Source of the DNA: Phycisphaerae bacterium
Lineage (GTDB): Bacteria > Planctomycetota > Phycisphaerae > Sedimentisphaerales > Anaerobacaceae
Assembly: GCA_012744475.1 (NCBI GenBank)
Contig: JAAYBV010000020.1
Location: forward strand, 1-35,524
DNA: 35,524 bases
Direction: 5' to 3'
Shown here: in pieces, positions 1 through 35,524 of the stretch
Layout: each line of letters opens with the position of its first letter
Numbering within the stretch: the first letter of the stretch is position 1
Made by a program: the position numbers and the translations under genes
The notes under the pieces: generated by a model
What the model was told of the DNA's origin: nothing
The model's database searches: none
The model's input: only the letters and a program-made list of their open reading frames with translations

Positions 1-229
1 GGGGCTATTGCCTTATCCTCGGCCAGATTTCTCCGTGCGGGCTTCGCCCTTAGTCGAAATGACATCCGCCACGCTCTCCGAGATGACAGCCCCCTTCCTG
101 GCCTCGGCAGGAACCTACCTACAAACAGGCCGTGCACCCGCCGCTGCGGGCAGGGGGACAAAAGGATGGCGACGATGCCCTGGAATGCTATGATATCGCG
201 CTTTGAGTCTGGCTTTAGGGGTTTGCAGA
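1..229. other. Non-coding leader, no gene seen
   Basis: No reading frame in this stretch resembles a known protein on either strand. A TATGAT hexamer at 189-194 could be a -10 box for the HAD gene that follows, but no convincing -35 lies 16-18 bases upstream, so I do not call a promoter. Confidence 0.4.
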
Positions 230-907
230 ATGAAGCAGGGGTACGGTCTGATTTTCGATGTCGATGGGCTGATCGCCGATACCGAGCCGCTGAACGCGCG
301 GGTGACCATCCGCGTCCTGGCGGAGATGTTCGGGCTTCAGGGTGTCCGGCCGGAGGACTTCGCCGCAGGCTATGGCAAGGGGGCCGAGGCGTTTGTCAAG
401 GCGGGCGCCAGAGTCCATGGGCTGGAGCTGACCGACGCACAGGCCCATGCCGGGGCCGAGCTGCGCGAGCGATATCTGACCGAGGCCGTGCGGGCGGAAG
501 GGCTGCCGGCCTTTCCGGGCGTTCTGGACCTGATCCATGCGGCCTTGGGCGAAAACGGCTTCCGGCTGGCCATCGCGACGTCGGCGACGCGGGAGCTTTC
601 CGAGGCGATTCTCGACGCGGTGAAGGTGCCGCATCAGAAGATGGTCTATGTCAGCGGCAGCGAGGTCACGAAGAAGAAGCCCGATCCGCAGATCTTCCTG
701 ATCGCCATCCGTCGCCTGGGCATCGAGGCACAGCGCTGCATCGTGTTCGAGGATGCTCCCAGCGGCGTGCAGGCCGCCAGGGCCGCCGGCGCCCGCTGCG
801 TCGCCGTGACCAACACCGTGCCCGCCGAAGAACTGGCCGGTGCGGATCGAATTTGCGATTCGCTCGAAGAGATCGACTTGACCGCACTCTGTGAGCTTGT
901 GGACTGA
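230..907 (+). CDS. HAD-superfamily phosphatase, beta-phosphoglucomutase/phosphonatase-like
   Basis: This 225-residue soluble protein is a haloacid-dehalogenase-fold phosphohydrolase or phosphomutase. Motif I is FDVDG with nucleophile Asp10 and general acid Asp12. Motif II is the ATSA segment near residue 119, the motif III lysine lies in KKKPDP, and motif IV is EDAPSGVQAA. The stretch between motifs I and II is long enough for the helical cap of the beta-phosphoglucomutase-like subfamily. Length is normal for the family. The ATG at 230 is preceded by AGGGG eight bases upstream. An in-frame TTG at 203 would add nine unremarkable residues and is less likely. The substrate cannot be read from the sequence; small sugar phosphates are usual. 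The next gene starts six bases after the stop, so the two may be co-transcribed, although their functions are not obviously linked. Confidence 0.9.
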   Translation: MKQGYGLIFDVDGLIADTEPLNARVTIRVLAEMFGLQGVRPEDFAAGYGKGAEAFVKAGARVHGLELTDAQAHAGAELRERYLTEAVRAEGLPAFPGVLDLIHAALGENGFRLAIATSATRELSEAILDAVKVPHQKMVYVSGSEVTKKKPDPQIFLIAIRRLGIEAQRCIVFEDAPSGVQAARAAGARCVAVTNTVPAEELAGADRICDSLEEIDLTALCELVD

Positions 908-913
908 CCTGAC

Positions 914-2059
914 ATGGTGATGCGACGCCGGGCATATCCAGTCTGTGTCGCGCTCCTTCTGCTGGTTGCCAGCAGGGCAGGGACTGCCCCGCCTTCGTTG
1001 GACACAGTGTTCGAACCGATTTGCGAGGCGAACGGACTGCTGGCGCTGGCGGCGGCGGTGGTGAAGGGCGGCCAGACCATTGCTGTCGGCGCAGTCGGGG
1101 TTCGCAAGGCAGGTTCTTCCGAACGTGTGACGGCCGACGACAAATGGCACATCGGCTCGTGCACCAAGTCGATGACCGCGGCGCTGGCCGCCATGCTGGT
1201 CGAAGACGGCGCGCTGCGATGGGACATGACGCTGGCCGAGATGTTCCCTGAGATGGAGGCGGACATGCAGGCCGAGTGGCGGGATGTGACGCTGGAGCAG
1301 CTTCTGTCCCATCATGGCGGCGCCCCCCACGAGTTGGAGGAGAGCGGCTTGTGGAGCCGGCTCTGGCAGCGCGCCGACCAGCCGCCGCGTACGCAGCGCG
1401 AGTACCTGTCGCGTGAACTGCTCACGAAGCACAAGCCCGTGGCGCCTCCCGGCACGAAGTACATCTACTCCAACGCCGGCTATGCCCTCGTCGGTCACGC
1501 GATTGAGGAGATTCTTGATCGTCCGTGGGAGGAGGTGCTGCGGGAGCGGCTCTTTGCGCCGCTCGGCATGACCTCAGCGGGGTTCGGCGCGCCCGCCAGC
1601 GTTGACACAGTGGACCAGCCCTGGGGCCACAAGGCTCGCCAGGATGGCACGTTCCAGCCGGTTGCGCCGGGCCTGAACGCGGACAATCCCGCCGCGATCG
1701 GTCCGGGTGGGACGGTGCATTGTAGCATGGGCGACTTCGCCAAGTACGCGGCCTGGCACTTGGCCGGCGCGCGTGGAGAGGGCACGTTGCTGCACCCCGA
1801 GACGTTCGAGAGACTGCACGCGCCGTTCGCCTCCGACAGCGAATATGCCTTCGGATGGGTGGCCACCCAGCGCTCCTGGGGCGGCGGCACCGTCCTGACG
1901 CACGCCGGCTCCAACACGATGTTCTACGCCGTCATCTGGATCGCCCCGCAGAAAGACTTCGCCGTCGTCGTCTGCACCAACGCCGGGGGCCCCGTCGCCG
2001 AGAAAGCCACCGACACCACCGCCGCAACCCTCATCCACGACCACCTGTCGCAAGACTGA
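914..2059 (+). CDS. Exported serine hydrolase, class C beta-lactamase/DD-peptidase family
   Basis: The 381-residue product begins with a basic stretch and a hydrophobic core ending near AGTAPPS, which reads as a Sec signal peptide, so it probably acts in the periplasm. The serine beta-lactamase fold motifs are all present: Ser82-x-x-Lys85 (SCTK), Tyr185-Ser-Asn187 (YSN) and His330-Ala-Gly332 (HAG, replacing the KTG triad, as is common in the esterase and DD-peptidase branches). Such proteins hydrolyse D-amino-acid peptides, esters or beta-lactams. HAG rather than KTG argues for an esterase or peptidase instead of a true resistance enzyme (inference). No strong ribosome-binding site precedes 914; the ATG at 920 is an alternative start. 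It lies six bases after the HAD gene. Confidence 0.88.
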   Translation: MVMRRRAYPVCVALLLLVASRAGTAPPSLDTVFEPICEANGLLALAAAVVKGGQTIAVGAVGVRKAGSSERVTADDKWHIGSCTKSMTAALAAMLVEDGALRWDMTLAEMFPEMEADMQAEWRDVTLEQLLSHHGGAPHELEESGLWSRLWQRADQPPRTQREYLSRELLTKHKPVAPPGTKYIYSNAGYALVGHAIEEILDRPWEEVLRERLFAPLGMTSAGFGAPASVDTVDQPWGHKARQDGTFQPVAPGLNADNPAAIGPGGTVHCSMGDFAKYAAWHLAGARGEGTLLHPETFERLHAPFASDSEYAFGWVATQRSWGGGTVLTHAGSNTMFYAVIWIAPQKDFAVVVCTNAGGPVAEKATDTTAATLIHDHLSQD

Positions 2060-2151
2060 CTCGCCCAATCGCGTTCCGAAGTCATGGCGGCGCAGAGACG
2101 CCGGCAGCGCCATTCACCTCGGCTACGTTCAGGCCTCAACACGGATGGGTT

Positions 2152-2200
2152 GGCGTGCCACGTGCCAACACACAGCCCTGTTGTTGGCACGTGGCACGCC
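2152..2200. repeat. Family 1 long-hairpin palindrome, copy 1
   Basis: Arms GGCGTGCCACGTGCCAACA (2152-2170) and its exact complement (2182-2200) form a perfect 19-bp stem around an 11-nt loop. The same sequence recurs at 6972-7024 and 8369-8421. It lies 30 bases before a family 2 element. Confidence 0.9.
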
Positions 2201-2210
2201 ATCGCCCCTA

Positions 2211-2317
2211 CGGGCATGCGACAGGCGCTGTTCGCAGTGGCGTCGCCAGACACTATGGTCTTCATGCTCTTACGAGCACACTACGAACGGGCCAGGTCGA
2301 TGACGGGGGCGGCGGGG
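2211..2317. repeat. 107-bp direct repeat, left copy (flanks brnTA)
   Basis: This block aligns without gaps to 3001-3107, with about seven mismatches over 107 bases. Both copies contain a family 2 palindromic element followed by the same 3' end of a minus-strand reading frame, coding for PVIDLARS and a TAG stop. In the right copy that frame is the true end of the DUF434 gene. Here it is an orphan tail that diverges after about 2317. Confidence 0.85.
2230..2288. repeat. Family 2 palindromic element, copy A
   Basis: This is a 59-bp element in reverse orientation. Its outer inverted repeats are GTTCGCAGTG (2230-2239) and CACTACGAAC (2279-2288). An inner mini-hairpin of the form TGCTCTTACGAGCA lies beside the right end. 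It differs by a few substitutions from copy B at 3020-3078 and shares its right arm with copies C and D. Confidence 0.75.
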
Positions 2318-2452
2318 CAAAAGGCTGGCTCTTCTCTGCGCCAGGAGGTATACTGCATCTATCGATATGGCTTTTGCAGAGGCAGAAAGGCCGCAGTCCA
2401 CGTGCTCAACAAGAACGAAGAGCGGTACCGATGGCTGGCTTGGAGGCCGTGA

Positions 2453-2749
2453 ATGCTCTGTTTTGTGTGGGACCCGAACAAGGCGAAGCGGAATGTTGAA
2501 CTCCATGACGTCTCTTTTGACGAGGCCAGCACGGCCTTTCGCGATCCCCTGTCTTTGGCGATCTATGATCCGCTGCATTCCGAAGAGGAGGACAGGTTCG
2601 TCTTGATCGGAAACTCTTACAAGGATCGTCTTCTGGTCGTTGTTCACACTGAGCGGGGCGACCACATCCGGCTCATTAGCGCACGAAGGGCATCCAAAAA
2701 AGAAAGAACGCAGTATGAAGAGAATGCAAGAAGATCCGGACATGCTTAA
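2453..2749 (+). CDS. brnT: BrnT-family ribonuclease toxin
   Basis: The 98-residue product matches the BrnT toxin family (type II toxin-antitoxin, RelE-like fold ribonuclease that cleaves RNA and arrests growth). The start FVWDPNKAKRNVELHDVSFD is diagnostic, with the F-x-W-D-x-x-K-x-x-x-N pattern and the following H-x-V-x-F-x-E/D-A. The central FVLIGNSYKDRLLVVVHTER and terminal RLISARRASKKER are also typical; the RxISAR segment carries family-conserved basic residues. Length is normal. The ATG at 2453 follows a weak purine stretch (GGAGG at 2442-2446). It overlaps the antitoxin frame by 35 bases, the usual toxin-first BrnTA order, so the two are translated from one message. The pair lies between 107-bp direct repeats. 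Confidence 0.9.
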   Translation: MLCFVWDPNKAKRNVELHDVSFDEASTAFRDPLSLAIYDPLHSEEEDRFVLIGNSYKDRLLVVVHTERGDHIRLISARRASKKERTQYEENARRSGHA

Positions 2750-2924
2750 AGAGTATGATTTCACCAAAGGTGTCCCGGGCAAATACGCACAACGCTATGC
2801 CGAAGGAACGAATGTCGTGGTCATCGACCCGGATGTGGCGGAGGTTTTCCCGGACCATGACTCGGTGAATCAGGCCTTGAGGTCACTGGCAGAAATCATC
2901 CGAAGACAGAAGAAGCCCGCATAA
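2715..2924 (+). CDS. brnA: BrnA-like antitoxin partner of BrnT
   Basis: The 69-residue protein follows BrnT with a 35-base overlap, as expected for the antitoxin. It carries GKYAQRYAEGTNVVVIDPDV, which reads as a short beta-strand followed by helices (FPDHDSVNQALRSLAEIIRR), the ribbon-helix-helix layout by which such antitoxins bind their own operator and neutralise the toxin. I assign it by position and layout, because sequence conservation in BrnA is low. ATG 2715 is chosen because it lies just after AGAAAG; ATG 2724 is an alternative. Upstream in-frame codons belong to the brnT overlap and are not needed. Autoregulation at a promoter within 2320-2450 is expected from the family but no operator was identified. 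Confidence 0.75.
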   Translation: MKRMQEDPDMLKEYDFTKGVPGKYAQRYAEGTNVVVIDPDVAEVFPDHDSVNQALRSLAEIIRRQKKPA

Positions 2925-2977
2925 CCATGTCATACACCGGGAACGGTATCCGTCTCGGGCGCGCCATCGCCGGATAG

Positions 2978-2997
2978 GGGCGAGGCATGCCTCGCCC
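2978..2997. repeat. Perfect 20-bp palindrome between convergent genes
   Basis: GGGCGAGGCATGCCTCGCCC reads identically on both strands. It lies between the ends of brnA (2924) and the DUF434 gene (3071), so it could act as a weak bidirectional terminator or be another repeat unit. No T-tract follows, so intrinsic termination is not supported by the sequence alone. Confidence 0.7.
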
Positions 2998-3000
2998 TTG

Positions 3001-3107
3001 CGGGCATGCGACAGGCGCTGTTCGTAGTGGCGTCGCCAGACGCTATGGTTTGTATGCTCTTACAAGCACACTACGAACGGGCCAGGTCGATGACGGGGGC
3101 GTCGGGG
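3001..3107. repeat. 107-bp direct repeat, right copy
   Basis: This is the partner of 2211-2317. It contains family 2 element copy B and the last eleven or so codons of the DUF434 gene on the minus strand. With the left copy it brackets the brnT/brnA module at a period of 790 bases. Confidence 0.85.
3020..3078. repeat. Family 2 palindromic element, copy B
   Basis: This 59-bp element has ends GTTCGTAGTG (3020-3029) and CACTACGAAC (3069-3078). On the minus strand the terminal CGTTCGTAG supplies the final Arg, Ser and the TAG stop codon (3071-3073) of the DUF434 gene. Confidence 0.8.
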
Positions 3108-3835
3108 AGTCGGCGGGCGACGATCTCGGCGGCGAGGTTGGTCCAGTGGGGACAGGCGTCGAGGATGACGCTGTCGGTGGTGACGACGACGGGAGGCAGT
3201 TGGCGGCGGGCTGGGAACTGAGGACTGTCCACTGTGAACTGGCCGCGCAGCTCCGCGTCGGGATTCAGCGACAGGCGGACGGTCCAGGGCCAGTGGTGGT
3301 CCCGGGCCAGGTTGCCGATCAGCGTCTTGAGACGGCCGCTGTTGGAGACGGGACTGTCCAGCAGCCACCATGCGCCGGCAATGCCGATCTCGGCCAGGAA
3401 GCTGCCGATCAGCGTCAGGGCGGGGATCGTTTCTTCGACCTTGCGGTAGGTTCCGTGAATGCTGGCCAGGTCGCGGAAGCAGCCATCCCGGCCGCGAAAG
3501 ATCAGGCCTCCGCTCAGGGCCGCCTCGATCGTGATCAGCAGGTTGTACCCATCGATTGCCAGCGTCCGGCCGGGCAGCGCGCCGATCTCGACCCGGCGCG
3601 ACAGCCGCGACTGCCTCTGCGCATCGGAGCAGGCCGATCGCATCACCGCCAGCCGCTGCCGCTGCGTCAGGCCGAAGCGGTCGCCCACCAGCTTCAGGAC
3701 GCTCTTGTCGGCGTAGCCCTTGCTCAGCAGCAGCGAGAAATCCGCCAGCGCCTCGCGCAGCGCCGGCGCCTTGTCGGCGGCGAACAGCGTCGCATCGGCC
3801 GGATGCGGTCCTCGATGTTCTCGTTTGTCAGGCAC
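3071..3835 (-). CDS. DUF434-domain protein (COG2454 type)
   Basis: The 254-residue protein matches the DUF434 (N-terminal) plus DUF5616 (C-terminal) family, whose biochemical role is not established. The N-terminal RGPHPADATLFA and the helical segment LADFSLLLSKGYADKSVLKL are typical of DUF434. The following LAIDGYNLLITIEAALSG and LIFRGRDGCFRDLASIHGTY begin the second domain, whose conserved acidic residues (IDGYN, VTTDSVILD) suggest a PIN-like nuclease core (inference). The start is a GTG at 3835 with no visible Shine-Dalgarno sequence, directly beside an AT-rich palindrome. The last codons and the stop are provided by a family 2 element. It is divergent from the MBL-fold gene and convergent with brnTA. 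Confidence 0.8.
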   Translation of the reverse strand: MPDKREHRGPHPADATLFAADKAPALREALADFSLLLSKGYADKSVLKLVGDRFGLTQRQRLAVMRSACSDAQRQSRLSRRVEIGALPGRTLAIDGYNLLITIEAALSGGLIFRGRDGCFRDLASIHGTYRKVEETIPALTLIGSFLAEIGIAGAWWLLDSPVSNSGRLKTLIGNLARDHHWPWTVRLSLNPDAELRGQFTVDSPQFPARRQLPPVVVTTDSVILDACPHWTNLAAEIVARRLPDAPVIDLARS

Positions 3836-3841
3836 GGTTTT

Positions 3842-3934
3842 GGATTTACGGTTTGTGATTTACGAATTATGATTTGGCCTCGTACGCCTCAGGCGTGGCT
3901 CAATCGTAAATCATAAATCGTAAGCCGTAAATCC
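3842..3934. repeat. AT-rich palindrome filling a divergent spacer
   Basis: The left arm (3842-3875, beginning GGATTTACGG) pairs imperfectly with the right arm (3902-3934, ending CCGTAAATCC). An inner mini-hairpin, ACGCCTCAGGCGT, lies at the centre. The arms are much more AT-rich than the surroundings. The element occupies nearly all of the 101 bases between the divergent starts of the DUF434 gene (3835) and the MBL gene (3937), so any promoters for these two genes must lie inside it or within the opposite gene. Confidence 0.8.
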
Positions 3935-3936
3935 GA

Positions 3937-4791
3937 ATGTCCAGTCACAACCTGTCAGAGATACAACTCGGCGATCTCACGGTCCTCGGCTACTCGGTGG
4001 CCGGCGAGGAGACGGTGATCGCGCTGCCCCAGCTCGACGTCTGCTTCGACGTGGGCAAAGCCCCCGACCAGATCATCCCCATCAGCCACGTCCTGCTGAC
4101 GCACGGGCACATGGACCATTCGGCGGGGTTCGCCTATTACCTCTCGCAGCGCAAATTCTGCGGGATGGCGCCCGGCACGATCCTGGCGCCGGCCAACCTG
4201 ATCCGGACGATGGAGGAGATCCTCGACTCCTGGGGCCGGCTCGACGGCAACCGCATTCCCGCCAATCTCGTCGGCGTGCGGCCGGGCGATGAATATGCGA
4301 TCAAGCCCAACCTCTTCGCCCGGGCCTTTCCCACCCGGCACACCGCCGGCTCGGTGGGCTTCACCGTCCTGGAAAAGCGCAAGAAGCTCAAGGCCGAGTA
4401 CGCCGGCCTGACCGGTCCCCAGATCGTCGAGCTCAAAAAGCAGGGGATCGCCATCGACAATCCCGTGGAGATTCCCATCGTCACCTACCTGGGTGACACG
4501 CAGTACGTCGATTTCTCCCAGCTCGATTACGTCGTCCACAGCCGGATCCTGATCGCCGAGTGTACGTTCTACGAGGACGAGCATGTCGGCCGGGCCAGCG
4601 CCGGACGGCACATGCACGTCGACGAGCTTGCCGGCCTGCTCGGCCGCCTGGACAACGAGCACGTCATCATCTCCCACCTGACGGCCCGCACGCCCATGAG
4701 CGAGGCCCGCAAGATGCTCAAGAAGGCCCTGCCGCCCGCGACGCACGAGAAAGTCATCATCCTGATGGACCGCAAGTACCGCCGTCCGTAG
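3937..4791 (+). CDS. MBL-fold metal-dependent hydrolase, RNase Z-like
   Basis: The 284-residue protein belongs to the metallo-beta-lactamase superfamily and most resembles tRNase Z-like hydrolases. The metal-binding signature is His56-Gly-His58-Met-Asp60-His61 (HGHMDH), with the later ligands Asp187 in LGDT and His247 in ISHLTAR. No long exosite arm is evident, so it is closer to short RNase Z-like or phosphodiesterase members than to long tRNase Z. Function could be tRNA 3'-end processing or an unrelated phosphodiesterase; I do not assign rnz. The ATG at 3937 starts two bases after the right arm of the AT-rich palindrome and lacks a Shine-Dalgarno sequence. No later in-frame ATG lies before the HGHMDH motif, so this start is probably correct. 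Confidence 0.85.
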   Translation: MSSHNLSEIQLGDLTVLGYSVAGEETVIALPQLDVCFDVGKAPDQIIPISHVLLTHGHMDHSAGFAYYLSQRKFCGMAPGTILAPANLIRTMEEILDSWGRLDGNRIPANLVGVRPGDEYAIKPNLFARAFPTRHTAGSVGFTVLEKRKKLKAEYAGLTGPQIVELKKQGIAIDNPVEIPIVTYLGDTQYVDFSQLDYVVHSRILIAECTFYEDEHVGRASAGRHMHVDELAGLLGRLDNEHVIISHLTARTPMSEARKMLKKALPPATHEKVIILMDRKYRRP

Positions 4792-5074
4792 GGGCGAGGG
4801 CGGATTTCGGAGTGAGGATTGCGGATTTGGCGTGCGGAGGCGAATCGGCAATCGGAAATCTACAATTATTTGTTTCCCATCAGGTCTCATAACCTCCTCT
4901 GTGTGTTTGGTTTATCGCACCTTGCACAAGAGCGATCACAAAATATCCAACAAAATCCTGGACAGGTACTCGTGGTCGAGTACAATCTTTCGGAAATATG
5001 GTTGATAGACAATGCTGCCCTGAGGCGGCCGTGTGGGCCGTCGGGGCCCGCCGGACCTGGTTGGGAGAAAGGAT
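4792..5074. other. Spacer with a second degenerate palindrome
   Basis: At 4802-4860 the arm GGATTTCGG...GATTGCGGATT pairs imperfectly with AATCGGCAATCGGAAATC, leaving a bulge of about seven bases. This resembles the style of the palindrome at 3842-3934 but not its sequence. The two would flank the MBL gene. The rest (4861-5060) is relatively AT-rich and probably holds the promoter of the Toprim/ATPase gene, but no box pair is convincing. Confidence 0.4.
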
Positions 5075-6961
5075 ATGAATATGACCATCAGACTTGACCC
5101 GAAACAGGCCAATGCCAGGCGCGAGCTGTGTCGCATCGAGAGCCGCTTGTGCCAGGGGTCTGCCAGGGCTTCTGGCCGGGCGGACGGCGGGCGGCAGGAC
5201 GGGTCGTTCGAGACGGCGCACGAAGCGGTGGCGGATCTGGAACGGCAGCATGGCCGTCGGTCCGGCCAGTGGGCGTACTTCGACGCGGTCGGCGATCCGG
5301 CCGGCCTGATCCTGCGATGGGACCGGCCCGTGGGCAAAGAGATTCGGCCGGCCCATCGCGGGCCGGATGGACGCTGGCGGATCGGCGGGATGCCTGTGCC
5401 GCGTCCGCTGTACAACCTGCCGGCTTTGCTGGCCCGGCCGGACGAGACGGTCTACGTCGGCGAGGGCGAGAAGGTGGCCGATGCCGCCGGCCTGCTGGGG
5501 CTGCTGGGCACGACCAGCCCGCACGGCAGCGGCAGCGCCGCCAAGGCCGACTGGCGTCCTCTGGCCGGACGCGACGTCGTGCTGCTGCCGGACAACGACG
5601 AGGCGGGCCGTCGCTACGTGCAGACCGTCGCGGAGATCCTGCAAAGCCTCTATCCCCCGGCCCGCGTGCGCATCGTCGAGCTGCCCGGCCTGGAGCCCAA
5701 CGGCGATCTGTTCAACTGGGTCAACGCCGGCCAGAGCATCGATGAACGACAGAACACGCTGGCGGCCCTGGTCGAGGCGGCGGCGGTTTGCGGTGTTCCG
5801 GTTCGTAGTGTGCCCGTAAGGGCATACCCAACCACAGACGGGATAACGCCTTACGGCGTCACTACGAACGAGGTAGCGCCTTACGGCGTCACTACAGACG
5901 GGGTAACGCGTCCCGGCGTCAGTACGAACGTCGCCACCAGCGTGCCGATCCTTCAGTGCTTCGCCGACGTGGTTCCGACGTCGGTGCGGTGGCTGTGGCC
6001 GGGGCGGATCGCGATAGGCCGTCTGACGCTGCTGGTGGGCCGGCCGGGCGAGGGCAAGAGCTTCCTGACGACCGACCTGGCGGCGCGGGTCTCGACGGGC
6101 CGGCCCTGGCCCGATGGCAGCGAGGGCGTCAGCGGGTCGGTGATCTTCATCTGTGCCGAGGACGACCCGGCCGACACGCTGCGGCCGCGTCTGGACGCCC
6201 ACGGGGCGGATGTGCGACGCACGCACCTGCTGTCGATGGTCCGGCGGACCACGGCCGAGGGACGCACCTACGATGCGGCATTCACTCTGAACGACATCGA
6301 GCCGCTGGAGCGGTGTCTCCAGATGCACCCGGACTGCCGGCTGGTCGTGGTCGACCCGATCGGCTCGTACCTGGGCAGCGGGACCGACTCCTACCGCGAC
6401 AGCGACGTGCGGCTGCTGCTGGACCCTGTGGCCCGGCTGGCGGAACAGTACGGTCCGGCGGTGCTGCTCGTGGCCCACCGACGCAAGAACGCCGCCGTCG
6501 CCCATGCCGACGACCTGGCCCTGGGCAGCCGGGCGTTCACCGGGGTGGCCCGCTCCGTCTGGCATCTGATCCGCGATCCCAAGGACCGCGACCGGCGCCT
6601 GCTGCTGCCGGGCAAGAACAACTTGGCCGCCGAGGGCCAGGGCCTGGCCTTCACCATCGCCGGCGACCCGCCCGCCGTCTGCTGGCAGACCGAAGCGGTA
6701 GACATGACCGCCACCGATGCCCTCGCCGCCGAGACCGCCGGCGCCGAGTCCTCTCGCGACCGTCCGGCCCGCGACGAAGCCCAATCCTGGCTGGCCGACG
6801 TGCTCGCCGACGGACCCGTTCCCACCGCCGAGATCCGCGAAGAAGCCGAAGCCGCCGGCCTGGCCTGGCGGACCATCCAGCGCGCCCGAATCGCGCTGTC
6901 CGTTGAACCGATCCGAGGCGATGGCCGCAACGCGTGGCTCTGGCAATTGCCCGGCAAATGA
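5075..6961 (+). CDS. Toprim plus RepA/DnaB-like ATPase, orphan primase-helicase type
   Basis: The 628-residue protein joins a Toprim domain (acidic motif in YVGEGEK near residue 130, and DNDEAG near 173) to a RecA-fold hexameric-ATPase domain of the RepA/AAA_25 type. The Walker A motif GRPGEGKS lies near 322-329, FICAEDDP follows, Walker B is LVVVDPIG near 425, and LLVAHRRKN resembles the sensor-strand region. A C-terminal winged-helix-like segment (AQSWLADVLADG to the end) is typical of these proteins in phages and integrated elements, where they act in replication initiation or helicase loading. No integrase, capsid or terminase gene is nearby, so it looks like a remnant or a domesticated copy. 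ATG 5075 follows GGGAG seven bases upstream; an in-frame start at 5033 is less likely. Residues 243-286 are encoded by an inserted palindromic element (see 5801-5930). Confidence 0.8.
   Translation: MNMTIRLDPKQANARRELCRIESRLCQGSARASGRADGGRQDGSFETAHEAVADLERQHGRRSGQWAYFDAVGDPAGLILRWDRPVGKEIRPAHRGPDGRWRIGGMPVPRPLYNLPALLARPDETVYVGEGEKVADAAGLLGLLGTTSPHGSGSAAKADWRPLAGRDVVLLPDNDEAGRRYVQTVAEILQSLYPPARVRIVELPGLEPNGDLFNWVNAGQSIDERQNTLAALVEAAAVCGVPVRSVPVRAYPTTDGITPYGVTTNEVAPYGVTTDGVTRPGVSTNVATSVPILQCFADVVPTSVRWLWPGRIAIGRLTLLVGRPGEGKSFLTTDLAARVSTGRPWPDGSEGVSGSVIFICAEDDPADTLRPRLDAHGADVRRTHLLSMVRRTTAEGRTYDAAFTLNDIEPLERCLQMHPDCRLVVVDPIGSYLGSGTDSYRDSDVRLLLDPVARLAEQYGPAVLLVAHRRKNAAVAHADDLALGSRAFTGVARSVWHLIRDPKDRDRRLLLPGKNNLAAEGQGLAFTIAGDPPAVCWQTEAVDMTATDALAAETAGAESSRDRPARDEAQSWLADVLADGPVPTAEIREEAEAAGLAWRTIQRARIALSVEPIRGDGRNAWLWQLPGK
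5801..5869. repeat. Family 2 palindromic element, copy C, inside a coding region
   Basis: This 69-bp element runs from GTTCGTAGTG (5801-5810) to CACTACGAAC (5860-5869). Its inner mini-hairpins are TGCCCGTAAGGGCA and ACGCCTTACGGCGT. It is in frame in the Toprim/ATPase gene and encodes RSVPVRAYPTTDGITPYG and a few following residues, forming the linker between the Toprim and ATPase domains. Confidence 0.85.
5840..5929. repeat. Three tandem 30-bp repeats, in frame
   Basis: Units 5840-5869, 5870-5899 and 5900-5929 are tandem copies of the right arm of element C. They encode GITPYGVTTN, EVAPYGVTTD and GVTRPGVSTN. The period is a multiple of three, so the reading frame is kept. The third unit is the most diverged. 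Confidence 0.9.
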
Positions 6962-6971
6962 CGCGCTCCTG

Positions 6972-7024
6972 ATGGCGTGCCACGTGCCAACAACAGGGGT
7001 GTCTGATGGCACGTGGCACGCCAT
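6972..7024. repeat. Family 1 long-hairpin palindrome, copy 2
   Basis: Arms 6972-6989 and 7007-7024 (ATGGCGTGCCACGTGCCA and its complement) form a perfect 18-bp stem with a 17-nt loop. It begins 11 bases after the Toprim/ATPase stop codon, upstream of the EVE-nuclease gene. It could terminate the upstream message, but there is no T-tract. Confidence 0.9.
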
Positions 7025-7094
7025 CGCGGTCGTCGGGGCTACGAATCGGAAACCCACACATGTGGGACTGTGCTGGTTGACTACCGGCGCCTTG

Positions 7095-7123
7095 TTGCAT
7101 CTTGCACTTTCGAATGGTAGCAT
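7095..7123 (+). promoter_or_regulatory. Possible sigma-70-type promoter of the EVE-nuclease gene
   Basis: TTGCAT at 7095-7100 and TAGCAT at 7118-7123 are separated by 17 bases, in the correct position to transcribe the EVE-nuclease gene. The -10 matches only four of six consensus bases, so this is tentative. It lies just outside the family 1 palindrome. Confidence 0.35.
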
Positions 7124-7233
7124 AGTGAGAGCAGACTATCGCTCGGAGACGTTTCCAGATGGGTCGGGTGCAGAAGAGCATCATGCAGCACCCGGGAACG
7201 AGATTTGTCGTCTGTAAGGGAGCTTCGCACACC

Positions 7234-8337
7234 ATGAATTACTGGACCGATCTATTCACACCCGAGACGTATGAAGCATTCAGCCGTTCCGATCGTTCCA
7301 TCTCCGGTTTTCGCGAATCTCAGCGAGGAATGGCAGCCAGAGTGCGTCCCGGGGACAAGTTCATCTGCTATATGGTCAGAATGTCTCGTTGGATCGGTAT
7401 CCTCGAAGTGGTCGACGGGCCGTTCATGGACGACAAGCCCATATTCGTTCCAGAAGACGATCCCTTTGTCGTGCGTTTCAAGGTCCAGCCCACCGTGTGG
7501 CTGCATAGCGAACACACCGTACCGATGCGAGAACCCGAGGTATTCTCACATCTGACTTTTACGCGCGATGTTGAGTCGGGCGGTTATTGGCTCGGTCCAC
7601 TCCGTCGAAGCTTACAGAAGTTGAACGAAGCGGATGGTGAATTCCTGGAAGCGCTTCTTCACCGACAACAAGAGGAACAGAAACCCTTTGAGCTGGATCG
7701 AGATCAGTATGACAGGGCGTTGAAGCGTCGAATTCAACGGGTGGAGGGCTCAGTTGTCGTCAGCGTCCCAGACGACAGCCATGAGGATGGAGTTGCGATC
7801 CAACACCCTTCGACGGACCGCGAGTCAATCCGCATACAAGCGGACTTGTGCCGTATCGGAGAGGCGATGGGTCTGAAGATATGGCTCCCGATGGCTGACA
7901 GGTCGAGAGTTACGGAATTCTGGACGCCGCAGACAGGAGTTCTTCTGGAACGTCTTCCGTTGAACTATGATGAGACAACGCTCGATACAGTCATGCGTAT
8001 CGACGTCCTGTGGCTCAAAGGCCGAGCCATTACCCGGGCCTTTGAGATTGAGCACACAACGGCGATTTATTCCGGCCTCCTTCGAATGGCAGACCTGTGT
8101 GCTCTCTTGCCGAACATCAATGTCTCATTGCATATCGTTGCCCCGGAAACACGACGTGATAAGGTGTTCCAGGAGATCACACGCCCGGTGTTCTCCCTTC
8201 TGGAGCATTCGCCGCTTTCAGAACGATGCACGTATCTTTCGTACGACAGTGTCCATGAACTGACCAAACTGCAGTACTTGGCGCACACGACCGACAGCGT
8301 TCTTGACGAATTCGTCGAATATGCCGACAGCATGTAG
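7234..8337 (+). CDS. EVE-domain protein with probable PD-(D/E)XK nuclease domain
   Basis: The 367-residue protein opens with an EVE domain (PUA superfamily): MNYWTDLFTPETYEAF, then GMAARVRPGDKFICYM and RWIGILEVV, ending near residue 110-135. EVE and related folds bind modified bases. After a charged linker, the C-terminal half holds an acidic cluster compatible with a PD-(D/E)XK nuclease core: Asp257 in MRIDVLWLKG, then Glu271-x-Glu273 in AFEIEHTT, followed by a helix SGLLRMADLCALLPNI. The canonical Lys is Glu here. A base-modification reader joined to a nuclease suggests a type IV-like, modification-dependent restriction enzyme acting against modified phage DNA (inference). ATG 7234 begins exactly at the EVE fold and has AAGGGAG upstream; ATGs at 7159 and 7183 would add sequence unlike the family. 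Codon use looks less GC-biased than that of the neighbours, hinting at transfer. Two copies of one palindrome flank it. Confidence 0.75.
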   Translation: MNYWTDLFTPETYEAFSRSDRSISGFRESQRGMAARVRPGDKFICYMVRMSRWIGILEVVDGPFMDDKPIFVPEDDPFVVRFKVQPTVWLHSEHTVPMREPEVFSHLTFTRDVESGGYWLGPLRRSLQKLNEADGEFLEALLHRQQEEQKPFELDRDQYDRALKRRIQRVEGSVVVSVPDDSHEDGVAIQHPSTDRESIRIQADLCRIGEAMGLKIWLPMADRSRVTEFWTPQTGVLLERLPLNYDETTLDTVMRIDVLWLKGRAITRAFEIEHTTAIYSGLLRMADLCALLPNINVSLHIVAPETRRDKVFQEITRPVFSLLEHSPLSERCTYLSYDSVHELTKLQYLAHTTDSVLDEFVEYADSM

Positions 8338-8368
8338 GCTTTGATTGTGTTCGATGAGCCGGTTACGG

Positions 8369-8421
8369 ATGGCGTGCCACGTGCCAACAACAGGGGTGTG
8401 TGTTGGCACGTGGCACGCCAT
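8369..8421. repeat. Family 1 long-hairpin palindrome, copy 3
   Basis: Arms 8369-8389 and 8401-8421 are perfectly complementary over 21 bp around the loop ACAGGGGTGTG. It starts 31 bases after the EVE-nuclease stop codon. With copy 2 it brackets that gene in direct orientation. Confidence 0.92.
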
Positions 8422-8466
8422 CGTGTGCGCGGGCGGATCATCATTCGGCACTGCGGGTCGGGGGGA

Positions 8467-9021
8467 TCAGTGGAGATGGCGCAGGCGGGTGTTGATGGCT
8501 TTGAGGTCGAAGACCTCGGGGTCGTAATGGCCGGCCCATTCGAGCAGTTCTCCGTGGCGCGGGTCGTCGGGATGTTCCCTGGCTTTGATGAGGCTGGCGT
8601 AGCCCCATGTCCCGCCGCAATCCTCGGGCGGACAGGCGCGCTTGCCGGCCAGGCACAAGGGATACCGCACGCCGGCCTCGGGCTCGAGGATCTTCTCGAC
8701 GGTCAGGCTGTGACGCCAGCCGTCGCCGAAATCGTACGTGTAGCGGAGCTTGGCTTTTTCCCGCGTGACGACGTCGCAGAGCCTCACATCGGTGTCGCCG
8801 GCGGTCGTCGCCGTATCGAATTCCTCGTTGACCGAAGGCGCATAGCGGTTGTTGCCGACGCGAAACTCGTGCAGATGGCAGTTCTCCCAGCCCATGGCCA
8901 CCTGGATGACGTCGTGCAGCTCGGCCAGCCTGATCTCGCCGGGGACCTGCACGCGCCGCCAGATGGGCGGGCGAATGTCATCCAGCGTGATCTTGATCTG
9001 ATAGATCTTCTGTTCACTCAT
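8467..9021 (-). CDS. pRiA4b ORF-3-like protein
   Basis: The 184-residue protein matches the plasmid pRiA4b ORF-3 family, whose role is not known. It shows the family pattern of an N-terminal strand IYQIKITLDDIRPPIWRRVQ, then LHDVIQVAMGWENCHLHEF, then YTYDFGDGWRHSLTVEKIL, and finally a cysteine-containing CPPEDCGGTWGY segment. The ATG at 9021 overlaps the stop codon of the upstream nucleotide-sugar dehydrogenase (TGATG), so the two are probably translationally coupled. An in-frame extension to 9138 lies wholly inside the dehydrogenase coding sequence and is rejected. The family is widespread on plasmids and chromosomes; pairing with a sugar dehydrogenase may be incidental. Confidence 0.88.
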   Translation of the reverse strand: MSEQKIYQIKITLDDIRPPIWRRVQVPGEIRLAELHDVIQVAMGWENCHLHEFRVGNNRYAPSVNEEFDTATTAGDTDVRLCDVVTREKAKLRYTYDFGDGWRHSLTVEKILEPEAGVRYPLCLAGKRACPPEDCGGTWGYASLIKAREHPDDPRHGELLEWAGHYDPEVFDLKAINTRLRHLH

Positions 9022-10661
9022 CAGGTGCCTTTGACCTCCTTCTTGATCCGCTGGATGTGGCCCCGGCCGAGGGCCTTGACCTCGCAGCCGAGCTCGAAGT
9101 ACCGCCGGATGCGAGCGTCGTCGAGAATCCCGAAGCAATCCACCACCGCCAGCGGTCCGCCCGCCCAGCCGACCACCTGATCGGGGTCGAGCTTCAGGTA
9201 CGCCTCGTGCGGGACCGCCAGGATCAGCGCCTCAGCGCCGGCGATCGCCTTGGCCAGGTCCTTCTGGACGACCGTGCTGGTCAGGTGCTCCTGGTTGCGG
9301 AAGAAGCGCGACCACGAGTGTCCCGGAGCCGGGTAGGTGTCTTGCGATTCCAGCTCGTACCAGTGGTCAACGTAGGGATCGTGGACGCGAATGTCGGCGC
9401 CCATCTCCGTCAGCTTGCGCGCCACCATCTCGCTGCCGCTGTACCGCGTGTCGCCGACGTCCTGGCGGTAGCTGGCGCCGCAGATCAGGACCTCGGCGCC
9501 GGCGATGTAGCGACCCATGTTCCGCAGGGCGTCGCGGGTCAGTTGCGCCACGTGCAGGCCGCGCGTGTCGTTGATGTCGATCGCGGTGGGGGTGAGTCTG
9601 AAAACTTCGTCGCCGTCCTCGAAGCCGAGGATGTGCTTGTAGGCCCAGTAGCCCAGGCCGCCGTCCTTGGGCAGGCAGTAGCCGCCGATGCCCGGGCCGG
9701 GGAAGATCATGTTGTTGTGCGTCGGGCGCATCCGGATGGCGTTGATGACCTTGATGAGGTCCACGCCGTTGCGCTCGGCGAACAGGCTCCACTCGTTCAG
9801 GAAGGCCAGGGTGGTGGCGCGGTAGGAGTTCTCGACGATTTTGGTGGTCTCCGATTCGATGGGCCGGTCCATCACGGTCAGCGGGAACTGCTCGGTGTTG
9901 AGGACCTCGCGGAGGAATTTCTCGACGCGGCGGCGGGCCTCGGCGTTGCAGCCGGAGCAGACGCGCCAGAAGTCGCGGATCGACGAGACGTAGTGCCGGC
10001 CGGGCATGACGCGCTCGAAGCTGTGCGCCAGCAGAGGTTCGGAGTGAATTCCCCGCGTGGCGAACGCCTTCTTCATGATCGGCCAGGCGACGAACTCCGT
10101 GGTGCCCGGCGCGACGGTGGTCTCGATGAGCACCAGGCACGGCGGCTCGATCCGCTCGCCGATCGTCCGCATGGTCGCCTCCAGGGCGCTCATCTCGGCC
10201 TCGCCGCTGCGCATGTTGCCCAGCTCGTGCTTGGTGTAGTCGCACTGGACGTCGACGACGACGCAGTCGGCCAGCTTCAGACAGTCGCTGTTGTAGGTGG
10301 CGATCAGGGTCTTCTTTTCGAGGACGCATCGCGCGATCATCGGGTCGACCTCGGGGTCCTCGGCCTTGACCGGGGACTGGCCGCGATTGAGCAGGGGGAT
10401 CTTCCAGTAGCTGCGCGAGCTGGGACGCTGGCAGCCGATGACGAACTTGTTGGGCCGGCCCGTCTGCCTGTCCACCGTGTCGGCGATGATGGCCGCCATC
10501 ACTGCGCCGACGAAGCCGACGCCCATCACCACGACCACCTCCTTGCCTTCGGCCCGGGCGGCCTCGGCGAGAGCGCGGACGCGCTCGAATTCCCCCGCGT
10601 ACTGCTCGGGGCTCGGCAGTTCAAATTTCTCTCCCGTCGGACTTGCGGAATACTGGCTCAT
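9021..10661 (-). CDS. Nucleotide-sugar dehydrogenase (UDP-glucose/GDP-mannose dehydrogenase family)
   Basis: The 546-residue cytoplasmic enzyme is predicted to oxidise the C6 hydroxyl of a UDP- or GDP-sugar with two NAD+ to give a uronate for surface polysaccharide. The N-terminal Rossmann motif is VVVMGVGFVGAVMAA. The catalytic thiol is Cys329 in GGYCLPKDGG, and ICGASYRQDVGDTRYSGSEM lies in the C-terminal NAD/UDP-binding domain. It is about 100 residues longer than typical UDP-glucose dehydrogenases. Extra sequence lies in the first 40 residues and near RPSSRSYWKIPLLNRGQSPV, so the exact substrate is uncertain. ATG 10661 has AGAGGAA upstream on the minus strand; an in-frame start at 10772 lacks one. 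Its stop overlaps the start of the pRiA4b-like gene. Confidence 0.88.
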   Translation of the reverse strand: MSQYSASPTGEKFELPSPEQYAGEFERVRALAEAARAEGKEVVVVMGVGFVGAVMAAIIADTVDRQTGRPNKFVIGCQRPSSRSYWKIPLLNRGQSPVKAEDPEVDPMIARCVLEKKTLIATYNSDCLKLADCVVVDVQCDYTKHELGNMRSGEAEMSALEATMRTIGERIEPPCLVLIETTVAPGTTEFVAWPIMKKAFATRGIHSEPLLAHSFERVMPGRHYVSSIRDFWRVCSGCNAEARRRVEKFLREVLNTEQFPLTVMDRPIESETTKIVENSYRATTLAFLNEWSLFAERNGVDLIKVINAIRMRPTHNNMIFPGPGIGGYCLPKDGGLGYWAYKHILGFEDGDEVFRLTPTAIDINDTRGLHVAQLTRDALRNMGRYIAGAEVLICGASYRQDVGDTRYSGSEMVARKLTEMGADIRVHDPYVDHWYELESQDTYPAPGHSWSRFFRNQEHLTSTVVQKDLAKAIAGAEALILAVPHEAYLKLDPDQVVGWAGGPLAVVDCFGILDDARIRRYFELGCEVKALGRGHIQRIKKEVKGT

Positions 10662-10831
10662 GCTCGAGTTCCTCTTAAAGTCACCAATCCCTGGACGCAC
10701 GGCCGGCGATCCCGACGTCTGTCGGAACCTGCACGCCACGCATCGCATGAGCTTAGCCACAAACCCGCGCAAGGCAAGGCTTTTCCGCTCATTTGGACGC
10801 AGTCTTGCGGGCCGAAGGGGTGGCGTGGGTT

Positions 10832-10860
10832 TTGCATCGGAGGGACGGAAATGCTATAAT
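10832..10860 (+). promoter_or_regulatory. Sigma-70-type promoter of the LamG gene
   Basis: TTGCAT at 10832-10837 is followed after exactly 17 bases by a perfect TATAAT at 10855-10860, 75 bases before the start codon of the LamG protein at 10936. This is the best promoter match in the window. Confidence 0.6.
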
Positions 10861-10935
10861 ACCGGGGCGGCAAGTCGCCAAGCTGTCCGGCGGTCCGGCC
10901 GGGCACATCGGAAGGCGGAGTTGGAGGTCGAAGTC

Positions 10936-13176
10936 ATGCCAACGGCAGGGTGGTTCGCTGCCTGGACGGTGTTGCTGTGCTGTACGTCTGCGCTTCGGGC
11001 GGACGGGGGGGACCTGGAGTACCCCAGTGCTCTGCGCGACGCCTACGATGCCGATGACAGTTGCTGGATCGGCATGGGCGTGACCGGGGAGTATCCCGTC
11101 GCGGTTGTGCCGGAAAAGTGGCTGGTCGGGCCTCCGCCGTCGGAGCTGTCGGCGGTTACGATGCCGACCGATCACTGGGTGGAACTGCTGTACCGTGGCC
11201 GGATCGTGGGTGCCGACGGCAACGATGTACTGATCCGCGAGTGGGGCAAGGCCGGCGAAGAGGCGATCGTGTTTCTCACCGACGGAGCCGACCAGGAATA
11301 CCCTATCGCCTTGGCCAAGGCGGACCTGGCGATCCAGGCGGTCAGCTATATCGATCTGGCCCTGCCCGAGGTGTTCACGCCGTTTGCCCCTCGCGGCGTA
11401 CGTCTGGTGGCGCTGGACAACGGGGGAGGCGCGCCGGGGTTCGATGTGGCGTCGGTGCAGGCCCGTGTCCTGCGGGCCTGCGGTCCGAAGGCCGACCATC
11501 CTGCCCCTGTCGACGGCGCGACGGGAGTTGCGCCCGACGTGACGCTGGTCTGGACGCCTGCATGCGCTGCGGTCGACCAGAGCCTGTACCTCAGCGACAG
11601 GCGGTCTCTGGTCGAATCGGCCGATGCATCGGTCCGGCTCTCGCTTCTGCCGCCCGACGCCAACTGCTTCGAGCCCAACGGATTGACGCTGAACACGAAG
11701 TACTACTGGCGGGTGGACGCCAACGGGGCCGGCCCCGGCGAGGTCTGGTCCTTCACCACGGTCGATCATATCGTGATCGACGACTTCGACACCTACGGCA
11801 TCTCCGGCGGCTATCTCTACGAGACCTGGCACACACGCGGCAAGGCGCGCGTCGGAGAAGAGTCGTTTCAGGCCCGACGCAGTTGCCCTCAGTGCATGCG
11901 GTTCATCTACTACTACGACAGCGTCTACCTCTCCGAGACGTATCGCGACTTCCAGCCGGCGCAGGACTGGACGCAGGCAGGGGTCCGGACCCTCGTGTTG
12001 TGGCTGTACGGCATGCCGGGCAACGACACCCAGGGCCGGATGTACGCGGCGCTGAGCGACGGGACTGCCGAGTGCCGCGTGACCTACGACGGCGACAAGG
12101 GAATCTTCACGAGGCCGGAGTGGGGCGTCTGGCGAGTTCCGCTGGCGGATTTCAACGGGGTGGACCTGAGCGCGGTTTCCAGTCTGGCGTTGGGATTTGT
12201 TTTTCCCTCGGCCCAGCCGGGCGAGTACGGCAGTGGAACCATCTACGTCGACGACGTCAGTCTCTACTCATCGCTGTGCCTTGAGGAGCATCGTTCGTCG
12301 GCCGACCTGACGGCCGATTGCCGGGTCGATCACCGTGACCTGAGGCAGATGGCGATGCAGTGGCTCGGCAGTCGCGGCCGGGTGGTGGATGTGGTCGCCC
12401 CGGGCGCGCCGGTGCTGTGGTATGCGTTCGACGGCAACGCCTACGACAGCGCGGGATTCGCCCACGGGCAGATCCAGGGGCGTCCGACGTTCGAGACCGG
12501 CGTGCACGGACGCGCCATCCACATGGTCAATCGGGGTGACGCCGTGGTGGTTTCCAACACACCGACCGTGTTCGCGGGCATTGGCGACGCGATCACGATT
12601 GCATTCTGGCAGCGCGGCGACGATTCGGCCCATCGCAACGACACGCTGTGCTGCTCGGACTACGCGTACGGCCGGTCCAATCCATCGATTGCCGTGCACC
12701 TGGGCTGCTGGAGGGATGCGGGGCAGTATCGGTGGGATTGCGGCTCGCCCTGGTCGTTTGCCAATCGCGTCGCGGGTCATCACCGTTCCAGTAACGAATG
12801 GACCGGACGCTGGAACCACTGGGCCTTCACCAAGGACGTTCGGGTCGGATCGCCGGGACAGAAGGGCCTGATGCGGGTCTATCTCAACGGTGTGCTCTAC
12901 GACAGCCGCCCGGGCACCGATTCTCCGATCCGAGACATCAAATCGTTCCAGGTCGGGTCGGGATGGTATGGACACTACGACGGCCTGATCGACGACTTCC
13001 AGATCTACGACTACGCGTTGAGCGAGGCGGAGGTCGCCTATCTGGCCAGTGACGGCACGGGCCGGCTCCCTTGGGACCTGGGTTTGACCGCCGATCTGGA
13101 CGACAGTTGGACCGTGGACTTTGGCGATTTCGCGATCCTGGCCGACGCATGGCTCGACAGCCAGCTCTGGCCGTAG
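10936..13176 (+). CDS. Secreted LamG-domain protein with two dockerin-like segments
   Basis: The 746-residue product has a signal peptide (MPTAGWFAAWTVLLCCTSAL). A fibronectin/Ig-like block at about 190-275 includes PVDGATGVAPDVTLVW and KYYWRVDANG. Next comes a carbohydrate-binding-like domain beginning IDDFDTYG and including TIYVDDVSLY. A first dockerin-like segment near 456-475 reads DLTADCRVDHRDLRQMAMQW. A concanavalin-type LamG domain spans about 494-705, and a second dockerin-like segment, DLDDSWTVDFGDFAILADAW, lies near the C-terminus. This layout is common in Planctomycetota surface proteins that bind polysaccharide or hold complexes together; no glycosidase domain is visible. ATG 10936 has TTGGAGG eight bases upstream; the frame stays open to 10438 but that region overlaps the dehydrogenase. 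It is convergent with the propeller glycosidase, with four bases between. Confidence 0.88.
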   Translation: MPTAGWFAAWTVLLCCTSALRADGGDLEYPSALRDAYDADDSCWIGMGVTGEYPVAVVPEKWLVGPPPSELSAVTMPTDHWVELLYRGRIVGADGNDVLIREWGKAGEEAIVFLTDGADQEYPIALAKADLAIQAVSYIDLALPEVFTPFAPRGVRLVALDNGGGAPGFDVASVQARVLRACGPKADHPAPVDGATGVAPDVTLVWTPACAAVDQSLYLSDRRSLVESADASVRLSLLPPDANCFEPNGLTLNTKYYWRVDANGAGPGEVWSFTTVDHIVIDDFDTYGISGGYLYETWHTRGKARVGEESFQARRSCPQCMRFIYYYDSVYLSETYRDFQPAQDWTQAGVRTLVLWLYGMPGNDTQGRMYAALSDGTAECRVTYDGDKGIFTRPEWGVWRVPLADFNGVDLSAVSSLALGFVFPSAQPGEYGSGTIYVDDVSLYSSLCLEEHRSSADLTADCRVDHRDLRQMAMQWLGSRGRVVDVVAPGAPVLWYAFDGNAYDSAGFAHGQIQGRPTFETGVHGRAIHMVNRGDAVVVSNTPTVFAGIGDAITIAFWQRGDDSAHRNDTLCCSDYAYGRSNPSIAVHLGCWRDAGQYRWDCGSPWSFANRVAGHHRSSNEWTGRWNHWAFTKDVRVGSPGQKGLMRVYLNGVLYDSRPGTDSPIRDIKSFQVGSGWYGHYDGLIDDFQIYDYALSEAEVAYLASDGTGRLPWDLGLTADLDDSWTVDFGDFAILADAWLDSQLWP

Positions 13177-13180
13177 GGGC

Positions 13181-14272
13181 CTAACGTGGTTCCGGCTTGG
13201 AACGAAGATCGCGCGATGTGGCCAGAGCGATGACGCGCCCCTGGTCGCCGACGGCGCAGTAGAAGTGGTAGACGATTCCCTCGTGTTTGACCAGCCAGGG
13301 TTTGTGGGCATAGGTTTCGTCGTACGGTTCCGAGGGCGCCACCAGGTCGGGGCCGTCCCACCTGGTCCAGTGCACCAGGTCGTGGGAGCAGGCGAACGTG
13401 TCGAAGGCCTTGGGTCGCCAGAACGCTCCGAAGTAGAACATCACCCAGACATCGCCCATCCGCACGACCTGCGGATCGCCGGAGATGCCGGTGTGGTTGT
13501 CGATCACCGGTTCGGTCCCGTATCGCAGCCATTGCCGCATGTCGTGGGAGACCGCCATGCCGATCCGCTCGGGGCTGCCCTGGGCCTTGCCGTTGTAGAA
13601 CATCACGAACGGATAACCGAGCGTCCGATCCTTGTCGTGAATGATGTTGCTCTTGTACTGCGTCAGGCTCTCCCAGGGACGCACATCCGGCTGATCGCGT
13701 GACAGAACCGGCTCGTCGAGGCGATGCCATGGAGCCGGTCGGGTCGGCTCCTGCGTCCAGGCGATGCCGATCGCCAGCGGGTCGGTCTCATAGCCCTTCA
13801 GCGCGCCGCCGATGTAGGACATCCAGCATTTACCGTCGTAGGGTTCCAGTTCGTACGAGCCTGCCCACGTGGTGTCCTGGAGGGCGACGTAGCCGGCCGC
13901 CTGCACCGCGTCCCATCCCTCGTTGCGGAACGGCAGAATCCGGCCCAGCGGTCGCCAGTTCAGCAGGTCGTTGCTGTCGGCGATGGCGGTCTCGTATCCA
14001 TCGCCGTCGAAGAGGATGTAGATCATGTACCATTTCGCATCGCACCGAAAGACGCTGGGGCAGTCGAGTTTCTTGTCGTGTTCGCCTTTGAGGATCACGC
14101 CGTATTTGAACAGCGTCCGAGCCTCCTCGTAGACATGCTGCATGACCGCCGGCTCCACCGTCTTTCGCTGCGACTGGGCCGGCACGACCTGACGCTCCAC
14201 GGCGGCGCTGCCGGTCGTCCGAGAGCCAAGGAATGCCGCCACTGCAAGGACTATCGCTGTCTTCGTCGTCAT
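13181..14272 (-). CDS. Secreted five-bladed-propeller glycosidase (GH43/GH130-like)
   Basis: The 363-residue protein has a signal peptide (MTTKTAIVLAVAAFLGS) and then repeated propeller blades of the GH43/GH32/GH130 superfamily. These are seen as LDCPSVFRCDAKWYMIYILF, YETAIADSNDLLNWRPLG, YPFVMFYNGKA, IGMAVSHDMRQWLRYG and VWVMFYFGAF. Each blade pairs a W/F-x-M-x-Y strand with an SxDLxxW turn, as in glycosidases and phosphorylases acting on beta-linked sugars. The first-blade Asp in KLDCPSV is the candidate catalytic base. Family level is uncertain. ATG 14272 follows GGAGAAG on the minus strand. The frame remains open to 15241, but that part overlaps the NmrA remnant and contains no family sequence. 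It probably acts with the neighbouring LamG protein outside the cytoplasm (inference). Confidence 0.8.
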   Translation of the reverse strand: MTTKTAIVLAVAAFLGSRTTGSAAVERQVVPAQSQRKTVEPAVMQHVYEEARTLFKYGVILKGEHDKKLDCPSVFRCDAKWYMIYILFDGDGYETAIADSNDLLNWRPLGRILPFRNEGWDAVQAAGYVALQDTTWAGSYELEPYDGKCWMSYIGGALKGYETDPLAIGIAWTQEPTRPAPWHRLDEPVLSRDQPDVRPWESLTQYKSNIIHDKDRTLGYPFVMFYNGKAQGSPERIGMAVSHDMRQWLRYGTEPVIDNHTGISGDPQVVRMGDVWVMFYFGAFWRPKAFDTFACSHDLVHWTRWDGPDLVAPSEPYDETYAHKPWLVKHEGIVYHFYCAVGDQGRVIALATSRDLRSKPEPR

Positions 14273-14508
14273 CAGCACTTCTCCGGCTGCTCGATCAACA
14301 TCGCATTTCGGAATCCCCGACGCTGTGCACCATGATACCGCGATGCAATCCGCACGACAACGGAGACTCGCTTGGCGCAGTCTCAGCGACGCAGGAGCGA
14401 ATTCGCGAACCGCTCCCGCATCGGTGGTCGTATGGAGATGCAGATACGCAGCAGTGGCTGCATCCCTTATGAAGAATGACCATCCAGGTTTTGCTGGAGG
14501 ACAAGGCG

Positions 14509-15244
14509 ATGGAAGCCAAGAAGACCATTCTCGTTGTCGGCGCGACGGGCGCCCAGGGCGGCAGTGTTGCACGTCACTTGTTGGCCGGCAACACGTTCCA
14601 AGTCCGCTGTCTGACCCGGCATCCGGATTCCGAGAAGGCAAGAGCATTGCGCCAAGCAGACGCGGAGATCGTCCAGGGCGACCTCGAAGACGCCGCATCT
14701 CGACATGAAGGCGCAGCTCGAAGAATACACGCGTCGTCTCGGCCTGAAAGCCACGTTCGTCCACGTCGCATTCTACTTCGAGAACTTCCTGACGTTCTTC
14801 CCGCCGCAGGCGCAGGAGGACGGCTCCTTCGCGTTCGGATTCCCCCAGGCAGACACTCCCCTGGCGGGGGTCGCGGTCGAGGACGTGGGCAGTATCGTCT
14901 CGATCCTCTTCGAGAGGCCACAGGATTATCTCGGCCAAGTGGTCGGCATCATCGGCGACGACCTGACGGGCGACCAGTACGCCGAGACGATGACGCGCAT
15001 CCTGGGAACCAGGGTGACCTATCGCCACGTGCCCCGCGAGGAGTTCGCCGCTCCGGGGAACCCCGGCGTCGAAGATCTGGCCAACATGTTCGAGTTCAAC
15101 CGCTTCTACATTCCCAACCGACGGGCGGATGTGGAGATGTGCCGGGCCTTGAACCCGAAGATGCAGACGTTCGAAACCTGGCTCACGTCGAACAAAGGAG
15201 CCTTCGTGAGACTCTTTGAACGCGAGCACGCCCGCCTGCACTGA
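14509..15244 (+). pseudogene. NmrA-like NAD(P)-binding protein, broken by an internal deletion
   Basis: The N-terminal part (14509 to about 14692) encodes KKTILVVGATGAQGGSVARH, a Rossmann dinucleotide site, and continues to QGDLEDAA. Family-like sequence then resumes one frame over at about 14693 with PHLDMKAQLEEYTRRLGLKA and runs to the stop at 15242. Intact NmrA-like proteins of this group have roughly 50 or more residues between these blocks, so a deletion that also shifts the frame appears to have removed the middle of the gene. ATG 14509 has GGAGG eight bases upstream. The first frame alone stays open to 15219 but reads as out-of-frame sequence. A stand-alone product from ATG 14705 (179 residues) is possible but would lack the cofactor site. 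NmrA proteins sense NAD(P) redox state or act as SDR-type enzymes. Confidence 0.75.
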
Positions 15245-15281
15245 CGCGGGTCGTCAGGCGCGTTTAGGGCAACGGACGAGC

Positions 15282-16052
15282 CTACTCGACGTGAATGACG
15301 TTGCGGGTGCGGTCTGCTTCGAGTCCAGCTTCCTTGATGACGTCGTACAGGTCGCGACAGCCGTGCACCTTGATGAAGTCGAAGTGAGGGTCGGATTCGT
15401 CCTTGGCGGTCAGTTGAACCGTGCCGATACCGAGCAGGCAGTCCCAGAGCGAGCGGCGCAATTTCAGGTCGATCACGCGAAACATGTCGATGTTGTCGAC
15501 GCGACGGTCGAAGATCCCTCGCGACCACTCGATCCGATCCGGCGTGACTTCGTAGTAGATGCTCTTCAGGGAGAGGATATTCCAGAGCAGCACGGACAGG
15601 GCCGCTGCGATGAACGCCAGCGCGCCGAGGTCAATCCATGCCTCGACCTGGGTCAGTCGCTGGGCCGGAATGTTCACCTTCGGCAGGTAGGCGTCCACGA
15701 AGACGGCCACCTGGGTCACGCGGTACTTCAGGACCGCCCAGCAGATGGCGACGAGGACGCCTGTCTTGATCGCGGCGCCCGTCAGGGCGAACACGCTCGG
15801 CCGGCCGTACCAGAGAACGTCATCGTCTTCGGCCTGTTCATCCGGCAGATCTGGATCCGCCTCTTCGAAATCAGGATCAGGATCGGACGGGCCGAACCTC
15901 GTTCGGGTCTGGGCCCGGTCACCGTGCAGAAACTCGCCGCAGAAGCGGCACTTGATCGCCTCGTAACGGATTTCCTCGGCACAATAGGGACACGGTTTCG
16001 TGCGATGCCGGAGCCGCTGGGGCAAGTAAGTCGGTTCCGCTGGTTTTGGCAT
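15282..16052 (-). CDS. Zinc-ribbon, two-helix membrane protein with bacterial PH domain
   Basis: The 256-residue protein starts with a zinc ribbon, Cys21-x-x-Cys24 and Cys35-x-x-Cys38 (CPYCAEEIRYEAIKCRFCG). An acidic linker (DPDPDFEEADPDLPDEQAED) follows. Two hydrophobic segments lie at about 86-107 and 138-160. The C-terminal domain is of the bacterial pleckstrin-homology type (DUF304, YdbT-like), with YYEVTPDRIEWSRGIFDRRV and the DNIDMFRVIDLKLRRS segment. Such proteins are membrane-anchored and of unknown function. The start at 16052 has no clear ribosome-binding site, but the zinc ribbon would be lost by any later start. It lies downstream of the DEAD-box helicase on the same strand, after 160 bases. 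Confidence 0.85.
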   Translation of the reverse strand: MPKPAEPTYLPQRLRHRTKPCPYCAEEIRYEAIKCRFCGEFLHGDRAQTRTRFGPSDPDPDFEEADPDLPDEQAEDDDVLWYGRPSVFALTGAAIKTGVLVAICWAVLKYRVTQVAVFVDAYLPKVNIPAQRLTQVEAWIDLGALAFIAAALSVLLWNILSLKSIYYEVTPDRIEWSRGIFDRRVDNIDMFRVIDLKLRRSLWDCLLGIGTVQLTAKDESDPHFDFIKVHGCRDLYDVIKEAGLEADRTRNVIHVE

Positions 16053-16212
16053 AGCTGATGCACCCCGGACTGTTTCGTTCCGTCAAATCCGATTCGCCCG
16101 CGCCGGCCGCGACCGCCGGGCGGTTCCATACGTTTATCGGCCAGATCGGACGGATCGGACCAGTGCGCGAGACGATCCGGAGGCATTTTGGGTTATCGGG
16201 CGTGCCGCGACG

Positions 16213-17616
16213 CTATGTTGGGGGTGGGACTCTGGCGAGCAATCCTTCTTCCGGCATGACGCAGTGGAGCGGATTCCCGATGTATTCCTCGATGGCGGGG
16301 ATGATGAACGACTCGTCCTCGCAGGCGAACGAGATGGAGGTGCCGGCCACGCCGGCGCGCCCGGTGCGCCCGATGCGGTGGACATAATCCTCCGGCTCGT
16401 AGGGGAACTCGTAGTTGACCACCAGGCCGATGTCCTTGACGTGCAGACCCCGTCCGGCGACGTCGGTGGCCACGACCACCTGCACCGTGCCGGTGCGGAA
16501 GTCCTCCAAAATGCGCAGCCGCTTGTTCTGGGGCACCGCCCCGGAGAGCAGCTCGCACGCGATGCCGTGTTTCTTCAGCTTGTTGACCAGAGCCTGGGTG
16601 TGGTCCCGCCGGTTGCAGAAGATCAGCGTCCGATCGTCGGCCCGCTTCTTGAGAATGTTGTAGAGCAGCTTGAACTTGTCTCGCGACGTGACGATGTAGA
16701 CAATCTGGTGGACCGTCTCGACCGCCACGTGTTCGGGCTCGACCTCGCAAATGACCGGATCGGGCATCCACTGGGACGCCAGGCGCAGGACATCCTCCGT
16801 CAGCGTGGCGCTGAAGAGCATGGTGCGACGGTGGTTCTTCGGCGGGGTCTCGCGGATGATGCGCTTGACTTCCGGGATGAAGCCCATGTCGAGCATCCGG
16901 TCCGCTTCGTCGATGACCAGAATCTCGACGTCCTTGAGCTTAATGCTGCCTCGCTTGACGAAGTCGAGCAGACGTCCGGGGGTCGCCACAATCAGATCGA
17001 CGGGCGCCCTGTCCAGACGCCGCTGCTGCCGCCTGACCTCCAGACCTCCATAGACCGCCAGGCAGTTGAAGTGACAGTACTTGCCGAGGTCTTCGGCGTC
17101 CTTTGCGATCTGGATGGCCAGCTCTCGCGTGGGCGCCAGCACGAGGGCGCGAGGCGATCCGGCCGGCCTTTCTGTCTGGATGGGGTCCTGGAGGAACTTG
17201 CTGAAGATCGTGATAAGGAACGCGGCGGTCTTTCCGGTTCCCGTCTGGGCTCGGCCGGAGATGTTCTGTCCGGCGTGTGCATGGATCAGGACCTTCGCCT
17301 GGATCGGCGTGCAATACTTGAATCCCAGGTCGGCGATCGCGTGCATGATCGGGTCGGGAATCCCCAGATCATGAAACCGCACCTCGCCCGGTTTCTCGGG
17401 CACCTGGAACTGCTCGATGCTCCAGGACGTTTTCTTCCTGCCGCCGCGCCGTCTTCGGGATCGTTTGGCACGCCGCTCGGTATCAGGCGGGGGCGGCGTC
17501 ACTGCCTCATTGATGCACGGCTCGCCGGATTGCGACGCCTCTTCAGTCGATTCTGTGGACGGCGATGAGTCTGTCGAGGTTGTTTCCCTGTGTCGTGGTC
17601 TTGTCATGGTCAGCAT
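16213..17616 (-). CDS. DEAD-box RNA helicase with basic N-terminal extension
   Basis: The 467-residue protein is an ATP-dependent RNA helicase. Its Q motif lies in FHDLGIPDPIMHAIADLGFK. Motif I is AQTGTGKT, Ia PTRELAIQI, Ib VATPGRLL, II the DEAD box (VIDEADRML), III SAT, and VI HRIGRTGRAG. The first 80 or so residues are low-complexity and then strongly basic (RRAKRSRRRRGGRKKT), which probably helps RNA binding. The C-terminal tail is short. ATG 17616 or 17607 are both plausible and neither has a good ribosome-binding site; an upstream extension to 17937 overlaps the next helicase gene and is rejected. Likely roles are ribosome assembly, mRNA decay or cold adaptation. A second DEAD-box gene lies 112 bases upstream on the same strand. 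Confidence 0.92.
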   Translation of the reverse strand: MLTMTRPRHRETTSTDSSPSTESTEEASQSGEPCINEAVTPPPPDTERRAKRSRRRRGGRKKTSWSIEQFQVPEKPGEVRFHDLGIPDPIMHAIADLGFKYCTPIQAKVLIHAHAGQNISGRAQTGTGKTAAFLITIFSKFLQDPIQTERPAGSPRALVLAPTRELAIQIAKDAEDLGKYCHFNCLAVYGGLEVRRQQRRLDRAPVDLIVATPGRLLDFVKRGSIKLKDVEILVIDEADRMLDMGFIPEVKRIIRETPPKNHRRTMLFSATLTEDVLRLASQWMPDPVICEVEPEHVAVETVHQIVYIVTSRDKFKLLYNILKKRADDRTLIFCNRRDHTQALVNKLKKHGIACELLSGAVPQNKRLRILEDFRTGTVQVVVATDVAGRGLHVKDIGLVVNYEFPYEPEDYVHRIGRTGRAGVAGTSISFACEDESFIIPAIEEYIGNPLHCVMPEEGLLARVPPPT

Positions 17617-17728
17617 TGAACTACAGAATCGCTGCAAAAGCGAGAGGAAAACACGACAGGAAGCCAGCGCAGGGCGTGAGCACGAGATCGCGGCGTCTGC
17701 GTTTCGTTCCGTTTGAGTGGCCAGTGGT

Positions 17729-19009
17729 CTATGCAGAGTGGGGCCTCGCTTTCCTGCGACGGCGCCAGGCCGGCCCGCTCTTGGCACGGACCGACGATGG
17801 TCGAGCGGCGACGAAGGTCCTGCCGTGACGGCGCGGCGGGGGATTCTTCTTCGGCTCCGCCGGCGCCGGCTCCATCGCGACACAGGCGAACCCCGGGCAC
17901 GTCTGTGGGCTGAAGCGTCGTCCGATGAACTTTTCAATCTGCCCGAGGTACTTCTTTTCGTCCTGCGAGACGAACGTGATGGCGTCGCCGGTGGCGGTGG
18001 CGCGTCCGGTGCGACCGATCCGATGGATGTAGTCTTCCGCGAACGCCGGGACGTCGAAATTGATCACGTGCGAGATGCCCGAAACGTCGATGCCGCGTGC
18101 GGCAATGTCCGTCGCGACCATGACCTGGTACTTGCCGCTCTTGAAGCCATCCAGGGCCCGTTGCCGCTGACCCTGGCTGCGTCCGGAGTGGATCGCGACC
18201 GAGACGATGCCCGACCGTTCGAGCCGACGCGTGATCTTGTCGGCCCCGTGCTTGGTTCGCGAGAAGACCAGGACGCTGTACATCGGGCTGTTCTTGAGCA
18301 TGTGCAACAGAAGATCGATCTTCTGCGATTTCTCGACGGGATAGACATGCTGCGTGACGGTCTCGATGGGATTCTGGGGACGGCCGATCTGAATCATCTT
18401 CGGCGACTTCTGCATGCCGGCCGACAGTCCCTTGATCTCGGGGCTGATGGTGGCGGAGAAGAGCATCGTCTGACGGTTTGTGGGCAGGGCGTCAACGATC
18501 TTCCGCACGTCTCGGATGAAGCCCATGTCCAGCATGCGATCGGCCTCATCCAGAACGAGCACCTCGATCGCTTCGAAGCGGATCGAGCCTCGCTGCATGT
18601 GGTCGAGCAGCCGGCCCGGCGTGGACACGACGATGTCGACGCCGCGTCGCAGGGCGCTCAATTGGTTTTCGATGCTGACACCGCCGTAGATGGCGAGCGT
18701 CCGCAGGCGGAGAAACCGACCATAGCCGAGGATCGACTGCTCGATCTGCACCGCCAGCTCGCGCGTCGGTGTCAGGATCAACGACTTGATTCCTTTCTTG
18801 TGCCTGCTTCTTTCGTGAGCGAGCCGGTTGAGGATCGGCAGGACGAACGCGGCCGTCTTGCCCGTCCCGGTCTGGGCGCAGCCGATGACATCATGGCCGT
18901 CGAGCGCGACCGGGATCGCCTGCGATTGGATTTCTGTGGGTGTGGTGTAGCCGGTGGCAAGGATTCCCTGCACCAGCGGTTCGGAAAGACCAAACGTCTT
19001 AAATGGCAT
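17729..19009 (-). CDS. DEAD-box RNA helicase, RhlE-like
   Basis: The 426-residue protein carries every DEAD-box motif: Q motif in FGLSEPLVQGILATGYTTPT, AQTGTGKTAAF, PTRELAVQIEQ, STPGRLLDHM, VLDEADRMLDMGF, SAT and HRIGRTGRATATGD. The core is closest to the RhlE group, and the short tail ends with a basic, proline-rich segment. RhlE-type helicases act in ribosome maturation and RNA degradosome functions. ATG 19009 begins at the usual RhlE start (MPFKTFGLSEPL) with a weak AGGAT upstream. It is followed by a second DEAD-box gene and preceded by EF-G on the same strand, forming a translation-related neighbourhood. The 276-base leader between EF-G and this gene could carry post-transcriptional control, which is usual for cold-induced helicases, but no specific structure was found. 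Confidence 0.92.
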   Translation of the reverse strand: MPFKTFGLSEPLVQGILATGYTTPTEIQSQAIPVALDGHDVIGCAQTGTGKTAAFVLPILNRLAHERSRHKKGIKSLILTPTRELAVQIEQSILGYGRFLRLRTLAIYGGVSIENQLSALRRGVDIVVSTPGRLLDHMQRGSIRFEAIEVLVLDEADRMLDMGFIRDVRKIVDALPTNRQTMLFSATISPEIKGLSAGMQKSPKMIQIGRPQNPIETVTQHVYPVEKSQKIDLLLHMLKNSPMYSVLVFSRTKHGADKITRRLERSGIVSVAIHSGRSQGQRQRALDGFKSGKYQVMVATDIAARGIDVSGISHVINFDVPAFAEDYIHRIGRTGRATATGDAITFVSQDEKKYLGQIEKFIGRRFSPQTCPGFACVAMEPAPAEPKKNPPPRRHGRTFVAARPSSVRAKSGPAWRRRRKARPHSA

Positions 19010-19285
19010 GAAACAATCCTAAAGGTAGGACGGACGTACAAGCGCCCGACCTGGTGACGAAAATGACAATCCCCAAGGGATGGCACAACCACCCCTCAGC
19101 GGGACTACAGGTGTGGAGTGAGGTTCTGACGCGGTGTAGCAAACGTCGTGAGACTCCACTAAGAACCATACGGCGCCCGCCGGACCGACGGACCCCATCG
19201 ACGTGGAGCCCGTTGCCGGCTGCGTTCTCGGCTTCCCGGCGTGACAGCGCCACGCCCGGGAGCCTTGGCAGCGGACCGGAGATCC

Positions 19286-21382
19286 TTACTTCCGGACCGG
19301 CTGCTGGTTCTTCTCACGACGTCGGTTGACGATTTCTTCGGCCAGGCGTGTCGGGACCTGAGCGTAACGGCACATCTCCATCGAGAACGTGGCCATGCCC
19401 CGACTCAGTCCTCGCACAACGGTCGCGTAACCGAACATGTTGGCCAACGGCACTTCGGCACGGATCACGGTATACGTGTCACGTGCGGTGGTTTGCATGA
19501 TGATTCCGCGACGGCTGTTGAGATCGCCCACGATAGGGCCCTGGAACTCGGTCGGCGTTTCGACCTCCACGGTCATGATCGGCTCCTGGAGGCAGGGCCT
19601 GGACCGCTTGAAGGCTTCGATGAAGGCGTCCCTTCCGGCGATTCGGAACGCCATCTCGCTGGAATCGACCGCGTGGAAGGACCCATCATCGAGGCACATC
19701 TTGCAGCCGACGATCTCGTATCCGGCCAGCGGCCCCTTCTTCATCGCGGCCTGGAAACCCTTGTTGACGGCGGGGATGTACTCGCTGGGGATGCGTCCGG
19801 AGGTGATGTTGTCCTCGAACTCGTACGGCCCGTCGGCGTCCGGTCCCAGAGGGATCAGGCGGCCGATCACGTGGGCGTACTGGCCCGACCCGCCGGTCTG
19901 CTTCTTGTGGCGATAGTTGAATTCGGACTCGACGGTGGGCGATTCCCGGTAGCTGACGTTCGGGGCGCCGACTGTGACGCTGGCCTTGAACTCCCGCCGC
20001 ATCCGTTCCACATAGATGTCCAGATGGAGCTCGCCCATGCCGGCAATGACCGTTTCGCCTGTCTCCGGGTCCGTCGAGACGCGAAACGTCGGGTCCTCTT
20101 TCATGAACCGGCTCAGTGCCTTGGCCATGTGCTCCTGGTCGGCCGAGGTGGCCGGCGTGATGGACAGGCTGATGACCGGGTCGGCTACGAAGATGCTCTC
20201 GAGCGAGTAGTTGATGCCTTCGCCGCAGATCGTGTCGCCGCTGGCACACTCGACCGCCAGCAGGGCGATGATGTCACCCGGACCGGCGTCAGTGATGTCG
20301 GCGCGGTCGTTTGCGTGCATGCGGACGATGCGCCCCATGCGCAGCATGCGGTTGGTGCGGGCGTTGCGGTATTGCCGGCCCTTGACGATCCGGCCCTGAT
20401 ACACGCGGACGTAGCTCAGTTGTCCGAAGGATTCATCCGCAATCTTGAAAACCATCCCCACCAGCGGGGCGTCGGGATCGCTGGCCAGCGGGGTTTCCGT
20501 TCCCGCGTTATCGTGGTCGCGAGCGAAATAGGAACGATCCATCGGGCTGGGCAGGAAGTCGCACACGGCGTCCATCAGCGGCTGGACCCCTTTGTTCTTG
20601 AAGGCCGAGCCCATCACCATCGGAACGATGTCACGGTTGATCGTGGCCTCACGAATGACTCTGCGAATCAGGCTCTCCTCGACCGGCCGGTCCTCCAGAA
20701 GCACCTCGATCAGCCGATCGTTGTACATGCTCAGCGCCTCGAGCATCGCCTGGCGTGCCTTCCCGGCAGCTTGGAGGCAGGCGTCGGGGATCGGACCACG
20801 GACCACCTTCTCGCCGTCCTTGCCTTCGAAGACGATCGCCTCCATGGTGATCAGGTCGATCACCCCCTTGAAAGTGTCGCCGCAGCCCATGGGCAGTTGG
20901 ATCGGTACGACGTTCAGCCCGAGCTTCTGGGTCATGTCCTGCCGGACGCGGTCGGGGTCGGCGCCGGTCCGGTCCATCTTGTTGACGAACGCGATCCGCG
21001 GCACACGATAGCGTTTCATCTGCTGGTCGACCGTGATCGACTGGCTTTGAACGCCGCCGACGGCGCACAGGACCATGATCGCCCCGTCCAGAACACGCAG
21101 CGACCGCTCGACTTCGACGGTGAAGTCTACGTGCCCGGGCGTGTCGATGAGATTGATGCTCTTGTCCTTCCAGGCGACCTGCGTCGCGGCCGAGGCGATG
21201 GTGATCCCTCGCTCGCGTTCGAGTTCCATGAAGTCCATCGTCGCGCCGCCCTGGCCGGTGTGGACCTCCTGCATGCGGTGAATGCGGCCGGCATAGAACA
21301 GAATGCGCTCGCTCAAGGTGGTCTTACCCGAGTCGATGTGCGCTGAAATTCCGATGTTCCGAATCCTGCTGATCTTTTCCAT
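19286..21382 (-). CDS. fusA: Translation elongation factor G, DSGKTT type
   Basis: The 698-residue GTPase drives ribosomal translocation or ribosome recycling. G1 is AHIDSGKTT (residues 14-22), G2 lies in ERERGITIASAATQ, G3 is DTPGHVDF and G4 is NKMD. Domains II to V follow, including the IPSEYIPAVNKGF segment of domain IV. Length is standard. The P-loop reads DSGKTT, not the DAGKTT of most bacterial EF-Gs; this and HIDSGKTTLSERILFYAGRI match the spirochaete/planctomycete/delta-proteobacterial and mitochondrial EF-G1 type. In organisms with this form, a second paralogue performs recycling, so this copy is probably the translocase (known for the group, inferred here). ATG 21382 is the conserved start with GGGAAG just upstream; an in-frame ATG at 21505 would add 41 residues foreign to the family. 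Confidence 0.96.
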   Translation of the reverse strand: MEKISRIRNIGISAHIDSGKTTLSERILFYAGRIHRMQEVHTGQGGATMDFMELERERGITIASAATQVAWKDKSINLIDTPGHVDFTVEVERSLRVLDGAIMVLCAVGGVQSQSITVDQQMKRYRVPRIAFVNKMDRTGADPDRVRQDMTQKLGLNVVPIQLPMGCGDTFKGVIDLITMEAIVFEGKDGEKVVRGPIPDACLQAAGKARQAMLEALSMYNDRLIEVLLEDRPVEESLIRRVIREATINRDIVPMVMGSAFKNKGVQPLMDAVCDFLPSPMDRSYFARDHDNAGTETPLASDPDAPLVGMVFKIADESFGQLSYVRVYQGRIVKGRQYRNARTNRMLRMGRIVRMHANDRADITDAGPGDIIALLAVECASGDTICGEGINYSLESIFVADPVISLSITPATSADQEHMAKALSRFMKEDPTFRVSTDPETGETVIAGMGELHLDIYVERMRREFKASVTVGAPNVSYRESPTVESEFNYRHKKQTGGSGQYAHVIGRLIPLGPDADGPYEFEDNITSGRIPSEYIPAVNKGFQAAMKKGPLAGYEIVGCKMCLDDGSFHAVDSSEMAFRIAGRDAFIEAFKRSRPCLQEPIMTVEVETPTEFQGPIVGDLNSRRGIIMQTTARDTYTVIRAEVPLANMFGYATVVRGLSRGMATFSMEMCRYAQVPTRLAEEIVNRRREKNQQPVRK

Positions 21383-21806
21383 ATCTTCCCAAAGCCATTC
21401 TCTAACGCACCACAACACTCGCCTGCCCTTATCGGCAGGAGGAGCTTCAAATCTGTCCTGTCGTTGGTGATTCTTCGCCCTTGCCACCTGTTTCCTGGGT
21501 TGCATTGACCGGCGGGTGCCTACCCTCCCTCCCAGCAGAGCGAAGAACTCATCATCCTATCGGACAAATTGCGGGGGAGCAAGAGAAATCTGCCGCTCTC
21601 GGCAGAAAAATAACACTTGACCTGTTCAGCGGCCCATGAGCCGGCCTTGTCGACGGGGGTGAAACAGCCCCCCGGAAACGGGCGAATGGTGCGATACGAC
21701 GGGCGCACCGCGTGTGGGGCCCGAGGGGAGGGCCGATAACTGGTGGTGAGGGCTTGAACGCCCTGGTCCTGACCGGGCCGAAGCGTCTCTGGCCGTCTGT
21801 GATGAG
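21383..21806. other. 424-bp gene-free spacer upstream of fusA
   Basis: No convincing coding region is present on either strand. It is the leader of fusA on the minus strand and the downstream flank of the ERR-repeat gene. I see no T-tract hairpin, riboswitch or box pair worth calling. Confidence 0.4.
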
Positions 21807-22265
21807 CTATTTCGTCAGTAGCGGCTTGCGAGCTCGACGCCGGCCCTTGGCGGTCTTATCTGTGACCTTCAACTCGGGCGACGATTCGCACAACGATTGA
21901 GGTTCGGCCACGCGGCGATACCCCAACGCCTTGATGACTTCGAGGACCTCCGTCCAGGTCGGAAATGGCCGCGCATTGGCTCGCTTGTATTCGTCAATAG
22001 CCATCACGAACTCGAATTGCTCGTCTGACATCTGGCCCTCCTCTGCAGCCTTGCGATCCTCACTGCGCCGCCGTCCGGGGCCACGACGTCGATCCAGCCC
22101 AAGTCGGCGGTCCACCACATTCTGTCTGCGTTCCACCCCGCTTCGCCGCTCCACGAAATCCGGGCTGGTGGTGTCCGCTTCCTTCTTGCGCCTGTCGCCG
22201 GTGCAGTCACAGCGACCTTCTCGGCAACAGGGTCTGTCGGTGTGTTTCTTCTCTGCCTCTACCAT
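21807..22265 (-). CDS. Hypothetical protein with arginine-rich tandem motif
   Basis: I do not recognise a characterised family. The 152-residue protein has a cysteine pair cluster (CCREGRCDC), then a tandem of about seven residues per unit ([29 protein letters not shown]). A conserved-looking block [20 protein letters not shown] followed by IKALGYRRV comes next, and a basic C-terminus ends [12 protein letters not shown] recall the central block from uncharacterised Planctomycetota proteins, so it may be a small DNA- or RNA-associated regulator (inference). ATG 22265 is preceded by GAGG at a longer than usual distance. The arginine tandem is low complexity and will give spurious similarity hits. 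It is co-directional with the DUF2007 gene 98 bases upstream. Confidence 0.65.
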
Positions 22266-22363
22266 AGTGGGTCGGCCCTCTCTCTTGTACGATTGCTCCG
22301 CGTCTGCCGCCGCCTGGACGGAGGAATCGATGATTGCGCCTGTGCGGTACGCCGTCGGGCGTA

Positions 22364-22684
22364 TCAGTACTCGTCGTCCAGCAGGTCCGCGTCGAAATCG
22401 ACCTCTTCCTCGTCTTCCATCGCATAGTCGTAGAAGTCGTCATAGGCATCCTGCGACTCGATCACGACATGGGCCTCATCGAGGAAGTCCTCGGGCACCA
22501 TGATAGCTACCCCCTTGTGCTCGCCGCTGGGATCGAGCTGCTCCTTGATCGTGGCGGGGATGTCGTTGAGCTTCAGCAGGGTTTGGTACTCCTTGGCTTG
22601 GTCCACGTCGTTCAGGAGTGTGACGACCACCAGATCCTTGAGTTTCGCCTGCCCGTTGTTCTTCTTGTCCATCGGCTTTCTCAT
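22364..22684 (-). CDS. DUF2007-like putative signal-transducing protein
   Basis: The 106-residue protein matches the DUF2007 pattern: [20 protein letters not shown], then [17 protein letters not shown], then [20 protein letters not shown]. This is a small ferredoxin-like alpha/beta fold annotated as a putative signalling protein, with no proven biochemical role. A strongly acidic tail ([16 protein letters not shown]) follows. ATG 22684 is chosen because GGAG lies seven bases upstream; ATG 22672 is the alternative. An upstream in-frame extension to 22822 reads as non-family sequence. It is divergent from the histone gene by about 330 bases. Confidence 0.75.
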
Positions 22685-23017
22685 CTTCGCGCTCCATAAC
22701 AGAACCACGTGCTCTTCATCATCCAGGAGTCCGGTGTCGCAGGCCCGCGGGCCGAAACGGGCGACATGGAACCCTCTCTCCTGGTTCGTCTGGGCCTGGA
22801 TCACAGGCAGCGGCGGCCACAACGCCCAGCCACCGGCCCCAAGCTCACTGGAGCCTATCGGCCTTGGAGGGGCAGGAATTTAGGGGGTTTGGCGTTTTTT
22901 TTGTTGCATTAGGACGGGTCCTGGGCAAGATGGTCAGCAAATCCCGTGCGGCACCGGGGGGTAGCGTGCCGAGGAATGTCTCGTTACCGGTTTTCTGTGT
23001 CAGGGAGGACCATGGCG

Positions 23018-23206
23018 ATGCCCAAAAAGAAGAGGGAGGCATTGGTGGTGGCAAGCAAGGTCAAAGCCCATATCAAGGGTCAGAAGATGATGACCTCGTC
23101 TGAGGCCCTGGAGGCCATCAGTGAGCGTGTCTATGATATGCTTGATGCGGCGATTGCCCGCGCCAGAGCGAACCGTCGCAGTACCGTCAAGGCACAAGAC
23201 CTGTAG
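23018..23206 (+). CDS. Bacterial histone-fold protein
   Basis: The 62-residue basic protein has the layout of a single histone fold. A short helix (LVVASKVKAHIKG) leads to a loop, then a long central helix (SSEALEAISERVYDMLDAAI and ARARAN), then RRSTVKAQDL at the C-terminus. The terminal R-[RK]-[ST]-V-K-A-x-D-[LI] pattern is the loop 2 and third-helix signature of archaeal and eukaryotic histones, and the basic N-terminal PKKKRE is also typical. Known bacterial histones are about this size with a shortened third helix. It would bind and bend DNA as a dimer, perhaps in chromosome organisation (known for some bacterial members, inferred here). AGGGAGG at 23002-23008 is nine bases before ATG 23018 and only three before ATG 23012, so I prefer the later start. 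Confidence 0.8.
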   Translation: MPKKKREALVVASKVKAHIKGQKMMTSSEALEAISERVYDMLDAAIARARANRRSTVKAQDL

Positions 23207-23724
23207 TCGGGCAGTCGGCCGTCGCCTGTCCGCACACGCAGGTGTTGCGATTGGCCTGTCGCAAACGAGCTGTTTCGGGATATGGCGGAACGGCTTTGCT
23301 GTTGACGCGGGTCGCGTCAGCGGCGTGAATCCCGACGGCATGATGGGGAATTGCGATCTCTCGGCGGCCTCTGGGAAGAGGCTTGGGCATACTGGCGTGA
23401 GGCCAGGGGGTGTGTTCGGCAGAGCGGCGGACGGCGCCAACAGCCTATAAAACAGGGGGCAGCAGTGCCTCAAGTACGGTTTTTTCCAAGAATTGCTATA
23501 CTCCTGGGGTGGGAATGGCCGATGAATACATTGATATTCCTGTGACAAGTGGAAAATTTTTTGCGCACAGAGATCAAGCGGGTGGACGTGGCTGCCGATA
23601 CCTTAGACATATTAGGAAGGCGCCACAGGGGCGTCTCCTTCGAGCGACGTTCGCCAGACCAGTGTTCGGTGGTGGGCTCGACAGCGGCCAGATTCCACCG
23701 GACCCCGGAAAGAAGTGAGGACCT
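23207..23724. other. 518-bp spacer upstream of the alpha-glucan operon
   Basis: No convincing coding region is present. A TATACT hexamer at 23497-23502 is a possible -10 for the operon, but the bases 17 upstream do not resemble a -35. The stretch 23520-23570 is locally AT-rich. I see no repeat of families 1 or 2 here. Confidence 0.35.
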
Positions 23725-25041
23725 ATGGGACGGAACGAAGAGGGGGAGCACATTCGAGTCTTCATGCTGGGTTGGGAGTTCCCACCCTTCATCAGTGGAG
23801 GGCTCGGCACAGCGTGCTACGGTCTGACGCGGGCGATGGACCAGCTCGGCGTGAAGGTGACCTTCGTGCTTCCGAAAACGGTCGAGAGCGAGTACGTAAC
23901 GCACGTCAAACTCCTGTCGCCGCGTTCCTGCAAGACCCCCGGTTCTCACCGATCAACGGACTGTGACCTGACGAATGTGATCTTCAAGACGATTTCTTCT
24001 CCTCTGCAGGCCTATGCGACTCCGGAGAGCTACAACGAACGGCTGGAGGAGAGCCTGCGGCTTCGGGCCGAAATGGGGGAGAACCAGACGGGCGATGACT
24101 TGGACCGCGGTGGTGACTATGGCGGCGACATGTACCGGGAGATCCGCCGGTATGCAACGATGGCAGTTCGGCTGGCCCGGAGCGAGCAGTTCGACGTGGT
24201 TCACGCCCATGACTGGATGACCTATCCGGCCGGTGTGGCCGTCGCGGCGGTCACGGGCAAGCCCCTGGTCGTGCACGTGCACTCGACAGAGTTCGACCGG
24301 AGCGGCGAGCACGTCAACCAGGTCGTGTACGACATCGAACGCGAGGGCATGGAGCGGGCTCACAAGGTGATCACGGTCAGCCATTACACGCGAAGCATCG
24401 TGATCAGTCGCTACGGGATCAGTCCGGAGAAGGTCGAGGTCGTCTACAACGGCGTCGAACGCAACGGTTCCTGGTCGGTGGGCGAAGCGAGCATCAAACG
24501 GGAGGAGAAGCTGGTCCTGTTTCTCGGCCGGATCACCATGCAGAAAGGGCCCGAGTATTTCCTGCATGCCGCCAAGAAGGTGCTCGATGTCATGGACAAC
24601 GTCAAGTTCGTCATGGCCGGGTCGGGCGACCTGATGTACCGCTCGGTCGAGTTGGCGGCGCAACTGGGAATCGGGCACAAGGTGTTGTTCACCGGATTCC
24701 TCCGGGGCGACGATGTTCGCAAGATCTACCAGATGGCGGATCTGTACGTCATGCCGTCGGTGTCGGAGCCCTTCGGCATCGCGCCGCTGGAGGCGCTCGA
24801 CAACGACGTGCCGGTGATTATCAGCAAGCAGAGCGGCGTCTCCGAGGTCCTTCGGCATGCCCTGAAGGTGGATTTCTGGGACGTCAATGAGATGGCGAAC
24901 AAGATCGTGGCCGTGCTGCGTTACCCGCCGCTGCAGATGACGCTGCGCAACCACGGGAATTTCGAGGTTCGCAAGTTGCGATGGAAGGACGCCGCCAGGC
25001 AGTGCGCGAGCATCTACGAGCAACTGCTCGTTCCCGCCTGA
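23725..25041 (+). CDS. GT4-type glycosyltransferase, glycogen-synthase-like
   Basis: The 438-residue protein is a GT-B fold glycosyltransferase. The N-terminal domain starts with LGWEFPPFISGGLGTACYGL, the glycine-rich acceptor and nucleotide-sugar loop found in GT4 and GT5 starch/glycogen synthase-like enzymes. DVVHAHDWMTYP follows. The C-terminal domain has LFLGRITMQKGPEYFLHA and the E-x7-E motif in EPFGIAPLE, with the donor-binding glutamates. It probably transfers glucose from an ADP- or UDP-sugar to an alpha-glucan. ATG 23725 follows GTGAGG. It is followed after 56 bases by a GH57 amylase and then a debranching enzyme in one direction, so the three genes form a storage-polysaccharide operon. 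A different hexose transferase role remains possible. Confidence 0.88.
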   Translation: MGRNEEGEHIRVFMLGWEFPPFISGGLGTACYGLTRAMDQLGVKVTFVLPKTVESEYVTHVKLLSPRSCKTPGSHRSTDCDLTNVIFKTISSPLQAYATPESYNERLEESLRLRAEMGENQTGDDLDRGGDYGGDMYREIRRYATMAVRLARSEQFDVVHAHDWMTYPAGVAVAAVTGKPLVVHVHSTEFDRSGEHVNQVVYDIEREGMERAHKVITVSHYTRSIVISRYGISPEKVEVVYNGVERNGSWSVGEASIKREEKLVLFLGRITMQKGPEYFLHAAKKVLDVMDNVKFVMAGSGDLMYRSVELAAQLGIGHKVLFTGFLRGDDVRKIYQMADLYVMPSVSEPFGIAPLEALDNDVPVIISKQSGVSEVLRHALKVDFWDVNEMANKIVAVLRYPPLQMTLRNHGNFEVRKLRWKDAARQCASIYEQLLVPA

Positions 25042-25097
25042 CGAAAGGGATGCCGCTCAGGGAAGGGCGTTTGTTAAGAAAAGGATTGGGTGTTGGT

Positions 25098-26339
25098 ATG
25101 CCTTCGGTTTGCTTCTACTTCCAAGTCCACCAGCCGATGCGGCTGCGTCACTACACGGTGTTCGACAACGATCAGCGGTACTTCGACGACTACAAGAACG
25201 CCGCGATCTGCCGGAAGGTGGCCAACAAGTGCTATCTGCCGGCCAACCGACTTCTCCTCAAGCTCATCGAGAAGCACCGGGGACGCTTCCGCATCTCCTA
25301 CAGTCTGACGGGTATTCTGCTCGAACAGCTTCAGATGTACAGCCCCGAGGTGCTCAGTACGTTCCACGCGCTGGCCCAGACCGGGTGCGTCGAGTTCCTG
25401 GCGGAGACGTACTACCATAGTCTGAGCTTCCTCTATTCGCGTCATGAATTCGTCGAGCAGGTCAAGAAGCACGCCGACACGATTGAGGACCTCTTCGGTC
25501 AGAGGCCCAAGGTGTTCCGCAACACCGAACTGATCTACAACAACGAACTGGCCCTCCTGGTCGAGGCGATGGGATGCTTCGACGCGGTCATTACCGAAGG
25601 GGCCGACCACATCCTTGGCTATCGAAGTCCGAACTTCGTCTATCGCCCAAAGGGCTGCAAGCACCTCAAGCTGCTGCTGAAGAACTACTCGCTCAGCGAC
25701 GACATTGCGTTCCGCTTTTCGAACCGTCATTGGGTCGAGTGGCCCCTGACGGCGTCGAAGTTCAGCCAGTGGGTCAACGCGGTCAACGGAAACGGCCATG
25801 TGGTCAACCTGTTCATGGACTACGAGACCCTCGGCGAGCATCAGTGGGAAGACACAGGCATCTTTGAATTCATGCGACATCTGCCGGAGGAGGTCCTCAA
25901 GCATCCGGACAACAATTTCAAGACCCCCAGCGAGGTGGCCGCCAGCTACGAACCGATCGGCGAGGTCGATGTGCGTCACATGATCAGTTGGGCCGACACC
26001 GAACGCGACCTGTCGGCCTGGCTGGGCAACCCGATGCAGTCGAACGCCATTCACGAGCTGTATCGCCTCGAGAAGCAGATCAAGAGAGCCAACGACGAGC
26101 AGATCCTCTCGGACTGGCGCCGGTTGCAGGTCTCCGATCATTTCTATTACATGTGCACGAAGTACTTCAGCGACGGCGACGTGCACAAGTACTTCAACCC
26201 GTACGATTCGCCCTACGATTCCTACATCAACTACATGAACGTGTTGGATCATCTTCAGAGGCGCTGTGCCGGATCCAGCATTCAGGCTGTGCCGAGGCCC
26301 TCACGCGCCGACGTGTCGAGCATGTCGGTGGCCAATTGA
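25098..26339 (+). CDS. GH57 family alpha-amylase/glucanotransferase
   Basis: The 413-residue protein belongs to glycoside hydrolase family 57, which hydrolyses, transfers or branches alpha-1,4-glucans with retention. Conserved region 1 is FYFQVHQPMRLR, region 2 is CVEFLAETYYHSLSFL, region 3 holds the likely nucleophile Glu144 in RNTELIYNNE, and region 4 holds the likely acid Asp241 in FMDYETLGEHQW. The C-terminal part ends with helices typical of the family. Length matches intracellular amylase-type members rather than longer branching enzymes. ATG 25098 begins at the conserved PSVCFYFQVHQP; an in-frame start at 24981 lies inside the previous gene. No signal peptide is seen, so it acts in the cytoplasm on stored glucan with its operon partners. 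Confidence 0.92.
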   Translation: MPSVCFYFQVHQPMRLRHYTVFDNDQRYFDDYKNAAICRKVANKCYLPANRLLLKLIEKHRGRFRISYSLTGILLEQLQMYSPEVLSTFHALAQTGCVEFLAETYYHSLSFLYSRHEFVEQVKKHADTIEDLFGQRPKVFRNTELIYNNELALLVEAMGCFDAVITEGADHILGYRSPNFVYRPKGCKHLKLLLKNYSLSDDIAFRFSNRHWVEWPLTASKFSQWVNAVNGNGHVVNLFMDYETLGEHQWEDTGIFEFMRHLPEEVLKHPDNNFKTPSEVAASYEPIGEVDVRHMISWADTERDLSAWLGNPMQSNAIHELYRLEKQIKRANDEQILSDWRRLQVSDHFYYMCTKYFSDGDVHKYFNPYDSPYDSYINYMNVLDHLQRRCAGSSIQAVPRPSRADVSSMSVAN

Positions 26340-26415
26340 CGGAACCGGGCCGGCGGCACGCGAAGATGTCCACAACGTCAGGTGTCGGGATCGCCGGTTC
26401 ACGGGGAGGACTGCC

Positions 26416-28446
26416 GTGTTGACACAACCGAAGGTCGGGGCCGACGAGATCGTCCGGGTGGCCATCGAAGGGAATGACTGCACGAGCCTGCTCGACCGCG
26501 AATGGCTCCTGACCAACGAGCGGGGCAGCTACGCTTCGGGCACCATCATCGGCTGCAACACGAGCGGATACCATGGTCTGCTGATCGGAGCGTTGAATCC
26601 GCCGGTAGACCGGGTCATGGCCCTGTCGAATTGCCTGGAGATCGTCACGTGTGGCGAGAAGGCATTCCATCTGTCGACATTCGAGTTCTCCGGCGAGCCG
26701 GTCCTGGCGCCGTGCCCGTACCTGCGCGAGTTCCGCCGGGACAGCGGGGCGCACTTCATCTACGAGTTTGAATCCATCGAGCTGGACAAGGCGGTCTACC
26801 TTGCACCCGACAGCGATACGGTCGTGGTGGAATATGCTTTCGAAGGCATCATGGAGCCGGTCGAGTTTATCGTGCGTCCCTTCGTGGGTCTCAGAGACTT
26901 CCACCACATGCAGCACGGCGACACGGCGATGCGATGCGATCACCTGGAACCGGGGCTGCTCGTACGCCGGGATACATTGGGCAGTTGCGCACTGCGGATG
27001 GACTGTCCGGCGATGCGTTTCGAGGATGACGCCCAATGGTGGTTCGATTTCAGCTACCGCGTCAACCGCCAGCGGGGCCAGCATGCCAGCGAAGACCTCT
27101 GGACGCCCGGCTTCTGGAGAGGGGTACTCGAAGAAGATGGACGCATCGTCTTCTGGGCGCGTCTGGATGAGCGCTATCGTCCGGACCGGCCGGTGACGGT
27201 GGAGGTCGGGATGGTGAAGAACCGGCTGGCGGCGCATCAGCGGGAGATTTTCCGTGAAGCGCAGGCTGCCGATGAGGCGGACCGGAAGCTCGTTCTGGCG
27301 GCCGATCAGTTCATCGTCAATCGCCGGTACGGCGACGTCGAGGGGACGACCATCGTGGCCGGTTACCCCTGGTTCGCCGACTGGGGTCGCGATACGTTCA
27401 TTGCCATGCCCGGGCTGCTGCTGGCGACGGGGCGGTTCGATGAGGCCCGGTCAGTGTTGTGTACGTTCGCCGCCGCCGCCGACGGCGGACTGATTCCGAA
27501 CCGCTTTGACGATCGCAGCGGGCCGGCCCATTTCAACAGTGTGGATGCGTCGCTGTGGTTTGTCCACGCCGCTTTTGAGTATCTCGAAGCGACGGAAGAC
27601 AAGAACACCTTCGGCCAGGAACTGCTGCCGGTGATTCGGTGGATCATCGATTCCTTCCAGAACGGTACGCGGTTCGGGATCCACGCTGACGTGGACGGAT
27701 TGATCCAGGCCGGCGACAAGGACACGCAGTTGACGTGGATGGACGCCAAATACGACGGCGTCGTATTCACGCCTCGCTGGGGCAAGCCGGTGGAGGTCAA
27801 CGCGCTGTGGCACAACGCGTTGTGCCGTATGCACGAGTTCTGCCTTCGGACGGATCAAATCTCTGACGCCAGGCGGTATGCCAAGATGGCGCAGCAGGCC
27901 GGCGACGGTTTCTGCGAGCGGTTCTGGAACGAATCGGCCGGGTATCTGAACGACACGGTGATGCCGGATGGGCGCGTCGACGCGAGCCTGCGGCCGAACC
28001 AGATCTTTGCGGTCTCCCTTCCATACGGTCCGCCGCTAAGCGGGGCTCGGCAGAAGGCCATCGTTGCGGCTGTCGAGCGGGAGCTATTGACCCCATACGG
28101 GCTGCGGACGCTAAGCCCACGCGACGCCTGCTATCAGGGTCGCTATGAAGGGCCTCAACGAAATAGAGATGCGGCGTATCATCAGGGGACGGTCTGGCCC
28201 TATCTGATGGGGCCGTTCGTCGAGGCCTATCTGAAAGTCAACGACTTCAAGCCGGCCGCCCTCCGTAGGGCAGGGGAGATGATCGAGCCGCTCCTGAAGC
28301 ACCTGACCACGACCGGCTGCCTTGGCAGCATCTCCGAGATCTTCGACGGCGACGAGCCTCACGAGCCCAAGGGCTGTCAGGCCCAGGCCTGGAGCGTGGG
28401 CGAACTGCTTCGAATCCATCGCCTCCTGAAAAACGCGCGACGCTGA
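26416..28446 (+). CDS. Glycogen debranching enzyme (amylo-alpha-1,6-glucosidase)
   Basis: The 676-residue protein has an N-terminal GDE-type beta domain (EWLLTNERGSYASGTIIGCN, then SGYHGLLIGALNPPVDR) and a C-terminal (alpha/alpha)6 barrel of the amylo-alpha-1,6-glucosidase family. The barrel shows the signature GYPWFADWGRDTFIAMPGLL, then GGLIPNRFDD and LTWMDAKYDG, and HQGTVWPYLMGPFVEAYLK near the end. It removes alpha-1,6 branch glucose from limit glucan. The start is GTG 26416, with GGGGAGGA ending five bases upstream; TTG 26419 is eight bases from the same site and equally possible. An in-frame ATG at 26266 lies inside the GH57 gene and would add non-family residues. It is the third gene of the operon and is convergent with a Gfo/Idh gene 13 bases beyond its stop. 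Confidence 0.94.
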   Translation: MLTQPKVGADEIVRVAIEGNDCTSLLDREWLLTNERGSYASGTIIGCNTSGYHGLLIGALNPPVDRVMALSNCLEIVTCGEKAFHLSTFEFSGEPVLAPCPYLREFRRDSGAHFIYEFESIELDKAVYLAPDSDTVVVEYAFEGIMEPVEFIVRPFVGLRDFHHMQHGDTAMRCDHLEPGLLVRRDTLGSCALRMDCPAMRFEDDAQWWFDFSYRVNRQRGQHASEDLWTPGFWRGVLEEDGRIVFWARLDERYRPDRPVTVEVGMVKNRLAAHQREIFREAQAADEADRKLVLAADQFIVNRRYGDVEGTTIVAGYPWFADWGRDTFIAMPGLLLATGRFDEARSVLCTFAAAADGGLIPNRFDDRSGPAHFNSVDASLWFVHAAFEYLEATEDKNTFGQELLPVIRWIIDSFQNGTRFGIHADVDGLIQAGDKDTQLTWMDAKYDGVVFTPRWGKPVEVNALWHNALCRMHEFCLRTDQISDARRYAKMAQQAGDGFCERFWNESAGYLNDTVMPDGRVDASLRPNQIFAVSLPYGPPLSGARQKAIVAAVERELLTPYGLRTLSPRDACYQGRYEGPQRNRDAAYHQGTVWPYLMGPFVEAYLKVNDFKPAALRRAGEMIEPLLKHLTTTGCLGSISEIFDGDEPHEPKGCQAQAWSVGELLRIHRLLKNARR

Positions 28447-28459
28447 GAGCCGACGAGGT

Positions 28460-29887
28460 TCACAGGGTCCAGGGGCTGCGCATCGGGCGGCGGAGCATGC
28501 GGTTGGCCGGATCGTCTGCGACGAACAACTCCTTCTGAGGGTCCCAGTGCAGCTTGCGGCCCAGACGGATGGCGATGTCATCCAGGTGACAGATCGTGTC
28601 TGACCGGACGGCCGCTTCGATGGAACTGACCGTCTTGCCTCGCGTCCGCACGCATTCGAGGAAATTCCGCTTGTGGTCGTTGCTGGCGGGCAGGCGAATC
28701 TCGCCGGAGCCGAAGGTTTCCTGTAGCAGCGCCTTGGGTCTGGCGTCGATGCCGCCACGCGAGACGATGACCCAGCCATCCGTCCCGATGAAAAGAATGC
28801 CGCAGCCCGGGATTTGCAGCGAGCCGGCAGCCTCGGCGAATTGCGAAAACTCGGCCGCCGTGTGCCGCGAATCCATGTGGATCATACGCACACCGTTGGC
28901 GTAGAGGTGTTCGACCCGCCAGAAGAGCGGCGTATCGCAGAGCCCGTCCCGAGGGATCACGCCGGTCCCTTCGATCTCCACGGGGCCAGTGTCATCGGTG
29001 CCGTTGCCCCATTGCGCGATATCGACGTGATGGATGCCCCAGGCGCCGCTCAGGCAGCCAAGGCCATAGTCGTGGATGTGCATCCAGTGGCCGTCGCTGC
29101 CTTCGGCCCGGGAGGCAGCCCGTTCGAATGAATACGGCGCCCAAGGCGCTGGACCCAGCCACATGTCGTAATCGAACTGGCGCGGATCGGGCTCCGGTTG
29201 GGTCGGCTGGTTGGGCAGCGACAGGCCTTGCACGGAGCCGACCACGATGGTCTGCAATCTGCCGATTCTCTTGTTCCGCACCAACTCGCAAGCGAAGCGG
29301 AAGTCCCGGCCGGAACGCTGCTGGGTGCCGAACTGGAAGACGACGCCGTAGTCGTTCACCGCTCGGCGCAGGGCCTTCGCGGCGGCGACGTGCACGTCGG
29401 CCGGCTTCTCCAGATACATGTCCTTGCCGTTTCGGGCGGCCTCGATTCCGATCAGGGCGTGCCAGTGGTCCGGCGTTGCGACGCAGACGGCATCGATATC
29501 CGGACGGGCCAGCAGCTCGCGAAAGTCATGATAGGTCCTGGCATCCTGGCTTGCGTACCTTTCATCGATTTGCCGCTTGGCCTTCTGGCGGAAGGCTTCG
29601 CGAAGGTCGCAGGCCGCGACGACTCGCACGTCTTGCTGGCCGAGGAAGGCGCGCAGATGGCCGCCGCCCATGCTGCCGACGCCGATGCAGCCCATGACGA
29701 TCTTTTCGCTGGGCGGGGTGGCGCCTTGGGCTCCCAGCACGCGGCCCGGCACGAAATAGGGGAATCCCAAGGCCGCGCCGAAAACGGCGCCGCTCTTGAG
29801 GAACCGGCGGCGAGTGACTGCCCCTTGCGTGTACGATCCCGGTCTGGCCACAGGCACGGCTCGGGCTGCTCTTGCTGTCTTCGTCAT
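28460..29887 (-). CDS. Gfo/Idh/MocA oxidoreductase with twin-arginine leader
   Basis: The 475-residue protein carries a Tat signal (TRRRFLKSGAVFGAALGF), so it is exported folded with its cofactor. The Rossmann fold begins IVMGCIGVGSMGGGHLRA, and the family lysine is in YLEKPADVHVAAA. The second domain contains WLGPAPWAPYSFERA and LGCLSGAWGIHHVDIAQW, features of the large planctomycete Gfo/Idh group. Such proteins oxidise or reduce sugar hydroxyls with NAD(P), for example in 3-keto-glycoside pathways. A TATAAT on the minus strand at 29943-29948 and AAGGGG before ATG 29887 support this start and promoter. It is divergent from a second Tat-exported Gfo/Idh gene at 30102. The substrate is unknown. 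Confidence 0.9.
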   Translation of the reverse strand: MTKTARAARAVPVARPGSYTQGAVTRRRFLKSGAVFGAALGFPYFVPGRVLGAQGATPPSEKIVMGCIGVGSMGGGHLRAFLGQQDVRVVAACDLREAFRQKAKRQIDERYASQDARTYHDFRELLARPDIDAVCVATPDHWHALIGIEAARNGKDMYLEKPADVHVAAAKALRRAVNDYGVVFQFGTQQRSGRDFRFACELVRNKRIGRLQTIVVGSVQGLSLPNQPTQPEPDPRQFDYDMWLGPAPWAPYSFERAASRAEGSDGHWMHIHDYGLGCLSGAWGIHHVDIAQWGNGTDDTGPVEIEGTGVIPRDGLCDTPLFWRVEHLYANGVRMIHMDSRHTAAEFSQFAEAAGSLQIPGCGILFIGTDGWVIVSRGGIDARPKALLQETFGSGEIRLPASNDHKRNFLECVRTRGKTVSSIEAAVRSDTICHLDDIAIRLGRKLHWDPQKELFVADDPANRMLRRPMRSPWTL

Positions 29888-29942
29888 GCATCATCCCCTT
29901 TCATCGTACAGCGAGTGTCCGCACAGAGCCCTCGATGGCAGG

Positions 29943-29971
29943 ATTATAGCAGCCTGTCACGTCTTCCGCCA
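29943..29971 (-). promoter_or_regulatory. Promoter of the minus-strand Gfo/Idh gene
   Basis: On the minus strand a perfect TATAAT (29948 to 29943) lies 17 bases downstream of TGGCGG (29971 to 29966), which matches TTGACA at only three positions. It is 56 bases before ATG 29887. Confidence 0.45.
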
Positions 29972-29998
29972 GCGGCATGATCGGGCGGCTGATTCGGC

Positions 29999-30027
29999 TT
30001 GGGTTCTGGCCTGTGCTGCGGTACACT
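29999..30027 (+). promoter_or_regulatory. Promoter of the plus-strand Gfo/Idh gene
   Basis: TTGGGT at 29999-30004 and TACACT at 30022-30027 are separated by 17 bases, 75 bases before ATG 30102. It lies back to back with the minus-strand promoter in the same divergent spacer. Confidence 0.4.
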
Positions 30028-30101
30028 ATTGTGGTGTCTCGATGCGGCGACAGCTTCCGATCGATAGACCGACGTCCGTATTCAATGACCGAGGTGTGAG
30101 C

Positions 30102-31445
30102 ATGGGCAGCGACAGAAAGACATCGAGAAGGCAGTTCGTCCAATCGGCCACCGGCGCGATCGCCGCGTTCACGATCGTTCCGCGTCACGTCCTGGGGCAG
30201 GGGCAGACTCCCCCCAGCGACAAGCTCAACGTCGCCTGCATCGGCGTCGGGGGGCGAGGCGGCGCCAGTGTCGACGGGAGCAGGAACGAGAACATCGTGG
30301 CGATGTGCGACGTGGACAGTCGCCGGGCCGCGGGGGCCTTCACGAGTTTCCCCAAGGCGAAGAAATATCGCGACTACCGCAAGCTGTTCGATGAGATGGG
30401 CGACCGGATCGACGCGGTGACCGTTGCCACGCCCGACCACACGCACGCCGTAGTCGCTATGGAGGCAATCCGGCGGGGCAAGCACGTCTACTGCGAGAAA
30501 CCGCTGGCCCATTCGATTCACGAGGTCCGTACCCTGATGAGGGCGGCCCGCGAGCACAAGGTGGTCACGCAGCTCGGCAATCAGGGCCATTCCTACGACA
30601 CGATTCGGATGTTCTGCGAATGGATTTGGGATGGGGCCATCGGCAACGTTACGGAGGTCCACGCTGCGTGTGGTTCGGTCTACAGCGCCATCGACAATCT
30701 GTCGAAGCTCCAGGAGAAGCACGAGATTCCGGCCGAGCTGGACTGGGACCTGTGGCTGGGGCCGGCAAAACATCGGCCGTACCATCCGATGTACGTGCCG
30801 GGCACGTGGCGACGCTGGATGCCGTTCGGCTGCGGCGTCATCGGCGACTGGGTCTGCCACGTGGTCGATCCGGTCTTCTGGGCCCTCGACCTTGGCGCTC
30901 CCAAGACGGTCCAGGCCCGGGCAAAAGACTATGACCCCAAGGCTCATGGCGACACATTCCCCAAAGGCACCGTTGTGACCTACGGGTTCGAGGCCAAGGG
31001 CAATCGCGGTCCGGTCAGGCTCGTCTGGCATGATGGGGTCGAGACGATCCCGCGACCGGACGACCTGGAACCCGGGCGGGAGGTGCCCGGCACGGGGGCG
31101 ATTGTCATCGGGGACAAGGGCAAGATCATGTACGGCTCGCACGGGGCCGGCAGTTTGCGGATCTTCCCCGAGGAGAAGATGAGGGTCTACAAGCAGCCGG
31201 CCAGGACGCTGCCGCGCGTGAAGGACCACTTCGTCGACTGGCTCGATGCGATCAAGAGCGGCAGACGGGCCGGCTCGCACTTCGACTACGGCGGGCCGCT
31301 CACGGAGATCGCGCTGCTGGGCATCATTGCGACGAAGATGCTGGGCGAGAAACTCGAATGGGACGGTCCGAACATGCGGTTCGCCAATTCCGAGCAGGCC
31401 AATCAGTATCTCAATCCTCCCTATCGCGAGGGCTGGACGCTGTGA
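30102..31445 (+). CDS. Gfo/Idh/MocA oxidoreductase with twin-arginine leader
   Basis: The 447-residue protein has a Tat signal (SRRQFVQSATGAIAAFTIVP), a Rossmann site (VACIGVGGRGGASVDG) and the EKP catalytic lysine motif (YCEKPLAHSIHEV). Its second domain is of the planctomycete type (DLWLGPAKHRPYHPMYVPGT, then GCGVIGDWVCHVVDPVFW). It is predicted to act on sugars in the periplasm with a tightly bound NAD(P). ATG 30102 follows GAGGTG; the frame is open far upstream but that stretch overlaps the divergent promoters and the other Gfo/Idh gene. It is related to but clearly different from its divergent neighbour. Its stop lies three bases before a family 2 palindromic element, and it is convergent with the URO-D gene. 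Confidence 0.92.
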   Translation: MGSDRKTSRRQFVQSATGAIAAFTIVPRHVLGQGQTPPSDKLNVACIGVGGRGGASVDGSRNENIVAMCDVDSRRAAGAFTSFPKAKKYRDYRKLFDEMGDRIDAVTVATPDHTHAVVAMEAIRRGKHVYCEKPLAHSIHEVRTLMRAAREHKVVTQLGNQGHSYDTIRMFCEWIWDGAIGNVTEVHAACGSVYSAIDNLSKLQEKHEIPAELDWDLWLGPAKHRPYHPMYVPGTWRRWMPFGCGVIGDWVCHVVDPVFWALDLGAPKTVQARAKDYDPKAHGDTFPKGTVVTYGFEAKGNRGPVRLVWHDGVETIPRPDDLEPGREVPGTGAIVIGDKGKIMYGSHGAGSLRIFPEEKMRVYKQPARTLPRVKDHFVDWLDAIKSGRRAGSHFDYGGPLTEIALLGIIATKMLGEKLEWDGPNMRFANSEQANQYLNPPYREGWTL

Positions 31446-31448
31446 CCC

Positions 31449-31516
31449 GCTTGTAGTGTGCCCGTAAGGGCATACTTCCCGTCGAGCGCGTAACGCCTTA
31501 AGGCGTCACCACGAAC
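31449..31516. repeat. Family 2 palindromic element, copy D
   Basis: This 68-bp element has ends GCTTGTAGTG (31449-31458) and CACCACGAAC (31507-31516). Its mini-hairpins are TGCCCGTAAGGGCA and ACGCCTTAAGGCGT. It fills the space between two convergent genes. On the minus strand its right end encodes the last residues of the URO-D protein and its TGA stop (31506-31508). It may act as a bidirectional terminator. Confidence 0.85.
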
Positions 31517-32549
31517 GGCGTCGAAGCTCGTCGGCGATCAGGCAGCCTTCGCAGGGGCAGAAGGCGCGCAGGTTCGCCTCCGGCGTCCCGGGCGGGACTT
31601 CGCAGCCGGGCTGAAGGATGAACTTCGCCCCCGCCGATGCGATACAATTTCGCGCCGCTTGGGCGACGTCTTCGGGCGTGCCCTGGAGCAACACGGCGCT
31701 TGGGTCGAAATTGCCGGCCAGCGTGATGTCGGGACCGACCGCCTCGCGCGCTGCGGCAAGCGAGACCATCCAGTCGACGTCGATGATGTCGGCGCCGGTC
31801 CGGGCCATCAAGGCGATGTTGTTGGCGATGTTGCCGCAGATGTGAAGCTTGACCGTCGCGCCCGCTTCGTGAATGGCGTCGATCAGCTTCTTCTCGAACG
31901 GCAGCACGTACTGCTCGTACATGGCGGGATTGATAAGGCTGGCGACCGCATCGCCCATGCCGATCATGTCCGCGCCGGCATCGATCTGGGCTCGTGCGAA
32001 ACGGATCGCGTTGTCGATGAGGATGCCGGCGGCCTGGACGTACATCTCGGGCTTGTCGATCAGGTCCATGAACGTGTTCTCGACGCCCCGCAGGTCGGCG
32101 TACTCGGCGATGGGGCCCTCGACCCAGCCGAGAACGCTGTGGGTCGCGCCGACGGCTTGGGCCATCTTGCGGACGCTCTCGATACGTTGCCTGGGACGCT
32201 CCGCCTTCTCGATCTCAAACGGCGCAAGCCGTGCGACGTCGTCGGGGGTCTGAATCAGCATTCCCCTGGGTTTGCCGACGCCGTCGGGCGGATAGTCGAA
32301 CTCCATCCCATAGGCGGACGCTTCGCGCCAGGGATCGCTGATCGCGCTGGCCTGGTCGAGGCCGAACGCGTGCGTCACCGCCAGTTGCGATTCGACCAGG
32401 ACGTCACCGTCGAGGTAGTAATCCCGATAGGTGTGTCCAATGAAGCTGGCGGACCAAGCCATGAAGATTGGTGTCACGGCCCGCCGATCGACGGGTTGGC
32501 CTCGCAGGGTCGCGTAGATTCGCTCTTTCGGTGTCATCACGGTCTCCAT
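31506..32549 (-). CDS. Uroporphyrinogen-decarboxylase-fold protein (methyltransferase-like)
   Basis: The 347-residue protein has the URO-D/MtaA/CmuA fold, a TIM barrel used both in haem synthesis and in corrinoid methyl transfer. The metal-type residues His-x-Cys in KLHICGN and Cys in QPGCEVPPGTP match the zinc site of the methyltransferase branch (MtaA, CmuA) and not true HemE, which lacks this pair. DMIGMGDAVASLINPAMYEQ is typical of the branch. The substrate is unknown, and members near sugar-oxidation genes are frequent in Planctomycetota. ATG 32549 has GGGAG six bases upstream; the in-frame TTG 32552 and ATG 32537 are alternatives. The last residues, RRRSW, and the stop come from palindromic element D. 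Confidence 0.85.
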   Translation of the reverse strand: METVMTPKERIYATLRGQPVDRRAVTPIFMAWSASFIGHTYRDYYLDGDVLVESQLAVTHAFGLDQASAISDPWREASAYGMEFDYPPDGVGKPRGMLIQTPDDVARLAPFEIEKAERPRQRIESVRKMAQAVGATHSVLGWVEGPIAEYADLRGVENTFMDLIDKPEMYVQAAGILIDNAIRFARAQIDAGADMIGMGDAVASLINPAMYEQYVLPFEKKLIDAIHEAGATVKLHICGNIANNIALMARTGADIIDVDWMVSLAAAREAVGPDITLAGNFDPSAVLLQGTPEDVAQAARNCIASAGAKFILQPGCEVPPGTPEANLRAFCPCEGCLIADELRRRSW

Positions 32550-32859
32550 CAATCACTCCCGTCGCCAGGGCTCCGGCTCACCGGTTCGTTCGCCGGCATG
32601 CACACCTTCCGCATGATACCGCTGCGGCCGGCAATGTCCACGGCCTTTCCCTGGACCTGCGATTTGTCAGGCGAATGCAAGAAAATCGCTTGGCGGCCCT
32701 CGGGCGCGTTTGATAGAATCCGGCATCTTAAACGTGCCGATTGGAGAATCTTGGCGCTATGAGATGCACGATTGGGCCAAGGGAAGAAAGATCACCTCGC
32801 GGGCTGCCTGACCGAACACCTACAGGCGCCGAGCCCACACCATAGGGAGGTCTGTTGCG
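32550..32859. other. 310-bp divergent spacer with a probable promoter
   Basis: This spacer separates the URO-D gene from the Gfo/Idh operon. Apart from the box pair called at 32690-32719, I see no coding region or repeat in it. Confidence 0.45.
32690..32719 (+). promoter_or_regulatory. Promoter of the Gfo/Idh-isomerase-transporter operon
   Basis: TTGGCG at 32690-32695 and TAGAAT at 32714-32719 are separated by 18 bases, about 140 bases before ATG 32860. The -10 matches five of six consensus bases. Confidence 0.45.
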
Positions 32860-33879
32860 ATGTTGAAAGTGGGAATCGTCGGGTTCGGATTCATGGGACG
32901 CATGCATTTTCGCTGCTGGAAGGCGCGGGAAGATGCGCGGGTAGTCGCGGTCTGCGACGCGAACCCCAACATCAAAGAGGACACGCACCGGGCGGTGGGG
33001 AACATCGACGGGGCCGCCGGCGACATCGACTTTGCAGGAATCGAAGTGTTCGCCGATTTCGACCGGATGATCGCGAAGGCGGGGCTCGATGCGATCTCGC
33101 TGACCCTGCCTACCTATCTTCACGCCGAGTTTTCCGAGCGGGCGCTGTCACGGGGCGTCCACGTGCTGTGCGAGAAGCCGATGGCGCTGACCGTGGGCGA
33201 CTGCGACCGCATGATCGCGGCCGCCCGCAAGAGCGGCAAGGTCCTCCAGATCGGCCACTGTCTGCGATTCTGGCCGGAATACGTCAAGGCCAAGGAACTG
33301 GTCGACAGCGGCAAGTACGGCAAGGTGGTCGCGGCGATGTTTCAGCGGCTGGGTTCGCCTCCCGGCTGGAGTCTGGACAACTGGTTCGCGGATGAGCAGC
33401 GCAGCGGCGGAGTCGCGCTGGACCTGCACATTCACGACACCGACTACGTGCAGTACCTTCTCGGCATACCCAAGGCGGTCTGCGCTCATGGGGCCGTCGG
33501 GCCGCGAGGGCAGTTGCTCCACATCGTCACGCAGTATGTCTATGGCGACGACCAGGTCGTCACCGCCGAGGGCGGCTGGGGGATGATGCCAGGCTTTGGT
33601 TTCGAAATGAGTTTCAATCTGATTCTCGAGAAGGCCACGATCGTCTACGACGTGACGCGGCAGCCGGCTTTGCGGGTCTGCCCGGCCCAGGGCGAGGTCT
33701 TCACGCCACAGGTGCTGCCGCAGGATGGCTACGTCCGCCAGGTTGAGCACTTCGCCAAGGCGATCCAGGGGCAGGCGGTGCCGCCGGTCATCACGCTGGA
33801 GCAATCCCGCGACTCGGTGAAGATCGTGGAAGCGGAGAAGGAGTCGATCCGCACGCGAGAGCGAGTCGCCATTCGGTAA
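32860..33879 (+). CDS. Gfo/Idh/MocA oxidoreductase, cytoplasmic
   Basis: The 339-residue protein lacks a signal peptide, so it acts in the cytoplasm, unlike the two Tat-exported relatives nearby. The Rossmann site is VGIVGFGFMGRMHFRCW, the catalytic lysine is in LCEKPMALTVGDCDRMI, and VALDLHIHDTDYVQYLLG holds the conserved His-Asp-x-D/H substrate region of inositol/sugar dehydrogenases. Length is normal. ATG 32860 follows AGGGAGG. A sugar-phosphate isomerase/epimerase begins 27 bases after its stop and an MFS transporter follows, which suggests import of a sugar or polyol followed by oxidation to a keto form and isomerisation. The exact substrate is not visible. Confidence 0.93.
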   Translation: MLKVGIVGFGFMGRMHFRCWKAREDARVVAVCDANPNIKEDTHRAVGNIDGAAGDIDFAGIEVFADFDRMIAKAGLDAISLTLPTYLHAEFSERALSRGVHVLCEKPMALTVGDCDRMIAAARKSGKVLQIGHCLRFWPEYVKAKELVDSGKYGKVVAAMFQRLGSPPGWSLDNWFADEQRSGGVALDLHIHDTDYVQYLLGIPKAVCAHGAVGPRGQLLHIVTQYVYGDDQVVTAEGGWGMMPGFGFEMSFNLILEKATIVYDVTRQPALRVCPAQGEVFTPQVLPQDGYVRQVEHFAKAIQGQAVPPVITLEQSRDSVKIVEAEKESIRTRERVAIR

Positions 33880-33906
33880 TCGGGGGCATAAAGACAGGAG
33901 ACTGAC

Positions 33907-34722
33907 ATGAGATGCAGGAACTGGCCCGTAGGCGTTTGCAGTTGGTCGCTCCAGACGGACATCCCCGGCGTGGCCAAGGCGATGAAGAAGCTGGGTTTGC
34001 AGCACGTGCACCTGGCGATTGCCGGCGCGATCGGCGCCGGTGGCAAGCAGTGTCTCGACGCGATCAAGGCCCAGGACTGGACGATCACCTCGACCATGCT
34101 GAACTTCGCGCATGAGGACTACTCGACGCTGGACACCATCAAGGTCACCGGCGGCATCGTTCCCGATGAATACTGGCAGGGCGATAGCGACCTGTTTGCC
34201 CAGGCGGCCGAGATCACCGCCGAGCTGGGGGTCAAGTACCTCTCGATGCACGCCGGCTTCATCGACGAGACGGACAAGGCTCACGCCGCCAAGATCACGG
34301 ACCGAATCCGCACCTTGGCCGATATGGCCGAAGAGAATGGCGTGATCTTCCTGCTGGAGACGGGGCAGGAGAGCGCCAAAGAGCTGCGTCACTTTCTCGA
34401 AAAACTCGACCACAATTCCGTCGGCGTCAACTTCGATCCGGCCAACATGATCCTCTACGACAAGGGCAATCCCATCAAGGCGGTTCACACCCTGGCGCCG
34501 TGGATTCGACACATCCACGTCAAGGACGCGCTGCGCACCAGCGAGCCTGGCACGTGGGGGGCCGAGGTGCCTTGGGGCGACGGCCAGGTCGGCATCGCCG
34601 AGTTCCTCGCGGCGCTGGAGGAGGTGGGATACGACGGGGCGCTGGCCATCGAGCGCGAGGCGGGTGACGATCGTTTCGGCGATATCCAGAAGGCAGTCCA
34701 GCGGTTGGCTGCTGCGAGTTGA
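33907..34722 (+). CDS. Sugar phosphate isomerase/epimerase (xylose-isomerase-like TIM barrel)
   Basis: The 271-residue protein is an AP-endonuclease-2/xylose-isomerase-like TIM barrel. Metal-ligand positions are suggested by YLSMHAGF, the glutamate in FLLETGQE, VNFDPANMILYD, HIHVKDA and AIEREAGDD, the usual order of Glu/Asp/His ligands in this superfamily. Members include keto-sugar epimerases, inosose isomerases/dehydratases and, near Gfo/Idh genes, 3-keto-sugar enzymes. ATG 33907 follows ACAGGAG. It starts 27 bases after the Gfo/Idh gene and is followed after 38 bases by the transporter. It probably converts the keto product of that dehydrogenase (inference). Confidence 0.92.
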   Translation: MRCRNWPVGVCSWSLQTDIPGVAKAMKKLGLQHVHLAIAGAIGAGGKQCLDAIKAQDWTITSTMLNFAHEDYSTLDTIKVTGGIVPDEYWQGDSDLFAQAAEITAELGVKYLSMHAGFIDETDKAHAAKITDRIRTLADMAEENGVIFLLETGQESAKELRHFLEKLDHNSVGVNFDPANMILYDKGNPIKAVHTLAPWIRHIHVKDALRTSEPGTWGAEVPWGDGQVGIAEFLAALEEVGYDGALAIEREAGDDRFGDIQKAVQRLAAAS

Positions 34723-34760
34723 CCTGACCAACGGCGGCGTGGCGATTCAAGGAGAATGAC

Positions 34761-35524
34761 ATGACTTTCGGGATGGATTCGACCCTGTATTGGAAGCTCA
34801 GCGCGTTGATGGCTTTGGAGTTTGCAGTATGGGGGGCGTGGTATCCGGTATTGGCGGCGCGGCTGCTGGGCCCGCTGAAGTTCAGCGGAAAGCAGACCGG
34901 CTGGGTCTATTCGGCCTTGCCGTTAGCTTGTATCTTCATGCCGTTGCTGGCAGGCTATCTGGCGGATAAGTACTTCAACACGGAGTACATTCTGGCGGTG
35001 GCCCACCTTGCCGGCATGGTGCTGCTGTTTGTCGCGAGCTATCGCAAGGACTTTCAATCGCTGTTTACGGTGATTCTGCTCTACGCGCTGTGTTATGCGG
35101 CGACCTTGCCTCTGGTCAACTCGCTGATGTTCTATCACCTGGCCAAGAACAACGTCGACACGGCGAAATCCGCCTACATCTTCATGTGGGCGCCGATTGC
35201 CTGGGCGGTGGCCGGCTACTTCCTGACCGGCTGGCGCTGGATCTTCAAGACCGGCGAAGAAGGCCGGGATTGCCTGATATTGGCGGCCGTCTTGTCGGTG
35301 GCGATGGCGGTTGTCTGCGGTGGATTCATGCCGAGCACGCCGGCGGCCGGTGAGGCTGGAAGCTCCGCGTTGGGCATGTTGAAGATCCCGACGTTCCTGA
35401 TCTTCCTGCTGATTTCGATGGTCGCGCCGGGAATGATGCAGTTCTACTTCCTCGGGACCGCACAGTTCATGCAGGACAATCGCATCCAGGCGAAGAACGT
35501 GCCGGCCTCGATGGCCATCGCGCA
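34761..35524 (+). CDS. MFS transporter, nucleoside:H+ symporter-like, cut by the window end
   Basis: The frame opens at ATG 34761, after AAGGAG, and runs without a stop to the last base, giving about 254 residues. It has several hydrophobic segments (LSALMALEFAVWGAWYPVLA, YILAVAHLAGMVLLFVA, LFTVILLYALCYAATLPLV, AAVLSVAMAVVCGGFM, FLIFLLISMVAPGMM). The start, LKFSGKQTGWVYSALPLACI and PLLAGYLADKYF, are typical of NupG/nucleoside-symporter-like major facilitator proteins. In Planctomycetota these often sit with Gfo/Idh and isomerase genes and may move sugars or glycosides instead of nucleosides (inference). Roughly the second half of the protein is outside the window. Confidence 0.88.
   Translation, partial: MTFGMDSTLYWKLSALMALEFAVWGAWYPVLAARLLGPLKFSGKQTGWVYSALPLACIFMPLLAGYLADKYFNTEYILAVAHLAGMVLLFVASYRKDFQSLFTVILLYALCYAATLPLVNSLMFYHLAKNNVDTAKSAYIFMWAPIAWAVAGYFLTGWRWIFKTGEEGRDCLILAAVLSVAMAVVCGGFMPSTPAAGEAGSSALGMLKIPTFLIFLLISMVAPGMMQFYFLGTAQFMQDNRIQAKNVPASMAIA

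Follow-up and report, generated by a model that had tools for sequence, protein, structure and literature searches.

A REPIN-like palindromic element, tandemly expanded and in frame, in a planctomycete Toprim/AAA_25 gene

Background

How a palindrome that is dispersed and non-coding elsewhere in a genome might come to be read as part of a protein is the question raised by a single gene in the 35,524 nt stretch of DNA analysed here (the window), which comprises positions 1 to 35,524 of contig JAAYBV010000020.1 of a Phycisphaerae bacterium (assembly GCA_012744475.1). An earlier note on this DNA had described a palindromic element lying in frame in a Toprim/ATPase gene, its right arm copied to three 30 bp units, and had likened the case to the palindromic elements of Rickettsia.

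Anatomy of the insert and its host gene

The host gene (5075-6961, forward strand; alternative GTG start at 5033) encodes a primase/helicase-like protein with Toprim and AAA_25 domains. The Pfam match to AAA_25 is strong (E = 5.6e-37), that to Toprim_2 falls below threshold (20.4 bits against a cut-off of 22.1), and phage primase/helicase families are among the profile matches; the product is a probable DNA-replication protein. A profile search of the PDB (E <= 1e-5) found no relative. Downstream, at 7159-8337, lies a gene with a sub-threshold match to the EVE domain, and similar DNA follows the orthologous gene of Phycisphaerales bacterium Planc_01 (G004). Palindromes of a third family, TGGCGTGCCACGTGCCAACA-11 nt-TGTTGGCACGTGGCACGCCA, occur in the window at 2149-2204, 6971-7026 and 8368-8423, and also adjoin the G004 orthologue.

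As delimited by comparing linker lengths with those of homologues, the insert occupies 5801-5929 (forward strand), preceded by a CCG codon and followed by a GTC codon. Its 129 bp form 43 codons without a stop, reading VRSVPVRAYPTTDGITPYGVTTNEVAPYGVTTDGVTRPGVSTN (residues 243-285, numbered from the ATG at 5075), and it lies in frame between the Toprim and AAA_25 domains, just as had been claimed. The first 69 bp (5801-5869, forward strand) constitute the palindrome itself. Its left half (5801-5828, forward) consists of GTTC-GTAG-TG and a TGCCC/GGGCA stem with the loop GTAA, and its right half (5843-5869, forward) of an ACGCC/GGCGT stem with the loop TTAC and the tail CACTACGAAC. Within the outer arms, GTTCGTAGTG at 5801-5810 and CACTACGAAC at 5860-5869, there are thus two small hairpins, TGCCC-GTAA-GGGCA and ACGCC-TTAC-GGCGT, while the spacer preceding the first right half, ACCACAGACGGG, resembles the tail of another unit. 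Two extra right-half units of 30 bp follow on the same strand, one at 5870-5899 encoding EVAPYGVTTD, the other at 5900-5929 encoding GVTRPGVSTN and ending in the tail variant CAGTACGAAC. Tandem Repeats Finder (minimum score 50) reports this as the sole array of the window, spanning 5844-5930 with a period of 30, 2.9 copies and 80% matches. The right arm has been multiplied with a period of 30 bp, as the earlier note had it, but the first of its three units belongs to the palindrome, so only two are extra.

When 5801-5930 is folded as single-stranded DNA, its stability (z = -4.1) is equalled by none of 200 dinucleotide shuffles, and in the predicted fold the hairpins of the two extra units are weaker and partial. 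On each strand of the bare 69 bp element, frame 0 is the sole frame free of stops. A target-site duplication of the kind that marks MITEs was looked for by eye; the window insert is bordered by no direct repeat, and an insert in MnmE described below by none longer than 2 bp.

Structure prediction for the host protein (11 sequences) gave a mean pLDDT of 67.8 and a pTM of 0.42, with values of 77-93 for most of residues 41-240 and below 50 at residues 240-287; helix and strand are absent from the insert. The 43-residue insert is predicted from this model to be disordered, and on the simplest reading it would be a spacer that the Toprim/AAA_25 protein tolerates.

Identity and distribution of the element

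Both halves of the palindrome combine GTTC-GTAG-TG with a hairpin of 5 bp stem and 4 nt loop. They are inverted with respect to one another, head to head, and together form one hairpin in which, in the predicted fold, the GTAG tag itself pairs with its partner. Because the halves share this GTTC-GTAG-TG-hairpin plan, are inverted and have unlike stems, the element can be identified, on sequence grounds, as a head-to-head heterodimer of GTAG-tagged REPs, that is, a REPIN. It is also dispersed, in many copies found mainly outside genes. Run on the own genome (G000), a covariance model built from six copies, including all four in the window, gave 102 matches (E <= 0.1), or 93 places once strands were merged; the high score of the window insert (E = 1.1e-17) arises by construction, since window copies were used in the model.

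The three other copies in the window are A (2227-2291, reverse strand) and B (3017-3081, reverse strand), both outside genes, and D (31446-31519, forward strand), which abuts the stop codon of an open frame ending at 31445. None of the three has coding usage on both sides, which bears out the earlier statement that the same DNA is non-coding elsewhere in the window. Copies A and B are contained in direct repeats of 116 bp (2202-2317 and 2992-3107, 92% alike) that flank a BrnT toxin gene (2453-2746, E = 7.9e-29).

A search of related genomes, which the earlier note had proposed, found the element at E <= 0.001 in 6 of the 46 genomes searched: G012, and five of the six genus g1 species covered, the own species among them. 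Around g32, the sister genus rich in REPINs, it was present in five of six genomes when up to 150 candidates were scored in each: at least 96 matches in G036, at least 73 in G107, at least 97 in G108, at least 43 in G104 and at least one in G106, with none among the candidates scored in G089. In the own genome and in its relatives alike, there are therefore many copies outside the family of the host gene. Within the open PMC library, as judged by title, abstract or available text, no report of this REPIN family or of the host gene was found.

Search for a cognate transposase

Matches to the Y1_Tnp domain numbered one in the own genome, 127 in 38 of the 46 genomes, and 26 in five g32 genomes. 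For 43 of the 45 matches in REPIN-bearing genomes (17 of the 19 in the six such genomes among the 46, and all 26 from g32), the surroundings were scanned with the REPIN model, the matches at G005 C13 and G012 C7 being left out and contig ends cutting some stretches short. No strong REPIN lay within about 0.46 kb of any of the 43 matches scanned; the nearest were at L331 (a broken gene), L333 (0.52 kb) and L321 (0.78 kb). Nor did these 43 matches, or a half-REP scan that also took in the 29 loci L090-L118, include a clear RAYT with the window REP alongside, a pairing that is usual for such REPs but not universal. Between neighbouring REPINs of the own genome no transposase was recognised by eye in seven intervals, the interval in the window being compared with Pfam.

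The best lead, a weak one, is a Y1_Tnp match in a 330-aa frame of G004 (locus L131, contig C158), about 0.24 kb from a weak REPIN match (L131 1721-1780; 16.5 bits, E = 0.06) that by eye looks like a decayed REPIN. The RAYT-like Y1_Tnp gene of the own genome is enclosed by 34 nt inverted repeats (L005 1261-1294 and 1990-2023, 91% complementary) whose sequence is unlike the REPIN, an arrangement reminiscent of the TIR-flanked genes in the available text of PMC3733652. Separately, weak-scoring Y1_Tnp genes of 195-241 aa in G002, G004 and G107 (L120 2985, L121 703, L338 1928 and 2134) lie near a GTAG palindrome, CGTAGGGTG..., and the two may form a RAYT/REP pair of a different family. The agent moving the window element would presumably be a REP-specific transposase that acts in trans or has been lost.

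REPINs inside and outside genes

Coding context in the own genome was assessed for the best 71 of the 93 places (E <= 7.7e-5; the 22 weaker ones were left out), and coding usage was clear on both sides in one frame at a single place, the window insert. One of the weaker places outside these 71 (L167 947-1018, contig C2) is a decayed REPIN reading VRSAPLRAYGPEGIASDGAGTN (VRSAPLRAY...) near the start of an RCC1-repeat protein, 3' of a hydrophobic, signal-like stretch. For g32, at least 310 strand-counted matches yielded 109 distinct places with enough flank, the array in the g32 homologue of the host gene (locus L184) being excluded; 18 of the 109 passed the in-gene test, whereas 175 of 216 displaced control windows did so. 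REPINs avoid genes. Among the other species with matches in the search of 46 genomes, one of 21 full-flank loci passed a loose test (L067, 0.03/0.11; left out) and four loci were too short; an element in a 362-aa frame of G001 (contig C324) was rejected, coding signal being absent on either side.

Twelve of the 109 places in g32 lie in frame in genes and read VRSVPVRAY or a near variant. Ten of these 12 proteins carry Pfam domains (E <= 1e-5), namely MnmE, GH106, RsmB, an iron-sulphur flavoprotein, ALGX, NuoCD, DUF4139, ThuA, a proton antiporter subunit and DUF6298, compared with none of the six candidates in other readings. Those six (five in the reverse reading, and L257 in another forward frame) were set aside as probable antisense shadows because of their lack of a Pfam match. 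Where coding usage extended up to both ends of an element, the frame was kept in 16 of 20 cases (expected one third, p = 2.5e-5), Pfam support not extending to all of the 20, nor to all of the 16.

All eight in-gene REPINs with both flanks callable share one orientation (8:0), as against 28:8 for the other g32 REPINs with co-directional flanks (p = 0.32). As these ratios are not distinguishable, a common reading is in itself no proof of selection on the peptide, and reading direction was rejected as a sign of such selection, other g32 REPINs being oriented alike. The MnmE insert, in G104, is located in a stretch of variable length. At the same place in the mnmE gene of G106 (L427) there is what by eye is a decayed REPIN (..STPHGVATNE), and the insert appears, by eye, to have been retained in frame across the two species.

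Recurrent expansion of the linker

Alignment with homologues that lack the element, another step the earlier note had suggested, locates the insertion through the length of the linker. In a paralogue on contig C148 of G004 the linker has 11 residues (LVDAA-SPIDASEVLGG-PILTC); in the window gene it has 11 + 43 (LVEAA-AVCGVP-[43]-VATSV-PILQC) and in the G004 orthologue 11 + 23. Among planctomycete homologues that possess both domains, the stretch from PDND to WLW spans 90-110 residues in seven without insert, a set to which the non-planctomycete homologues L205 (76 residues) and L229 (100) do not belong, and 118-157 in four that are expanded: 118 in L183, 142 in L188, 157 in L184 and 138 in the window. 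The linker motif caught none of seven viral-contig relatives.

The closest relative of the window gene, the G004 orthologue (L183, 80% identity), has no member of the window's REPIN family in its linker. Instead, at the same codon and after the same GTTCCGG, it carries another kind of GTAG palindrome, TAGGGGCGAACAAGCATTCGCCC, together with a short tandem duplication. The pattern of this second palindrome has 81 strand-counted matches in G004 and 134 in the own genome, backward-pattern controls giving 0 and 1 respectively. A suspected REPIN remnant in the G004 linker was rejected, as 2 of 300 shuffles reached its score and the match is partly shared flank. The search yielded no truly empty allele of the window gene, the nearest relative having this other insert.

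A homologue from Planctomycetota bacterium AS27yjCOA_53 (L184; genome G104, also G061), whose product is 56% identical to that of the window gene, contains the same left half followed by four 30 bp right-half units, which alternate between ATAACG and ATACCG as if a 60 bp pair had been duplicated. In the fourth expanded gene (L188, G036) the linker aligns to the right-half array with a score of 19.5, the best of 300 shuffles reaching 16.5; in all, 22 such tests were made on 11 linkers in which no REPIN is obvious. The L188 linker probably holds a decayed right-half array. These comparisons show the Toprim/AAA_25 linker to be a recurrent insertion site in related species.

Whether recurrence reflects more than tolerance deserves weighing. 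The linker might be a preferred landing site for REPs, targeted for instance through single-stranded DNA structure, or its lengthening might be selected because a longer hinge helps; we consider this a tentative alternative. All four expanded linkers among the 11 planctomycete homologues measured contain REP material (G000 and G104 have REPIN arrays, G004 the second dispersed palindrome and G036 the probably decayed array), although the G036 match comes from that series of 22 tests, the insertion points are unlike and seven homologues have no insert at all. Of the 71 REPINs assessed in the own genome, the sole one clearly within a gene is the window copy, and replication and repair genes are frequent hosts of in-gene REPs according to the available text of PMC3733652, yet insertions would simply survive in a disordered, poorly conserved linker. 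In its strongest form the proposal would make the linker a true hotspot, in which GTAG palindromes from two unrelated families were captured on at least three separate occasions within one 36 nt stretch and two of these captures independently became 30 bp decapeptide arrays, through targeting or selection for a long, variable hinge; this we regard as possible rather than probable.

One origin or several

The earlier note had held that a decapeptide linker in distant orthologues would refute the insertion reading. Such a linker does exist, in L184 with its four units, but this reading is judged not to be overturned, because the L184 genome contains REPINs of its own, the spacer of either insert is that typical of its genus, the insertion points are offset and the two genes belong to separate supported clades. 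In the tree, the window gene groups with the G004 orthologue (100/100), and this pair is joined by the insert-free genes of G106 and G107 (G107b) (100/99), while G036 and G104 form a clade of their own (100/100); deeper forks are open. The offset is of five codons (15 nt) within a stretch of 12 residues (36 nt). After the left stem, the spacer of REPINs in the own genome is ATAC in 21 of 29 and ATAT in none, whereas in g32 the figures, inserts included, are 65 of 90 for ATAT and 5 of 90 for ATAC; the window insert has ATAC and the L184 insert ATAT. On account of tree, insertion point and spacer type, separate insertions are favoured over common descent as the more probable.

The alternative, that a REPIN with its tandem units predates the split of the genera and was lost or overwritten in G004, G106, G107 and others, must be reckoned unlikely, since the insert-free genes join the window clade and each array differs from the other in position and in spacer. 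What the two intact arrays have in common is the left half, the 30 bp period, the GAACGAG junctions and the tail CAGTACGAAC of the last unit. This rare tail occurs in 2 of 662 distinct half tails from the loci analysed, closing the last unit of each coding array and found nowhere else, and hints at common descent of both. The sister gene in G036 probably keeps a decayed array (its score matched in none of 300 shuffles), and such arrays can therefore persist for long.

Formation of the array and proposed mechanism

Tandem half units are also found outside the coding arrays, at a spacing of 30 in L067, L076 and L147, 29 in L013 and L413, 28 in L014 (three times) and L142 (once), 27 in L169 and 34 in L078. 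Duplication of half units is therefore a habit of the REPIN family. In the two coding arrays all five junctions are of exactly 30 bp, and the reading frame may act as a filter on the period; the copying process would be slippage or unequal recombination.

It could be argued that the insert acts as nucleic acid, its hairpin in the mRNA stalling ribosomes or shielding the message, with the peptide as a by-product. The fold of 5801-5930 is indeed stable as single-stranded DNA, and many REPs outside genes are proposed to be RNA elements in the available text of PMC3733652; the extra units, however, are the weaker and partial hairpins, and it is the 30 bp period that is kept in the coding arrays, making such a role very unlikely. 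That the insert is a chance repeat, a misassembly or part of a dead gene is extremely improbable and largely refuted, for while the analysis draws on draft assemblies, in which short arrays can be misassembled (the own genome is in 118 contigs), the same architecture occurs in an independent assembly of another species, and the gene is open over 628 codons with coding-like usage on both flanks of the insert and its conserved residues retained.

The explanation we prefer is that one of the REPINs dispersed through the own genome was inserted, end to end, in the short Toprim/AAA_25 linker. The insertion would have fallen in the single stop-free frame of the element, reading VRSVPVRAY...GVTTN, so that the gene stayed open. 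The right half would then have been copied head to tail, with slippage or unequal recombination at the hairpin as the probable process, and owing to the 30 bp period the frame would have been kept. The product, if translated as expected, would be a disordered spacer of 43 residues that the protein tolerates at little or no cost to fitness. On other occasions REPs would have hit the same linker in related species, and single in-frame REPINs are present in other proteins of the REPIN-rich g32. Taken as a whole, insertion of an own REPIN, multiplication of its right half and tolerance of the spacer form an account that we hold to be probable.

Whether REPs within genes are tolerated, aimed or used is a matter only argued in the available text of PMC3733652, and the recurrence in this linker offers a concrete case for asking it. 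Non-coding mobile DNA turning into protein can here be followed through apparent stages, from free copies and single in-frame inserts in many proteins to clean decapeptide arrays and, in a sister gene, an array that has probably decayed. Related species with similar events in the same hinge provide a natural test of this process.

Comparison with known systems

The Rickettsia palindromic elements (RPE) are palindromes that lie in frame in unrelated proteins. The REPINs described here resemble them in behaviour, occurring in frame in unrelated proteins that include housekeeping ones (MnmE, RsmB, NuoCD, ALGX, ThuA, GH106 and others). The earlier comparison with Rickettsia is hence apt as to how the element works, and needs amending as to what it is, since it can be identified as a GTAG REP dimer, a member of a known super-family of which copies inside genes have been published (PMC3733652). 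RPE-4 and RPE-6 are themselves treated alongside CGTC and GTAG REPs in that paper.

REPINs as described by Bertels and Rainey (2011; PMC3116915) are REP doublets that form one hairpin and are dispersed, and tandem REP arrays are described there too. The window element corresponds to these as far as the available text goes, though no clear RAYT flanked by the same REP was found among the Y1_Tnp matches scanned.

The closest parallel is with the GTAG REPs of Di Nocera et al. (2013; PMC3733652), in which a GTAG tag stands beside a short-loop hairpin, at one end of a palindrome of 20-40 bp, and inverted dimers have unlike stems. These are mostly between genes, with some inside; in-gene clusters encode 43-82 residues, and recB of two Xanthomonas species contains unlike REPs at about the same site. 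REPs in genes, groups of them within genes and different REPs at one recB site are thus already published, and it is argued there that in-gene REPs may be neutral. For this planctomycete family, no description of the present sequence family was found in the available text of that paper. In its tag, its heterodimeric structure, its in-gene cluster and its recurrence at a shared site, the window insert is nonetheless like the GTAG REPs reported there.
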